Source: a bacterium
GTDB taxonomy: Bacteria > Planctomycetota > Planctomycetia > Kolteriales > Kolteriaceae
DNA length: 64,000 bases
NCBI GenBank assembly: GCA_019748235.1
Contig: JAIEPU010000110.1
Location: 1-64,000 of the forward strand
Reading direction: 5' to 3'
Shown: one piece after another, positions 1 through 64,000 of the stretch
Numbering within the stretch: position 1 is the first letter of the stretch
Layout of the letters: each line of letters starts with the position of its first letter
Notes under the pieces: model-generated
Told to the model about the DNA's origin: nothing
What the model saw: only the letters and a program-made list of their open reading frames with translations
Database searches by the model: none
Program-made: the position numbers and the translations under genes

Positions 1-459
1 GTCAGTGATCGTTTCCAGGTCTTCGACGGAGTCAGCCGGAATTCGACCGATGGCGAGTTCCGGTAGCTGATCGTCATTGAGGTCAGCGAAATAATTGTCG
101 GTCGCAATGTCCCGTTCTTTCCCCCAGTGGATATTCACTTTGGCGGGGATGTAATGCGTCGCCACGAAGTTCTTATCGGGCTTCGTATTTCCATCAGCGG
201 GTCGATTCGCATCACCCACCATCACGAGGAACTTCGTCTCGTTCGGCTTCACGGCATCGCGAATTCGTCGACGAATGGCGATCGAGTCCCCCTCGGCATC
301 AATCCATTTGATCTCGTGCCCCTGCTTGCGGCGATATTCGACCCATTTCTTCAGCCCTTTCCGCAGTCCTGGAGGACATACGACTAAAGTATCGGCGGCA
401 AAGCTTCCGCATGTCGCGAATACGAGTCCAAGAATGGTAGCACGAGCAAACGATTTCAT
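1..459 (-). CDS. Peptidase C25 (gingipain)-like secreted protein, N-terminal part (runs off the window)
   Basis: Translated by hand from the minus strand; not in the ORF track because it is open at the window edge. MKSFARATILGLVFATCGSFAADTLVVCPPGLRKGLKKWVEYRRKQGHEIKWIDAEGDS...FLVMVGDAN...ATDNYFADLNDDQLPELAIGRIPADSVEDLETITD; signal peptide and C25-like VGD / D-x-YFADLNxD / GRIP pattern. Confidence 0.6.
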   Translation of the reverse strand, partial: MKSFARATILGLVFATCGSFAADTLVVCPPGLRKGLKKWVEYRRKQGHEIKWIDAEGDSIAIRRRIRDAVKPNETKFLVMVGDANRPADGNTKPDKNFVATHYIPAKVNIHWGKERDIATDNYFADLNDDQLPELAIGRIPADSVEDLETITD

Positions 460-609
460 GACGATGACCCTGTCAGGAGAAATCCGACGGAACGATCTGA
501 GATAACACGGCAAAATGCTTTTCGCCACTCCGATTCCGTCTGATTCGACGCGTGCTGGAGCATAAGAGTGCCAAGGAATGGCGATTTGTGCCAATTTTCG
601 AAGGTATCG

Positions 610-1437
610 CTAGGGATAGCTGCTATCCGTCGTGAGAATGACCCGGTCGGGATACATGTCTTGGATGGCCTCATTCCACAGTAACGTTTCCGCATGGCCG
701 TCGAGGTAAAGATAATTCGACGATCCGTTATGACGCTTGCTGGCGATCCACCGCTGGATCGTATCGGTCCCAAGCCAGATGTCGTAATCATCTTGGCGAG
801 GATCTCCCTCTCCGCCTGGACCAAATGCTTCCGCCATGCGCTCTGAGAAACAAACGAACTTCGACAACCCCACTTCGACCGAGAAGCGATTCAAATTCCA
901 TCGACCGTACCGGCGTGTTTGATGGCTGAGGAGTGAATTGAGAAGATAACTGGTTCGATTCTCCGTTCCATTGAACTGCTTCGTTTCAGGGTCGATGTAA
1001 ACCTTCATGATCGAGGTATCGTCGGAACAGCGATAAACCGTTTCGCTCGCGTTGACAATTCCCTTCTTCGCTTCCGCCTCGTCCGCTTCCCCTGAGCCGC
1101 CAACGTATGGGAGAAGCTTATCCTCCCAATAAATCTCTGCGAACGAATCAGCTTGGTGGGATAAAGAGTTTACATCCGCCTCATACGGGTGGTGCGAGAA
1201 GAACTCGCCGTCGTATGTCGTGAAGTATTGCTGTAGAGCGACGTTGATCTGCTTGAGATTGGATAGGCACTGCGTCCGCCGTGCTGCCTCCATCACCTGT
1301 GACAAGGCGGGAAGCAAAAGGCCCATTAACAGTCCGATAATCGCAATGACAACTAGCAGTTCAACAAGTGTGAATCCCCGGCGAAGAACTCTCGATAACA
1401 CGAAGAAATATCTCCTAATGACGAATCGTAAATCCAC
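610..1437 (-). CDS. DUF1559 / type II secretion pseudopilin-like protein
   Basis: N-terminal [25 protein letters not shown] methylation motif and DUF1559-like C-terminus with H[14 protein letters not shown]. Confidence 0.85.
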
Positions 1438-1492
1438 TTCGTTATAGCAGAGGTCTCTTAGACTTCGATGTTGTCACACCGGGATGTCACTT

Positions 1493-2665
1493 TCATCCTT
1501 TCCAAAGGGAGATGGGCTGCCCGGCCGGCTTCTTCCCTGGAAGAATGATCTTACGACCTTCTCCGGCGGATTGATACGCCCCAAGAATGATCTCTAGCAC
1601 CGCTCGACCATCCTCGCCGGTTTCAAGCGGTTCCTTGTTATCGGCCACACATTCGACAAAGTGGGCGAACTCTTGGGGGAAGCCGTAGTTCCAAAGTTCC
1701 TCGAAGGTGCAAAAACTCCAACCACGCGTCGTTCCCGCTTTCTCCACCGCGTAGGAGTATCCCGTATCCGAGTAAGCGAGGATCGAGTTTCCTTGCAGCA
1801 AGTCCGCGTATGCGACCCCGGCCGATCCATAAACTTCGGCCGTGTCATCCATGCCCCCTTTTTTGGCCCAGCTCTCTTCCGCTACACCGAGAGCTTCACC
1901 GGCATCGGTTTCGAATCTGACCAAGACAACCGCGTGATCCTCTCCCTTGGTTCGCTCCTTGTGCAGGAACGTGTCCATGTCGGCATAGACCGACACGGCT
2001 CGCGCCTTGTTCACCGCGATCGTCTCTGCGATAGAGCTCTCATGACTCTGCGTTTGTTCGTTTTGCAGTTTTGCCAACTGCCTTCCCCCAATCGGCGTCC
2101 CGAGAATCCAGCGGAAGAATTCAAATGCATGACACCCCATGTCGAGCGTCACACCTCCTCCCGATCGATTGACATCCCAAAACCAGTTCGAGTGTGGACC
2201 ATCATGCTTCTCGCACTGCTTGACCATATAGATGGAGCCGAGGGCCCCTTCATCCACCAACCGCTTGAGCCGAACATATTTCGGCGTGAAGCAAAGTTCC
2301 TCCGCATACATCAGCTTGACGCCGACTTTCTTGCAGGCCGCGATCATTCGGTCCGCTTCTTCGAGCGATGTGCAAAGAGGCTTTTCGCAAACGACATGCT
2401 TCCCCGCCTTCGCAGCCTTCTCCGTAAACTCGCAATGGAGGTCGTTGGGGCAACCAAGCACGATCATGTCGACTTCGGTGTCGAGAAAGGAATCGAAGTC
2501 GGTGAACGAATATTTGACGCCATGCCGAGCCGCGAAATCTTTGGCATGCGTTCCGGTAGGAGATACGACCGAGAATAACTCCGCGCGCGGCACTCGCTTC
2601 AATGCTTCGGCATGGATCGTCGAGATGAATTGCGATCCGACCAAACCAACTCGAACCTTTTCCAT
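1493..2665 (-). CDS. Gfo/Idh/MocA family oxidoreductase
   Basis: N-terminal VRVGLVGSQFISTIHAEAL Rossmann motif and CEKPL motif (HVVCEKPLCTSLEEA). Confidence 0.9.
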   Translation of the reverse strand: MEKVRVGLVGSQFISTIHAEALKRVPRAELFSVVSPTGTHAKDFAARHGVKYSFTDFDSFLDTEVDMIVLGCPNDLHCEFTEKAAKAGKHVVCEKPLCTSLEEADRMIAACKKVGVKLMYAEELCFTPKYVRLKRLVDEGALGSIYMVKQCEKHDGPHSNWFWDVNRSGGGVTLDMGCHAFEFFRWILGTPIGGRQLAKLQNEQTQSHESSIAETIAVNKARAVSVYADMDTFLHKERTKGEDHAVVLVRFETDAGEALGVAEESWAKKGGMDDTAEVYGSAGVAYADLLQGNSILAYSDTGYSYAVEKAGTTRGWSFCTFEELWNYGFPQEFAHFVECVADNKEPLETGEDGRAVLEIILGAYQSAGEGRKIILPGKKPAGQPISLWKG

Positions 2666-2892
2666 GACGCGATTCTCCTTTCACGCAGCACCATGCAGCA
2701 GGCGATCGTCCTTCCGAATGCGGAATCGTCCCGACTTTCGCGGCCCCTGTTCTAACCGAACGCAAACCCTCTTTCTCCGAAAAACTACTGGACGAAGCAG
2801 CCGTCGCGCCGTGCATGAAATGATGGAGAAAACCGAGGAACGACCGAACCGATTTGCCGAAACCGTGACAATCCACTACAAGAGAGTCGTCC

Positions 2893-2965
2893 GGGCGGTT
2901 AGCTCAATGGCTAGAGCACCTCGCTTACACCGAGGGGGTTGGGGGTTCGAGTCCCTCACCGCCCA
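2893..2965 (+). tRNA. tRNA-Val(TAC)
   Basis: Acceptor stem GGGCGGT/ACCGCCC, anticodon arm CCTCG-CTTACAC-CGAGG, T-loop GTTCGAGTC, discriminator A; 73 nt, no encoded CCA. Confidence 0.92.
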
Positions 2966-4244
2966 CTAGACATTTGTGCATTAAATCGCAAGTGCTCGCA
3001 AATCCAGGAAAAACACTCGTTTCGTGATCCGGCATCTTGTGTTGTGACATCTGCCTACGTTCCAGTTCCGCTCCTTGCTGCGTCGTCTGGCGCGTCGTTT
3101 CTATTAGAGCGTCAACTGATGAATCATCTTTGCCGGTAGGTGTTGTCGCCGCATGCGCGAAGTGCTCATCGGTCAGTTGCAGGTAGTGCTTGGCGGCAAT
3201 CTGTTGAGAGTTGCCGATCCACTTCACGACGACATGCAGTGGATACGCTTCCGCCAATTCTGTCTCGCGAGTGCTGCGAAGGTTCTGCCAAAGCTTCGGC
3301 CAAGCCGTTAGTCCTGCTCGTCGAATGATGCGTTCCAGTCGCGTACGCAGATTGACCGTCGCATCCCGACAGCACGTAACGACCCATTCGGCATTCGGCT
3401 TAGCTACGGCGAAGGCTGCTTCGAGATAGGGACGAAGTTCGGGGAAGATCGGCACGACTCTCGATTCGCCCCCTTCATGATGTTCGGTCTTGGGCGCATG
3501 CACCAGCATTCGGCCATTCTTCCAATCGATGTCCTTCCATTGTAGCTTCGTCGGTTCGCTCGGAACTCGCAGCCCGCCGAATCGGGCCAATGCAAAGAGC
3601 AACCTCCACTGTTCGTCGGGACAAGCGTCGAGTACTTTGCGAGTTTCTTCCCTCGTGATGAAATAGAACCGCTTCGTGTTGGCTTTCACAGCCGCCACCA
3701 AATCGGTGAAGGGATTCTCGTTGATGAGCTTGCGGCGAACTGCCACGCGAAAGAATTGCTTTGCGATGCCGCAACGACGGCGCACCGTGTTGTCCGCAAG
3801 CTTTTGATCGTTCATCAACCATGCGCGCCACTGATCCGCGTCGCCAGAATGGATTTCACGAAGTGCCTTCTTCTCTCCGAAGTATTCCACTAAGCAGCGT
3901 CGAGTATGCCCATAGACGATTGATGTCGCTGCTTTCACATCAGACCGGCTGAGAATGTACGCATCTAGGAAGGCCCCCAACGTGCTCGACTGCCGCTGGG
4001 CAATTAGTCCCACCGAAGCAAGCTTGTCGGCCAAATCCTCGCCGATATTCGCGAGCCACCTGGCGGTTTCATCATCCAAAGGATGGCGAGAAATCTGTGC
4101 CGAATTAAGCTGTTCAACCCTAAGCTTAATTGAGGTCGCCGCTTTGATCGACATCTTGCCGAGATACAAGGTCTTCCGCTGACTCTCTTTGTTAACAAAA
4201 AGAATTCGCCTTCGCCCCGAGGAGTCCGTGGAGACGCTTGCCAT
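2925..4244 (-). CDS. int: Tyrosine recombinase/integrase; 3' end antisense to tRNA-Val
   Basis: Core motifs ARFGGLRVPSEPTKLQWKDIDW, LRSTRETEL, WIGNSQQIAAKHYLQL; ORF ends ...VGGEGLEPPTPSV encoded by the complement of the tRNA gene. Confidence 0.9.
   Translation of the reverse strand: MASVSTDSSGRRRILFVNKESQRKTLYLGKMSIKAATSIKLRVEQLNSAQISRHPLDDETARWLANIGEDLADKLASVGLIAQRQSSTLGAFLDAYILSRSDVKAATSIVYGHTRRCLVEYFGEKKALREIHSGDADQWRAWLMNDQKLADNTVRRRCGIAKQFFRVAVRRKLINENPFTDLVAAVKANTKRFYFITREETRKVLDACPDEQWRLLFALARFGGLRVPSEPTKLQWKDIDWKNGRMLVHAPKTEHHEGGESRVVPIFPELRPYLEAAFAVAKPNAEWVVTCCRDATVNLRTRLERIIRRAGLTAWPKLWQNLRSTRETELAEAYPLHVVVKWIGNSQQIAAKHYLQLTDEHFAHAATTPTGKDDSSVDALIETTRQTTQQGAELERRQMSQHKMPDHETSVFPGFASTCDLMHKCLVGGEGLEPPTPSV
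2945..2967 (+). repeat. attL: attL: GTTCGAGTCCCTCACCGCCCACT
   Basis: Identical 23-bp copy at 45739-45761; lies in the 3' end of tRNA-Val. Confidence 0.88.
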
Positions 4245-4301
4245 AATTCACCCGACAGCTTGAAGTAGGTAAGCCATTGTCAAAGCAGATTATAGCAGCC
4301 C

Positions 4302-4517
4302 TCATGTCATCGCGCGAGCGGAGCTTTTCTGTTGCTGCTCCGTCACCCAGGATTGGAGCGAATCGCGACTAAAGAGAAGCCGACGACCGAGACGAAGATG
4401 CGGAATCTGCCGTTCCTGCACCAGCGTCCAAAGGCTTCGCTCGCAAATACCCAAGAGGTAAGCCGCTTCCTTGATCGACACGAGAATTCGATCATTCAAG
4501 CCATCAGCTACGTTCAT
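4302..4517 (-). CDS. Excisionase-like helix-turn-helix DNA-binding protein
   Basis: LVSIKEAAYLLGICERSLWTLVQERQIPHLRLGRRLLFSRDSLQSWV, HTH_17/MerR-type. Confidence 0.75.
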   Translation of the reverse strand: MNVADGLNDRILVSIKEAAYLLGICERSLWTLVQERQIPHLRLGRRLLFSRDSLQSWVTEQQQKSSARAMT

Positions 4518-4579
4518 CTTTGTCCCTCTCGTGATTTCTAAGGTCAGAACAATTGGTTAGGCCTCAGCATCCAGCAGAA

Positions 4580-4816
4580 TCATCCGCTTGCCATTTCTCG
4601 CGTCGGCTGCTGAGGACAACCTTCCTCGATCCAAGATTTCACTTCGGCGAGTCGCCAGCGGACCGTTCCGCCAAGCCGGACTGGCTGGGGGATTCGCCCT
4701 TCACTGAGCATTCGCCAAATTTGGCGAAGTGACACATTGAGCTTCTGTGCGAACTCCTTGGCCGTGATGAGCAGCGGTTCGTCCGATGTTCCCATTGATG
4801 CCATACTGCCGGACAT
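4580..4816 (-). CDS. Excisionase-like helix-turn-helix DNA-binding protein
   Basis: LLITAKEFAQKLNVSLRQIWRMLSEGRIPQPVRLGGTVRWRLAEVKSWIEEG; start chosen at MSGSMASMG inside ORF 4580-4960. Confidence 0.75.
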   Translation of the reverse strand: MSGSMASMGTSDEPLLITAKEFAQKLNVSLRQIWRMLSEGRIPQPVRLGGTVRWRLAEVKSWIEEGCPQQPTREMASG

Positions 4817-4981
4817 GGCTATTCTCCTATTTGATGACCCACTTCCAGATGAGGGTGGCCTTCTCCCGAAGCATTTCAGGATGACGCTGATTGAATGCCC
4901 CCAGCTTGTAAAACGCATAACAACTCGCGAAGTAGAACAGGCTCGAATAAGACATTGCACTTCTCTCCATGATCTCTTTGC

Positions 4982-5275
4982 TCAGTCCTCAATTTCCAAT
5001 TCCATGTTGTCGTCTGGCTCCGCCTCCGGCATTCGCTCGATTCGATCTTGAATCATTGAGGATTGCTGGGGCTCTTCATCGCGGTCAGGCTCAGTGGATC
5101 GTCTCTCTTCGGCTACTTCTCCCTGTGTTTTGGTGCCAAAAATTCCATGCTCCGTCTGCTGTTGTGCGATATTTGAACCGGGATAGAAAACCGCTCTAAG
5201 CTCTCGAAGTCCCATCCGCCACATCGCCCCAGCATGGGTAGCAAAAAGCTTGGGCTGATTTTCACCTTTACTCAT
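4982..5275 (-). CDS. Hypothetical protein
   Basis: Open frame collinear with neighbouring minus-strand genes; acidic C-terminus. Confidence 0.5.
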   Translation of the reverse strand: MSKGENQPKLFATHAGAMWRMGLRELRAVFYPGSNIAQQQTEHGIFGTKTQGEVAEERRSTEPDRDEEPQQSSMIQDRIERMPEAEPDDNMELEIED

Positions 5276-5315
5276 TGCAACGGTCCTTTCTCATTAGTGG
5301 TTGAGAACTCGCTTC

Positions 5316-5894
5316 TCACACTCCCCGAAGTCCGCGAAGACGCTCCGCCAACTGCTGTTGCTGGATGATCGCATCGTCGACATCCATCACCCGCTTTTGC
5401 TCCTGGTCACGCATGCGAAGATTGTTGAAGACAAGGCAAAACGTGACAAACAGCAGGTAGCACGCGAAGAGTCGATTCCACTCGGCAATCCATACCGCGA
5501 TGGCAAGGATCAGCCCGGGCTCCAAGACTTGCTTGCAGAAATACTCGTTCCGAATCGCCGACGATCGCAAGAAGATGGGCCAGCCGTTGTAATAGCTATG
5601 CTCGATGTCTCGCTTTCGATGCCGCCACCAAATTCCGAGACGAGCCAGAATCACCATCCCGAGATAGACTGGCAGGAAGCTCATCAATAGTTCGGGATTG
5701 TCTTGGGGAAAGAACATCGCGAAGATCGGCACGACGAGGAACACTGCAAACGCCTGTGTCCCCAAATAGCGTTTTCCAAAGCGGCGATGAAGAAAGACCT
5801 CTCCACTGACGGCGCCCGCGCCGATTACCAAATTGAAGACGGCTTCAATCGCATTCATCTTTTCGCTGAACGTGGACTGTTGTTGCGGCTGCAT
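5316..5894 (-). CDS. Hypothetical membrane protein
   Basis: Several hydrophobic segments (FNLVIGAGAVSGEVF, AFAVFLVVPIFAMFF, LFACYLLFVTFCLVF), directly upstream of the ATPase ORF's cluster. Confidence 0.6.
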   Translation of the reverse strand: MQPQQQSTFSEKMNAIEAVFNLVIGAGAVSGEVFLHRRFGKRYLGTQAFAVFLVVPIFAMFFPQDNPELLMSFLPVYLGMVILARLGIWWRHRKRDIEHSYYNGWPIFLRSSAIRNEYFCKQVLEPGLILAIAVWIAEWNRLFACYLLFVTFCLVFNNLRMRDQEQKRVMDVDDAIIQQQQLAERLRGLRGV

Positions 5895-5941
5895 GTTTTA
5901 CCTCCTTTTCAAAGTGTCTGAATGGTTGAAGGATCGAACGC

Positions 5942-7441
5942 TTATCGCTTCTGCTTGAAGGTGGCGTAACGCCACGTGCGGCCGGTATCGCGGAAGACCT
6001 TGCCACTTTGAAAAACAATGCCGTCGATATTTCCCCCGTGCGCAGCACCTCCCGTACGGAGCATCGTGAACGCCGAGGGTTGCACTTCGAAGTCGATGTT
6101 CTCGCTGATCCCTGAGCTTGTCTGCGATTCGGGAGCGCCCAGAAGGGAACCAATCCAATCGCGCGAAATCGGTTGCGTATTAGCGTTAATGAAGAATTGC
6201 CGCGTTCGGCCGATTAATGAACTTCCCCATTCATTGGTGATCGGATCGCCATTGGCATGGAATATCTTCGTCGTCAGGTTGCCGAAGATGGAGTCGGCCT
6301 GCGCCTTCCCTTGCGTTCCCTCCCCCAGCGCACTGTAAAAGTTCGAGATATTCTGCGTAAGAAACACCGTCGCCACGCGCGAGGAGCGGCAGGTCGAGAG
6401 GAACTCCATGTCGGCCGCATTGACGAGGAACTGAGCCTCGTCGATCCACAGAAAGACAGGGCGAGGACTGGACTGGATATTTCGCCGTTCGATCGAGCGT
6501 TCGAAGGCATACTTCCAAATTGACTGCGCTAAGAGACCTACTTCGCCATACTCTTTGATGGGCATATCCACGACGATGATATGCCCATCTTCAGCAGCCT
6601 CTGGGGTTACATTCGTTTCCTCGCAGAGAAGGTCACGAAGAATCCCGCGCTGAAGAGAATCAGCGAGAGTGGAGAATGTCGAGATGATGATTCCTCGGGT
6701 CTTAGGACTGAGATCGACGAATTCCCCGATGAAGTAGTCGGCAACAATACCGAAGTCGCGCTGATGGCGGGGCGTTTTTCGCTTCCGTTCCGCCTCCATC
6801 AAACATTGGTAACAAAATGAGTTCTTCTGCCATTCCTTTGACTTCAGTTGCTCCCGCGACTTTGGAGCGGTGATCACCAATTGGTAGAGTTCAGGAATGC
6901 TCACGCGGCCCAGGCTGAAGGCAAGAAGATCAACGAGATTCCGGCAGAGCTGCCGGCAGGCCCGTTCCCAATACTCCCCATTCTCCCGCCCTCCCCCTTT
7001 GCCGGAGGACCGCTCGGAAATCTCCATCGCCGCCATGAAGAGACGGACGATGTTCTCGGTAAGCCCCGCCCCTTTACCGGGGCGGGTCATCTCATGATTG
7101 AGGAAGTTGAACTTCCAAGGCTCGCTGGGACAAAAGCGAACTAGGTCACGGCTTCGTCCCGTCTGAGCAGCCAGTGACTTCCAGAACTTCCAATCGTCCT
7201 TCACGAGAAGGACAATTCCGCCGTAACCGGCAAGCATGAATTTTTCGGCAATCCATGCACCGCTTCCTGTTGTCTTGCCGCTCCCGGTGGCTCCTGTGAT
7301 CAGCGTTCCCGCATAGGAATCCTGACAGGTGAAGGCCTCCCGATGTGACCAGCGGATGAGTGGCTGAGTGGCGGGCCAAATGTCCCGCCTCGTTCGTCTT
7401 GACTTGAGCACCGGTCTTGTCTTTTGACTGAAAGGCCACAT
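5942..7441 (-). CDS. VirD4/TraD/TraG-like type IV coupling ATPase
   Basis: Walker A GTLITGATGSGKTTGS, Walker B VFLWIDEAQFL, and FLTQNISNFYSALGEG motif typical of conjugative coupling ATPases. Confidence 0.82.
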   Translation of the reverse strand: MWPFSQKTRPVLKSRRTRRDIWPATQPLIRWSHREAFTCQDSYAGTLITGATGSGKTTGSGAWIAEKFMLAGYGGIVLLVKDDWKFWKSLAAQTGRSRDLVRFCPSEPWKFNFLNHEMTRPGKGAGLTENIVRLFMAAMEISERSSGKGGGRENGEYWERACRQLCRNLVDLLAFSLGRVSIPELYQLVITAPKSREQLKSKEWQKNSFCYQCLMEAERKRKTPRHQRDFGIVADYFIGEFVDLSPKTRGIIISTFSTLADSLQRGILRDLLCEETNVTPEAAEDGHIIVVDMPIKEYGEVGLLAQSIWKYAFERSIERRNIQSSPRPVFLWIDEAQFLVNAADMEFLSTCRSSRVATVFLTQNISNFYSALGEGTQGKAQADSIFGNLTTKIFHANGDPITNEWGSSLIGRTRQFFINANTQPISRDWIGSLLGAPESQTSSGISENIDFEVQPSAFTMLRTGGAAHGGNIDGIVFQSGKVFRDTGRTWRYATFKQKR

Positions 7442-7443
7442 GG

Positions 7444-8259
7444 CTATTTCTCTCCTTTCGCTTGATCGGAAAGCATCTTGATGAAGGTGGTGAGTTCAAA
7501 GCCCTGGGTCCGCGACTTGCGGGCCTTGGCGAGAAGTTCTTCCAGTGAGCCGATGAAGGAGTCGAGTGATAGACTCTTAGCGGCAACGGTGACGGAGCGT
7601 TCGACATCGAGACGGGCAATGGCACGAGTGCCGACTTGTTTCTCGGACTTCTGAGGAGTGCTGCTTTTGCGAACAACGCCAATGGCCGCGTCGCGCGTCA
7701 GCCGTCCTTCCACCGCTTGACGTGCGAGATCCATCTGCTTGGCGGGATCGTTGATCTTGGCGATCTCGCACGCGGTACTCGGTGGAATTTTACCAGAGTC
7801 GACCAGTCCTTTGATCGACTCCGGCAAGGAGAGAAGTGTCACGAGACGGGTCACGGCGGAATTCGACATTCCGAGGCGAGAGGCCGTCTCTGAAGCATTC
7901 TCCCCGGACACCTCCATGAGCGCAACAATGGCTCGGGCTTTTTCGAGCGGCGTTAAATCAGCCCGTTGGCAATTAGCGGTAAGTTGTCGTTCGAGGATTT
8001 GTCCTTGAGACAGATCCCCCTCTTCAATGATGGCGGCAATAGAAGTCCGGCCCGCCTTCACCGAGGCGCGGAACCGTCGCTCTCCGTCGACCACTACAAA
8101 GTCATTTCCCTCACGGCGAACTCGAATCGGGACGAGTTGGCCGGTTGTTTTGAGACTCATGGCCAGTCCCGTCAATCCGTTGTCGTCAAAGTGCTCGCGC
8201 ACCTGACGGAGACAGCGAACTTGATCGAGCGGCAAATGAAGGATTCGTTCATCCGGCAT
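7444..8259 (-). CDS. parB: ParB/RepB/Spo0J-family partition protein
   Basis: LPLDQVRCLRQVREHFDDNGLTGLAMSLKTTGQLVPIRVRREGNDFVVVDGERRFRASVKAG plus HTH ASRLGMSNSAVTRLVTLLSLPESIK. Confidence 0.9.
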   Translation of the reverse strand: MPDERILHLPLDQVRCLRQVREHFDDNGLTGLAMSLKTTGQLVPIRVRREGNDFVVVDGERRFRASVKAGRTSIAAIIEEGDLSQGQILERQLTANCQRADLTPLEKARAIVALMEVSGENASETASRLGMSNSAVTRLVTLLSLPESIKGLVDSGKIPPSTACEIAKINDPAKQMDLARQAVEGRLTRDAAIGVVRKSSTPQKSEKQVGTRAIARLDVERSVTVAAKSLSLDSFIGSLEELLAKARKSRTQGFELTTFIKMLSDQAKGEK

Positions 8260-8296
8260 GAGAGGTGTTCCCTAATTAGATTGTTGATTGATGGGT

Positions 8297-8593
8297 TTAA
8301 GCGGAGACCTGCTGCTTGCGCCCGGCCTTCCAGGCCGCGCTCGCCGACATGACGCCGGCCACCACAGCGCCGGCATCATCGACGAGACCCAAAGGACCTA
8401 AGAATGCCTCCGGCAACACATCGAGCGGCATCACGACATAACCCGCGCAGAACAGGGCAAAGATCCAGCCGAAGATTCTGACGAGCACATCGCGCATCTT
8501 GCTTTGAGGAAGCGAAAGCAGAACCATAAGGGTCAGAAGAAGAACGCTGCCGCAGAGCATGAGCAGCTTGATCACACCAAAAATGCCTTCCAT
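8297..8593 (-). CDS. YkvA/DUF1232-like small membrane protein
   Basis: VMPLDVLPEAFLGPLGLVDDAGAVVAGV pattern of DUF1232. Confidence 0.75.
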   Translation of the reverse strand: MEGIFGVIKLLMLCGSVLLLTLMVLLSLPQSKMRDVLVRIFGWIFALFCAGYVVMPLDVLPEAFLGPLGLVDDAGAVVAGVMSASAAWKAGRKQQVSA

Positions 8594-8757
8594 CGGTCAC
8601 CTCGCAATAAGAGAAGAAGGGAGCGTCCCCGTGCGACAGAGCACAGGGACGCGATGTCGATGAGGCAAGGTTACCGACGATGAAAACGATTGGAATTCTG
8701 AGTCGTGGAATGGAACAGTGATGGAAATGCTGTTCTTAAAATCGTGGCAGGTGACAG

Positions 8758-9321
8758 CTATGTGTCAGCGGAGATGATTTGTTGACGAACGAGGAAATCC
8801 CGCGTCATTTCCCAGGCGACAACGCCTAGCTCACTCAATCCGGAAATCGCAAAGCCGTGGCCTTGAGAGACAAAAAGATCAACATCTCCCTCAAGTTGAA
8901 ACCGCTTGCCGAAGGATTCTCTCGCATACCGACATTCGCGCGAGACGGAAGCCAGCGTGTAAGGAAGAGAATCGGGATGATCCCCGCGAAGATCGCGATC
9001 TTCGAGCACTCGGGCGATCTCGCGCAGCGACGTTGCTCCAGCGAGGAACTCGCGTCCTACTTCATGGAACATACGCAGCATCCGAAGCTCACGTTCCGGG
9101 CTGGGACCAAGCGTTTCGATCCTCACATCATCGTCAATGGGTTGCGGCGGTTTGACCCATTGCACGTCAAGTGCTTCCAGATTGAAACGGCGAACACTGA
9201 ATGGACCACGACGGCGAAGAGTGAAGACCATCACGTCGGGCGAGGCGTTCTCAAGGACCGCCGTGCTCATTTCAGAAACCCCGAGAACGGATGGAACAAG
9301 GCAAACGGGCTGGTGAGCCAT
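8758..9321 (-). CDS. Hypothetical protein
   Basis: Open frame; start chosen at MAHQPVCLVPSVLG inside ORF 8758-9420. Confidence 0.5.
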   Translation of the reverse strand: MAHQPVCLVPSVLGVSEMSTAVLENASPDVMVFTLRRRGPFSVRRFNLEALDVQWVKPPQPIDDDVRIETLGPSPERELRMLRMFHEVGREFLAGATSLREIARVLEDRDLRGDHPDSLPYTLASVSRECRYARESFGKRFQLEGDVDLFVSQGHGFAISGLSELGVVAWEMTRDFLVRQQIISADT

Positions 9322-9753
9322 GTGCAAGTCCTTTTCGTTGAGGGCAACGGGTTGCTTGTAATGGAGAGACCAGCCGTCGGATGCAGACTTGCAATGAACG
9401 AGAGACGTTACGTGTCTCAACCGGTGCTGCGTCGTGACGGTCCGACGATCCTATACGCACGGCATATCCGGCAGAAATAGCAAAGCTTGCCTGTTTTACC
9501 TAAGACGCCAAAAGGTGCGCGGCATAATCGTTACAATTGTTGCCGTCGAGATAATCGCTGTAACACGATATTTCTGTCATAAATCCACCTCAACAATCGT
9601 CGGCGTGATTTGCTTAACCGTCATTCGTGACCCTTGGTCGTTGGCGATGAGTGACGGCGCTTGTCACTCAATCAAAACAAACCGATTTACAAGACACAGA
9701 AAACGTGACAGGTTATGTGACGTAAAACGCAGGAAATTGACTGGCGAAACAGT

Positions 9754-9785
9754 GTTGTCACTTATTCGACCGTTTAAGTGACAAC
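9754..9785. repeat. 11-bp perfect inverted repeat GTTGTCACTTA-N10-TAAGTGACAAC
   Basis: Read directly; 39 bp upstream of the resolvase start. Confidence 0.85.
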
Positions 9786-9823
9786 GTAAGAACGGTCAAT
9801 CAGTCGTCGTTGAAAGAGGTGAG

Positions 9824-10465
9824 ATGCTGGTCGGATACATGCGAGTGAGTAAGGCCGATGGAAGCCAGGTCAATGACCTGCAGCGTGATGCCTTACTCGC
9901 GGCAGGAGTCCATGAACAGCATTTCTATGAAGACGCCGCTTCTGGCAAGCGGGACGATCGGCCAGGTCTTGCTGCTTGTTTCAAAGCATTACGAGAGGGT
10001 GATACGCTCCTCGTTTGGAAGCTTGATCGTCTCGGGCGTGATCTGCGGCACTTGGTCAATACGGTCCATGACCTCACCGCTCGCGGCATCGGCTTCAAGG
10101 TGCTTACCGGACATGGTGCGAGCATCGACACGACATCCGCCAGCGGCAAGCTGGTCTTTGGAATCTTTGCCGCGCTCGCTGAATTTGAGAGGGAACTCAT
10201 CATCGAGCGAACCAAGGCGGGGATGGCTGCCGCCCGCGCCCGTGGCCGGAATGGAGGAAGACCTTACAAGATGACCGCTGCAAAGCTCCGGCTCGCGATG
10301 GCCGCAATGGGCCAGTCGGAGACGAAGGTCGGGGAGTTGTGTGCCGAGCTGGGGATCACCCGGCAAACGCTTTATCGGCACGTTGATCCAAAAGGACTTC
10401 TTCGACCTGATGGCAAGAAGCTTCTGAACCGCCGGAGCAATGCCGTCCACGAAACCGCCCTATAG
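9824..10465 (+). CDS. Serine recombinase (resolvase/invertase family)
   Basis: MLVGYMRVSKADGSQVNDLQRDAL, VWKLDRLGRDLRHLV, C-terminal HTH ELGITRQTLYRHVDP. Confidence 0.93.
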   Translation: MLVGYMRVSKADGSQVNDLQRDALLAAGVHEQHFYEDAASGKRDDRPGLAACFKALREGDTLLVWKLDRLGRDLRHLVNTVHDLTARGIGFKVLTGHGASIDTTSASGKLVFGIFAALAEFERELIIERTKAGMAAARARGRNGGRPYKMTAAKLRLAMAAMGQSETKVGELCAELGITRQTLYRHVDPKGLLRPDGKKLLNRRSNAVHETAL

Positions 10466-10476
10466 ATGGAGCTGAT

Positions 10477-10857
10477 ATGGAAAACTTGCTGACCGTTGCC
10501 TTCGAGGCGCATAACGCCGAGAAGAATCACCATCGTCACTATCAAGTCACGGTGGGGCGCGATCTATTGGATGATTGGACGGTCTCCATTCGCTATGGCC
10601 GAACGGGCCAGGACGGGCGCGAATTGCGTTATGCCGCCGCCGAAGCCAAGCAAGTCCAAGCGATCATCCGCGAGAGGCTGCATCGACGGCTCTCCGCTCC
10701 TAAAAGGATCGGATGCCCCTATCGCCTCGCGGTGTTCAGTGCGGCACCGGGATTCGATGCGTCATGCTGGCTGCCGGGGGAAATCATGGTTCGCTTTCAA
10801 CCAACGAATGTTCTCCTTAGAGCCCAAAGCCGCAATATTTTCCTCTTTTGGAATTGA
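10477..10857 (+). CDS. WGR-domain protein
   Basis: HYQVTVGRDLLDDWTVSIRYGRTGQDGRELRY matches WGR-type motif. Confidence 0.7.
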   Translation: MENLLTVAFEAHNAEKNHHRHYQVTVGRDLLDDWTVSIRYGRTGQDGRELRYAAAEAKQVQAIIRERLHRRLSAPKRIGCPYRLAVFSAAPGFDASCWLPGEIMVRFQPTNVLLRAQSRNIFLFWN

Positions 10858-11109
10858 CACCTTCACACGCATCCCCACCACGGCCGAAACGGTAGACAGT
10901 TAAAGGAGATTTATTTCGCCCAGCCGACCTCGGAACAATTACGACAGCAGATACGGTGACCGAACTCGTTCTACTTCGAATTTTCGCTGGACAGATAGAC
11001 ATTTCGGAACGATGTCATACCAAATTTCTTATAGCGTTTCATGCGGCTGATAAATCATCGAAGAAGCAGATAGATTTTTGCCCCAAGTGAGGGACGAGCA
11101 GCACGCCCA

Positions 11110-12330
11110 ATGACTACAACTCATAACTCAACGCCTGACGACGCCACGAATCCATTTCTCGGCTATCTCTATCAGCTCAGATTTGCCCTTCTTGGTGGGC
11201 TTACTCTTCGCGACCCCTATGACAGTGTTGCCGTGGAATTCTTGGACGATGTACAATTCGCAACATCTAATGGCACGACCTTGCAGCTCCATCAACTCAA
11301 ACATTCGATTAATAAGAAATCCAGCCTTGGACCCAGATCAGAAAATCTTTGGAAGACAATCGGAAATTGGTCGAACAAGGTTTCTAATAAGCAAATCGAC
11401 CTCAACACGACTAACTTGTACCTCAATACTTCAGGGGCACTTACGTCACATAGCCCCCTTACACACTTAAAACTCCACAATCGCAATGAGGCAATGGCAA
11501 TCAGCGAACTTTTAGCTGCGGCCTCTTCGTCGTCCAATTCAGTGGTGAAAGATAATTTAGCAAAATTCCAATCTCTCAATCAGAGCGATCAACATCTGCT
11601 ATTATCTCAAATTATCGTACTAGATTCCGAAGTCAACATAATTGAGGCCGCCGACGAAATTGAGCGTGCATTAGCTATTTCGTCTCGCCCAGAAGACTTG
11701 AGCAAACACAGACAGTTTCTCGAAGGCTGGTTCTTTAGTCGGATAATTGAAAGTTTAACTGGAAATGACGCGAGGCTAATCGCTGTACAAGAGATTCGAA
11801 ATCACTCTGTTATAGTTCGTGATTTTCTCGTCACGGATGAATTGCCTGGGCTGCCAATCGCACCCATCCCTAAAGCAGAGTTTAACAATGAAGATCCAAG
11901 ATTATTCGTCGAGCAACTTCGAATAATCTGTGCGCGAGATGGGCGAATTCGAAGGGCCCAAACAGAACATTTTCAAGCGCTTACCAAACGATCAGAATGG
12001 TCTAGAGAAGGAAAACTTGCGATCGAAGAATTACCGAAATTCGACAGCCGCTTGATTGTGGAGTGGCAGATCCGACATGAATCAGCGTGCTCTAACTCGG
12101 AGGAAGCTGACAATGATACCATAATGCAAGAGGCCCAGCGTGTTTACAAATGGGTCGAAGAGGAAGCTCCCTCATCATCACAATTATATATTCGAAGATC
12201 ATTCTCCGAACCATTCTTGATCCGCGGCTCATATCATATGCTTTCTGACCGATTAGAAGTCGGATGGCACCCGAGATACAAGGAAATGCTCGCGAACAAT
12301 AGTTCAGACAATAAGGACGACAACCCATGA
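11110..12330 (+). CDS. ABC-three-component (ABC-3C) system effector-like protein with REase-like N-terminus
   Basis: GYLYQLRFALLGGLTLRDPYDSVAVEFLDDVQF...LQLHQLKHSIN...LWKTIGNWS (E...D...QxK pattern); overlaps next gene by 4 nt and is followed by middle component and DUF3732 ATPase. Confidence 0.75.
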   Translation: MTTTHNSTPDDATNPFLGYLYQLRFALLGGLTLRDPYDSVAVEFLDDVQFATSNGTTLQLHQLKHSINKKSSLGPRSENLWKTIGNWSNKVSNKQIDLNTTNLYLNTSGALTSHSPLTHLKLHNRNEAMAISELLAAASSSSNSVVKDNLAKFQSLNQSDQHLLLSQIIVLDSEVNIIEAADEIERALAISSRPEDLSKHRQFLEGWFFSRIIESLTGNDARLIAVQEIRNHSVIVRDFLVTDELPGLPIAPIPKAEFNNEDPRLFVEQLRIICARDGRIRRAQTEHFQALTKRSEWSREGKLAIEELPKFDSRLIVEWQIRHESACSNSEEADNDTIMQEAQRVYKWVEEEAPSSSQLYIRRSFSEPFLIRGSYHMLSDRLEVGWHPRYKEMLANNSSDNKDDNP

Positions 12331-12845
12331 TGCTGTCCAGTCTCTTTACCGAGCATCCATATCCCGACGAACTGTTAAACCTGTACAATCCAGCCTATGT
12401 GGCTTCGATTGTATATCTTGGCGGAAGAGCATTTCGATCAAAAACTAAACGCAATATTCCCATCTATTTTCCATATATTATATTTCCTCTTATCTCAATA
12501 GATTCTTGTCGTTGCCGACTTCCTTACAAAACGGGCAAATTGTCGGACTGGGCTCGTCAAAACGGCGACGTTCTGTTTGATTTTCCTGAACGAGTGCTCG
12601 CTCTACGCCCTTTCGTAACCTCGGGGTTGATTTATTTACAGTCTCATTCGTTGCTTAGGATAGATAACAATGCAATGACCTTGAATATTGTCTCTCGCAA
12701 GTCTCTTACAAGATCTTTAAGCAGCATCATACTCTCTTCCGAAGATGTTCGAGATGAACTCGAAAGAGCACCAGCTGCGGGACGCCTCTTGTCTGCCGAG
12801 GGAGAGGTGTCTTCCGTCTTGGCAATTTTTGGACTTAAACCATGA
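12327..12845 (+). CDS. ABC-3C system middle component
   Basis: Small protein between effector and DUF3732 ATPase with 4-nt start/stop overlaps on both sides; family assigned mainly by context. Confidence 0.65.
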   Translation: MMLSSLFTEHPYPDELLNLYNPAYVASIVYLGGRAFRSKTKRNIPIYFPYIIFPLISIDSCRCRLPYKTGKLSDWARQNGDVLFDFPERVLALRPFVTSGLIYLQSHSLLRIDNNAMTLNIVSRKSLTRSLSSIILSSEDVRDELERAPAAGRLLSAEGEVSSVLAIFGLKP

Positions 12846-14788
12846 CATTTCAAGTACTCAGCTTGAGTATCTATTCGCACGACAACCGAAGACGTGATGT
12901 TAATTTTCGACTTGGAAAGTTAAATATAATTACTGGACGGTCAGAAACCGGCAAATCGACATTAGTTTCAATAATTAATTATTGCTTGGGATCGGACAAG
13001 TATCAAATACCGGTAGATGTCATTCATGATAGCTGCTCTTGGTTCGGAGTGCTATTTGAAAAACCCGAATCGGGGGCTACTGTGTTTGTCGCCAGACCAA
13101 GACTTCCTGATAGTCAAAAAACCCATTCAGGAGCATGTGTCGTTCTGGGAGCGCGAGATCCTTTGGAATTCCATGAACTCTCTCTAAATGCAAATACCGA
13201 CGTTATTTTAAATACACTTGGTTCATTCTCAGGTATTGGTGACATTGAGACTGCTCCAGAAGAAGGACGGACTACAGAACCGATTCAACCAGGCATCAGG
13301 CACGCCAGGGATCTTATTTTGCAACCACAAAGTATTCTCGCGAGCGAGAAGCAGCTTCTCTATGGAACCGATGATTACTGGGAGAAAACTCATTTACGAG
13401 ACTGCATGCCCTACTTCCTTGGCGTTGTAACGGAAGACTTATCGCAAAAGAGGGCACGTATTCGGGATCTACGGCGAGAGGTTAAGTTACTCGAATTGCG
13501 CGAGCAGAAAATGTTGCAATTCTCAGATCGGGTCGTACTAGAAACGACAGTCCTGGTCGCGAAGGCCATTGATGCGGGCATGAGCATAATTCCGCCTGTA
13601 AACGGTGGTATCGAGAATGGATTACTGGCTGTTAAGAAGATTGCTGATTGGATTGAGTCAGAGGATACGGCAATTGCCTCAGAAGGCGAGGAACTCCCTC
13701 GACTTCGAGAAAGGCTTACCGAATTGGATCAAGAGATTGATGCAATAAGGTCCCAACTAGAATCTGCTGAAGCCTTCTCTATTAGGGCATCTACATTTGC
13801 TGGCGAAGGAGCAAGGCAAGATAGCCGCGTTAAGCTTATTTCGATATTTGGAAAAACAACCAACCCTCCAATGTGTCCGTTGTGCAATACAAAAATTGAT
13901 AAAGAGGACGCGGTTCTTGAACAGCTTATGGCATCATCTGAAAGATTGTCAGCCCAATTAGGTGCAGCTGAGCGGCAACGTCCACGACTAGCAAAGTATC
14001 TTGACGAGCTCAGAACCGAGGTTGCGACAAGGAAACAAGAATCGAATAATCTTAAAAGAGCGATCTATGCTCTAATCGAATCAAGTCGTGTATTACGCGA
14101 GCGACGCGAAGCTTCTTATAAACGAGCGAGAATATCAGGACAGGCGGCCGCCATTTTGGCGTCATTAGAGTCAGATTCGATTGCCGCAATTGATGCGCCG
14201 AGAAAACGTAAGCTTTTGCGCGAGCTCAAAATTCTCGAAGATTCTTTTGGCGACGATGCAATTGCCGAGAAAATGAGGGCTGCGGAGACAATTATTGCGT
14301 CTAGTGTTCAACGATATGCGAGTTCTATGAATCTAGCGCAAGCCGATACTCCACTTTTATTTGATATGAAAGAATTGACGCTTCGATTCGTAGTGGGCCT
14401 TCAATCAGTAACCTTAGAGCGAATTGGTGCGCAGAAAAACTGGGTTGGTTATCATATTGCAGTGATTCTCGCACTACATGACTGGTTTGTGAAGAATGAC
14501 AGGCCAATTCCCAGATTCGCCGTCTTTGACCAAGTGTCGCAACCATTCTTTTCGAACGAGAGCTTGTCTAACCCTGATCGTGCAGCAAAAGATTTGAAAG
14601 ATGAAGACCGAGAAGAAGTCTTGCAGATGATCGAAGAACTTTATAAATTTTGTATTCATAATATACAAAAAAGTCAGATCATTTTAACTGAGCATATTGA
14701 GAGCGATCAGCCTTGGTTTGTCGAGTCTGTCGTGGAAACTTGGCGTGGTGGTAATGCCTTAGTCCCAAATGACTGGCCGAGATTGTAA
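12842..14788 (+). CDS. DUF3732-type SMC/Rad50-like ABC ATPase of an ABC-3C system
   Basis: Walker A GKLNIITGRSETGKSTLVSIINYCLGS, mid-protein CPLCNTKI zinc-hook-like motif within coiled coil, C-terminal FAVFDQVSQPFF Walker B-like region. Confidence 0.85.
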   Translation: MTFQVLSLSIYSHDNRRRDVNFRLGKLNIITGRSETGKSTLVSIINYCLGSDKYQIPVDVIHDSCSWFGVLFEKPESGATVFVARPRLPDSQKTHSGACVVLGARDPLEFHELSLNANTDVILNTLGSFSGIGDIETAPEEGRTTEPIQPGIRHARDLILQPQSILASEKQLLYGTDDYWEKTHLRDCMPYFLGVVTEDLSQKRARIRDLRREVKLLELREQKMLQFSDRVVLETTVLVAKAIDAGMSIIPPVNGGIENGLLAVKKIADWIESEDTAIASEGEELPRLRERLTELDQEIDAIRSQLESAEAFSIRASTFAGEGARQDSRVKLISIFGKTTNPPMCPLCNTKIDKEDAVLEQLMASSERLSAQLGAAERQRPRLAKYLDELRTEVATRKQESNNLKRAIYALIESSRVLRERREASYKRARISGQAAAILASLESDSIAAIDAPRKRKLLRELKILEDSFGDDAIAEKMRAAETIIASSVQRYASSMNLAQADTPLLFDMKELTLRFVVGLQSVTLERIGAQKNWVGYHIAVILALHDWFVKNDRPIPRFAVFDQVSQPFFSNESLSNPDRAAKDLKDEDREEVLQMIEELYKFCIHNIQKSQIILTEHIESDQPWFVESVVETWRGGNALVPNDWPRL

Positions 14789-15331
14789 GAATTTAAAACG
14801 CGGTCCAACCTTATTATGAATGGATTCATTGGTCTCGCAGCATTTACATTACAATGATTCTGACGAAAAATGCGCCCTTTTGTCAGTATTTCTGTGTGAA
14901 CCAATCAACTAATTGACTGATATTAGTCGCATATAAATCATTAAAATTCTGCGTACTCACTTTATGGCGGTCGGGACTTCCCAGGCTTCGCTGTTCGCTC
15001 CGGTCGCTCTGCGACGAGCTGTTGCACCCTTCTCACCCCCTAGCGATGCGGCCTCTTCCCTTAATCACAAGTTAATTGGCTGACGCGGCACTTCTTCTCT
15101 GAACTATCAGGGGGCATATCCCCCGTGCTGTCAAGGATCGGGCCGGGCGTGATTGCACGGCCTCCTCCCAAGCTTCCGCGCGTTGCTTGTGCAGCATGGT
15201 CCCCTCCGCGCACCACGTCCTTGACCGCACTCCCCCTTGTTGGCTTCGGACTTCGTCCCCCCTTCGCCAGAGAACGCTCGCGCGTTCACGCGAATGGGAG
15301 TTTTCAAAGTTCAAGAAGGGAGAAAGCCATC

Positions 15332-16234
15332 ATGGCTACCGCAACCAGTACCCGCACCGACATCTATACCCGCATTACCTCTCGCATCATTGAGGAACTC
15401 GAAAAGGGAGTTCGCCCCTGGATGAAGCCGTGGAATGCCGAGCATGCGGTCGGACGCATCACGCGGCCACTTCGTCACAACGGGCAGCCATATCGGGGAA
15501 TCAACGTCATTCAACTTTGGATGACGGCCGAGTCTTCCGGGTTCATCTCGCCGTTCTGGCTGACATTCCAGCAAGCACGCGAGCTTGGAGGATTCGTCAA
15601 GAAGGGAGAGCACGGCACCCCCGTTGTGTATGCCAGCAGCTTCACGAAGAAGGAGGAGAACGAGCAAGGGGAAGAGACCGAACAGGAGATCGCCTTCCTG
15701 AAGGAGTACACCGTTTTCTGTGCCGATCAGTGCGAAGGACTGCCGCAGCACTTTTACCAACTCGCTGAGCAACCCAAGGAAACGATGGAGCGGATCGAAC
15801 AGGCCGAGCGGTTCTTTGCCAACACCAAGGCCGACATACGCACCGGGGGCAATCAAGCTTATTACGCCATTGCGACCGACAGTATCAAGATGCCCCCCTT
15901 TGAAACCTTCCGCGATGCCGAGAGCCACGCGGCCACCCTCGCCCATGAGCTGACCCACTGGACCCGCCACCCATTGCGACTTTATCGAGACCTCGGCCGG
16001 AAACGCTTCGGCGATGCTGGTTACGCGATCGAGGAACTGGTTGCCGAACTTGGCTCCGCTTTTCTCTGTGCCGATCTTTCGATCACGCCGGAGATTCGAG
16101 AGGATCATGCCGCCTACGTCGCTTGCTGGCTCAAGGTTTTGAAGGACGACAAGCGGGCGATATTCACGGCCGCTTCGCACGCGACCAAGGCCGTTGATTA
16201 TCTGCACTCACTGCAACCGCGACCTGAAATGTAA
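15332..16234 (+). CDS. ardC: ArdC-like antirestriction/ssDNA-binding protein with zincin-like domain
   Basis: DIYTRITSRIIEELEKGVRPWMKPWNAEH, RPLRHNGQPYRGINVIQLW, metallopeptidase-like ATLAHELTHWTRH; start at MATATSTRTD inside the longer ORF. Confidence 0.88.
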   Translation: MATATSTRTDIYTRITSRIIEELEKGVRPWMKPWNAEHAVGRITRPLRHNGQPYRGINVIQLWMTAESSGFISPFWLTFQQARELGGFVKKGEHGTPVVYASSFTKKEENEQGEETEQEIAFLKEYTVFCADQCEGLPQHFYQLAEQPKETMERIEQAERFFANTKADIRTGGNQAYYAIATDSIKMPPFETFRDAESHAATLAHELTHWTRHPLRLYRDLGRKRFGDAGYAIEELVAELGSAFLCADLSITPEIREDHAAYVACWLKVLKDDKRAIFTAASHATKAVDYLHSLQPRPEM

Positions 16235-16311
16235 TCGAACAGCTTCCCCCGGTCGCGCATCAGCGGCCGGGTTTCCTTTCTCATTCAATTCTTGTTCCGA
16301 GGACACTAGAC

Positions 16312-16506
16312 ATGGACCCGAACCAGACTTACCTCGACCTCATTGACGCGATGGAAGAGGAAGATCACGAGACCGCCCGCGCACTGGCCCTCGCCCTCAA
16401 GCGATGGATTAAAAGCGGCGGATTTCTGCCATATGAGTTCACGAAGGAAGAGATCGAAAACTATATCCTCGACGTCCTGCGGCGGACGGATTACTTGAAT
16501 GAGTAA
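16312..16506 (+). CDS. Small hypothetical protein
   Basis: 64-aa ORF following ardC on the same strand. Confidence 0.45.
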   Translation: MDPNQTYLDLIDAMEEEDHETARALALALKRWIKSGGFLPYEFTKEEIENYILDVLRRTDYLNE

Positions 16507-16598
16507 GAATCGGACGCGATGCTCGGCCTTAGCCGTTTAAAGGAGTACCGCTTTTCGTCGATATCTTATCCGATGAAGAGTGAAGATTGGCATGCTGC

Positions 16599-19500
16599 CT
16601 ATTCCGCTTCGTTCGATGGCAACTCAAAGGTACTTGCTATCGATCCCTGATCAGGCCCGAGGCGATAGATTCGGAGACCAAAGTCTTTTTCTTTTTTAAC
16701 CGCGAGAATCAGCATTTTACCTTTTGGGTGAAGAGCGAGGTTGAGAACCTCTTCGTTCGTTGATTCGAGTGTCAAAAGCTCAGACTTTGTAGGAACGTGC
16801 CAGAATTTGACTGTTTTCTCGGAATCGCGACTTACGAGAGTTTGGCTGTCGTGTGAAAACAAAACGTCTTCGACAGGACTATCATGAGCAATCAACCGGG
16901 CAGGAGGATCGTCAGATTTTAAATCCCAAAGGTAAATCACTGGCATGTGGCCACACCCAGCCATGAATTGGCCATTCGGAGAAACAACCATCCGATCGAT
17001 TTTATCCTTCATCGGACCGAAAACTCTCTGATATTGCTCATTCGGATGTTTTCGGAAAAAGAATCTCCTGGCACCATCCCTCTCAATCCAAATGTCTCCA
17101 TCCGGCGACGAAAACACCCCAATTAACTGGACATTATTCTGCCATTCATCAATTGCTTGGCCATTCTCGCTGTCGATGAGGATCGAGTGATCCATCACTC
17201 TGATTGCAAGTGCCTTCCCATCAGGTGAGTAAATGAACTGGTGCATGCCGGGTCGAGATTCACAAAGGCTCTTAATCACTTCGCCGTTTTCAGACGATCG
17301 AACAACAACTTTTCCATCGACTCCGAGCATCGCCAATTCATTACCCGACGGATCAAAAGCCGTGGGAAAGCGAACTTCGTATCCAAGTTGATTCGCCAAA
17401 ATCTCTGAGACAAAATCCTGAGTTATCGACCAGCATCTACGGCCTGTGTTCACGTCAAAAAGCGATGTCCGGACTTGCCCATTAAGAATTCGCTCACAGA
17501 GCATTAGCCATCTGCCGCAGGGAGAGAATCCGACAGCGATTGGATAGTATTTTAGAGGAGTATCGGAAGAATGACTTTGCTCAGGATTCTTCCAGATCCG
17601 AATCGTTCCATCCTTTCCTCCTGATACCATCCACTTACCATCAGGAGAAATGTCGGCGGTCAAAGCGCGGCCACTATGTCCAACAAAACACTCTCCGGTC
17701 GGATTATGCCCGCTCATAACCTCATCCAACTTCCATGTTTGAACTGATCCATCACGAAAAGTAGCGACTAGCAGGCCTACTTTCGAAGAATATCGAATAC
17801 TCTCGATGACACGGGATAACTTGAAGGATTTCATAATCTTACCGCTCGAAGAGTCACTGAAGCGAAGTTTGTTACCTCCACTTGTCACCACAATATTTTG
17901 ATTGACCGAGGCATGGCAGATTAATCCTGTCCCATCTATTGAATACTCACCCCCCCACCGCTCTGCTTCGCTCAAAGTCTCCGACTCAATTAAGACAATC
18001 TCCGATGGCGCTTTAGCAACCGCGATTAACTTACGCTCAGGAAGATAGCAAATCTCGGCTATCTCATTGGGATGCACTGGATCAATGGCTCGACTCTCAG
18101 CGGAGGGCTCCAGCGGAGGCGTCGCACGGGTATCGCCGGTGAGAGAATCGATCAACACAAGAATTCCGCCGTGGCCACCGACGGCTACACGGTGGGTATT
18201 TTCCAACCATTCGATGGCATATACCGGCCCGTCCAGGACTTTCTTGTTGAAGACAATTGAATAACCATCTGTCCGGTGAATCATGACACGGCCCGTTTCT
18301 CCGCCTACCGCTACGAATGCCCCATCTGCCGAAAACTCAGCCGCCTTCAGCGCCATACACGGTGCGTCAAATGCAATCTTGGTCTCCTTCCATGTCTTCA
18401 TATCCCAGAAAATGAGCCGAAAATCATTGCCGGCACTGATCATGAGATCTTGTGTGGGAGAGAATCGAACAGAGCGAACACCTCCGAAATTTGCTGGAAT
18501 GGCACGAACGCGGTCAACGTCGTTCATCAATGTGGTGAGAAGATCCCATTCAATTCCTTGATGGACTGGAGGTCGCACCAGCCGTTTTGCTTCTTCCAAA
18601 TGCGAAATCGTTTCCGTCTGGTTGCCTTGCGAATACGATTTTGCTGCATAACGGATGGCAGTGGCATATTCATGCTGCCGCTCCATTCCCTCCGCATTCG
18701 CAGCTGCCGCTTGCGCATCGTTGACTTTACGAGCATAGGAGTTTTGCTGGTCAAACATCATCCACGACAGGCCGCCAATGACCAGCAGACTGGCCATTCC
18801 AATTAATGTAAGGGCCGTAGCCCCAGGTGCACGTCGCACTCGCCTCACGCCGCGCTGCCAAACGCTTATGTGGCGAGCTTCGATTGGCTCGTGATTTAGA
18901 AATCGACGAATATCGTCGGCCAACTCCTTCGCGGACGGATAACGTCGACTGGGTGACTTTTCCAGACACTTAAAAACAATTGAATCAAGGTCTTTTGGAA
19001 CTGATTTCTTAATCGTCCGTATCGATGGCGGATCACTTTCGAGAATTTTGCGTCGAATTTGGTCGGCAGTGTCTCCCTCAAAGGGGCGGCGACCAGCGAG
19101 CATCTCGTACAAGATAACACCGAGCGAAAAGACATCGGAAGATGGCTTAGCATCACCGGACTCTCCGGCTGCTTGCTCGGGAGACATGTAGAAATCGGTA
19201 CCAACAAAGGCAATCGTCGTCGTCGCCTTCGAGAGTACCTCAACGATTCGACTTTGCCTGGCCATGCCGAAATCGGTGATAACGGGCTGGTAATGGAACT
19301 CACCGTCGGTTTCGAGCGGTCGCAGTAGGATGTTACTTGGTTTCAAGTCCCGGTGGGTGATATCCAGTTCATGCGCCTTTGCCATCGCGCACGCCACCTG
19401 ATGAATAATGATACCGGCGATTCGAGGAGTGACTGGGGAGTGACCTTTGATCCATTGGGCAAGGGTGGGACCCTCGATTAGGTCGAGGATGATGATAAAG

Positions 19501-19907
19501 GCGAGGCCGACATCGCCACCGTCATACACCTGAATAATGCCAGGATGCTTGAGGGCGGCGAGCGTCTTTGGCTCCCTTTCGAGATACTTCCCCAATTTCG
19601 GATTGAGCATCCAGGGCCAGGGACATTTGGCTGCGACCTTGCGGCCGAGATGAAGGTCAGTTGCTTGAAAGACCACCCCATGCGCGCCATGCCCGAGCAC
19701 CGCTTCAAGGCGGAATCTGCCTATCTGTAAGGGAACTGCTAGTGGTTCGGGGAAAATGCGGCTCTCGGAAGACTTTGCGTCTCTGTCCATGACGAAGTCG
19801 GTGAGGAACTCCAAGAGGCGCGAAATCTCTTTCGAGTCCTCTGACCGAAGATGCTTGCCGTTGGAGGTGACTTCACCGAAAGTGGAATCGTTACTGTTCT
19901 CCATCAT
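16599..19907 (-). CDS. Ser/Thr protein kinase with C-terminal WD40 repeats
   Basis: FRLEAVLGHGAHGVVFQATD, ITHRDLKPSNILL, ITDFGMAR; later WD40-like repeats (GKWMVSGGKDGTIRIWK). Start chosen at MMENSNDS. Confidence 0.9.
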   Translation of the reverse strand: MMENSNDSTFGEVTSNGKHLRSEDSKEISRLLEFLTDFVMDRDAKSSESRIFPEPLAVPLQIGRFRLEAVLGHGAHGVVFQATDLHLGRKVAAKCPWPWMLNPKLGKYLEREPKTLAALKHPGIIQVYDGGDVGLAFIIILDLIEGPTLAQWIKGHSPVTPRIAGIIIHQVACAMAKAHELDITHRDLKPSNILLRPLETDGEFHYQPVITDFGMARQSRIVEVLSKATTTIAFVGTDFYMSPEQAAGESGDAKPSSDVFSLGVILYEMLAGRRPFEGDTADQIRRKILESDPPSIRTIKKSVPKDLDSIVFKCLEKSPSRRYPSAKELADDIRRFLNHEPIEARHISVWQRGVRRVRRAPGATALTLIGMASLLVIGGLSWMMFDQQNSYARKVNDAQAAAANAEGMERQHEYATAIRYAAKSYSQGNQTETISHLEEAKRLVRPPVHQGIEWDLLTTLMNDVDRVRAIPANFGGVRSVRFSPTQDLMISAGNDFRLIFWDMKTWKETKIAFDAPCMALKAAEFSADGAFVAVGGETGRVMIHRTDGYSIVFNKKVLDGPVYAIEWLENTHRVAVGGHGGILVLIDSLTGDTRATPPLEPSAESRAIDPVHPNEIAEICYLPERKLIAVAKAPSEIVLIESETLSEAERWGGEYSIDGTGLICHASVNQNIVVTSGGNKLRFSDSSSGKIMKSFKLSRVIESIRYSSKVGLLVATFRDGSVQTWKLDEVMSGHNPTGECFVGHSGRALTADISPDGKWMVSGGKDGTIRIWKNPEQSHSSDTPLKYYPIAVGFSPCGRWLMLCERILNGQVRTSLFDVNTGRRCWSITQDFVSEILANQLGYEVRFPTAFDPSGNELAMLGVDGKVVVRSSENGEVIKSLCESRPGMHQFIYSPDGKALAIRVMDHSILIDSENGQAIDEWQNNVQLIGVFSSPDGDIWIERDGARRFFFRKHPNEQYQRVFGPMKDKIDRMVVSPNGQFMAGCGHMPVIYLWDLKSDDPPARLIAHDSPVEDVLFSHDSQTLVSRDSEKTVKFWHVPTKSELLTLESTNEEVLNLALHPKGKMLILAVKKEKDFGLRIYRLGPDQGSIASTFELPSNEAE

Positions 19908-20529
19908 CAAACCACCTTCGAAGCTGAGCGATGGCTGATTGGTACCGACGTCGCACGGTCCTTTCATCCACGCCTAGATTCGATGCAATCTCATTGAATT
20001 TCAATCCCTCCCAAAATCGAAGACCAAAAAGTAGTTGATCGTCAATGGGAAGCCGCTGGAAACAAATTTCAGCCCTTGTGAGATCTTCCTCTCGAATAGT
20101 CTGATCGAGAAGAGAACAGCTATCCTCATCCTTCTGCCGAGGAACGAGAATCTGTTGCCAAACATTTCGATGGAATCCTCGTCGCCGCGCAACACGTCTT
20201 CTCGCGTTAAGGAATTCCCATGACAGAGTGGACATTGCCCAGCGGCATAGCGATCGGTAGGTATCACCTTTGAACTCACCAAATCGGCTCGCAATCCGCA
20301 TCCAGGTATTCTGCGCGAAATCGGAGACGCTTCGCGAGGGGGTGCCAAACCCCTTTCCCACACACAGCGCGATCTTCTCTTGCAAATCGTGGAAGAGATG
20401 AGTGAACAATTCTTCTCGCGATCGATCACAACCAGCTTTCGATAGAGCAACCAATTGATCAAGGCGTGACTCGGGTTGGACCGTGTCATCCCCGTGCTTG
20501 AGCGTTCCTGCCGTCATACCACCACTCAT
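19891..20529 (-). CDS. ECF-type RNA polymerase sigma factor
   Basis: SDFAQNTWMRIASRFGEFKG..., FNEIASNLGVDERTVRRRYQSAIAQLRR region 4 HTH; overlaps kinase start; start chosen at MSGGMTAG. Confidence 0.8.
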   Translation of the reverse strand: MSGGMTAGTLKHGDDTVQPESRLDQLVALSKAGCDRSREELFTHLFHDLQEKIALCVGKGFGTPSRSVSDFAQNTWMRIASRFGEFKGDTYRSLCRWAMSTLSWEFLNARRRVARRRGFHRNVWQQILVPRQKDEDSCSLLDQTIREEDLTRAEICFQRLPIDDQLLFGLRFWEGLKFNEIASNLGVDERTVRRRYQSAIAQLRRWFDDGEQ

Positions 20530-21033
20530 CCCTAGTTTGGCCCATAATCGACGTACCAGATAATGGCAGGCCGGTAGGGAAAATACAACAAATCCAAGTG
20601 CTTGTGCTTTTTGGAAAAAACTCCACGATTTCCTGCCCGATTTCGTCCGCCGATGACTGCCACAACGATTGCCGTTGAAATCAGCAATTTCCACCGCCAA
20701 TTCAGACGGATTTCCTCCCGAACTCTCTTTCATTGTTACGGGAACGTAATCGCTGGGCGTACCCTGTGTCCTCAGACCCAGACATGCTGACTCGTGGTTC
20801 CTGGAAGGGCTGCCCGCACACATTTACGGATCTTGACGGACTTTTCGTTTTCAATGCCCGCTTGTGAGATCTTGTGACACTTATGAGATGGAGGCGATCA
20901 ATAGTATCCCCGTCAGGAACCACTCCCGGGTGGCTTACTGCTGAAGATTGTTTCTCCAACCGCGTAACACCAACCGTCAACCTGCCGTGCTCATCGAAGG
21001 AACACCACGGAGCAACCTTTTGAGGACAACTTC

Positions 21034-23550
21034 ATGCGCAGCCTCCACCGCCTTGCTTCAATTTCCAGAATATTAACGACAATTCTAACTCGCTTCTCGC
21101 ATACGGCTCGCTCTAATGGCGATTATCTATTTAGTCGATTGAACCGTTTAATCTCCACTGCACTACTTCTGGTCACTGCAACAGAGTCGCATTCCGACGT
21201 AATTACATACAAACCTGCATCCGGACAGGGCTTTGTAAGTATCACCGGCAACTCTTCAATCGAGATTTTGCCGACTGTACCACCACTCGCTACTGCTGAC
21301 TGGACAGCCACCGCATCGTGGAGCGGACTCAACACCGACGCGAATAATCAGCAAAATGTTACAATTTCGGGACAGTCATTCACTTTCGGGAATGGACTCC
21401 AACAAATTCAAATAGGTTCCAACGATGCAAACATTACAGGATCTATCGCAGAAAACCTCCAAACCTCAATCGGCGGCCAGAGCAACAGCTTTAGTTATAG
21501 TTATCCCATAACTTCCGCCGGGATCACTGCCGCACTTGCGCCCGCATCATCAGATGGAATACTTACTGGAACGTTAGGTGTGCCAATTCCAATTCTAGTT
21601 ACAATCAATTACGGCGGGGCAGGCCTATCATCATCCGCAATAGAAATGATGTATAGATGGCGTGCAACAGTCGATGGAACAATGACCGTAACTCGTAATG
21701 CTTTAGTCGTAACTCTCCCCCCTCAAAATATCTTGCCAAGTGGATTTCCACTACCGCCACATGATCCGAATTATCCCAGCACGATTGTGACGCCTTTCGC
21801 AGCGCCAGGCATTGATACAGTACATGCCTCAAGTTTCATTGTTGGGTTCTCCGAGACATTAAGTGCAGCTTCAGGGTCTGGCTCTACAAATGTCGATTCA
21901 GTTTCCTGGGCGCAGCCCCAGAGTGGACAATGGTTAGACGAGAATAATTGGTCGCCTTCCGTCGCACCTCAGAATTCAATCGACGTGCACTTCGAATTGC
22001 CATCATCATCCGGCTATGCCGTGACTTTGGCATCGACCAGCGAGGCTAAGAGTCTTACTGTCACAGGTGATACCGTCACCCTCGACACGGCAGGGCAAGC
22101 ACTACATGTTGCGGGCGTCCTTAATGTTGAGTCGGGAAGTGGACGTGCGAGCTTGCTTGCTCTCGCAGGAACCGGGACGGTAGCGGCTGATGGCGGTGTC
22201 AGCATCTTCAAGGATAACAAGCTTGAAGCATCAACAACAATCGTTGGTGAGGTGAGGAATGCGGGAAACTTGGATACTACGGATTCGCATTATCGCACGG
22301 TAACAATTGCTGGAAACTACAATCAATTTGCGACAGGAACGATGATCGGCGTAGTTGATCCATCAGGGCAGACCTCAACAAGCAATCTTGCGGTCAGCGG
22401 CTCTGCATCTCTTGCTGGCACACTACAAATAAAACTGCCTGGCACAACTGGGCAGCCAAATCCCTTGCCGTCGCATAACCAAACTTACGAGTTACTTTCC
22501 GCTTCGAAAGTATCGGGAACGTTCAATCAAGATAATAAAATTGTTGAGGCAAAGTTTGCCGGTGACAATAAGACCGCAGGTCTATTTGATGTGTCTTATC
22601 CGAAAAACAACTCTGTCACGCTGGGACAATTTCATCAAGTTCATTTTCTTTCGGTCGGATTAGACGACGCTGTGCATCCGGTTCATGGGCAAATTGATGC
22701 AAATAAGATTCAGAATACTTTGGTAAGTTTGCCAGGCGTAATAATTGACAACGCGTCGCCGCTCTTACTTCCAGAGACGAAAGATAATGGCATTACTGCT
22801 CTGACGAAGGCAATCAAGGCGGAGTCACAATTGGTGCATCCTGGGGATACATTTGTTTTTTATATAAGCACACATGGTTCATTCGGAAATTTCCCAGAGG
22901 CACCGTCAGAAACACAGCTTACTCGCGATGTTCCGGCCAGCAACGGTGCGACAGGAACCTTTACGAGCAGCGCACAGACGGAGCTTTATCTTGGGCCTGA
23001 TGCTGGCGATTTGATGACGGCCCGGGCATTTAGCGACCTCTTCGATAATTCTCTGTGGGATGACGTAAACAAGTTATTCATTATGGATACTTGCTACTCG
23101 GCAGGCTTCTGGCAAGACATCGATGGTAGTCATAAATACCTTGCTGAACTCCACCATAGTTCGATACTTGCAGCAGCTACAGAAGCAACAGTCGCCCGTG
23201 ACAATACGTTTGCAACGCCGGTCGCAAATGCTTTCACCTCGATAGCTGGAGATATAACATTTGACGCACTGGCTGAAAAGATTAAAGCCAATTATCAAGT
23301 TCAGATTGGAACAACTGGCTGGTTGAAACCGTTTCCAATCGACAATATTGATGGTCCTCCCACAATTACAGAGCAACCTCAGATGTACTCGGCCGCTACG
23401 GCTGATTTCAATATGGGTCTTCTGGGAACAACAGCAGTGCCGGAACCGCCCACATTAACATTACTAATATCGTTTGCAGTTATCAGTGCAATATATAGAT
23501 GGCAATATTACAGGCAGTCAGCGAAGCTCGGTCGTAAAATGGTCACTTGA
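21034..23550 (+). CDS. PEP-CTERM protein with caspase/legumain-like (clan CD) Cys-His motif
   Basis: TFVFYISTHGSFG (HG) and NKLFIMDTCYSAGFWQ (DxCxSG-like) motifs; C-terminal VPEPPTLTLLISFAVISAIYRWQYYRQ sorting signal. Confidence 0.75.
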   Translation: MRSLHRLASISRILTTILTRFSHTARSNGDYLFSRLNRLISTALLLVTATESHSDVITYKPASGQGFVSITGNSSIEILPTVPPLATADWTATASWSGLNTDANNQQNVTISGQSFTFGNGLQQIQIGSNDANITGSIAENLQTSIGGQSNSFSYSYPITSAGITAALAPASSDGILTGTLGVPIPILVTINYGGAGLSSSAIEMMYRWRATVDGTMTVTRNALVVTLPPQNILPSGFPLPPHDPNYPSTIVTPFAAPGIDTVHASSFIVGFSETLSAASGSGSTNVDSVSWAQPQSGQWLDENNWSPSVAPQNSIDVHFELPSSSGYAVTLASTSEAKSLTVTGDTVTLDTAGQALHVAGVLNVESGSGRASLLALAGTGTVAADGGVSIFKDNKLEASTTIVGEVRNAGNLDTTDSHYRTVTIAGNYNQFATGTMIGVVDPSGQTSTSNLAVSGSASLAGTLQIKLPGTTGQPNPLPSHNQTYELLSASKVSGTFNQDNKIVEAKFAGDNKTAGLFDVSYPKNNSVTLGQFHQVHFLSVGLDDAVHPVHGQIDANKIQNTLVSLPGVIIDNASPLLLPETKDNGITALTKAIKAESQLVHPGDTFVFYISTHGSFGNFPEAPSETQLTRDVPASNGATGTFTSSAQTELYLGPDAGDLMTARAFSDLFDNSLWDDVNKLFIMDTCYSAGFWQDIDGSHKYLAELHHSSILAAATEATVARDNTFATPVANAFTSIAGDITFDALAEKIKANYQVQIGTTGWLKPFPIDNIDGPPTITEQPQMYSAATADFNMGLLGTTAVPEPPTLTLLISFAVISAIYRWQYYRQSAKLGRKMVT

Positions 23551-24043
23551 TAGCCCGGTAAGGTGGATCTTGTTCAAGCGGAAGATGAAGTGCTCGGTTT
23601 GGTAAGATCGATAGAGCGAGCCAGTGATCTGCTTTGGCATAGTCGCGGGATACCCCGCTGCCATTTCGATATGCTTCGGATATGTGGGCTTCAGCTTCAG
23701 GATCGTTTCCCGAATATGCGGCTTTTTTCCACCATTTAACTGCCTCGGCTTCATTCCTTGCAACACCTCTCGTGCCTGCATGGTACGCATTACCAAGTGC
23801 TGTTTGCGCCAGTGTATTACCTTGCAATGCTCGTGACTGTAGCTCACCAATTGGCAAATTATCGGCTGTGATTTGGTCTGCGAGAGTAGCGGCTTGACGT
23901 GAAGGTTCATGTAAGGAGTCGAGCGCTTCTTCGCTTGTTGAACTAGAAGAATAAGCAATCGTATGAAACGCGATAGAAGACAGTAGGACGATGAATATGA
24001 TCATGAGAACCGTCAACAGTCGAGTCATTTTAATGTTTTGCAT
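23543..24043 (-). CDS. Sel1-repeat protein
   Basis: QTALGNAYHAGTRGVARNEAEAVKWWKKAAYSGNDPEAEAHISEAYRNGSGVSRDYAKADHW; N-terminal hydrophobic segment. Confidence 0.85.
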   Translation of the reverse strand: MQNIKMTRLLTVLMIIFIVLLSSIAFHTIAYSSSSTSEEALDSLHEPSRQAATLADQITADNLPIGELQSRALQGNTLAQTALGNAYHAGTRGVARNEAEAVKWWKKAAYSGNDPEAEAHISEAYRNGSGVSRDYAKADHWLALSILPNRALHLPLEQDPPYRAIK

Positions 24044-24202
24044 AACGACCTGTCATATATGGTTATCGTGTCAATCTTAATCGATCTTCTTTAACGATGT
24101 GTTAATCGGTGGCTCGTTCGTTCGTTTATCTCAGGCCAATTCCAACATTTAGCAGGGCGAATTGAGGTGCTCGGGACACCAATTCTTCCTGCAACCCCTC
24201 GG

Positions 24203-24658
24203 TCACGCCTCGATCATGATTGTCTCGATGATGACGTCCTTGGGCTCGGCATCCAGTTTCATGGTTTCATCTGCTTCCTTGATCCAAGGAACACGCTGGC
24301 GAACTAGAGCATCAAAGAGGCGAAGATTCGGCCTGATCTCACGGTGGAGGTTTCGTCCGGTGATTCGGGCTAGGGAATGGCCAAAGAATAGCGTGATGCC
24401 GACTGAGGGTTCGAATATCGCACGGTCGAGCCAGGCATAGGCGAGTGCCGTGATTGTTCCGTCATGCCCAATAAGCTCGAGCATGATGGCCCGTTCGCGT
24501 GCCCCTCGAAGCACACCGAAGGCCCCGTGATCATCTAAGACCACCTCCTCGTCCTGCGGCTTGGCGCTCTTTTCTAGCGGCGTATTCAGACCGTATTTGT
24601 CGAGAAGGCTAACGTTCGAGGACGAATTCTTCTCGCTGCCGTTCTTCAAGATTTTCAC
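24203..24658 (-). CDS. Hypothetical protein overlapping the relaxase 3' end
   Basis: 151-aa ORF collinear with relaxase gene, 50-nt overlap. Confidence 0.55.
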   Translation of the reverse strand: MKILKNGSEKNSSSNVSLLDKYGLNTPLEKSAKPQDEEVVLDDHGAFGVLRGARERAIMLELIGHDGTITALAYAWLDRAIFEPSVGITLFFGHSLARITGRNLHREIRPNLRLFDALVRQRVPWIKEADETMKLDAEPKDVIIETIMIEA

Positions 24659-27251
24659 GCGATGGTTTCCTTTCGTTGTTGCGATCCGCAGTCATTTGCC
24701 GGTGCGGAACGCTGTTGACAAGTTCGGTGGCGGTTAGTCGTTCGTCAGATTTCGAGACAGCCTCCAAGAGATCGGCTTTCTCTGATGTGTAGACGGTCAC
24801 GCGTTCTCTTGCACGGGAACAAGTGACATAGAACTGCTCGACCGATGATGCGGGAAAGGACTCATGCGACTGGGCGACCAGCGCCACATCGACGGATTTA
24901 CCCTGGCTGTTGATCGACGTCACCGCATAGCCGTGCGTGAAGAAGCCCCAATCCTTGTCAATCACCCAGCCATTACCAAGGACGATGTTCCCCTCTCGAT
25001 CGAACTCTTTGACCTGATAGAGCAAGCCGTTGTAGATGCGGTGCCCGTCAGCAGTTTCGCCATTCTTCGTGACCCGAATCATGTCTCCGGCCGACAGACT
25101 GATTCTTCCCGAGTGATAGACCTGGAAGCGATCCGCATGATCAAACGGAATGACCTCCGTGTCGCCCACGGCAAGCCGGGCTCCCCTAACATAGCCTTTG
25201 ACGTTCTGGTGAAAGACGATCTCGTCGCCGGGCGAATAACAAACCTGATCGCGTCGCTCCGCTTCCGTCAGGTTCGCATTTTCCAAGATGTTAAAGACTC
25301 GTTCCTCGTCAGAGAGTTCCCCTCGTTGGCGAAGGCGATCCCTCACCTCGTGCGTGATCTTTTTCCCCTCAGAATGCGTGGGTGCGATAATCAGTGTCGA
25401 ACGGCCTTCGCTTTGAGCGTGAACATAGTCATTGGCAAGTTCTGCATACCGCTCATCACTCGGAAACTCTCGAATCCACCCAAGATCATCGAGTCGCTTG
25501 AAGCCCTCGGCAACACGTCCTTCGCTCAAGGCTTTGACAGCGGACTTGTAACGGTCCTTCTGCCGCTGGATTTCCCTAACCTCGGCGGGCTTGATGCCCG
25601 CTTCCGTTTCAAGGAGCCGAAGAGCGGAACCTCTCTCGACAGAACCGTGCTGAAAGCGATCCCCCACGAGCAATACGCGAGCATCAAGTTGTTCGGCAAG
25701 ATCAAAGACTTGAGCCATTGTCTTGCTGCCGACCAACCCGGCTTCGTCGATCATGATCATTTGATGGCGAAGCTTCTCCTGCAGCTTCTTGTCGACAAGG
25801 AGACGAGCCACCGTGTCGGCATCCTCAAAGCCTGCTTTGGCAAGTGTGTCGCGACTCGCACTGGCCGATGGGGCGAAGGCATGGATTCTTGATCCTTTGG
25901 ATTCGATCGCCTCCGCTGCCTCGCGGAGCAAGGTCGACTTCCCTGTGCCGGAAATTCCTCGAACGATCATGGTTCGGTCGCGGGATTCCAGAATGTATTT
26001 GACCGCCTTCTTCTGATCATCATTGAGCCAGTCTCGTTTGAACGTATCGTGATGGGACGCATAGGGACGGCAGGTTCCCCTCCCCTCTCGGGCAAAGTCG
26101 ATCATCCGGCGTTCTTCGGCCAACACCTCTCTTGTGGTTACTAGTCGCTGCCCGTTCCGATCCGCATAGATGAGATGGTGACGCTGAGCTTGATCAAGAA
26201 CTTGTTCGGCGGTTGCCTGACCGACCGATTGCTTCAGCGCCGTTGCCAGGAATCGTCGTTCGGGAACAACAGACTGCCTCTCGAAGGAATGACTGACGGC
26301 GTGTTCAATGGCGCGAGCGGAGGCGTTACTGTCCCTCGGTTCCGGATCTCCCCCAATCTTCTTCGCGAGGGCTGCAATTGCCTTCTTCTCTGCCGGAGTC
26401 ATTCGCTCCTGCCAAATCTCTTGCAGTTCCGAGAAGGTAAGATCCTTCTGCTTATGCTCTCTGGTCTTGGCCCCGAGTTCGTCTTTGGCCTTGTCACTCT
26501 CGATCCCCATCTCTCGCGCCTTCTCTTCGATCTGCTGGGTGCGGCGAGAGAATTTGTCCCGAAGTGGCTTCTCGATCCCTGCAAGTTCCCAACCCTGCTT
26601 GGTTCGTTCGATGGGAAGCCCAAGATCACTCAGCTTGTGCGCGAGTCGGGAATGAAACAGAGCTTCGTAGTAAGGAGCATCCCGTTTAAGACTTTGAAAC
26701 TGCCCTGCTTTCCATTTCTCTTCTTCGCGGTCAAAAGTCAGCGAGTGAACGACGCAATGGGCATGGAGGTGGGGATCAGGGACGGAATTGACGGGTCTGG
26801 AAGTCAGATGAACAAATTCCCCCCAGACCGTATTGCCGGTGACTCGGTTCTCATTTTTTCGATCGACCCGAACGCGGGCGGCCATGTCTTCTTCGACATC
26901 TTCCATCGTCGACCGGACCGATTCTCGAAATGCCTGCATCACCCGATCATCTCGCGTGGACGCATAGAGGAGCGACACACTCTTGGGGACATGGAAGTTG
27001 AAGTCGTATGCTATTGTTCGATTCAACCGCAGCCTCCCCGTCAGGCATTCACCCGTTTCAGGATGGCGGTTATCACAGAGGGCATCCCAGTCCGACTGCT
27101 TGATTTCTCCCTGAAGACCAAGATGGCGGGCTGCTTTGCCATGCCAAAGGCCTGCGAGTTCCTGCGATTCCTCACCAGCCATGTAATAGTCCGGCTGAGT
27201 GTAATAACTCTTCACATGGGCCGCGTGTTTACTCTGGATGACTCGCAACAT
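24609..27251 (-). CDS. mobF: MobF-family conjugative relaxase (TrwC relaxase plus AAA helicase domain)
   Basis: DFNFHVPKSVSLLYA, DPHLHAHCVVHSLTFD HxHxH-type triad, helicase Walker A RGISGTGKSTLLREA, HGYAVTSINSQGKSVD. Confidence 0.93.
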   Translation of the reverse strand: MLRVIQSKHAAHVKSYYTQPDYYMAGEESQELAGLWHGKAARHLGLQGEIKQSDWDALCDNRHPETGECLTGRLRLNRTIAYDFNFHVPKSVSLLYASTRDDRVMQAFRESVRSTMEDVEEDMAARVRVDRKNENRVTGNTVWGEFVHLTSRPVNSVPDPHLHAHCVVHSLTFDREEEKWKAGQFQSLKRDAPYYEALFHSRLAHKLSDLGLPIERTKQGWELAGIEKPLRDKFSRRTQQIEEKAREMGIESDKAKDELGAKTREHKQKDLTFSELQEIWQERMTPAEKKAIAALAKKIGGDPEPRDSNASARAIEHAVSHSFERQSVVPERRFLATALKQSVGQATAEQVLDQAQRHHLIYADRNGQRLVTTREVLAEERRMIDFAREGRGTCRPYASHHDTFKRDWLNDDQKKAVKYILESRDRTMIVRGISGTGKSTLLREAAEAIESKGSRIHAFAPSASASRDTLAKAGFEDADTVARLLVDKKLQEKLRHQMIMIDEAGLVGSKTMAQVFDLAEQLDARVLLVGDRFQHGSVERGSALRLLETEAGIKPAEVREIQRQKDRYKSAVKALSEGRVAEGFKRLDDLGWIREFPSDERYAELANDYVHAQSEGRSTLIIAPTHSEGKKITHEVRDRLRQRGELSDEERVFNILENANLTEAERRDQVCYSPGDEIVFHQNVKGYVRGARLAVGDTEVIPFDHADRFQVYHSGRISLSAGDMIRVTKNGETADGHRIYNGLLYQVKEFDREGNIVLGNGWVIDKDWGFFTHGYAVTSINSQGKSVDVALVAQSHESFPASSVEQFYVTCSRARERVTVYTSEKADLLEAVSKSDERLTATELVNSVPHRQMTADRNNERKPSRENLEERQREEFVLER

Positions 27252-27590
27252 GCCGATTTATACGCAGCAGAATTTTCTTCCTTCGTCAATGACGATCACT
27301 GTCTCTGACTGTCCCGCAATGACACCGTTTTCAAACCCTTCGGAATAGTTGGCAGTCAGGAAATCTAGCTGTCCATCGTTCTTCATTCAATCATGCCGCC
27401 CCCCACATCCTTATTAGTCACGTTAAAGCCGTCGCCGGTCCGTTCAAGCTGCCAAGACGGTTTCCGCTACGCGGACCCTCCGTCTTTCGCTTGATCGGTT
27501 CGCTTCGCCCCGGCTCATACGGCTTTTGATCACGTGCCATAAGGACGCGAGGGTCGCAGCCTTAAAAACAAAGAACGAAGGAGAACAGTT

Positions 27591-27806
27591 ATGTCTGACA
27601 ACCAAACCACCAACAGCAATGGTTCGAAGTCGCCGAGCCATATCGCCTACCAAGTCCGTGATCGAGGAGAAGGAAAGAAAGGATTCTGGACCCGCATAGG
27701 GTCGGCGTGGGTTCATCAAGATGGCAAAGGCTTCAATGTGCAACTGGAAGTTGTACCCCTCGACGGACGAATTACCCTCCGTGTTGCCAGCGAGAAGAAG
27801 GACTAA
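27591..27806 (+). CDS. Small hypothetical protein
   Basis: IAYQVRDRGEGKKGFWTRIGSAWVHQDGKGFNVQLEVVPLDGRITLR; compact single-domain look, RBS-like AGGAG upstream. Confidence 0.65.
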   Translation: MSDNQTTNSNGSKSPSHIAYQVRDRGEGKKGFWTRIGSAWVHQDGKGFNVQLEVVPLDGRITLRVASEKKD

Positions 27807-27919
27807 CTCACCCGGGCGGGTGCCTGGAAAGCATCCGCCCCTTATCTCCCCAACACCCAAGGGAGCAGATCATAATGCTCTCGATACTTTCTCAACCTCA
27901 CCAGAAAAGGAAATCACTA

Positions 27920-28681
27920 ATGAACACGAACCCTTCGATCAATCCCTTCTTCGCAGCCCGCATAAAGCGGTTTGCGGCAACACCGATGAATACCAGCCCA
28001 AAGGCGGTTTATGCCAAACTCCCCCTAGCACCCGTTAATGCGAGCCCCGTCCCTCACCTCACCAGTCTCTACCACAACGCGAAAGCCGGTGAATATGGGA
28101 GCCGTGCCTATCCCGGCAATTGCGGAGGCAATCTCATCAAGGACTTGCTGCAATATTTCCGACCAAGCTTGGTGTGCGATCCAATGGCCGGAAGCGGCAC
28201 TTGCCGCGATGTCTGCGAGGAACTTCAGATCCCCTGCTTCTCATGGGACATACACGAAGGGTTCGATGCCTGCGACCCAAACGACTTCGACATGAAGGAG
28301 GCGTTTGAATTCATCTGGGCTCACCCCGCCTACTGGCGTCAGAAACTCTATGCCGATGATTCAAGAGACTTGTCACGTTCCCCGACACTGGAGGACTTCC
28401 TTCGCCGCTATGGCCGGTTCATTCGCAATGCTGCCAAGGCGTTGAAGGCCAATGGTAAACTCGCGATTTTGATGGGTGACTATTGCGACCGCGAGGAAGG
28501 GTTCGTCCCCCTCACCTATCACACCAAACGGCTGGCCTTCGAGTGTGGCTTACAGCAAGCCTGCACGGACATCATCCGCTTCAGTCATGGAGCATCAAGC
28601 AGCCGCAAGGTATACCGCTCTTCGTTCATTCCGGGCCTGCACGATACCTGCATGGTTTTCGAGAAACGGGCACGGGAGTAA
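27920..28681 (+). CDS. DNA methyltransferase-like protein (SAM motif I; degenerate motif IV)
   Basis: VCDPMAGSGTCRDVCEEL, EFIWAHPAYWRQKLY, AILMGDYCDREEGFVPL; start chosen at MNTNPSINPF. Confidence 0.75.
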   Translation: MNTNPSINPFFAARIKRFAATPMNTSPKAVYAKLPLAPVNASPVPHLTSLYHNAKAGEYGSRAYPGNCGGNLIKDLLQYFRPSLVCDPMAGSGTCRDVCEELQIPCFSWDIHEGFDACDPNDFDMKEAFEFIWAHPAYWRQKLYADDSRDLSRSPTLEDFLRRYGRFIRNAAKALKANGKLAILMGDYCDREEGFVPLTYHTKRLAFECGLQQACTDIIRFSHGASSSRKVYRSSFIPGLHDTCMVFEKRARE

Positions 28682-28686
28682 TCGCC

Positions 28687-29031
28687 ATGCAAATCAGTTA
28701 TCCGAACGAGTACGGTGCGATCACCGCAACTCAAGAAGAGGAGGTCGCCCGTCTCGGCCGCTCCTTCGCGGCCATCAACTTCGCGTTATGTGATGATGGA
28801 CTCATCCGCTACAGCCTCGATCTCATGTATAGCTACGGCGGATTCGCTAGCCCTGTATGGATCGATTCAGCGGGCTATGCAACAACGGGCGATGCCCGCG
28901 TTGCGGCCCTTGAGGACTTGCTCAGGCAATGGCCTAAGGCCTGGCCTTCGGAGCCGAGCAGCGTTTATGAGGAGCTTCGCCTCATGCGAGAACAGATCCA
29001 GTCGCACCTCTCCCAGCCCAGCCTATTTTGA
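28687..29031 (+). CDS. Hypothetical protein
   Basis: Plausible start (MQISYPNEYGAITATQEEEVARLGRSFAAINFAL) right after the methyltransferase-like gene. Confidence 0.55.
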   Translation: MQISYPNEYGAITATQEEEVARLGRSFAAINFALCDDGLIRYSLDLMYSYGGFASPVWIDSAGYATTGDARVAALEDLLRQWPKAWPSEPSSVYEELRLMREQIQSHLSQPSLF

Positions 29032-29102
29032 CGGCAGCTTGCTGATTGACAATCTAGCTTCGTCGCGCTACTCGTCCTTCAAACAGGAGACGGAGAAGCT
29101 TT

Positions 29103-29351
29103 GTGACGGACTGGCAATCAAAAACTCGCGCGATTCATGTCGGAGATACAGTCGCTTACAGCAAGACATTCCTCCAAAGTACCGGCCAGCATACCGGTGA
29201 TGTCCCATTCGCTCGCGGCAAGGTCACAGCTCTGATTCCGCTCGGTAGCGAGACCACGCTCGCGGAGATCGACTGGAACAACGAAGAGTTGCCTCCCCGC
29301 GTCAACGTCAGGAACCTCACCACGATTCGCGGCATCCAACTTGGCGAGTAA
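29103..29351 (+). CDS. Small hypothetical protein (SH3-like?)
   Basis: TRAIHVGDTVAYSKTFLQSTGQHTGDVPFARGKVTALIPLGSETTLAEIDWNNEELPPRVNVRNLT. Confidence 0.6.
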   Translation: MTDWQSKTRAIHVGDTVAYSKTFLQSTGQHTGDVPFARGKVTALIPLGSETTLAEIDWNNEELPPRVNVRNLTTIRGIQLGE

Positions 29352-29599
29352 GCTCGCCTAATATTCATCTCCAAGCCTCATTCGACCAAGCGGCCACCCG
29401 GTCCCACCGTGCGTCCGCTGGCCTCGTCTCCATCCAATCACCGAGGCCCAAATCACCTGCCAGCAGAGTAAGTCAGTTAAGGGGCTGAAATTTCAAGCGA
29501 AGCAACAGACATCTTCCCTAGCAGAGCTAGGAGTTCGGTTTTCACCGTGAAAAATATTCCACGATAAATCGTAAACGCGACCCCACGATCCATCGCATC

Positions 29600-29621
29600 G
29601 TCGTATTGTCGCAAATACGAC
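29600..29621. promoter_or_regulatory. Palindrome GTCGTATT-gtcgca-AATACGAC upstream of parA
   Basis: Perfect 8-bp inverted repeat; its core TCGCAAATACGA recurs at 30685-30696 and as variants at 29569, 29742, 30194. Confidence 0.6.
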
Positions 29622-29760
29622 AACACGATCTTACGCTTAATAGCCCGATGCTATCTTTGCCGGAGGCCACTTGAGCGCAGATTCACAAAACGGTTGACTT
29701 GCCGGAAGCTTTCGTCGTAGTGATGAGGAACAATCGTAAAATCGCAAACACGACGGACAC

Positions 29761-30396
29761 ATGCCCAAAGTCATCGCCATACTCAATCAAAAAGGGGGAG
29801 TCGGGAAGACGACCCTCGCAGTCCATATCGCCACTGCACTCGCTCGAAAGAATCGAAAAGTCCTACTCGTCGATGCAGATCCACAAGGGTCCGCCCTCGA
29901 TTGGGCGGCTGCTCGTCACGGGGAACCAACATTCCCGGTCGTGGGATTACCAAAGTCTTCCATCCATAAAGAGCTTCCCGCCTTGGCCAAGGATTATGAC
30001 ATCGTTCTGATCGATGGTCCGCCCCGCGTTTATGACGTAGCCCGATCGGCCATCATGGCTAGTGACCTGGTGCTCGTTCCTGTTCAACCTTCGCCTTATG
30101 ATGTCTGGGCCGCGAAGGAGATCATCGACCTCTTGAACGAAGCCACTGTCTACAAGCCGACACTTCAAAAGGCCTTCATCATCAATCGTAAAATCGTAAA
30201 TACGGCGATCGGCCGAGATGTGGCGGAGGCTTTGTCATCGTATCCCATCCCAGTGCTTCAGACGGCCATTTGTCAACGTGTGGCCTTTGCGGAAAGTGCG
30301 ACCAAGGGACTCACCGTCTACGAGATCGATCCAGACATGCTTGCTGCCCAAGAAATGAGCCAGCTCGCCGCCGAAGTGGAGGAGATGCTTCCATGA
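29761..30396 (+). CDS. parA: ParA-family partition ATPase
   Basis: MPKVIAILNQKGGVGKTTLAVHIATALARKNRKVLLVDADPQGSALDW deviant Walker A. Confidence 0.95.
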   Translation: MPKVIAILNQKGGVGKTTLAVHIATALARKNRKVLLVDADPQGSALDWAAARHGEPTFPVVGLPKSSIHKELPALAKDYDIVLIDGPPRVYDVARSAIMASDLVLVPVQPSPYDVWAAKEIIDLLNEATVYKPTLQKAFIINRKIVNTAIGRDVAEALSSYPIPVLQTAICQRVAFAESATKGLTVYEIDPDMLAAQEMSQLAAEVEEMLP

Positions 30397-30674
30397 AGAA
30401 GATCAGCTTCAACACAAAGCCGACCAGCACTCGTCCCGCCAGCACGGTCGACGCGTGGGTCGAAAACCGCGAGATTGCCGAGCAGAAACCCCTGGAACCG
30501 ATGAAGCGACTTACCATCGATGTGCGGGTGAGCTTGCATAAGCGGATCAAAAGTCAGTGCGCGATGGCAGACCTTGTGATGGCCGACGAGATTCGAGACA
30601 TGCTCGAGAAGCGGTTTCCGCCTCTACCGGGGGACGAGACCTTCATCCCTAAATCAGATCAGTCACCATCGTGA
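30393..30674 (+). CDS. Small ribbon-helix-helix-like partner of ParA
   Basis: ATG overlaps parA stop (ATGA); MKRLTIDVRVSLHKRIKSQCAMADLVMADEIRDMLEKRF. Confidence 0.75.
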   Translation: MKKISFNTKPTSTRPASTVDAWVENREIAEQKPLEPMKRLTIDVRVSLHKRIKSQCAMADLVMADEIRDMLEKRFPPLPGDETFIPKSDQSPS

Positions 30675-30743
30675 TTACGATTCGTCGCAAATACGATTGC
30701 ACGGCAAATCGGGTTTACGGCTACACGATTTTGCGGGCCTGAT

Positions 30744-31688
30744 ATGGTCCGCCGTTTTCCACCAGCGATCGATCATCAGCCCGACCTTTTCGCCGCCAGC
30801 TTCGCTGATATTCCCATTCGTGATCAACGGGATGCGATGGAAAGACCGTTCTTCAGCCTCGCCAAAAGGCCTCGATTGGAGCCGATCAAATATCAGGTTG
30901 GCAACGTCTGGATCGAGGTGAGTGCCAATCCGCAATTCGGGATGGCGACCATTTGGGATGCCGACATTTTGATCTGGGCTTCGACGCAGATCACCGAGGC
31001 ACTCGATCGCAATCTCAAGCCCTCGCGAACCATTCATTTTCATCCATACAACTTGCTGCGATCCATCAGACGGACGACAGGAGGAGCAGACTATGTGCGA
31101 CTTCGCGCTGCACTTGAGCGGCTAACCCATACGGCAGTCCGTACCAACATCCGCGCCGAGGGACGAAAGAAGTTCGCGTCATTCCACTGGCTGGAAAGCT
31201 GGACGGAGACCATCGACGAAGCCTCGGGCGAACCGACCGGCATGACGATCACTTTGCCCGACTGGCTCTACAAGGGAGTCATTGAGCGGGGAGGGGTGCT
31301 GACCATCCACGAGGATTACTTCCTACTGACCGGAGGTATTGAACGATGGCTGTATCGAGTCGCTCGAAAGCACGCGGGAAGTCAGGAACACGGTTGGAGC
31401 TTTACGATGCGGCAACTCTATGAAAAGTCAGGCTCTTCTGCGCGAGTCTCGGACTTCGCTCTCGACATCCGGGGAGTCGTTCAAAGCAATCAACTTCCAG
31501 AGTACGAGTTGTCAGTAAATAGGAACGGGGAGGGAGATGAGATCGTGCATTTCGTTCACCGAAAGCATTTGGCCCTCGATCATCCCCATCGCGAATACTC
31601 GCGTTTTCCGGCAAGACGAAAATCCCAGGGCATCTTCTCACCCGCCTGGAAACTCAACACGTTCCTTGACGAAGACTCGGGCGATTAA
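30744..31688 (+). CDS. rep: RPA-type plasmid replication initiator protein
   Basis: DQRDAMERPFFSLAKRPRLEPIKYQVGNVWIEVSANPQFGMATIWDADILIWASTQI, PYNLLRSIRRTTGGADYVRLRAALERLTHTAVRTNIR; iterons immediately downstream. Confidence 0.88.
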   Translation: MVRRFPPAIDHQPDLFAASFADIPIRDQRDAMERPFFSLAKRPRLEPIKYQVGNVWIEVSANPQFGMATIWDADILIWASTQITEALDRNLKPSRTIHFHPYNLLRSIRRTTGGADYVRLRAALERLTHTAVRTNIRAEGRKKFASFHWLESWTETIDEASGEPTGMTITLPDWLYKGVIERGGVLTIHEDYFLLTGGIERWLYRVARKHAGSQEHGWSFTMRQLYEKSGSSARVSDFALDIRGVVQSNQLPEYELSVNRNGEGDEIVHFVHRKHLALDHPHREYSRFPARRKSQGIFSPAWKLNTFLDEDSGD

Positions 31689-31802
31689 GCGCAACCACCC
31701 ACGGCTGTGGATACCATCGGGCTATTAGGCGCACGCACTCGGGCAATTGGGCGCAATTGGGTTCGGGCGAATAGGCGCAAACTTTCGGGCGAACAGGCGC
31801 AC
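31677..31802 (+). repeat. oriV: Five iterons, consensus TCGGGCNANTAGGCGCAN, probable oriV
   Basis: Copies at 31677-31694, 31717-31734, 31739-31756, 31763-31780, 31785-31802; DnaA-box-like TGTGGATAC 31706-31714 and TGTGGACAA 31897-31905 with AT-rich stretch between. Confidence 0.82.
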
Positions 31803-32209
31803 GCGTCGCCGAATTCGTGAAGCGAATCAATGGGATGTTGAGGGGCTAACTTCTTAACTTCAAGAGTATATTTAACTCTTACTTAACGGTGGGGCCTGTG
31901 GACAACTCGCGAAAGATGGAGCGGGTGATCCGATTGGCCCGAACGAGGCGAGGGGCTGATAGTGGCATTCAGGAGTAAGCGTCTGCGACATTATGAAGCG
32001 GCGTTACTCGAAATACGATTCTAACGGGGCAAGGAAGCGGGAAGAGTCCGTTCTGCACCCCAACCCTACCAGATAGAGCCTTTCTCCGCTGGCAGACCCT
32101 CCAAATGCGATTTCCGATCGCATTGCACCTCCTATGTAACCCATGCCAACATTCAGAACCCCGGTTAGGACGCAACGGCTCTTTCGCCGCTATTACCCCA
32201 TATGGATCT

Positions 32210-33304
32210 TCAGTTCGCTTTTGTGACCGGCAGAGCACCAGGAGCGAGCACGAAGATAACGCGATCATTTTGGATTCCGACCAGTTGAACCGATTTCCAA
32301 AATGGTAACGATTCAAGAATGTTTTGCAGATGAGTATTGAATGAGGGGATTATCTTCTCATTGGCTTGTTTGTCGGCATTAAAGATTGCCTTGAGCAACT
32401 CTTGGAAAAGACCGTCAGCGCGGCTGGCATTGACTTCCACACGCATATGCGGCTCTCTTGTTGGCCAAGCATTAACGGTTGCCAAGAAGTCTACCCATCC
32501 CTCAAAAGGCTCACTGATACGAAGTCGGCATTTCAGTCCGCCTTCGTGCGGAGCAAACGGCTGCTCAATTTTGGGATTTTTTAACACGGCCGCGAACTTT
32601 GGAAATTCATTCTTGACGAGAAGATCGCATTTCGCCCTGAGGAAATCGATGGGAACGATAACGATCACGCGCCCGTCACAATCAGCGAACTCGAAATCAC
32701 AGGGGGCTTTTAGAAAGATGCTGATCGCCGTGCGAAAGAGTTCCGTCGACCTACTCGCATACTCGGGAGCACGGAAATCAGATGGTAGGAGCAACCATTC
32801 CCGGTTCGGTTGACCGCCATGCCCTGCCGTTTGAACTGTAGCCATCCATCGTTTTGCTTCGACCACGTCTAGACTAAGTCCTGAATGGCGAGCAGAAATC
32901 ACGTGAAATCCATCCGGGGTGCGAGCAAAGGAGAACTCACGGTTCTTCAACGTTCCGAATCCACCTGTCTGCAAGGTGGAAAGATTGCCCCCAGCGTCTC
33001 GTACATCTAAAAGCATCTTCGAGTGTTTCGCAGCGATCGTATAATATCCCTCGTCACTGGGGGTAATTATCCACTCCCTATTTGGCACTTCTCCAAAACC
33101 GGCAGTCTGAACGATTGCGAGAGCCCCTCCCGCGTTACGAACATCTAGCCCTTGTCCGCTATGGCGTGCGACGATGAGGTAAGACTTCGCAGGAAACTGG
33201 TTTCTGCCACCAGAACAGACCTGAATACAAGTAATGCGACGAAGGCAATGATCAATGATCGTCGATACATATAATGTCTCCTTAACTACTTTGGGGTCTG
33301 ACAT
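32210..33304 (-). pseudogene. Ricin-type beta-trefoil lectin protein, apparent frameshift between signal peptide and lectin domain
   Basis: Repeats SYLIVARHSGQGLDVRNAGGALAIVQTAGFGEVPNREW / YYTIAAKHSKMLLDVRDAGGNLSTLQTGG / FHVISARHSGLSLDVVEAKRWMATVQTAGHGGQPNREW. An ATG at 33270 in another frame gives MYRRSLIIAFVALLVFRSVLVAETSF with AAGGAG upstream. Confidence 0.6.
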
Positions 33305-33307
33305 GCA

Positions 33308-34447
33308 TTAGCTGCATTCATCATTGTTTGAGTGCATGACTGATCGGCGATGGAAGATCGCAAAAGAGCTGACAAATACAAGACTTGCGAGAATGATGCT
33401 GGAAGGTTCCGGCACCGTGAGCAATACGGCGTGCTGAACGCCACCAAAATCTCCTTGTCCGGCAATCATTGCCGAACCGCTGATAGGGGCATTCGCGATG
33501 GCATTGCCAGTGAGTATCGACCAGCCGCTATCAGATGGATCAAGGAGAGAAGTCAGGCGTGATAAGCTTGAGCTTGAAATGTCATAGAGGAATCCGCCAT
33601 GTCCCTGAGAAACCCCAACAACTGTAGTTCCCAGAGGATCAATGCCTAGAGCATTTGAGGTCGCATCTCCGGAAAGGGTTCCTATACTTGTAATCGTTAG
33701 TGTCGAAATATTTTCGAAAGCGGCAATTTGAGAGACCGCGCCCCCTGCCAAGTCGGTATTACTTAAGGAGGTGGGAAGAAAGCTTCCCAAGTTCACGCGG
33801 GTAGAACTGAGGCCATCATTGTAGTAGCCGCCCACGTTGTTCGACACCCCGACGAAGTGCCCGAGATCATTGACGGCGGCTCCGGTTAAGTTGATCAAAG
33901 GAAATGGATTAGAAAGTGTATTGCTGGAACTCCAAGTGACGGCTCTATGGTTAATGGTCGTAAGATTCCGGCTGCCCACAATTTCACCCGAGGCATTCAC
34001 CCCGTTCGCTTGGCCCTGATTTGACGGATCTAAGAGAGTGGTTCCTGAGATCTGTGTCCAGCGAAATGCCTGCCCTGCAGATCCAGTAATCCCCACCACG
34101 TTCCCGTTATTCACCCCAAACGCCTTACTATTCGTCCCGCCGACAGCAACCATCCCACCCGACTGCGTCCAATAAAACGCCTGCGTCGAACCATTCGAGA
34201 AAGTCGTGTAGCCTACCACTTCCCCAGTACTATCCACCGAAGTGGCAGTGCTGGAAACCCCTCCGGGCAGAACGCCGAGGTCCGTTACTTGATAAATATT
34301 TGCTGCAAACGCGGTGTTTACCGCCAAGACGCCAATGATACCGAGAACAAGAACCAAAATTTTCTGAACCACACGATCCTCCACCAGAACTATCAAAAGG
34401 ATTGCTGACTCTAGAATATGCCGAAAACAGCAATAGATTTCAGACAA
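33308..34447 (-). CDS. HAF-repeat PEP-CTERM protein, copy 1
   Basis: QVTDLGVLPGGVSSTATSVDSTGEVVGYTTF...; C-terminal TVPEPSSIILASLVFVSSFAIFHRR. True start may be an internal GTG (VVQKILVLVLG). Confidence 0.82.
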   Translation of the reverse strand: MSEIYCCFRHILESAILLIVLVEDRVVQKILVLVLGIIGVLAVNTAFAANIYQVTDLGVLPGGVSSTATSVDSTGEVVGYTTFSNGSTQAFYWTQSGGMVAVGGTNSKAFGVNNGNVVGITGSAGQAFRWTQISGTTLLDPSNQGQANGVNASGEIVGSRNLTTINHRAVTWSSSNTLSNPFPLINLTGAAVNDLGHFVGVSNNVGGYYNDGLSSTRVNLGSFLPTSLSNTDLAGGAVSQIAAFENISTLTITSIGTLSGDATSNALGIDPLGTTVVGVSQGHGGFLYDISSSSLSRLTSLLDPSDSGWSILTGNAIANAPISGSAMIAGQGDFGGVQHAVLLTVPEPSSIILASLVFVSSFAIFHRRSVMHSNNDECS

Positions 34448-34450
34448 TCA

Positions 34451-36079
34451 TCAATCTTGAACAAGCGCGACGATCAGCAAAATGTTTTCATCTTCTGATC
34501 TTTCTTCACGGCCCACAAAATCGTTTTCATCACGCATGAGAAAGTGATACTTCCCACTAACATTCGTGCCGTTAATAGAGAGCGAGTTCGCACTTATTTT
34601 TAGCTTCATTATATATTTGTCATTTGGTATACCGTCGCGTTCAAGAAAAGTTAAATCCGTCGAGATTGGTATCGCTTCTGCAGAGAGAACTGTTTTGGGT
34701 TTGGATGGATGATCCTTAAAGTCAACCGAGAATTCACCAGGTATCGGCAAGCTTCTTGCATCTCTTCCAGCTACTCCGGTAGCCTTTACCACTTTTCTCA
34801 TCCATACGACTCGCGGAGTTGATTTAACTTTATTTTCGAGTTCTTCGACTCTCTTAGTTACCAGTTCGTAGGGCGTCTTTGAGCTTACAAATATCCAGAA
34901 CGCCTCCATTTCGGAAGCCGTGAGCATGGGCTCCTGGGGATCATTAGGCACCTGCTCTGTATCTACGAGTGCCTTGTGGGCACTGACGATTTCATCTTGG
35001 TACGATTTGAGTTTGTCCCGTATCTTTTTGATCTCAACGCGTTGATTGGGAGTAGGGGCAGGAAATTGGCTTCCAGCGACCGCATCCAAGTGATCGTCGA
35101 TCCGTTGCAGCTGAACTGAAGTCCTGTCGTAATTCTCTACAAGATTCCTCAACTTATCTTCTTGCTGCTGTCTCCACAAGTCTCGATTATCCGGCATATC
35201 TATAAGATCACGAAAGCGAGCTAGATAAAACCTAGTGTCAATCGCGCGATCGCGGTTGAATGCTGCTGATAGATTTGTTATCAAATTTCCAATTTCTACA
35301 ACTATAGATCTTAAGTCGGCTCGCTGAAGTATTGGATTAATATCAAAATCCATTTTTTCAGCACCATGCGTATTTATCCTAATCTGCACTTTTCCTTGCT
35401 GATTTGCACTATTGAACGATTCTGTTAGCTTTGTTTCAGTATCACCTCCAGTTCCAAGAAATTTTATATCCGCGCCTCCATTCAGCGAAAAGATCGACGA
35501 CACGTCTCGTGTGCTCATCTCGTATGTGAGTACAACGCTTATTCCGGCTGTTTTTTCTACGGCGGCAACGAAGTGGGTTCCGTATTTCTTATCAGCATTC
35601 CTTGGGTCACGTTTGTATAATTCCTCGTACTCTTGAGTTGCCTTTATTTCATCAAGCCGTGTCAGACCAAATGATTTTCGACAGCAAACAACTAGCGACA
35701 CGTTAACGGTATTCTCTCCTTTGCTTTCCGCTCGCTTGAGTTTCAAGAAGGCGCTGCTGCCAAATCCCCGAAAATTCGCCGCAACGTCAAAATCGTTAGC
35801 CGTTGCATTGGCGTTCTCTCCCAAGGAAAAGACGACTTTTAGAGATTCGGTCGGTCTTTCGTTTTGCTCAAATTTGGGTTTTCCGTCGACCCCGATTATA
35901 CGTATCCTGCCGGTGTAGGGATCTGGACGATAGACACCACTTTTCAGTTCTAGACTACACCCATTAAACCACCGAATGACTCCCTCGTCGAATTCATCAC
36001 TTGAAGATTGAGCGAATGCGGTATATCCGACCGGAAGAAACACCAATCCTAAAATTAAAAATCTTAAGGATACTTGCAT
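34451..36079 (-). CDS. Secreted hypothetical protein
   Basis: Signal peptide MQVSLRFLILGLVFLPVGYTAFAQ; sits between two HAF paralogues. Confidence 0.7.
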   Translation of the reverse strand: MQVSLRFLILGLVFLPVGYTAFAQSSSDEFDEGVIRWFNGCSLELKSGVYRPDPYTGRIRIIGVDGKPKFEQNERPTESLKVVFSLGENANATANDFDVAANFRGFGSSAFLKLKRAESKGENTVNVSLVVCCRKSFGLTRLDEIKATQEYEELYKRDPRNADKKYGTHFVAAVEKTAGISVVLTYEMSTRDVSSIFSLNGGADIKFLGTGGDTETKLTESFNSANQQGKVQIRINTHGAEKMDFDINPILQRADLRSIVVEIGNLITNLSAAFNRDRAIDTRFYLARFRDLIDMPDNRDLWRQQQEDKLRNLVENYDRTSVQLQRIDDHLDAVAGSQFPAPTPNQRVEIKKIRDKLKSYQDEIVSAHKALVDTEQVPNDPQEPMLTASEMEAFWIFVSSKTPYELVTKRVEELENKVKSTPRVVWMRKVVKATGVAGRDARSLPIPGEFSVDFKDHPSKPKTVLSAEAIPISTDLTFLERDGIPNDKYIMKLKISANSLSINGTNVSGKYHFLMRDENDFVGREERSEDENILLIVALVQD

Positions 36080-36123
36080 TGAAAAACTCCTTTCGATGGC
36101 AGCTCTAAGCTACGTCTCGCAAT

Positions 36124-37161
36124 TCACTCAACAACTTTTCCTTGAAATCGTCGAACGCATAACCCTACGAATGTCAGTAAGCTGATGAAAACGAGAAGGA
36201 TTGACGATGTCTCAGGCACGGTTAACAAGACGGCGTGTTGGACGCCGCCAAAGCCTCCTTGTCCGGCAATCATTGCGGAACTGCTGATAGGAGCATTCGC
36301 AATGGCATTGCCAGTGAGGATGGACCAGCCGCTGTCAGATGGATCAAGGAGCGAGGTTAGACTCGAAAGACTTGAGCTTGAGATATCGTAAAGGAAGCCG
36401 CCTTGGCCCTGAGATAAACCCACAATCAAAGTGCCTAAAGGATCGATTCCCAATGCATTGGAAATTGTATCGCCGGGAAGAGTTCCGATGGTCGTGATGG
36501 TAGACGTCGAAATGTTTTCAAATGCTGCAATTTGGGAAACAGAACCGCCTGCGAAGTTCGTATTGCTGAGTGAGGTCGGAAGAAAGAGTCCTAAACTCTG
36601 GCGAGGATTGACGCCATCATAGTAATATCCAGCCGTTCCTCCGGAGACTCCGACGAAATGTCCCAGATCATTGATAGCGACCCCAGTGAGATTCAAGACT
36701 AGAAATGGGTTCGAAAGAGTATTACTAGAGTCCCACGTCAGCGCTCGGTGATTCGAAGCCGTTAAGTTTCTGCTTCCAACAACTTCCCCCGAAGCATTCA
36801 CCCCATTCGCCTGCCCATTATTCGTATCCAAAAGCACGGTTCCAGAAACCTGCGTCCAGCGAAAAGGCTTGTTGCCCGACACTCCAACGACATTTCCGTT
36901 ATTCACTCCAAACGCTTTGCTATTCACCCCACCAACAGCAACCATTCCACCAGACTGCGTCCAGTAGAAAGCCTGCGTCGAGTTATCTGCGAAGGTCGTG
37001 TATCCGACGACTTCTCCGGTGCTATCCACCGAAGTGGCTGTGCTGGAGACACCGCCGGGAAGGACTCCAAGGTCGGTTACTTGATAGACCGGGGACGCGA
37101 AAGCGGTGTCCGGCAGACAAACAGCGATGACACCGATAATGAGCGATATGCGTTTGAGCAT
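36124..37161 (-). CDS. HAF-repeat protein, copy 2 with altered PEP-CTERM (VPETS)
   Basis: Strongly similar to 33308-34447 along its length; start chosen at MLKRISLIIGVIAV. Confidence 0.82.
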   Translation of the reverse strand: MLKRISLIIGVIAVCLPDTAFASPVYQVTDLGVLPGGVSSTATSVDSTGEVVGYTTFADNSTQAFYWTQSGGMVAVGGVNSKAFGVNNGNVVGVSGNKPFRWTQVSGTVLLDTNNGQANGVNASGEVVGSRNLTASNHRALTWDSSNTLSNPFLVLNLTGVAINDLGHFVGVSGGTAGYYYDGVNPRQSLGLFLPTSLSNTNFAGGSVSQIAAFENISTSTITTIGTLPGDTISNALGIDPLGTLIVGLSQGQGGFLYDISSSSLSSLTSLLDPSDSGWSILTGNAIANAPISSSAMIAGQGGFGGVQHAVLLTVPETSSILLVFISLLTFVGLCVRRFQGKVVE

Positions 37162-37631
37162 TCGCGACTCCTGACAGTGATCGAATGATCGGCACAAAGA
37201 ATTGCCCGGCAAACCGCAAAACAGGTTTGCCTCTTGGCGCTTATGTGCGGGGACAAGCGTGAAGCGGACGGAGAATTTGCGTGGAAGTGGAATTATTTTC
37301 GAAAAAGATGGAGTGATGCCGTTGAGTCGACGTGAGGTCTAAAACAACAACGCTCACGAAAGTGTTTCCACTAGGTCCGGTAGCAAGCGTGAAGCGGACG
37401 TTTTCTGTCGAAACATTTAGGAAATCCCGCGTCCATGCCATCAACTTGTCTATTTGGCAGATCTTCCCACGGCTTCATGTCTATCGCCCTGAGAAGGAGG
37501 AAAGATTCACTACTGGCTGGCCGATCGGGTCTATTGTTTCCGCCACTAGCTGCGATCATAATTGCCGCCACACATGTGGCCGATGCGGATCATTTGGCCG
37601 TCGGCGTTTATGGATCAACCGCGAGAACCGT

Positions 37632-38261
37632 ATGCCCTCATCCTCGCCGAATGGAATTCCCAACGCGAAGAACGACGAACTCGTCGATGCGGCGAGGAAC
37701 GGCTCATCCGTTGCTATGGGAGAGCTTTTGCAGTCTTGCCGGGCCTACTTATTGGCCATCGGCGAAAGCGAGCTAACGGCCGATTTACGGATCAAGGTTT
37801 CTCCGTCGGACTTGGTGCAGGAGACTTCGGCCCAAGCACAACGGTCGATGCCGACTTTTCGCGGGCAAACGCAAAAAGAGTTTCGGATGTGGGTTCGCGG
37901 CATCTTCATGAACAGGCTCGCCCAAGCACGGCGGAAATTCAAAGGAACAGAGGGGCGTGACATAGGGCGCGAAGAACGGCAACTCAACAGCAGTTCGATT
38001 CTGGACCTTGCCAATCGGGTACTCGACAATGAGACCCCAAGCCAAATGGCGATTCGCAAAGAGGATCAAGCGTCACTTCGTGAGGCGATGGCACGGTTGC
38101 CGGAAGATTATCGTCAGGTCATCCGGCTACGAAATTTCGAACTTGTCAGCTTCCCAGAGATAGGCCGAACACTGGGCCGCACAGAAGAAGCTATGCGTAA
38201 ATTGTGGTTGCGGGCAATGAAACGTTTAAAGGAAGAACTTCATAGCCATGACTCCTCGTAA
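37632..38261 (+). CDS. ECF-type RNA polymerase sigma factor (planctomycete type)
   Basis: VSPSDLVQETSAQAQRSMPTFRGQTQKEFRMWVRGIFMNRLAQARRKF and region 4 FELVSFPEIGRTLGRTEEAMRKLWLRAMKRLKEEL; start at MPSSSPNG. Confidence 0.85.
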   Translation: MPSSSPNGIPNAKNDELVDAARNGSSVAMGELLQSCRAYLLAIGESELTADLRIKVSPSDLVQETSAQAQRSMPTFRGQTQKEFRMWVRGIFMNRLAQARRKFKGTEGRDIGREERQLNSSSILDLANRVLDNETPSQMAIRKEDQASLREAMARLPEDYRQVIRLRNFELVSFPEIGRTLGRTEEAMRKLWLRAMKRLKEELHSHDSS

Positions 38262-41200
38262 TAGCCCGCCGGATGATGAAGGTGCTGACCACGATCAACG
38301 CATTGTCGATCTATTGCTGCTGCGTCAGCGTCAGCTTATCGAAGAAAGTGTACTCCATACTCCTCTTTTGAAGCTGGACTCATCGTCAGCAACCGAAGAG
38401 ACCGCTATCGAGGATGCCAGCCTACTCGATGAAGCTTCTGAACTAGAAGAGTGCCTGCTGCTCTTAGAACAGGCGAGGCGTGAGGAATCCGCACGAGACG
38501 CCAAGGAGTCCGAGCAGCCAACGGATAAGAATTCTCCACCCAGCGATGACCATTTATCGGATTCAAGTCACCTCTTCGAAGAATACTTGAATCATTTGGA
38601 CGAGTCTGATGGTAACAGCCTCGCCACAGCCCCGTCTGGTGCCCTACTGGAAAAACAGCAGATCGGCCGCTTTAAGATCGTGCGTGAGCTTGGTCGCGGC
38701 GGGTTAGGCTTGGTGCTGTTAGCAAATGATCCACTACTGCGCCGACAGGTGGCGCTCAAAGTCCCCAAGCCCGAGGTTCTCTTTACGCCGAACTTACGTC
38801 ATCGTTTTCGCCGAGAGGCTATGGCAGCCGCAAGACTGACGCATCCCGGCATCGTGCCCGTGTATGAAGTGGGCGAGGCGGGGCCGATCATGTTCATCGC
38901 TGCCGCCTTCATTGAGGGGAAAAGCTTAGCTGCATCGCTCCATGAACTTGGACGGCCGGACGATCCGCGCATTGGTGCTTCGATCATCGCCGATCTGGCC
39001 GACGCGATGCATTATGCACACTCTCAGGGGGTGCTGCATCGAGACCTAAAGCCTGCCAATGTGCTCATTGAGCCTCGCCCAGTGGACGCCCCTTCAACAG
39101 AGGAAAAGGCCGCGTCAGCTACCGCAATAACATCATGGAATGACCCGCGAACGGTGAAGATCACCGACTTTGGCTTGGCCAAGATTATAGATCTCGCGGG
39201 GGATGAAACACGGTCAGGGGCAATCATCGGGACGCCGGCATATATGGCTCCCGAGCAAGCGAAAGCAGACCTTGGCCAGATCGGCCCCCTCGCGGACGTC
39301 TATGCGTTAGGGGCGATCTTGTATGAACTGTTGACAGGTGACGCGCCGTTTCGTGCTCCCTCGGATGCCGAGATGCTCCGATTGGTAGTAAGTGAAGAGC
39401 CTGTACCGCCGCGACAATTGAATCCGCTATGCCCCCGTGATCTTGAAGCCATCTGTCTGAAGTGCCTGGAGAAGTCGCCCACTCAAAGATACCAGTCAGC
39501 CGGGGAGTTAGCGGTCGACTTAAGACGCTTCCTGGCGGGTGAGCCGACGATAGCTCGTCCACTCTCAATGATGGGCCAAGTGATACGCTGGGCAGGGCGA
39601 AATCGCTCTTTGGCAGTCATGTTGTCAGCGGTAGTGCTTTTACTTTTAGGAGTTGCGATTGTTTCGACTGTTGCTGCTGTGCTTCTCAACAAAGCGTGGA
39701 AACGCGCCGACGAGAATGCGCATTCTGAGTGGCTCGCACGAGAAGAGGCGCAGCAGTTACGAGAGAGAAGTGAAAAACAACTTTTCGCCCACATGGAGCG
39801 CAATTACGCCACCGAAATCGCGTCTGCTTACCACTCGGCAGATAACGGTGAGTATTCGGCAGTCACGCGCAGCTTGGAATTATTTAAACCCGTCAAGGGA
39901 ATCCCTGACGTACGCGGTTGGGAGTGGCATTACCTCAATGAAAGGAATGAAGAAGCAAAGAGCTTCTCCAGCCATCTCCGGCAGATCACCGGCGATGGCA
40001 GTCCGGTTTATTGCGTTCAATTCACTAATCAGGGAGGGGAACTCTATTTCGGAACAAAGGAAGGCAATCTCTTCATTCACGACAGTCGGGATTTCAAACT
40101 CGCAAATCGAATTCATGCCCACAATTCCTGTATTAATTCGATTACGCTTTCCCGTGACGCGACACGAGTCATCACGACAAGTTGCGATAAAACAGCTATT
40201 TTATGGGATACAGCTAATTGGCGGCGGATCGCCGAACTGACATTCGATACTGAGGTCTGGACCGCACAATATGCCCCTGATGGCGGCACATTCGTACTCT
40301 GTAGCAATGGACTAGTTCCAAATTCTTCGGAACTACGTTTGTGCAATTCACATACTGGCGAGGTGATAGCTAAGTGGAAAGCGAATCAGGATATCAATCG
40401 TTTAGTGTTTTTAGACGAGCGAACATTGGTTGGTGCCAATCTGGCCGGTAAATTCACTCAATGGAATATGTCGCGTTCCGTACCAGACGAAGGGGAGCCG
40501 GCAATTTCAAAATCCCCAGTTGTTCCGAGACCTTACCGAAATGGTTTAATTTGGTCCCCAGATCTTCGCCATCTAGCTTATTTCTCCATAGACGGTGGTG
40601 CCCACAGTCTAGGCATATTCGATACGCTCACAAGGCATTCGAGACATTTTTCTCATGGCGGTTATACCGACATGCGAGGGGCCTTCTCGCCCGACGGGCG
40701 TATGCTGGTATTGCCTCACGGCGGGTTGCAAATGGAGATTCGCGCGTTAATTACCGGCGCACAGCTAGGTACCCTTGTTGGCCATCGCGAGCGTATTGAA
40801 AACGTAACGATTTCGCCTGATAGTAAAATCATCGCCACTGCGAGTTCCGACGGAACCGTCAATCTGTATTCGATCAAATCTCCGAAGCTATTCACGAGGA
40901 ACTTTAAAGAAGGTCACTATGTGACCTCAATCAGTACGGACATGAAGCGTGCATTTCTTATACAATTGCCGGGTGACGCGCTAGAGGTTATTGATTTGTC
41001 GCAGTATGCGCTGCTTGCGAGATACGAAACAATCGGAGAATTTCCTTTTAGTGAATTATATGTACACAATGTCTCGCATAACGAACGATGGGCATTATTC
41101 GCGACTCGGCCTCATGCCGGCAACCACAGCATTGAGGATCGTACATTGCTCCTGTTCGATTTGAAGTTGCGTCGAATCGTTTGGCGCGGTCCAGCGCATT

Positions 41201-41832
41201 CCTGGCTCTCTACATTCTCCCATGACGATCGATTTGTCTGTGTGTTGAGTAACAGCTCGATCAGCATCATCGACACACAAACCGGAAAAGTCTTTAGCGA
41301 ATCCTCTTTGCCTGCTGGCTATTCGCCCAGTGGCAACTGTCATCAAATCGAGTTTAGTCATGACGATGAAAGCATTATATTCGCGAATGTGGAGAACACA
41401 ACGGTGGCGAATGATAAGTGTCCCTGTTTCATCTATCACTTATCGAACCGGAGTCTGAGCGATTTTGGCGAAGGATGTCATGGGATATGCTTCTCTCTCA
41501 CGGGCCAGTATGCGGTGAAAATTGGCGTAGGCATCGAAGAGCGTTGCGAATTGGTCGATTCGATCAGTGGCAAACTGATTCGTACACTGTCGTGTCATCA
41601 TGTAAGTTCCGCAAGTTTTTCTCCTGATGGCCGTACGATTGCCATCTGTTGCGGTGATGGCTTTCTGCGATTGTCGCACACGACCACCGGCCAAGAGTTA
41701 TTGACCTTGGGATATGTCGGAAATGGCCCAACTTCTGCTCGCTTTTCCGTAGACGGCAAGCGAATCGTCGCCTGGAGTTCTCAACAGTGTACTTATTCTA
41801 TCTTCCCCATTGGCAAATCGGAGTGGGACTAA
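38248..41832 (+). CDS. Ser/Thr protein kinase with WD40 repeats
   Basis: FKIVRELGRGGLGLVLLANDPLLRRQVALKVPK, GVLHRDLKPANVLI, ITDFGLAKI; WD40-like C-terminal half; overlaps sigma gene by 14 nt. Confidence 0.93.
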   Translation: MTPRNSPPDDEGADHDQRIVDLLLLRQRQLIEESVLHTPLLKLDSSSATEETAIEDASLLDEASELEECLLLLEQARREESARDAKESEQPTDKNSPPSDDHLSDSSHLFEEYLNHLDESDGNSLATAPSGALLEKQQIGRFKIVRELGRGGLGLVLLANDPLLRRQVALKVPKPEVLFTPNLRHRFRREAMAAARLTHPGIVPVYEVGEAGPIMFIAAAFIEGKSLAASLHELGRPDDPRIGASIIADLADAMHYAHSQGVLHRDLKPANVLIEPRPVDAPSTEEKAASATAITSWNDPRTVKITDFGLAKIIDLAGDETRSGAIIGTPAYMAPEQAKADLGQIGPLADVYALGAILYELLTGDAPFRAPSDAEMLRLVVSEEPVPPRQLNPLCPRDLEAICLKCLEKSPTQRYQSAGELAVDLRRFLAGEPTIARPLSMMGQVIRWAGRNRSLAVMLSAVVLLLLGVAIVSTVAAVLLNKAWKRADENAHSEWLAREEAQQLRERSEKQLFAHMERNYATEIASAYHSADNGEYSAVTRSLELFKPVKGIPDVRGWEWHYLNERNEEAKSFSSHLRQITGDGSPVYCVQFTNQGGELYFGTKEGNLFIHDSRDFKLANRIHAHNSCINSITLSRDATRVITTSCDKTAILWDTANWRRIAELTFDTEVWTAQYAPDGGTFVLCSNGLVPNSSELRLCNSHTGEVIAKWKANQDINRLVFLDERTLVGANLAGKFTQWNMSRSVPDEGEPAISKSPVVPRPYRNGLIWSPDLRHLAYFSIDGGAHSLGIFDTLTRHSRHFSHGGYTDMRGAFSPDGRMLVLPHGGLQMEIRALITGAQLGTLVGHRERIENVTISPDSKIIATASSDGTVNLYSIKSPKLFTRNFKEGHYVTSISTDMKRAFLIQLPGDALEVIDLSQYALLARYETIGEFPFSELYVHNVSHNERWALFATRPHAGNHSIEDRTLLLFDLKLRRIVWRGPAHSWLSTFSHDDRFVCVLSNSSISIIDTQTGKVFSESSLPAGYSPSGNCHQIEFSHDDESIIFANVENTTVANDKCPCFIYHLSNRSLSDFGEGCHGICFSLTGQYAVKIGVGIEERCELVDSISGKLIRTLSCHHVSSASFSPDGRTIAICCGDGFLRLSHTTTGQELLTLGYVGNGPTSARFSVDGKRIVAWSSQQCTYSIFPIGKSEWD

Positions 41833-41925
41833 GGGAGTTGCTTTCGGAAACCCGGACGTTCTCGGGGTTGTCGAACCATTTTTGCGGTAGTTCAATTTCT
41901 ATCGCGATGGAGTTCGAGGCGGAAA

Positions 41926-43137
41926 TCACTTTTTACTGCGTTTCATATCTTTCGAGTTCCGAATCGCAATGCTCTTACTTATTGTCTTCTTGGCCTTTTT
42001 CTTTTCCACAGGCGCTTTAGCTATCTCTGTGGTTCTCAGTTCCGCTTCGATCTGTTCGACGGTCGGCAATGCCGATTGCAGACTCACCGGCAGAGCGCGG
42101 GTTAGTTCGTAGCTGGAAACGCCGATCGGCTTGTCGATGCCGCTGAGAGCATATTCGGCAAGTACATTGTCCTTTGTCTGACAGAGAATCAGTCCGATGG
42201 TGGGTTGGTCGTCAGAGTGCCGCATTTGGTCATTGACGACGTTGCAGTAGAAGTTGAGCTTCCCTGCATATTCCGGCTTGAACGTGCCTATCTTTAAGTC
42301 GATCACCACAAACGCTCGCAACCGGAGATGGTAGAAGAGCAGGTCGACATAGAAGTCTTCCTCGGCGATCGTGAGCCGATACTGCCGACCTACGAATGCG
42401 AAACCCTGTCCGAGTTCGAGCAGGAACTTCTCCAAGTGCCGAACAAGCTCGGTTTCCAATTCCCGCTCGTGGAACGGTTCGTCGAGGGTGAGAAAGTCGA
42501 AGATATACGGATCTTTGAGCGTTTGCTGAACAAGGTCGGATTGAGGGCTGGGCAAGAGTTGCTTGAAGTTGGTGACCGCCTTGCCTGATCGCGCGTGTGC
42601 CTTCCCATCGATCATGAGAGTGAGGACGTTGCGACTCCAACCGTTTTCGAGCGTCTGCTCCATGTACCAGCGTCGTGCGGCTAGGTCTTTGATCTTTTCA
42701 ATCAGCACGACGTGATGAAACCAAGGAATGGACCAAATCAAGGAATCCGGCGTTTTCGCCGCAAGCTGCGGCACTTTTGCGGTAGATCTTAATTTCGCCG
42801 CAAGCTGCGGCGAAAATTGCGAAGGATCGGGGTAGGCCCGAAAAAACGCGATCATGCGATCGATGTTTCTCTCCGAGAACCCTTTGATCCCCGAGAGTTC
42901 ATTCCGCAGTTCCACCGACAGGCGGGGAATAACCGAGGCACCCCACCCTTCCCTCTTTTGCCGCTGGTCGATCAGTCGGCCAATGTCCCAGTAGAGACGA
43001 ACAAGCTCCGCATTGACCGAAAGCATTGCCTTCGCCTGGGCGGTCTGGATACGCAGCTTCACTTCCCCAAGCAGGTCGGAGAATCCGCTCGGCAGCGATC
43101 CAGAGGATGCTATGGGAGGAAGTCGCTTCTTAGTCAC
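41926..43137 (-). CDS. PDDEXK nuclease-domain protein, DUF1016/YhcG family
   Basis: LVRLYWDIGRLI, IPWFHHVVLIEKIKD, GFAFVGRQYRLTIAEEDFYVDLLFYHLRLRAFVVIDLKIGTFKPEYAGKLNFY. Confidence 0.92.
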   Translation of the reverse strand: MTKKRLPPIASSGSLPSGFSDLLGEVKLRIQTAQAKAMLSVNAELVRLYWDIGRLIDQRQKREGWGASVIPRLSVELRNELSGIKGFSERNIDRMIAFFRAYPDPSQFSPQLAAKLRSTAKVPQLAAKTPDSLIWSIPWFHHVVLIEKIKDLAARRWYMEQTLENGWSRNVLTLMIDGKAHARSGKAVTNFKQLLPSPQSDLVQQTLKDPYIFDFLTLDEPFHERELETELVRHLEKFLLELGQGFAFVGRQYRLTIAEEDFYVDLLFYHLRLRAFVVIDLKIGTFKPEYAGKLNFYCNVVNDQMRHSDDQPTIGLILCQTKDNVLAEYALSGIDKPIGVSSYELTRALPVSLQSALPTVEQIEAELRTTEIAKAPVEKKKAKKTISKSIAIRNSKDMKRSKK

Positions 43138-43276
43138 TCGGGCTCCTTTTTGGTATCCGAACGATAAAACCAGATCTCTTTGAAAACAGCCACAGATTCC
43201 TTCATGGATCAGAGTTGGCCAATGCTGGGCGACCCGTCATGAGGGGCCTAGACAAAGCGAGGATAAACAGTGACTG

Positions 43277-43504
43277 TTATGCAGATGATTCAATGAGTGC
43301 GACTATTGCCCGGCGAGCCGGTTCGTCCAACTTTGGCCATGCCGCAATGATTCGCGTCAGGTCGCAATCCATGAGTGCGCCGGATTCTGCGCCGCCCTCT
43401 TCCAAAACAATGGCGTTTTCCAAGGGTTCAGGGGTAGGTTCAAATCCCTTTCGGTCGAACACGCTAATGCTGATTTGACATAGTCGGCCTAGATGTGAAA
43501 TCAC
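43277..43504 (-). CDS. Small protein with motif RIIAAWPKLDEPARRAIVALIES
   Basis: 75-aa ORF; motif resembles RIADAWSCLSPNIREAILTLVDA in ORF 45164-45883. Confidence 0.5.
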   Translation of the reverse strand: MISHLGRLCQISISVFDRKGFEPTPEPLENAIVLEEGGAESGALMDCDLTRIIAAWPKLDEPARRAIVALIESSA

Positions 43505-44421
43505 TGCATCGCAGCAGTCCGCTCCACTATCAAATTCACAAACTCTTTCCTCTTGTCGCTCGAAACAAAGCTGCGGTCAATTAATTCGGTCGCTTTTGTT
43601 TGAGATCCAACAAGTTCACTGACAACACGCATGACCGGCTTCTCGGGAAGATTGCAATAACGTGCGAACTCAAGCCAATCGGCTCGATCGAGCCGATCTC
43701 TCTTGCCGGCGATGGGCAACGCGAGTTGATCGTCAGGGATCACCAGCCGAGTGCAGACGAGATCATAAGCAGGCGTAAGCTGAATGACGCCGTCTTCACT
43801 TGTCAGCAGCGAAAAATTCTTTAAGTGCATATCGCCATTGCCTGACCACCAGATGAAGAGCATCAGGCGATAGAGCTTGAATATTTCCACTAATGGTTCA
43901 GTCGCGTACTTGCGAATAAGGCGGACGCATAACTCCGCCGAGCCGTCATACTTCTCCTTGGGAGATTTCTCGGCAATCTGGCAGAAATCTTCCTGGCGTA
44001 GCTTCCTCCCATCGGGAAGACGATCAAAACGTCGCACGACATAAGCGAGCGATCCGTCCTTAAGGCTGACGAGTCCGCTTGGCGCGACTTCGATGCCAAC
44101 GAGTTTTGCCAATTGGGTGGTGAGGTGCTCGTTCTCTGGCAGGAACGGATAGGTTTCCGTTTGCGGCTTCAGGATATAGCGTCCGCCTTCGGCCTCGACT
44201 TGAAGTGTCTCGCGATCAGCGGAAAGCCCGACGGATATCTTCTTCTGTATGCCTGATAGCGACGTATGCCCGACCATCGCCAGCGCCGCCGTATGGAGCT
44301 TGCCTAGCTCGATATCGAGATGTGGCACCTTCGCTGTGCCAAAGAGGCCGCGAAGGCAACGGGCATGGTAGTCGGATTCACCGCGCGTGTTTTCGAGACA
44401 GATGCGGCACACCTTGCTCAT
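43501..44421 (-). CDS. hipT: HipT-like kinase toxin (HipA C-terminal core)
   Basis: GHTSLSGIQKKISVGL, RYILKPQTE, WWSGNGDMHLKNFSLL, TPAYDLV; N-terminal CRIC...HARC zinc-like motif; start chosen at MSKVCRIC. Confidence 0.85.
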   Translation of the reverse strand: MSKVCRICLENTRGESDYHARCLRGLFGTAKVPHLDIELGKLHTAALAMVGHTSLSGIQKKISVGLSADRETLQVEAEGGRYILKPQTETYPFLPENEHLTTQLAKLVGIEVAPSGLVSLKDGSLAYVVRRFDRLPDGRKLRQEDFCQIAEKSPKEKYDGSAELCVRLIRKYATEPLVEIFKLYRLMLFIWWSGNGDMHLKNFSLLTSEDGVIQLTPAYDLVCTRLVIPDDQLALPIAGKRDRLDRADWLEFARYCNLPEKPVMRVVSELVGSQTKATELIDRSFVSSDKRKEFVNLIVERTAAMQ

Positions 44422-44750
44422 TGCCCTTCCTCCTCTGGAAGGATTTCCACCGCGCCAATGCAATCGGCGCACGTGGCGACGAGCAATCCGAACGCATCGT
44501 CCTTGGAGATTTTGAGCTTCTTCGTCGCAAGCTCCAGCAACCATCCTTCAGGAAGAAGGTTTTCAAAAAAGGGATGCAGTCCCTCTGAGATGTATGGCTC
44601 AGGGCGCAGGGGAAGGGTTAGCGATACCGGCACAGCATCACGTAGCGCGAGCCACCATGCATCATAAGCAAAGATGACATGTTTACCCGTTTCCACAAGC
44701 ATGCCGACCGGCTGACCATCCAGGCGCACAACGGCTCGACGTTCCTTCAT
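44418..44750 (-). CDS. hipS: HipS-like protein (separate HipA N-terminal subdomain)
   Basis: VRLDGQPVGMLVETGKHVIFAYDAWWLALRDAVPVSLTLPLRPEPY...FFENLLPEGW; 4-nt overlap with hipT. Confidence 0.85.
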   Translation of the reverse strand: MKERRAVVRLDGQPVGMLVETGKHVIFAYDAWWLALRDAVPVSLTLPLRPEPYISEGLHPFFENLLPEGWLLELATKKLKISKDDAFGLLVATCADCIGAVEILPEEEGQ

Positions 44751-44977
44751 GACTGTTCATCCTGGCGGGGAGCATCCACGATCCCCAGCGACTTGCCAAA
44801 CACGGCGAGCACTTTGTTGACCACGCTCAGTCGGACGGAGGGTTTGCCGCGTTCAAGTTCCGAGACGAAGCGAGTGCCGACACCAGCCAGTTCTCCCAGC
44901 TCGCGCTGCGTCATCCGGCCCGCCTTGCGACGATCCCGAACGAACGCTCCGATTGTTTCCTCGAATCCCTTATCCAT
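44747..44977 (-). CDS. hipB: HipB-like Xre-family HTH antitoxin/regulator
   Basis: RRKAGRMTQRELGELAGVGTRFVSELERGKPSVRLSVVNKVLAVFG; 4-nt overlap with hipS. Confidence 0.88.
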   Translation of the reverse strand: MDKGFEETIGAFVRDRRKAGRMTQRELGELAGVGTRFVSELERGKPSVRLSVVNKVLAVFGKSLGIVDAPRQDEQS

Positions 44978-45001
44978 TTCTCGCTCATTTCGGCCATTTT
45001 C

Positions 45002-45161
45002 ATTCCCGAACGGGAGTATTTTGACAGCTTCGAGTCAGTTTAGCTCGTTTTGGGGCCAACTTCAACAAGTATAATACCGATCGGGAATATAAAGATGGCT
45101 TTAGACCTCATTGATCCCCCAATCAGCAACAATTGGCTTGAATAATCCCGATCGGGAATAT
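45002..45161. promoter_or_regulatory. Three palindromic HipB-like operators, about ATTCCCGATCGGGAAT, at exact 71-bp centre spacing
   Basis: CCCGAACGGG centred 45009.5, CCGATCGG centred 45080.5, CCCGATCGGG centred 45151.5; upstream of hipB start at 44977. Confidence 0.75.
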
Positions 45162-45163
45162 GT

Positions 45164-45883
45164 TTACGGCTGGCGGCTTGCGAGTCCCGCCTGAATCACG
45201 TCAAAGAATGCCAGATCAGCATTCCGCCATTCTTCCTCCCGAAGACATCCTTGAATGATGCTTCGACACTCTCTGGCCAGTCGCCAAGTCAGACGATCAT
45301 CTCGTCGATCATCGCGAGCAGTTTCGATCTCACGATGATTATGCCGGCCGATCGTTATTCGCCCTGCATCCACGAGGGTTAAAATCGCCTCGCGGATGTT
45401 GGGCGAGAGGCAGGACCAGGCATCCGCAATACGCCTCACTGAATCTGGAAGATTGTTAGTGTCATTCGATGAATGGCAATGATCAAAGGTGCCATTGGAG
45501 TGATGCAAAGGCACGACACTCCCCTGCCCTTCCAACGGCAAAGCATGATCACACCGCTGAATTTGCGAATCGATGTTGGAAAACGCATTCTCCGGTGTGA
45601 GGGCGAGGATCTTCGACTGGATTTTGAGAGACTGATGCGGCCCAATTTTGAGGCCATCACAGCCCCTTAATTCAACTGCGTCGTTTAACGCGTCGTCACC
45701 GTTGAAAATCGTCAAATTTTCAGGCCATTCGTGGACTTGTTCGAGTCCCTCACCGCCCACTCTTTTCATTTGTAATAACTCGCATTCTTTCGCAAACCTA
45801 GGTAAATCAGCCAAATCGACATTAGAAGCTTTCCTGCTTGCGACGCCAAACGATGGGTTTCGAGCGTGCTGCGCTGGATTCAC
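45164..45883 (-). CDS. Chimeric ORF across attR: 3' part of older integrase (host side) joined to this element's predicted integrase tail
   Basis: LPRFAKECELLQMKRVGGEGLE aligns without gaps to integrase FPGFASTCDLMHKCLVGGEGLE; then 191-aa tail QVHEWPEN...ending at 45164. Confidence 0.6.
   Translation of the reverse strand: MNPAQHARNPSFGVASRKASNVDLADLPRFAKECELLQMKRVGGEGLEQVHEWPENLTIFNGDDALNDAVELRGCDGLKIGPHQSLKIQSKILALTPENAFSNIDSQIQRCDHALPLEGQGSVVPLHHSNGTFDHCHSSNDTNNLPDSVRRIADAWSCLSPNIREAILTLVDAGRITIGRHNHREIETARDDRRDDRLTWRLARECRSIIQGCLREEEWRNADLAFFDVIQAGLASRQP
45739..45761 (+). repeat. attR: attR: GTTCGAGTCCCTCACCGCCCACT
   Basis: Identical to 2945-2967; partial tRNA 3' end without the rest of a tRNA. 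Confidence 0.88.
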
Positions 45884-46040
45884 ATCTCAATTCGGATCAG
45901 CGAAGACTGTCGAATGAGCGTCGCCGCGCTACGAGTCGAATTATGCAGACGACCGACACGCACCAATGGGAGTGCCAACGAAATAAGCGGCGTTCGATCC
46001 TGAATTCGTTGAGCGAGTTCAATCCATCTCTTCTCGTGGA

Positions 46041-47240
46041 TCACCGTTCTCCGTTAGATTGTGACGGGTCAGGTATCTCGTGTCCGGCCTTGCTCAACAA
46101 CGAACAGATTCTGGCGCGCAACTCCCCGTCTTCTCCGGCACTCTTAGCGATCTCTAAGAATACATCCGCGTGCCGGGACACGATTGCTCCTCCCTGAGGA
46201 AGCCGTTCCATGACACTCAAAAAGCGATCCTTTTCGACTGCATCCCAATCGAAGGCCCAACGATGTCTAATCCCAAATGAGTAGTTGGATACGTCAGACT
46301 CGAGTTTGTCTGCGAATACTTTCTGCACCCAGGCTGCCGAATCCGTTTCAGCTACGACTTTTAGGACGTCAAGCAATTTCGGTCGTGGATCACGATAGGC
46401 GAGATGTGGAGGTGGAACCCAGTGCGGTGGGAAATCGTCATGAACGTGTTTGGACATCAACTGGATCGCTTCTTCGATTCGATTCTTGGCAAGGTCGTCC
46501 TCGACCGCGTGACGCAATTGCTGTTCAGGCTGCTTGAACGGTAAGAGACCGAATAAGCCGAGAATCACACAAATTGGAAGAGCCCAGACAACCCAACCGA
46601 TTCTGGATGATTGCATTGGTTCAACTGACGGCACCTTCCAGTCGCGTCTGGCGATGACACCAATCACAATGCCTCCGAGCAGCCACACCAACCAGCTAAA
46701 CCCGCCGAAAAGAAAAACCAATAGTGCGGCGCTCTGGATTGCATTTTCGCTTGCGGAAAGGCGGACCCCGCCCATTACGTTGATGATAGGAATTGGTGTG
46801 AGTAACAGCGTCCCCAGAGCCACTGAGTCAGCGAAAAGCATGACGAGCCAGAATGCGGCAACGACGCTCGCTCCAAACAGAACATGGACTACGCGTGTTA
46901 TGAGCATTACTCGCCACAGCGATACCAATGCCAAAAGGTATAAATTTGCAATAGTGGAATTGCCGGCGGACATGAACCGCTCAACCGGTATCGCATAAAA
47001 CCATGCAATTGGCCCGGTCATCCAATACAGCGATAGAAACGAGATGTACATCCGACCGAATGCAGGCCGCTCAATAAATCGCCGCAACCCTGCCATGTAA
47101 ACAAGAGAATAAAGCAGAAACGATGTTACCGTCGAGGCGACGAAGGGTATCAGCAAAAGCCAGGGTTCATGATAAAGGTCTGCACCGTCATATTCGCGTG
47201 CGAGGCCAGCCGACAATACAAATAAGGCTCCCAAACCCAA
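46041..47240 (-). CDS. Multi-pass membrane protein of unknown function
   Basis: Six or more hydrophobic segments (Yip1-like appearance) and soluble C-terminus. Confidence 0.7.
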   Translation of the reverse strand: MGLGALFVLSAGLAREYDGADLYHEPWLLLIPFVASTVTSFLLYSLVYMAGLRRFIERPAFGRMYISFLSLYWMTGPIAWFYAIPVERFMSAGNSTIANLYLLALVSLWRVMLITRVVHVLFGASVVAAFWLVMLFADSVALGTLLLTPIPIINVMGGVRLSASENAIQSAALLVFLFGGFSWLVWLLGGIVIGVIARRDWKVPSVEPMQSSRIGWVVWALPICVILGLFGLLPFKQPEQQLRHAVEDDLAKNRIEEAIQLMSKHVHDDFPPHWVPPPHLAYRDPRPKLLDVLKVVAETDSAAWVQKVFADKLESDVSNYSFGIRHRWAFDWDAVEKDRFLSVMERLPQGGAIVSRHADVFLEIAKSAGEDGELRARICSLLSKAGHEIPDPSQSNGER

Positions 47241-47759
47241 AGCACCACGCGTGGATGCAATTTGGAGGATTGCTTGCCGATTACCAACAAGGTACCCAAG
47301 TACTGTGAAAATAGAAATGAGTCACCTTAGCGATGCTTGCATGTTAAAGGAGCGTTGCCATATTGGGCGGCGAATCACATACGACGACTACTTGGATGAC
47401 ATTATAAACCGCACCGTCCGCATCCTCCAACGCCAGCGCAGAGATGGCTACGAGCCTTGGTTGCTCGACGACCAGAACTTCAAGCAATTCATCGTTATCG
47501 CCATCAGCAACTGGATGATAACTGCAGGTCCAACTTGCCGGCAACATCCCGCCAGGGTCAATAGTCGCAAAGCAGTCCACTCACCAAGAGCGTGACCACG
47601 TCGTTGACGTCCTGGCATAGTAGAGTCGAGCTCGCGCAACTCCGGAACCGTCCAAGGACACGCGCGCGAGTTGTCCTTCGTGCATCAACAGTCATCTCTA
47701 AACTGCCTTGAAGCACGACTAAACGTGGCGAGATGATCATCTCGCTTGGCAATCGGTTG

Positions 47760-48401
47760 TTAGAAGTCTTCGGGAGGAGGTCCGTTCTGAGGGCCAAATC
47801 CACCGGGCCCACCTCCAGGAGCACCGTTTCCGCCAGGACCTCCGGGACCGCGATTGGCCATCTCCGCCAGTTGCTGCTGTTGATCTTGCGTTAGAATTTT
47901 CGCGAGCTTTGCATCGACTTCCTTTTGAAGGGCGTCGATCTTCTTCTTTTGCGCCTCGGTCAGGTTCAACTCATCCTGCAGATGCTCGGGCAGAATTTGC
48001 CCTGGTTTAGGGGGCGCTCCCATTCCGCGTCCGTTGCGGCCCATTTGCCCGTTCTGCCCTCCACGATTCCCTTGCCTCCCAGCGTTCTGTGCGAACGAGC
48101 GAATTTCATCCTGTGTCACGGAACCGTCACTATTGGAGTCGATTCTTTTGAACATCATCTGAAGACGTTGGTCGGTGACTTCGTCACTCGTTAAGACGCC
48201 GTCTTGATTCGCATCCATATTCATCAGACGGCCAATCATCACCTGGGGATCCATCTGTCCCCCCTGCCCCCGACGCCCATTCGGAGGGCCTCCAGGCGGC
48301 TGCGCCATCGCTTCTGAGCAAAAGACAACAAGAAACAACATCAAAATGGAAGATCCCAGTCGCATGGCTAACCCCTTTGGCCCGCGGTAAACACGTTTCA
48401 C
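47760..48401 (-). CDS. Secreted EF-hand protein
   Basis: Signal peptide LGSSILMLFLVVFCSEAMA and two EF-hands MDANQDGVLTSDEV, IDSNSDGSVTQDEI; Gly/Pro-rich C-terminus. Confidence 0.85.
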   Translation of the reverse strand: MKRVYRGPKGLAMRLGSSILMLFLVVFCSEAMAQPPGGPPNGRRGQGGQMDPQVMIGRLMNMDANQDGVLTSDEVTDQRLQMMFKRIDSNSDGSVTQDEIRSFAQNAGRQGNRGGQNGQMGRNGRGMGAPPKPGQILPEHLQDELNLTEAQKKKIDALQKEVDAKLAKILTQDQQQQLAEMANRGPGGPGGNGAPGGGPGGFGPQNGPPPEDF

Positions 48402-48642
48402 ACTTCTCTTTCAACGATGGCCCCAGTCTGAATATTGCACGATTGTCGTCGTCGAAATGAAAACGAGGGAGCACGCTTGTTGCTCCGTTCAAAGAATGCC
48501 TCTCGAAAGGAATTGTTGCGATCGTTCAAGGTGAACCTTTCGAAAGGATTCTCTCCCTTTCTCTGACTGACAATCGGTGCAAGAAAACGGAGGTGTGCCA
48601 TGCGAGCGGAAGACTTCAACGATCTCCCCTTTTTTCGAACGG

Positions 48643-48810
48643 ATGAGCAAACGTAGAAAAGGCTTCCCGTCAGAAACGAAGGTGAAACGGGGAGTGCGAA
48701 TTGTTCACGGGAACAAGCTCCTCACCGAGAAACTCGGACGAAATGACCTTTGCCCATGCGGTTCAGGCAAGCGATTCAAGAAATGCTGCCTCACACGAGG
48801 GTTGTTTTGA
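48643..48810 (+). CDS. SEC-C motif small protein
   Basis: [20 protein letters not shown]; start chosen at MSKRRKG. Confidence 0.75.
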
Positions 48811-48899
48811 CGGCTCGAACCGCGACGACTTTTTTTAGAGAGTAACATCGCTCCGCTTGGTTACCTTGTGCTGACAAGGATTATCAGAGGGGCGTTCAT

Positions 48900-49850
48900 G
48901 TGACGGAGAGAGTTCATTATCACGACGAGTTGATTTTCACCGTGGGAACGAAGGTGGTGACGCTGCGCGACATCAAGTCAGCGTCAGGAACCTTGCTTCA
49001 AGCACGTGGGTCAGTCGGTGCCGTCGTGAAATCGCCCGACGACGCCACGCACTCGTATCGCGTTCGTTTTGCGGATGGATTCGAGGCTGCCTTGACGCGA
49101 CGCGAGATCGTCATGCTGGCGCGATTCAAGGAAGGAGAGCTCGCTCTCGATGAACACCCGCTCGAACGAAACGATCTTTTCGAGCGGGTCATCTTTCGCT
49201 GCGTCATCGGCTCACGAGCTTACGGCCTTGACAACGACCAATCCGACACCGATCGCCGTGGCGTTTATTTGCCCCGAGCCGAGCAGCATTGGTCGCTCTT
49301 TGGCATTCCCGAACAACTCGAGAATGACGAATCGCAAGAGGTCTACTGGGAGGTTGAAAAGTTCCTCGTTTTGGCTCTGAAGGCGAATCCAAACATCCTG
49401 GAATGCCTTTATTCGCCTCTCGTGGAAATGGCGACTCCCCTGGGCCAGGAATTGATCGATCTGCGCGAATGCTTTCTCTCTCGTTGTGTTTATCAGACAT
49501 TCAATGGCTACGTGATGTCCCAGTTTCGGAAGATGCAGGGAGATCTGCGGAATCACGGAGAGGTGAAATGGAAACACGTGATGCACTTGATCCGGCTTCT
49601 CCTTGCCGGCATCACGACTCTTCGAGAGGGATTTGTTCCCACCCGTGTGACGGAGCATCGGGATGCGCTCCTCGCCATCAAACGTGGTGAAATGCCGTGG
49701 AACGAGGCGGACGCTTGGCGACTTCGTCTTCATGACGAATTCAACAAGGCATACGAACGAACAAAACTTCCCGATCGCCCGGATTATGTCCGTGCGAACA
49801 TGTTTCTCCTACACGCACGGCGAGCCGCACTCTTGGAACAATTGCCATGA
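48900..49850 (+). CDS. Nucleotidyltransferase (pol beta superfamily, RlaP/COG3541-like) with extra N-terminal domain
   Basis: FRCVIGSRAYGLDNDQSDTDRRGVYLP (GSRAYG...DxD); GTG start. Confidence 0.82.
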   Translation: MTERVHYHDELIFTVGTKVVTLRDIKSASGTLLQARGSVGAVVKSPDDATHSYRVRFADGFEAALTRREIVMLARFKEGELALDEHPLERNDLFERVIFRCVIGSRAYGLDNDQSDTDRRGVYLPRAEQHWSLFGIPEQLENDESQEVYWEVEKFLVLALKANPNILECLYSPLVEMATPLGQELIDLRECFLSRCVYQTFNGYVMSQFRKMQGDLRNHGEVKWKHVMHLIRLLLAGITTLREGFVPTRVTEHRDALLAIKRGEMPWNEADAWRLRLHDEFNKAYERTKLPDRPDYVRANMFLLHARRAALLEQLP

Positions 49851-50608
49851 TCGACGACCCTCGGATTCATCAGCAAATCAAAGAACATCCTTATCCCCTC
49901 CTGTTCGCAACGGTGAGCGGCTCTCATTTGTATGGATTCAATTCGCCGGACTCGGACTTCGATCTTCGTGGTGCCCATCTGTTGCACCTCCAGGAAGTGA
50001 TTGGACTCCGAGCGCAACATGACACCATCGAGCGATCGGGAATTAAACAAGGTTTAGAGATCGATCTTGTCACACACCACGTGAAAAAATTCTTCGGACT
50101 GATGCTCAAGAAGAATGGTTATGTCATGGAACAGCTCTATTCGCCGCTCGTTCTACAGACATCGCCCGAGCATGAAGAATTGAAGTCAATCGGGCTCCGA
50201 TGCCTGACGAAACATCACGTATACCACTACTTAGGATTTGCGGATACGCAGTGGCGGCTCTTTCGAAAAGAAAACCCGCCGCGTATCAAGCCACTCCTTT
50301 ATTTGTACCGTGTCATCTTGACGGGCATTCATCTCATGCGGACAGGATGCATCGAAGCCAACCTCGTTCATCTCAATGACGAGATGAAGCTCCCTTACAT
50401 CCCCGATCTCATCGAGCGAAAGAAGACCGGCAAGGAGAAGTCAACCCTTGATCAAGCGGACCTCGACTTTCACGAGCGCGAATACGACCGGCTCATGGGC
50501 ATGTTGAAAGAAGCTCACGAGGTGAGCCACCTCCCGGAAGAAGCTTCTGGAAGGGACGCGCTTCATGATCTGTTAGTGCGGATTCGTATGAGGGGATGCA
50601 ACCTTTAG
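49847..50608 (+). CDS. Nucleotidyltransferase (pol beta superfamily, RlaP/COG3541-like)
   Basis: LLFATVSGSHLYGFNSPDSDFDLRGAHLL; 4-nt overlap with preceding paralogue. Confidence 0.85.
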   Translation: MIDDPRIHQQIKEHPYPLLFATVSGSHLYGFNSPDSDFDLRGAHLLHLQEVIGLRAQHDTIERSGIKQGLEIDLVTHHVKKFFGLMLKKNGYVMEQLYSPLVLQTSPEHEELKSIGLRCLTKHHVYHYLGFADTQWRLFRKENPPRIKPLLYLYRVILTGIHLMRTGCIEANLVHLNDEMKLPYIPDLIERKKTGKEKSTLDQADLDFHEREYDRLMGMLKEAHEVSHLPEEASGRDALHDLLVRIRMRGCNL

Positions 50609-50620
50609 CTCACCATCGAC

Positions 50621-51487
50621 TTGAAGAGCCACCTCATGGGTAATGATCCAACACCCTCCACCGAAGCCGATCAGTTTTTGGAACTATTCCGTCAAGCGAC
50701 ATCGGAAAGTGACGAACAGAAGCGCTGGCCCGTCATCGAAAGATTACGGCAACTTGGCGTGGAAACGACCTTGTCCCATGCGGAGAAGTTATTGCGAAGT
50801 GCTAGTCCGCTCGAGCGCGAGGTTATTGCAGACGTGCTCGGCGGATTCGAAAACGCTGAAACTCGAGCGTCAAGAGAATGTGTCGGACTTCTCTCGTTCG
50901 CACTGCGGCACGAAGTCATTCCGGAAGTGCTTTCCCACCTGCTTGCGGCGCTGAGTCATCATTCCTTCGACGACACGCGGGATATCCGTGCGCTTGCTCA
51001 ACATCCAAATGCCGATGTACGTTGGTCAGTAGCCTACGCACTCATCCGGCACCAAGATGATGAATCGATTTCGACACTTATTGAGCTTTCGAGTGATGAA
51101 GTGTCAGACGTCCGCGATTGGGCGACGTTTGGAATCGGCTCAATGACAGAATTAGATACTCCCGACATCAGGCAGGCGCTCGTCAATCGGCTCAATGATC
51201 CTGACGATGACACCCGTGCTGAGGCGATTGTCGGACTCGCGGAACGACACGATCCACGTGTGCTCGAAGCAGTGAAAAAAGAGTTACTATGCCCCATATT
51301 CGGATCGCTGATTCTCGATGCAGCGGAAAAGATGGCGAGTCCGGAACTTCTCCCGATCCTGATCGACCTCCGCCCGCACATGCTCGAGCAACCCGACGGT
51401 GACTTGGAGCGGGCCATCAATGCTTGCCTGCCCCCATCGGAAAATGATCCCGGTCGAGCTGAGTCCAACGAAAGCCAGATGCCATAA
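50621..51487 (+). CDS. HEAT-repeat protein
   Basis: Repeated helical units e.g. ADVRWSVAYALIRHQDDESISTLIELSSDEVSDVRDWATFGIGSM; ORF start uncertain. Confidence 0.75.
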   Translation: MKSHLMGNDPTPSTEADQFLELFRQATSESDEQKRWPVIERLRQLGVETTLSHAEKLLRSASPLEREVIADVLGGFENAETRASRECVGLLSFALRHEVIPEVLSHLLAALSHHSFDDTRDIRALAQHPNADVRWSVAYALIRHQDDESISTLIELSSDEVSDVRDWATFGIGSMTELDTPDIRQALVNRLNDPDDDTRAEAIVGLAERHDPRVLEAVKKELLCPIFGSLILDAAEKMASPELLPILIDLRPHMLEQPDGDLERAINACLPPSENDPGRAESNESQMP

Positions 51488-51647
51488 CAAACGTCAGTAA
51501 AAGCATTAGTAGCGTCTCCAGTGGGTCCAGGACGAAGGATCTCGACAAGAAATCTTCCCTCAACCTGCAGGGTCCGCTTGACTCAATTGCCCAGTCCATG
51601 CGAACTTCCCTTCAGTTTGGTACAAACGACTGTGAGGAAGCCGCAGG

Positions 51648-53024
51648 ATGAGGATTTCGATAGGGGAGAGTCGCCGCTTGGACGAGTCAAACTCGGCCGT
51701 TGGTCCGTTTCAGCAGACGCTGGAAGCCATCCAGAACCGTACGGCTACGGTCGGAGTGATCGGCCTCGGGTATGTCGGCTTACCCTTGGTTCGAATTTTC
51801 GCCCGAGCGGGCTATTCGGTGATCGGCTTTGACTGCGACCCGGAGAAGGTCCGACTTCTCAATCAGGGCCAGTCCTACATCAAACACATTACCTCGGATG
51901 AGATTTCCGAGCTTCTCGACAGCGACAAGTTCGTGCCGACGTGCGACGTCAAGCGCCTTGCCGACACGCACGCGATCATCATCTGTGTTCCGACACCGCT
52001 GTCGAAAAATCGCGAGCCGGACCTCTCGTACATCGAGGGGACTTGCCAAGATATTCAACCCCACCTTCGTCCCGGTCAATTGGTCGTCCTCGAAAGCACG
52101 ACTTACCCCGGCACGACGCGAGAGGTCTGTAAACCATTGCTCGAAGCGGGTGGGCTGTGCGCAGGGAGCGATTTCTTCCTAGCGTTCAGTCCGGAGCGGG
52201 AAGATCCCGGCAATCCGACCCATAGCGCGGCATTCATTCCGAAAGTTGTCGGTGGACTCGATCCCAAAAGCCATCAGCTTGCGGTCGAACTTTATAAGCC
52301 GATCGTTCCCAAGGTCGTTGAAGTCGGCAGCCCGGAAGTGGCCGAAGCGTGCAAGATCCTCGAGAACACCTATCGAAGCGTGAACATCGCACTTGTGAAT
52401 GAACTCAAGATACTCTTCGAGCGGATGAACATCGACATTTGGGAAGTCATTCGCGCGGCGAGCACGAAACCATTCGGCTATCAGCCGTTCTATCCGGGCC
52501 CTGGACTCGGCGGACACTGCATTCCGATCGACCCTTTCTATCTTTCGTGGGTCGCTCGGCGGTACAACTTCCACACCCGTTTCATTGAGCTGGCGGGCGA
52601 AGTGAATACCTCGATGCCCGAATATGTGATTCAGCGCATCACACTCGCTCTCAATCAACACTGTAAATCGATCCGAGGGAGTAAGGTCGGAGTCCTCGGC
52701 GCGGCTTACAAAAAGGATGTCGATGATCCACGTGAATCGCCGAGCTTCGAGCTGATGGAACGACTGATTGAGCTTGGTGCCGACGTCAGTTATAACGATC
52801 CGTTCATCCCTCGATTACCGTCGATGCGGCATTATGATTTCGAAGGGATGAAGAGCCAGGAGTTGACGCCCGAGTATTTGGGCTCACTCGACTGCGTGCT
52901 GATCTCGACCGATCACACCTGTTATGATTGGAATCGGATCGTGCGACTATCGCGACTGGTCATCGATACCCGCAATGCGACCCGCGAAGTGACCGAGCAC
53001 CGTGAGAAGATCTGGAGCGCTTGA
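51648..53024 (+). CDS. Nucleotide-sugar dehydrogenase (UDP-N-acetylglucosamine 6-dehydrogenase-like)
   Basis: ATVGVIGLGYVGLPLVRIFARAGYSVIGFD, ESTTYPGTTREV, GPGLGGHCIPIDPFYLSW. Confidence 0.93.
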   Translation: MRISIGESRRLDESNSAVGPFQQTLEAIQNRTATVGVIGLGYVGLPLVRIFARAGYSVIGFDCDPEKVRLLNQGQSYIKHITSDEISELLDSDKFVPTCDVKRLADTHAIIICVPTPLSKNREPDLSYIEGTCQDIQPHLRPGQLVVLESTTYPGTTREVCKPLLEAGGLCAGSDFFLAFSPEREDPGNPTHSAAFIPKVVGGLDPKSHQLAVELYKPIVPKVVEVGSPEVAEACKILENTYRSVNIALVNELKILFERMNIDIWEVIRAASTKPFGYQPFYPGPGLGGHCIPIDPFYLSWVARRYNFHTRFIELAGEVNTSMPEYVIQRITLALNQHCKSIRGSKVGVLGAAYKKDVDDPRESPSFELMERLIELGADVSYNDPFIPRLPSMRHYDFEGMKSQELTPEYLGSLDCVLISTDHTCYDWNRIVRLSRLVIDTRNATREVTEHREKIWSA

Positions 53025-53049
53025 TCGCTTCACTGAACGGAACGCAAAG

Positions 53050-53081
53050 AGCCCTCGGCCTAAGTCACGCCGAGGGCTTTT
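53050..53081. terminator. Bidirectional rho-independent terminator between convergent genes
   Basis: AGCCCTCGGC-ctaagtcac-GCCGAGGGCT followed by TTT, preceded by AAAG on the other side. Confidence 0.85.
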
Positions 53082-53105
53082 CCATGCGCAGACCGAATCA
53101 CGTGG

Positions 53106-56100
53106 TTACTTGATCTTCTCAAAGAGCTTGTTCAGCCCCTTATCAATCTGCTTATTCAGCTCATTCTCGACCGACTTGGATGCGCTCTTCGAGATAAGTT
53201 GACCAATCTCACGATTGAGCGCGTTTCGATCAAGTTTAGGCTTCTCCAGTGTGCCGCCGATCGGCACGCGAATGGTCTGCGTCGCAATGTAGTCGGAAAC
53301 CACCTTGTTCTTAAGCACTTCAGGGGGCAATGGCATTTCAGCCGTCAATGACAGGGTGTGGTCAAAACCGACTGATCCCGAGGTCGTCACCTGCATCCCC
53401 GGCAGCTGGAACCGTAAGTTTTCGTGATAGACACGTCCATCCTCTACCCGGAACTTCACTTGGGTATCCTTCGCGATCTGCAAGACGGGCTTTCCCTCCG
53501 TCATCACGAAAAGCTCTTGCATGAGCGGACTTCCCTGAGCGTTCACATCATTCAAAACAAGAGTGCCGGACATTTTTGCTCGATCGAGGTGTCCCAGCGG
53601 AACTTCGGTCTCGTTGATTTGAAGGGAAACCAATCCCTGAACGCTGACGGACTGCGCGAGGACGGGAGCAATAAACTGAATGGCCCCATCACACATCTCG
53701 CGCGTGAGCTTGACGTTTTGAGCAATCACTCCGGCGGGATGTTGCAGGTAGATCGCCTGTGTCCCAAGGAAGAGGCCGGGGCGAAGATCCGCCGTTCCTC
53801 CGTTCAACGAGAATGAGACAGGCTTGGTCACGACCCAACTGTCCGCCAACTTACCGTCGATGTTCGCGGGCCCCGCAATGAATCCGTAGATATTCGCCTT
53901 CTGCCATCCGAAGGAGAACTCTCCCTTGAGTCCGGGGAACTCTCCCTTCGCCACGCGAGCGCCCGGCGATGCCGCCGACTGATCGGTCGCGAACTGGGTA
54001 TCCGGCGAGGCAAGCGAGCCACTGACACGGAATGCCCGTCGATCACTCCCGGAGAAAACGATCTGCTCGCCGAGAAGCCCCTTCAATCGCGGGCCAAGCG
54101 TTTCAAGTTCATAGTCAACGAATCCACCGAGCTTGACGGTCTTTGTCGTCTGTAGGTCACTGACTTCGCCACTCGCCGTCACGACGAGCCCGCTCACCGC
54201 GGCCTTGGCATTTTTCAGAACAAGGACCTCGCTACCGAAATCGGCTCCGACTTGCCCCTCGAGTGTCATTTGCGGCTCATCGATGTAGGGTTCTGCCGTT
54301 GGGCCAAGTCGCGCATTCTGAACGGTCGCATTGAGAGTCGCCATCCAGCGCCGACCATCCGATTCGATCGACCCATTTCCCTTGAGTTGTCCTGCGATGT
54401 CCCCTTGACTCGGATCGCTCGTCCAAGCACGAATGCGTGCAAGGTCGGCCATCACCTCCGCTTGGCAAATGAAAGCGAGACCATCATCGGTGACGCGTCC
54501 CTTTAGGCTTTCCGTCTTTAACTGCATCGCCTCGGCGGAAAGGGACGTCGGACCGAGAGCGACGGCAAGGTTTTGTCCATCGATCTTGCCTGAAGTCGCG
54601 AGTTGCCATCGCTTGTCGGCGATGTGAAGATTGCCCCCGGCGAGCACGAAGTCCTGGATGTCGACATTCAACTTTTCAAATGAGACTTGATCGCGTGCGG
54701 GCTCGAAATGGCCGCTCATCACGCCGATCCCTCCCGCCTTCCAATTTTGAAGACCTGGCGCGAACGGCTTCGCCCGGCGAACGATCTCCGCCAAGTCTCC
54801 ACTTGCTTGCACATCCCAAACGCCCCAAGGACCATTCGTCCAGTCAGCGACCGGGGAACGTAAATGCGCGGTCAAATGCTCTCGATCTGTTTTCAGCACG
54901 ATCGCCGCCGTCTCAATCGCTTCGAGCTTCGGCGCTTTGGCGCGGGCTTGAAACTGCGCATTGAGGAGTGGCTCGACCAGATGAGACTGTCCCGCAACGC
55001 GGATATCTAGTTCCTCCGCCCGCGCGGCTCCTAGAATCGTGACACCCTCTCCCTCAGTCCTCGTTGACTGCACACGCAGCGTAAATCGACCCGCGAGGCG
55101 AGTGTCACCGACATCAAGAAGTTGCCCCATCCGCTCTTGCAACCGGTTCAGGTCGCACACCGCCGTCACATCGAAGTTCGAAAGTGTTCCGCTCCCCTTG
55201 GCACGCAGAAAGTCGGAATTGCATTGGAAATCGGCGATGAACTCTCCCTGCGGCGTCTTCCCGGCCGTCGCATCGACGATCACCGGCTTAGGCCATTGGA
55301 TCGGCTGGTCTTTGCATCGAGCCGCCAAGTCACTGACTTCAGCTTTCAACTCCAGCCTTCCCGGCGTCATCGGCGATGGCTTCAGCGAAACTGCCACTGT
55401 GCCGTGATCGATTTGGACATCCTCACGAACCGGCACGAGATGCGGCAAACTCTTCACAAGCTTCGGCAGGTCGATCGTTCCCTGAACGTCTAGAGTCGAA
55501 TCGGTGGGGCTCTGATCACTCCAGTGAAATTCACCATTTCCCGAGGCCTGACCAATGTCGCAATGAATGCGTCCCTCCGTGAGGACGATTCCCTTTTCGT
55601 CCACCTTGGCTGTCACATGTGATTCGACGCTCGATAGTTCCAAACGGTCTGGCTCAAGACGAGACGATGCTGCGATGAGGTTTTTGATTTGGCCATCGGT
55701 CTTGATGGCGAGAGAATGAGCATCGCGATGATACGTTAGATCCGCCTTCCCCGTGAGCTTGCCTCCAAGTCGCGTCCGGTCTCCCGTCCAAACAAGAACG
55801 GGATTGATCAATTCAAGGGGGAACTCCTCCGCTTGAATTTTGCTTTGGACGGTGGCGACTTTTCCAGTCTCTGCATCGGTATCGATCGTGGCGGTGGCTC
55901 GAACGTCGGAACTACTCGAAGGAATTTTGCCCGCAATAGCTGCTTCCACCGCGTGATTCTTCTCAGAGGGCATTAACACTTCGGCAGCGATCTCGTCGAG
56001 TTGCCACTTGGTACCGGTCGTGTCTTCGACCGTCAGACTGCCGCGCTCGATCTCGAGTCGCACCTTCTGCGATTTGAAGCGTGCAACAATCTTCTCATCC

Positions 56101-56687
56101 TCGAACTTGGGAGGATGATGCTCATGCTTCTCCGGATCGTTGAGCTGAAGAACCTTTGCGACGACCTTGGGCTCGACGACGCGAATCGTACCTAAATCAG
56201 AGGGGGACATCAGCAGCCCCCAAAGCGTTCGCGAAGTCGTCAATCGTTCAACGACCACATCCAGCTCACCATCGTTCGATTTGAGGTGTGCCTTCTCGAT
56301 GTCAATCGGAGACCACCATGCCAGACTTGCCGCGCGCACGGAGAGGGAAAGGTTGGGAGGCAACGCCACGCGCGTAACGATTTCCCCCGCCATTCCGGTC
56401 CAGCCGACCGCCATAGGTGCGATAATGAAAGCCGTCCCGCCGATGAAGATCAGGCTGAAAGCCCACTTCGAGGCCCAGCCAATCCAAGTCCTCTTTGAAT
56501 AGGACGTCCCCCCCTCGTCCTCGAGTTCTTCATCGAGGTCGTCGGCATGCGATTGTTTTCGCTTCTTCTTGGCCCGAGTCTTCTTCGCCGGCTTGCGCGA
56601 GACGGGTTCATCGATATTGTCTTCGTCTTCCATGACACTTCCACCGTTATGCCGGTCGAGCACTCTTTCGAAACGTCCGGACTTCAC
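53106..56687 (-). CDS. AsmA-like large membrane-anchored protein
   Basis: Single N-terminal TM (WAFSLIFIGGTAFIIAPMAVGW) and long repetitive beta-rich region; C-terminal VPIGGTLEKPKLD. Confidence 0.75.
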   Translation of the reverse strand: MKSGRFERVLDRHNGGSVMEDEDNIDEPVSRKPAKKTRAKKKRKQSHADDLDEELEDEGGTSYSKRTWIGWASKWAFSLIFIGGTAFIIAPMAVGWTGMAGEIVTRVALPPNLSLSVRAASLAWWSPIDIEKAHLKSNDGELDVVVERLTTSRTLWGLLMSPSDLGTIRVVEPKVVAKVLQLNDPEKHEHHPPKFEDEKIVARFKSQKVRLEIERGSLTVEDTTGTKWQLDEIAAEVLMPSEKNHAVEAAIAGKIPSSSSDVRATATIDTDAETGKVATVQSKIQAEEFPLELINPVLVWTGDRTRLGGKLTGKADLTYHRDAHSLAIKTDGQIKNLIAASSRLEPDRLELSSVESHVTAKVDEKGIVLTEGRIHCDIGQASGNGEFHWSDQSPTDSTLDVQGTIDLPKLVKSLPHLVPVREDVQIDHGTVAVSLKPSPMTPGRLELKAEVSDLAARCKDQPIQWPKPVIVDATAGKTPQGEFIADFQCNSDFLRAKGSGTLSNFDVTAVCDLNRLQERMGQLLDVGDTRLAGRFTLRVQSTRTEGEGVTILGAARAEELDIRVAGQSHLVEPLLNAQFQARAKAPKLEAIETAAIVLKTDREHLTAHLRSPVADWTNGPWGVWDVQASGDLAEIVRRAKPFAPGLQNWKAGGIGVMSGHFEPARDQVSFEKLNVDIQDFVLAGGNLHIADKRWQLATSGKIDGQNLAVALGPTSLSAEAMQLKTESLKGRVTDDGLAFICQAEVMADLARIRAWTSDPSQGDIAGQLKGNGSIESDGRRWMATLNATVQNARLGPTAEPYIDEPQMTLEGQVGADFGSEVLVLKNAKAAVSGLVVTASGEVSDLQTTKTVKLGGFVDYELETLGPRLKGLLGEQIVFSGSDRRAFRVSGSLASPDTQFATDQSAASPGARVAKGEFPGLKGEFSFGWQKANIYGFIAGPANIDGKLADSWVVTKPVSFSLNGGTADLRPGLFLGTQAIYLQHPAGVIAQNVKLTREMCDGAIQFIAPVLAQSVSVQGLVSLQINETEVPLGHLDRAKMSGTLVLNDVNAQGSPLMQELFVMTEGKPVLQIAKDTQVKFRVEDGRVYHENLRFQLPGMQVTTSGSVGFDHTLSLTAEMPLPPEVLKNKVVSDYIATQTIRVPIGGTLEKPKLDRNALNREIGQLISKSASKSVENELNKQIDKGLNKLFEKIK

Positions 56688-56852
56688 GTAGCATCCCTGC
56701 TCTGAGAGTCCCTCTCATTGGTTTTCGTCGTCCTGGAACGAACAACGATTCATGGGAAATGGTGCGCACGTTCGCCGTTTGGTGTCAACCAGGAAGGGAT
56801 TGACGCGTGGGTAGGATAATTCGATTAGGGGGCGTTTGATTCGAAAATTGGG

Positions 56853-57482
56853 TCACGAAAGGGGCTCAATCCCTAAAGCTCTTGCCCAAGTCCCCAAAAA
56901 CTGAGTTTCGAGCCTTTCATCCAGTTCCCCGTCCTTGATGATGCCGATCAACTCCTCGTGGAATTCGAAATGGAACTCATCCCCCGACTCCTTGCTAATC
57001 GTCGCCAAATGATCGACGAGCGTTCGGAACTCGCGGTAGTGTGCCTCATCTACTTCGCGCGGAAGACGATCGCGCCAGGGTGGATGGGCCGTATAGACTT
57101 CGAGCACTCCCCCCACCGTCAATACCGGCTTTCCCGTCTCTGGGTCGGTGTGGTCTTCTACCTGATAAACGAAGTACGGTGGATGAATGACCCAAGGGAG
57201 CTCTGTCGAAAGTCGGTCGATCAACCGGCCAACCCGCTCTGCCGACGCCTCGTCCGCGCGGCCGCCGACGTAAAAAAGGATGGTGTCTTTTGGGTGCTCG
57301 GAGTCGAAGTAAAAGACCATGACATCCTTTGCCGCGTAGAAGGACAAACAAGTCGGATTCGAACACTGATCGTCCTCATTGTAGTCCGTTTTAAGGCAAT
57401 GATCAGTTCCCTTACGAACGCCTCCAAAATGAAAAGAGCCCCACACCTTTTTGGTTTGGGGCTCTTCGAAAGTTACGACCAA
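56853..57482 (-). CDS. Hypothetical protein (start uncertain)
   Basis: ORF; a hairpin at 57434-57466 lies in the first codons, so translation probably begins further in. Confidence 0.55.
   Translation of the reverse strand: MVVTFEEPQTKKVWGSFHFGGVRKGTDHCLKTDYNEDDQCSNPTCLSFYAAKDVMVFYFDSEHPKDTILFYVGGRADEASAERVGRLIDRLSTELPWVIHPPYFVYQVEDHTDPETGKPVLTVGGVLEVYTAHPPWRDRLPREVDEAHYREFRTLVDHLATISKESGDEFHFEFHEELIGIIKDGELDERLETQFLGTWARALGIEPLS
57434..57466 (-). terminator. Hairpin, probable terminator/attenuator
   Basis: On the minus strand AAGAGCCCCA-N13-TGGGGCTCTT followed by TTCATTTT. Confidence 0.6.
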
Positions 57483-57495
57483 AACAGTTTGATCA

Positions 57496-58293
57496 TTAAT
57501 CGAGGAATGCCACGTTCCGCATCGCCTTCGATTCAGACTCGGTATTCATGAGGACTTGGTGCCAGCCATCAAGGACAATCGTGGCATGGTCCGCGTGACG
57601 AACGCGCCCTTTGACAAACACGTTCATGTTGCGGCGCATGGCACGCCAACCCCAATTCCTGGCCTGAACATTCATCGCCAGAAGATTTTGGTACTCTTTT
57701 TCGAGCAGACCATTCGGGTGTTTGTTGCAAACATAGACCGCTTCACCACCCGTTCGATAACAATAATCAACCCAGTGTGGCTTACCACCGTTTCCACGTT
57801 GCAGTGGTTCATTTTTTAAGAGATGCACACGATCGATCGGAATTTCCGGTGCCGGAATGAAGAACCACTCTCCCTGGCGAATGAAGGCAGGATTTCTCCG
57901 TCGATTGCGATTTTTCGAATTCAAGCCGAGTCGGTTTTGCATGGCAATCACGGCTCTCGGTTTCAGCGATTCCTTCGCATGGCTCACTGTTCCCACGGCG
58001 GCCTTCTCGGGGATCCCCGCCACGAACCAGTGCCGTTCATCATGCCCGCAAAGGTACTTACTCTTATCCTCGCCTTCGCGAACAAGAAGCAGCAAGTGAC
58101 GATCGCCACGTTGGAGGTCGAGAACATCGATCTCAACAGACGGAATTGCCGCGATCTCAAAAAACTCTCCCCTACTGTCTTCGCGGATGTCGAGCGATAC
58201 TCCGTTCATCACGCGACGGATATCTTGATGGTCGACAAGTTTTAATCTCGCCCCCATTCGGGCGAATTTCGTGTGGAGATTCAAGGTATTCAT
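57496..58293 (-). CDS. Hypothetical protein
   Basis: Open frame; start chosen at MNTLNLHTKF inside ORF 57496-58341. Confidence 0.6.
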   Translation of the reverse strand: MNTLNLHTKFARMGARLKLVDHQDIRRVMNGVSLDIREDSRGEFFEIAAIPSVEIDVLDLQRGDRHLLLLVREGEDKSKYLCGHDERHWFVAGIPEKAAVGTVSHAKESLKPRAVIAMQNRLGLNSKNRNRRRNPAFIRQGEWFFIPAPEIPIDRVHLLKNEPLQRGNGGKPHWVDYCYRTGGEAVYVCNKHPNGLLEKEYQNLLAMNVQARNWGWRAMRRNMNVFVKGRVRHADHATIVLDGWHQVLMNTESESKAMRNVAFLD

Positions 58294-58390
58294 GAAGAAA
58301 ACGACTGAGGTATGGCGCGCAGGGTTCACTTTGATTCGCAAATCTCCCCATTCCTCCGAAAGAGCTTTCCCCTGACACCTGATCCGCTCG

Positions 58391-59593
58391 ATGCAATTTT
58401 TATCCGATCGGCCGATGGATGTTGATGGGAAGCGGAAAACAGGCGAAATAGCCGAAAAGTGGGACTCGCAAAACGACTTTCGATCCGCATTGAGTCGGGA
58501 CTGCTCACGATTTTATCTGCTGGGCAGGTATAGTATGGGAAAGGCCCAAAGAGGGACCGAAGGTGGAGTCGCCAGGTGGGGATCGATGCGAATGAATAGC
58601 GACTTCTCAGCGATCTCTCGAATGGGACTGCAGTCGTTGAGTCACTCCCTTAAGGATTGGATGCCCACGCTCGGTGGGCTTCAGCATTGGGCCGATGTTT
58701 ATCTTTTTCGCGATTGGCGAATTCAAATTCACGTCCACTCCGGGCGGTATCGATTACTCGATTCGTGGAATTTCGAGAGAGCGCACGGGTCGTACGATGA
58801 CTGCCGACGGGCACTCGATCAGATTCGTGTCGATCAAGGACATCTTGAAGAATTCGCCGGCACGCGAGTCATCACTCTTCATGGGTTGATTCGAACTAGA
58901 AGAAGCATGGACGTGCTCGCGCGTCATCTTCGACAACATGGCATGAGTTCCTATACGGTCGGCTATCCTAGTTTACAGATCGCGATCGGATCACATGCCC
59001 GGCATCTCCAACAGATCATCAACGGCATCGAAGGAAATGATCCGATTCACATCGTCGGGCATAGCATGGGGGGACTCGTCACACGAGCTTATCTGGAACT
59101 CGGCCCCGATCCCCGTATCAAGCGAATCGTCATGATCGGAACTCCTAATCAAGGGGCGGAGAAAGCGACGCTGGTCCAGCGAACCGGCCTCCTTCCTTTC
59201 GTCGGGCCGTCCGCCTGTCAGCTCGTTCCGGGAGAGGGAGGAATCGTTCATCAGTTGGCGAGCAATCCCACGAGCCTGTACGGTGTCGAAATTGGCATTA
59301 TCGCGGCTGGCGGCCCTGCTGGTCGCGGCTACACCAACCTCATTCCTTGCGATAACGATGGAGTCGTTACCGTCGCAAGCACCATGCTCGCGGGAGCAGC
59401 TGACTTTCATCTGGTGAGAGGCATGCACACATTCATGCCTTCTCTCTTGTCGGTGCGTGTCGCCACCGAGAGGTTTCTGCGATACGGATACTTCCGAACA
59501 GAATCGGATCGGCATCCCATTGACTCCATTCGGTGGGTGGGACAGGAAGGCCGGCGACCGGTTGTTCTTCCGCTGAATCCAACTCTTCATTGA
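58391..59593 (+). CDS. Alpha/beta-hydrolase, lipase-like
   Basis: VITLHGLIRTRRSMDVLARHLR, HIVGHSMGGLVTRAYLEL nucleophile elbow; true start likely internal. Confidence 0.8.
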   Translation: MQFLSDRPMDVDGKRKTGEIAEKWDSQNDFRSALSRDCSRFYLLGRYSMGKAQRGTEGGVARWGSMRMNSDFSAISRMGLQSLSHSLKDWMPTLGGLQHWADVYLFRDWRIQIHVHSGRYRLLDSWNFERAHGSYDDCRRALDQIRVDQGHLEEFAGTRVITLHGLIRTRRSMDVLARHLRQHGMSSYTVGYPSLQIAIGSHARHLQQIINGIEGNDPIHIVGHSMGGLVTRAYLELGPDPRIKRIVMIGTPNQGAEKATLVQRTGLLPFVGPSACQLVPGEGGIVHQLASNPTSLYGVEIGIIAAGGPAGRGYTNLIPCDNDGVVTVASTMLAGAADFHLVRGMHTFMPSLLSVRVATERFLRYGYFRTESDRHPIDSIRWVGQEGRRPVVLPLNPTLH

Positions 59594-59703
59594 AGTGCGC
59601 TCCAACCCTTGCTAACCTTGGCTCTTGTCCCTGAATCGCGATCATGCTCCTTCGTGCGCATGCAAAGCGTTCGGGATTCAGTTGCATTTGAAAACGAGTA
59701 CTT

Positions 59704-60195
59704 ATGACGTCGGTTCTCAAACTAGGTCGATTCGAGTTCAACCCGTGCGGCGTGAAGATTTCAGGTCGTCCTTCTCTGGAACAATGGGAAGGCCCTCTCT
59801 CATTCGCGCTCTGGTGTCAGCGAGCCAGTCCCTGGTGGATCGGTGACATGCTCAATGCGGGGGATGACAGTTTCGGCGAGGCATTCTTCCAACTCTGCGA
59901 GGAATATGGTGTCTCCGCCGAGATGATGCAGCGGTATAAGGGGGTTGCACGACGGGTACCAGCGGTAAATCGCCGGGCCTCCCTCTCGTGGTCGGCTCAT
60001 GCGGTCGCGGCGCGACTATCACACGACGAACAACGAAAAGTCTTAGCTGAAGCCGAGCGGCGAGGTTGGACCAGCGAAGAAATCAGGCGTCATTTGCGCG
60101 AACGAGACGACAAAGCGAAAAAAGAGCAGGCGACGGAAGCAGATCCCGAAGTACCAACAGATGACCAAGCGACGAAAGGCGAAACTCATGATTGA
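59704..60195 (+). CDS. LmbU-like putative DNA-binding protein
   Basis: WWIGDMLNAGDDSFGEAFFQLCEEYGVSAEMMQRYKGVARRVP...LSWSAHAVAARLSHDEQRKVLAEAERRGWTSEEIRRHLR. Confidence 0.55.
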   Translation: MTSVLKLGRFEFNPCGVKISGRPSLEQWEGPLSFALWCQRASPWWIGDMLNAGDDSFGEAFFQLCEEYGVSAEMMQRYKGVARRVPAVNRRASLSWSAHAVAARLSHDEQRKVLAEAERRGWTSEEIRRHLRERDDKAKKEQATEADPEVPTDDQATKGETHD

Positions 60196-62446
60196 CGAGC
60201 GATCCATGTCCGGAACGCAGAATTCACAGCACGAGAAGCAACTCGATCGCCGATTGTTCCTTGGACAACTCGCGGTCGGGCTCGCAATGACCAGGATGTT
60301 CGGCGGATCGTCGTCGGTGCTCGCGGAGGACGCATTCTCGCTCGATGTTCCACTCCCGAAGGATGCGCGATTCGGCAAACTTGTTGATTTGAACGCCTAC
60401 TTTCCTTTCAACGTACCGGAATCGAAAGGGGCATGGGAGCTTCGCGCGGCCGAATTGCGACGCCAGCTTCTCGTCGCGAACGGGCTCTGGCCGATGCCCC
60501 CCCGACCACCGATCGAGGCGACGGTTCACGGCGCGGTCGATCGCAAGGAATACACCGTCGAGCGTGTCTATTTTCAAAGCTCACCTGGCCTATACGTCAC
60601 AGGAAGCTTATTCAAGCCAAAGAAAATCGAAGGAAAAGTTCCGGTCATTCTTTGCCCGCACGGCCATTGGCAAAACGGACGATTTTTCGATCACGGCGAA
60701 AAAGTCGTCCAGGACGAAATCAAGAAGGGGGCCGAAAAATATCCCGTTGGCGGGCGATATCCCCTTCAAGCCCGCTGCATGCAACTCGCTCGAATGGGAT
60801 GTATCGTTTTCCACTACGACATGCTCGGCTATGCCGATAGCGTGCCGATCTCTCAAGCTCTCGCTCACGGATTCAAAGCGCAGCGATCCTCAATGAGTTC
60901 CCTCGAGCATTGGGGACTCTTCAGTGCTCAAGCGGAACTCCGACTACTGAGCGTGATGGGGCTGCAAACGTTCAATTCCGTTCGCGCGCTCGATTGGGTC
61001 AGTTCGCTTCCAGACGTCGATACGTCGCGCATCGGCGTGACGGGGGCGAGTGGCGGTGGAACACAGACATTCATGCTGACAGCCGTCGATGATCGCCCGG
61101 CGGCGGCGTTTCCCGCCGTCATGGTTTCTACTGCCATGCAAGGTGGGTGTACTTGCGAGAACGCATCGTACCTCCGCGTCGACACCGGTAACGTCGAGAT
61201 CGCCGCTCTCACGGCACCTCGGCCGCTCGGCATGTCAGCGGCGGACGACTGGACGCGCGAACTCGAAACCAAAGGGCTTCCGGAATTAAAGAAGCTCTAT
61301 GCGCTGCTCGGTGCTCCCGACAATGTCGAAGGAAAATACTACCCGTTCCCGCACAACTACAACTATGTCAGCCGGGCGATGATGTATGAGTTCTTCAACA
61401 AACACTTCAAGCTTGGTTTGAAAAGCCCGATCGTTGAAGAGGACTACATTCCACTGACTCGCGATGAACTGACAGTATGGAACGAAAGACATCCCAAACC
61501 CAAGATGGATGAGGATGCCGAGCACAAAATGCTGGCGCACTTTGCTGCCGAGTCCGATAAGCAAATCGCCGCTCTCACTCCGAAAGACTCGGCGGGAATG
61601 ACAGAATTCCAAAAGATCGTCGGCGGGGGCTGGGAGGTCATTCTCGGCCATTCCATTCCAGAGGGAAGCAATCTCTCGGTCGATATCGTTCGCGAGGGAA
61701 AGATCGATGGAGCATCGTACCGAATTGGCTATTTGAACAACGCGTCGAAGAGTGTGTCCATTCCAACGATCCATCTCGGGATCAAGATGCCGCCCGATCG
61801 GCTTGTCCTGTGGATTACGCCGCTCGGCAAGAAGGGACTGTTCCATGGATCGTCCATCATTCCTCCCGTGAAGAAACTCCTAGACGCGGGAGTTCACGTG
61901 GTCGGGCTTGATCTGATGGAACAGGGAAATTCCCTTCCCCCTGATCGATCTCCGGACAAATCTCGCAGCACAGAGAATGGTCGCGACGCCGCATGCTTCG
62001 CGTTCGGCTACAACTATCCATTATTTGCCCAGCGAGTGCAGGACATCGTGACCGGCATCGCACGAGCAAGAGCGAAACTCGGACCGAAAGGACGGATTGA
62101 CGTCGTCGGTATCGATGGAGCGGGACCGTGGGTACTTGCAGCTGGTGCAATCGCACGGGACCATCTCTCCTCTATTGCCGCGAGCACCAACGGCTTCCGA
62201 TTTAGCCAGATCACCGACATTCGCGATCCTCAACTTCTACCGGGAGGGGTCAAGTATGGCGACCTTCCAACCCTCGCCGGTCTTTGCGCCCCCGTTCCGA
62301 TTTGGCTGGGTGGCGAAGGAGCGAAACTACCCAGTGTGACATCAGCGTGCTATTCGGCGACGAATGCCACGAACAAAGTCAGGCTATCCTCTGCGGCTCC
62401 CGAACAGGAAGCCAGCGAGATTGCTGACTGGCTACTTCAAAGTTGA
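60188..62446 (+). CDS. Tat-type signal, acetyl xylan esterase-like alpha/beta-hydrolase
   Basis: DRRLFLGQLAVGLAMTRM, GVTGASGGGTQTFML nucleophile elbow; second hydrolase-like half. Confidence 0.8.
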   Translation: MIDERSMSGTQNSQHEKQLDRRLFLGQLAVGLAMTRMFGGSSSVLAEDAFSLDVPLPKDARFGKLVDLNAYFPFNVPESKGAWELRAAELRRQLLVANGLWPMPPRPPIEATVHGAVDRKEYTVERVYFQSSPGLYVTGSLFKPKKIEGKVPVILCPHGHWQNGRFFDHGEKVVQDEIKKGAEKYPVGGRYPLQARCMQLARMGCIVFHYDMLGYADSVPISQALAHGFKAQRSSMSSLEHWGLFSAQAELRLLSVMGLQTFNSVRALDWVSSLPDVDTSRIGVTGASGGGTQTFMLTAVDDRPAAAFPAVMVSTAMQGGCTCENASYLRVDTGNVEIAALTAPRPLGMSAADDWTRELETKGLPELKKLYALLGAPDNVEGKYYPFPHNYNYVSRAMMYEFFNKHFKLGLKSPIVEEDYIPLTRDELTVWNERHPKPKMDEDAEHKMLAHFAAESDKQIAALTPKDSAGMTEFQKIVGGGWEVILGHSIPEGSNLSVDIVREGKIDGASYRIGYLNNASKSVSIPTIHLGIKMPPDRLVLWITPLGKKGLFHGSSIIPPVKKLLDAGVHVVGLDLMEQGNSLPPDRSPDKSRSTENGRDAACFAFGYNYPLFAQRVQDIVTGIARARAKLGPKGRIDVVGIDGAGPWVLAAGAIARDHLSSIAASTNGFRFSQITDIRDPQLLPGGVKYGDLPTLAGLCAPVPIWLGGEGAKLPSVTSACYSATNATNKVRLSSAAPEQEASEIADWLLQS

Positions 62447-62599
62447 TGAGTTGGATGAGGGCGCCGGGTTCCCGATATCACTGAGTAAATGTCAACTTCG
62501 TAAAGAAGTCGCATCATCCATCTTGACAAAAGCACGAAGTCCACGTTTCATCCCGCCGCTCGTGGGTGATGACGGACGAGGTACGTCCCGATCCCCCGA

Positions 62600-63892
62600 A
62601 TGAGGTGGATGTTCATGGACAACGCACGCAAGTGGGTCTTCTCGCGGATGCTGGATTTGCCATTCGCGGCGGCCGCGGTGGTTACGACGATCTTCTACAC
62701 CATCGTCCTTCAAGAATCGATGGAGGGGACGGTCCTTCAGCGTTACACCACCGAACATGCCGTTGAATATGTCATCGTTGGGTTCTTCATCTGGGGAATG
62801 ATGGACGTCATTTTCCGGATGTTCACCTTTCCTCGCGAAAAGCGTGCTTTGCGGCATGAATTCCTTCCTCCCCGCGGACCGCGTGAGCCTGTTTCCAAAG
62901 CGTCGGAATTACTCGCTCATCTCAAGGAGCAGCCTGCCTCCCTTCGGAATTCCCGCATGGGACAGAGACTAATTAAGGCACTCTCTTATCTCGAGGAGAA
63001 GGGGTCGGCGGACGGTTTCAGCGACTATTTGGATTCGCTATCCGACCAAGATAACGACCAGACTCATGACAACTATGGACTCGTCCGGTTCATCGGATGG
63101 GTCACCCCCGTCCTCGGCTTCTTGGGAACGGTGCTTTACTTCGGCATGGCGCTCGCGGGCTTGACCGTCGACCAAATGGCGGACCAGTTGCCCATCGTCG
63201 TGTCGCAAATGGGTGCCGCTTTTAATACCACGACGGTCGCGCTTGGCGCCTCGACAGCCATGATGTTTCTTCTCTTTCTCTGCGAACGCGCGGAGCAGAA
63301 AATCGTTCATTCGATCGATCGTCGAGCGGAACGCGAACTCCTCAACAGGTTCGAGGTGGCGGATGCCAGCCTGACTCCGTTCCTCAATGCTCTTCAAGCT
63401 CTCAGCGGCTCCATGCTTCAGACGATGGATTCAAGCGTCGATCGCCAACTCAGGCTCTGGTCGAATGCCCTCCAAACGCTTCAAGAGCGGGGCGAGGAGC
63501 GACAACTTCGCCAAGCTCAGGTGTGGGAAGAGACGATCCTTCGCATGCAGAAGAGATTTGAGGAAAGCGAGGCGGAGCGCGAACGCCGTCTTCTTCGGGT
63601 CCTTGAAGCGATCGAAACGGACCGAACCACCCATCACACTCTAATGAAGTCGACTATTGACGAGGCCGGTAAGCTACGAGGTGATTTCGCTCGGCTTACT
63701 CAGACGCTCGCGAATGTTCTCAATGACGAAGGTAAACTGCTCGAATTACAGAATACGCTATCAGCGAACCTACGATTGCTGCGCGAAAGCCAACAGATTG
63801 ACGAGGCGTTGCACGGCTTGACGGCCGCTATTCACTTGATGACTTCACGACATGGGTTGATGCCTCCCAAGTCGGATCAGCGGGCCGCTTGA
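62600..63892 (+). CDS. MotA/TolQ/ExbB-family proton channel-like protein
   Basis: GWVTPVLGFLGTVLYFGMALAGLTVDQMADQLPIVVSQMGAAFNTTTVALGASTAMMFLLFL, C-terminal coiled coil. Confidence 0.82.
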   Translation: MRWMFMDNARKWVFSRMLDLPFAAAAVVTTIFYTIVLQESMEGTVLQRYTTEHAVEYVIVGFFIWGMMDVIFRMFTFPREKRALRHEFLPPRGPREPVSKASELLAHLKEQPASLRNSRMGQRLIKALSYLEEKGSADGFSDYLDSLSDQDNDQTHDNYGLVRFIGWVTPVLGFLGTVLYFGMALAGLTVDQMADQLPIVVSQMGAAFNTTTVALGASTAMMFLLFLCERAEQKIVHSIDRRAERELLNRFEVADASLTPFLNALQALSGSMLQTMDSSVDRQLRLWSNALQTLQERGEERQLRQAQVWEETILRMQKRFEESEAERERRLLRVLEAIETDRTTHHTLMKSTIDEAGKLRGDFARLTQTLANVLNDEGKLLELQNTLSANLRLLRESQQIDEALHGLTAAIHLMTSRHGLMPPKSDQRAA

Positions 63893-64000
63893 TCTGATCG
63901 GAACATGATTCGACGAAGAAAGCCAACCACGGAGCAGAGGTAATGCCGTGATTGGCTCTCGTGTTCTGTGCTCCGAAACTTAGGCGTGTTTCTGCGACCG

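What the first reader, a model, noticed from the sequence alone, without database searches (positions are those of the whole stretch)
2925..4244. Integration-dependent C-terminal switch of the integrase: 439 aa when integrated, predicted 624 aa when excised
Seen directly: the integrase ORF (minus strand) reads through the attL repeat as ...C-L-V-G-G-E-G-L-E-P-P-T-P-S-V-stop, the stop being inside the tRNA-Val complement. At attR (45739-45761) the same repeat is in the same frame (V-G-G-E-G-L-E) but continues Q-V-H-E-W-P-E-N... for 191 codons to a stop at 45164. Joining the ends as excision would (433 codons from 4244 to 2946, then 45739 down to 45164) gives one uninterrupted 624-aa ORF. So integration would remove a 191-aa tail and replace it with PPTPSV. 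The tail ends with a motif (RIADAWSCLSPNIREAILTLVDA) that looks like a structured helical module. Inference: the circle and the chromosome encode two integrase forms, perhaps biasing integration versus excision. A loose known analogue is attP inside a phage repressor gene in integration-dependent immunity of mycobacteriophages.
Basis: partly seen in the sequence, partly recalled or inferred. Interest (0 to 1): 0.87.

Follow-up and report, generated by a model that had tools for sequence, protein, structure and literature searches.

The report
Integrase tail lost upon chromosomal integration
A mobile DNA element's integrase gene straddles its own crossover site, so inserting into a tRNA gene cuts off a conserved tail of the enzyme; the same arrangement recurs in many related elements across the bacterial class, which suggests a built-in switch between the free and the inserted state.

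Summary
The 23-bp repeat 2945-2967 / 45739-45761 is the 3' end of tRNA-Val. The integrase (439 aa in the chromosome) and the attR open frame share phase, and the virtual circle encodes 624 aa. It is not chance. In 24 int/tail pairs (window included, 19 genomes, 9 families) exact 18-63 bp cores join int and tail in the same frame every time and give one intact ORF. Two non-cognate tandem junctions are out of frame. Of 92 tail modules, 49 follow a tRNA T-loop complement (0.7 expected) and 47 of those are open in frame. In 20 integrases chosen without looking at tails, 13 have an attR core, with a median of 61 open codons past it in the int frame versus 15 and 11 in the others. One genome holds both junctions of near-identical integrases, including an uninterrupted long form. 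The tail module is unnamed in Pfam, NCBIfam and PDB, and follows two integrase families. The principle is known from Myxococcus phage Mx8 (112 residues replaced by 13; PMC4701971), whose tail is not detectably related. This is therefore a widespread new variant. That the tail controls directionality is inferred, not shown.

The parts
2925..4244 (-). tyrosine integrase, integrated (short) form, 439 aa; catalytic domain complete
   Evidence: ORF; PF00589 at 195-361 covering profile 2-172/172, SAM-like domain PF13102
2893..2966 (+). intact tRNA-Val(tac) gene = insertion target, reconstituted at attL
   Evidence: ARAGORN
2945..2967 (+). attL core (23 bp, tRNA 3' end), inside the int reading frame
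45739..45761 (+). attR core (identical 23 bp; displaced tRNA 3' fragment)
45164..45738 (-). 191-codon C-terminal tail of the long integrase form plus stop; no ATG between core and module
   Evidence: homologues in 21 of 398 class genomes by the 191-aa query, 175 of 398 by profile A1 at E<=0.01
45362..45454 (-). tail module (i), NLPDSVRRIADAWSCLSPNIREAILTLVDAG, found across the class
   Evidence: profile A2 (place)
45170..45300 (-). tail module (ii), ARECRSIIQGCLREEEWRNADLAFFDVI region; only in long tails, also free-standing small ORFs in another family
   Evidence: boundaries approximate
45762..45883 (-). probable remnant of an older integrase C-terminus, in frame with the core (tandem accretion)
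   Evidence: match from query residue 403; 75% DNA identity with 2945-3015
4302..4517 (-). 71-aa ORF just upstream of int, excisionase-like HTH by eye: candidate directionality factor
   Evidence: sequence; no family search run on this ORF
4580..4960 (-). 126-aa AlpA/HTH_17 protein, second candidate directionality factor
   Evidence: PF12728, PF05930
5942..7441 (-). TraG/TraD-type coupling protein
   Evidence: PF12696
24609..27251 (-). TrwC relaxase/helicase
   Evidence: PF08751
30744..31688 (+). plasmid replication initiator (RPA)
   Evidence: PF10134

Best explanation
This is an integration-coupled C-terminal exchange of a tyrosine integrase. The attP core lies inside the int reading frame, between the catalytic domain and a conserved C-terminal helical module. 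In the excised circle int is read through the core into the tail (624 aa here, about 430-725 aa in relatives). That long form is the only one the circle can make, so it is the one that performs attP x attB integration. Integration into the tRNA gene moves the tail to the far end of the element, where it has no start codon, and ends int inside the antisense tRNA (short form, catalytic domain intact). Any later excision must therefore be started by the short form, probably with the excisionase-like HTH proteins encoded just upstream, and excision restores the long form. Shown: the frame-preserving split at the core, its recurrence and the conservation of the tail module. Inferred: expression of both forms. 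Inferred with less certainty: that the tail raises integration activity or lowers excision, so that losing it stabilises the inserted state, as proposed for Mx8.
For: Exact repeat and 624-aa fusion. 24 of 24 verified cognate pairs (window included, core >=18 bp at the tRNA 3' end) in the same frame and open through the module; about 8 expected by chance. Non-cognate tandem junctions G193:C12 and G146:C265 out of frame. T-loop complement 40-260 nt before the module in 49 of 92 (0.7 expected), open in frame in 47 of 49 against 6 of 100 in other frames. Sample blind to tails: median 61 open codons past the core versus 15 and 11; 8 of 10 tails score above nearly all shuffles. Codon-position diversity in the module 0.47/0.35/0.63, linker 0.70/0.69/0.73. 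Long form physically present in G146:C30 beside a 95% identical attL copy at tRNA-Lys in C68. Catalytic domain complete without the tail. Precedent Mx8: modified integrase reported less active than that of the excised element (PMC4701971).
Against: No experiment shows an excised circle, expression of either form, or any effect of the tail. The linker is poorly conserved and tail length varies (about 50 to 190 aa). One genus (g10) has 0-10 codons past the core and G066a lacks the module, so the tail is dispensable in some lineages. Pairwise dN/dS of whole tails is only moderate, about 0.2-0.95 in most pairs and above 1 in one. The module was found by a protein profile, which biases the codon-position test. 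[quoted passage not shown]
Confidence: 0.8

Rival explanations
1. Collateral truncation: the att core happens to lie in the 3' part of int; the tail mainly gives the circle's integrase a stable or soluble end, and its loss has no regulatory role.
For: Linker unconserved, tail length variable, lineage g10 lacks it; integrases end in arbitrary antisense-tRNA residues and apparently tolerate this.
Against: The same module is kept after the core in two distinct integrase families and many families of the class, although a stop codon just after the core would do; protein-level constraint on the module.
Confidence: 0.3
2. The tail is a separate small gene at the element's far end, coincidentally in frame with int.
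For: Module (ii) exists as free-standing ORFs of about 65 aa in family f2.
Against: No ATG between core and module in nearly all tails; in-frame continuity with int in 24 of 24 pairs, through different tRNAs, while all three frames of the T-arm occur among tails.
Confidence: 0.05
3. The open frame at attR is a chance ORF or decayed coding DNA, of no relevance to the element.
For: One window alone could not exclude it.
Against: Recurrence and frame statistics.
Confidence: 0.01
4. Tandem arrays are the selected context: an incoming element gives its tail to a resident integrase at the shared core, so the tail acts on a resident rather than in the free circle.
For: Integrase remnants on the far side of attR in the window and others; full resident integrases next to foreign tails.
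Against: Both tested junctions of a resident with a foreign tail are out of frame (G193:C12, G146:C265) while cognate pairs always match.
Confidence: 0.06

Closest known systems
Myxococcus phage Mx8 integrase (IntP/IntR; AF396866), and Mx9
   Same: Tyrosine integrase; attP inside int; integration replaces the C-terminal 112 residues by 13; int follows an excisionase gene (uoi); in the Mx8 protein an antisense-tRNA-like peptide (STGLEPVLLG) lies before the last ~110 residues (PMC6070905, PMC4701971).
   Different: No detectable similarity of the tail, and only chance-level BLASTP matches for the integrase; Mx8 is a phage, this is a mobilizable plasmid-like element; here the tail is a conserved module shared by many elements and two integrase families.
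Streptococcal ICEs in rumA with a serine integrase
   Same: att inside the integrase gene; [quoted passage not shown]
   Different: Serine recombinase; the swap changes the translation frame; target is a protein gene.
SSV-type 'suicidal' archaeal integrases
   Same: Integration interrupts the integrase gene at an internal att site (PMC8371274).
   Different: There the catalytic part is separated from the N-terminus and the gene is inactivated; here only a C-terminal module is lost and the catalytic domain stays whole. That review calls self-disrupting recombinases exclusively archaeal.
Integration-dependent immunity of mycobacteriophages (BPs)
   Same: attP lies inside a coding gene, so integration changes the encoded protein's C-terminus (PMC4557955 abstract; details from general knowledge).
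   Different: The protein is the repressor, not the integrase.

Membership tests
Mx8-type integrase (attP within int, C-terminal exchange) | attP core inside the int ORF, open in frame on both sides in the circle | tested here: met
Mx8-type integrase (attP within int, C-terminal exchange) | integration replaces a long C-terminus by a few residues, catalytic domain kept | tested here: met
   191 aa replaced by PPTPSV; PF00589 complete in the 439-aa form
Mx8-type integrase (attP within int, C-terminal exchange) | homologous tail (only if the family is defined by descent) | tested here: not met
   BLASTP chance level
Mx8-type integrase (attP within int, C-terminal exchange) | two forms differ in recombination activity or specificity | not testable with these tools
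   needs recombination assays
SSV-type suicidal integrase | catalytic domain separated from the N-terminus by integration | tested here: not met
   catalytic and SAM-like domains both in the integrated 439-aa form
Integration-dependent immunity | attP within a repressor gene | tested here: not met
   attP lies in int
Integrative conjugative/mobilizable element | integrase plus relaxase and coupling protein between att sites | tested here: met
   TrwC relaxase, TraG
Integrative conjugative/mobilizable element | type IV secretion genes for self-transfer | tested here: inconclusive
   none among the larger ORFs scanned; not every ORF was scanned, so mobilizable rather than conjugative is the cautious reading
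Named C-terminal domain family | match to Pfam, NCBIfam or a PDB sequence | tested here: not met
   (no family at a meaningful E-value)

The most novel reading that the evidence does not exclude
A previously undescribed C-terminal module acts as a directionality domain that integrases of two families carry only while their element is a free circle. Because the att core separates enzyme from module, each integration disarms the enzyme and each excision re-arms it: a protein-coding, self-resetting memory of integration state used class-wide by tRNA-targeting islands.
Probability: 0.45. Interest if true: 0.87.

Novelty: new variant of a known kind. Interest (0 to 1): 0.75.

Why it matters
The C-terminal exchange of Mx8 was treated as a rarity ('very few integrative elements', PMC4701971). 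Here it recurs across a whole bacterial class, with a conserved module that makes the old question testable by genetics: what does the lost tail do, and does it set the direction of recombination? It also affects annotation: integrated islands carry a truncated integrase plus an orphan, startless ORF at the other end, so database integrases of these bacteria are probably mostly the truncated form, and the orphan ORF helps to find attR precisely. A short module that is present only in the circle would also be a lead for building one-way integration tools.

Tried and rejected
Viral contigs: no confirmed relative of module (i), one of module (ii) (L068) and one distant integrase. Plasmids and phages: only distant integrases; no tail in plasmids (the tail was not searched in phages). 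Named genome scan: only distant hits, so the organism could not be named. A search of the window's genome with the attR region found no second junction or circle contig. Structure of the tail from one sequence was too poor to use (pLDDT 38; helices only suggested), so no fold search was run. dN/dS on whole tails is weak because of the free linker. Pairs without a clear core (G308:C268, G134:C135, G297:C1 first pair, G110:C6, G100, G187a, G029 nearer tail, and G219:C15 with a stop) are not counted among the 24. L171, L172 and L195 carry a similar motif in an unrelated chromosomal-looking protein and were excluded from the codon-position test. Literature searches for planctomycete integrase/attP work found nothing on the subject.

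Full report
Observation. The window (contig C322 of a 6.34-Mb draft genome in 326 contigs, 89.8% complete) holds tRNA-Val at 2893-2966 and an integrase on the other strand that ends inside it. The 23-bp core is repeated exactly, and only, at 45739-45761. In the integrase's phase the attR side is open for 191 codons past the core; joined at the core the gene reads 624 aa without a stop.

What the element is. Between the cores lie a TrwC relaxase, a TraG-type coupling protein, an RPA-type replication initiator, ParA and ParB, a resolvase, ArdC, ABC-3C genes, HipA-type genes, a YhcG nuclease and two kinase-WD40 genes with sigma factors. I read it as an integrative, mobilizable plasmid-like element. 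No secretion-system genes were found among the larger ORFs scanned. An AlpA/HTH_17 protein (4580-4960) and an excisionase-like HTH ORF (4302-4517, judged by eye) precede int, a layout like uoi-int of Mx8.

Is the split more than chance? Relatives of the integrase occur in 319 of 398 class genomes at E <= 0.001, many of the best ones ending in antisense-tRNA peptides. Relatives of the tail occur in 21 of 398 with the 191-aa query and in 175 of 398 with a profile at the loose limit of E <= 0.01. Most tails lack an own ATG and begin in frame in antisense-tRNA peptides of different tRNAs. For 24 pairs on one contig (9 of the window's integrase family including the window, 15 of a second family) I found an exact core of 18-63 bp at the tRNA 3' end, always with tail and integrase on the same strand, tail on the 5' side, and the same frame, giving one ORF that ends in the conserved module. 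These lie in 19 genomes of 9 families. Where a resident integrase sits next to a foreign tail in a tandem array (G193:C12, G146:C265) the frames differ, so the tRNA sequence itself does not force the match.

Across 92 tails with enough upstream DNA, 49 have a T-loop complement 40-260 nt upstream (0.7 expected on shuffles); 47 of the 49 are open from there to the module, against 6 of 100 for the other two frames. All three frames of the T-arm occur. Complete tRNA genes lie on the integrase side of most family-1 pairs (Glu, Val, Leu, Asn, Ser, Phe), while only 7 tRNA genes were found in the 95 attR-side stretches.

Test that does not start from the tail. I took 20 integrases on mostly long contigs without regard to tails and looked for the core in 40 kb on the element side (one of them had only 11 kb of contig). 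13 have one. Past the core the integrase frame stays open for a median of 61 codons versus 15 and 11; at least 45 codons in 9 of 13 versus 1 and 3. Of 10 tails long enough to score, 8 beat nearly all shuffles with a module profile built from other genomes (at most 3 of 200 shuffles reach them). Exceptions: the three genus-g10 cases (0-10 codons), G066a (no module) and G313 (a different tail). The arrangement is common but not universal.

The long form exists. In genome G146 two integrase copies, 95% identical over 677 bp, share sequence into the core; one continues into tRNA-Lys (C68, attL), the other into the tail in one uninterrupted ORF (C30). C30 may be an excised circle or a tandem junction; the contig breaks inside int.

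The tail. Module (i) is about 31 residues (about PDLARVVAAWPTLPEHIRAAILALVDAA; Trp in all 92 aligned copies, which the alignment anchor required, and Leu in 99%). Codon positions 1 and 2 are constrained, position 3 is freer, and the linker is close to unconstrained (partly biased because copies were found with a protein profile). The window and a few others add module (ii), also seen as free-standing ORFs in family f2. No Pfam, NCBIfam or PDB relative was found. The single-sequence model is poor but helical.

Mechanism. Shown by sequence: the coding switch. Inferred: circles make the long form and integrated copies the short form. Least certain: the tail favours integration or restrains excision. 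Conservation of a module that cannot be translated from its own start while integrated argues that it works in the circular state. Mx8 gives the only functional hint: its modified integrase is reported less active (PMC4701971), and another review says not inactivated but altered in specificity (PMC6070905).

Known or new. The principle is known (Mx8 and Mx9; rumA ICEs; more distantly SSV integrases, PMC8371274, and integration-dependent immunity, PMC4557955). New here, as far as the held library goes (empty, nothing on the subject), are the class-wide spread, the conserved unnamed module, its sharing by two integrase families, and integrase remnants at attR that point to serial insertion at one tRNA. 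In a phylum-wide sample, module hits at E <= 1e-6 also occur in four genomes outside the class.

Noticed in passing
window 45762-45883 (-): DNA right of attR encodes an integrase-like pre-core segment in frame: remnant of an earlier element at the same tRNA; similar signs on the far side of attR in G198, G231, G080, G144 and G054.
   Followed up: partly
G146:C30 (L115, L295) and G146:C68 (L296): Two 95% identical integrases in one genome, one in attL state at tRNA-Lys, one fused through the core to the tail; both contigs break at the same point in int.
   Followed up: yes
L051, L052, L054, L056, L059: Module (ii) (RIARQCRxIVQACLREEEWxDADREFY) occurs in free-standing small ORFs of about 65 aa in another family of the class; function unknown.
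   Followed up: no
L171, L172, L195: A motif like module (i) (ELTSVTQAWPSLSPGIRGAVMALIRAA) ends an unrelated chromosomal-looking protein (RELWRVVSVDGSTRIFQTKPA..), not next to an att core.
   Followed up: no
window 11110-14788 (+): ABC-three-component (ABC-3C) system genes (CTD7, MC3, DUF3732) carried as cargo.
   Followed up: no
window 16599-20823 and 37332-41832: Two kinase-WD40 proteins of about 1100-1200 aa, each next to a sigma-70 region 4 protein, inside the element.
   Followed up: no
L110 (G112:C331:1-6500): Integrase, tail, then a second integrase within 5 kb, with a core joining the tail to the second one: a very small element or a deletion derivative.
   Followed up: partly
L264-L265, L270-L271, L287-L288 (genus g10): A lineage of the same integrase family with only 0-10 open codons past the core: the tail seems to be absent, a natural comparison group.
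   Followed up: partly
window 48900-50608 (+): Two adjacent RlaP-family (RNA repair polymerase-beta) genes just outside the element.
   Followed up: no
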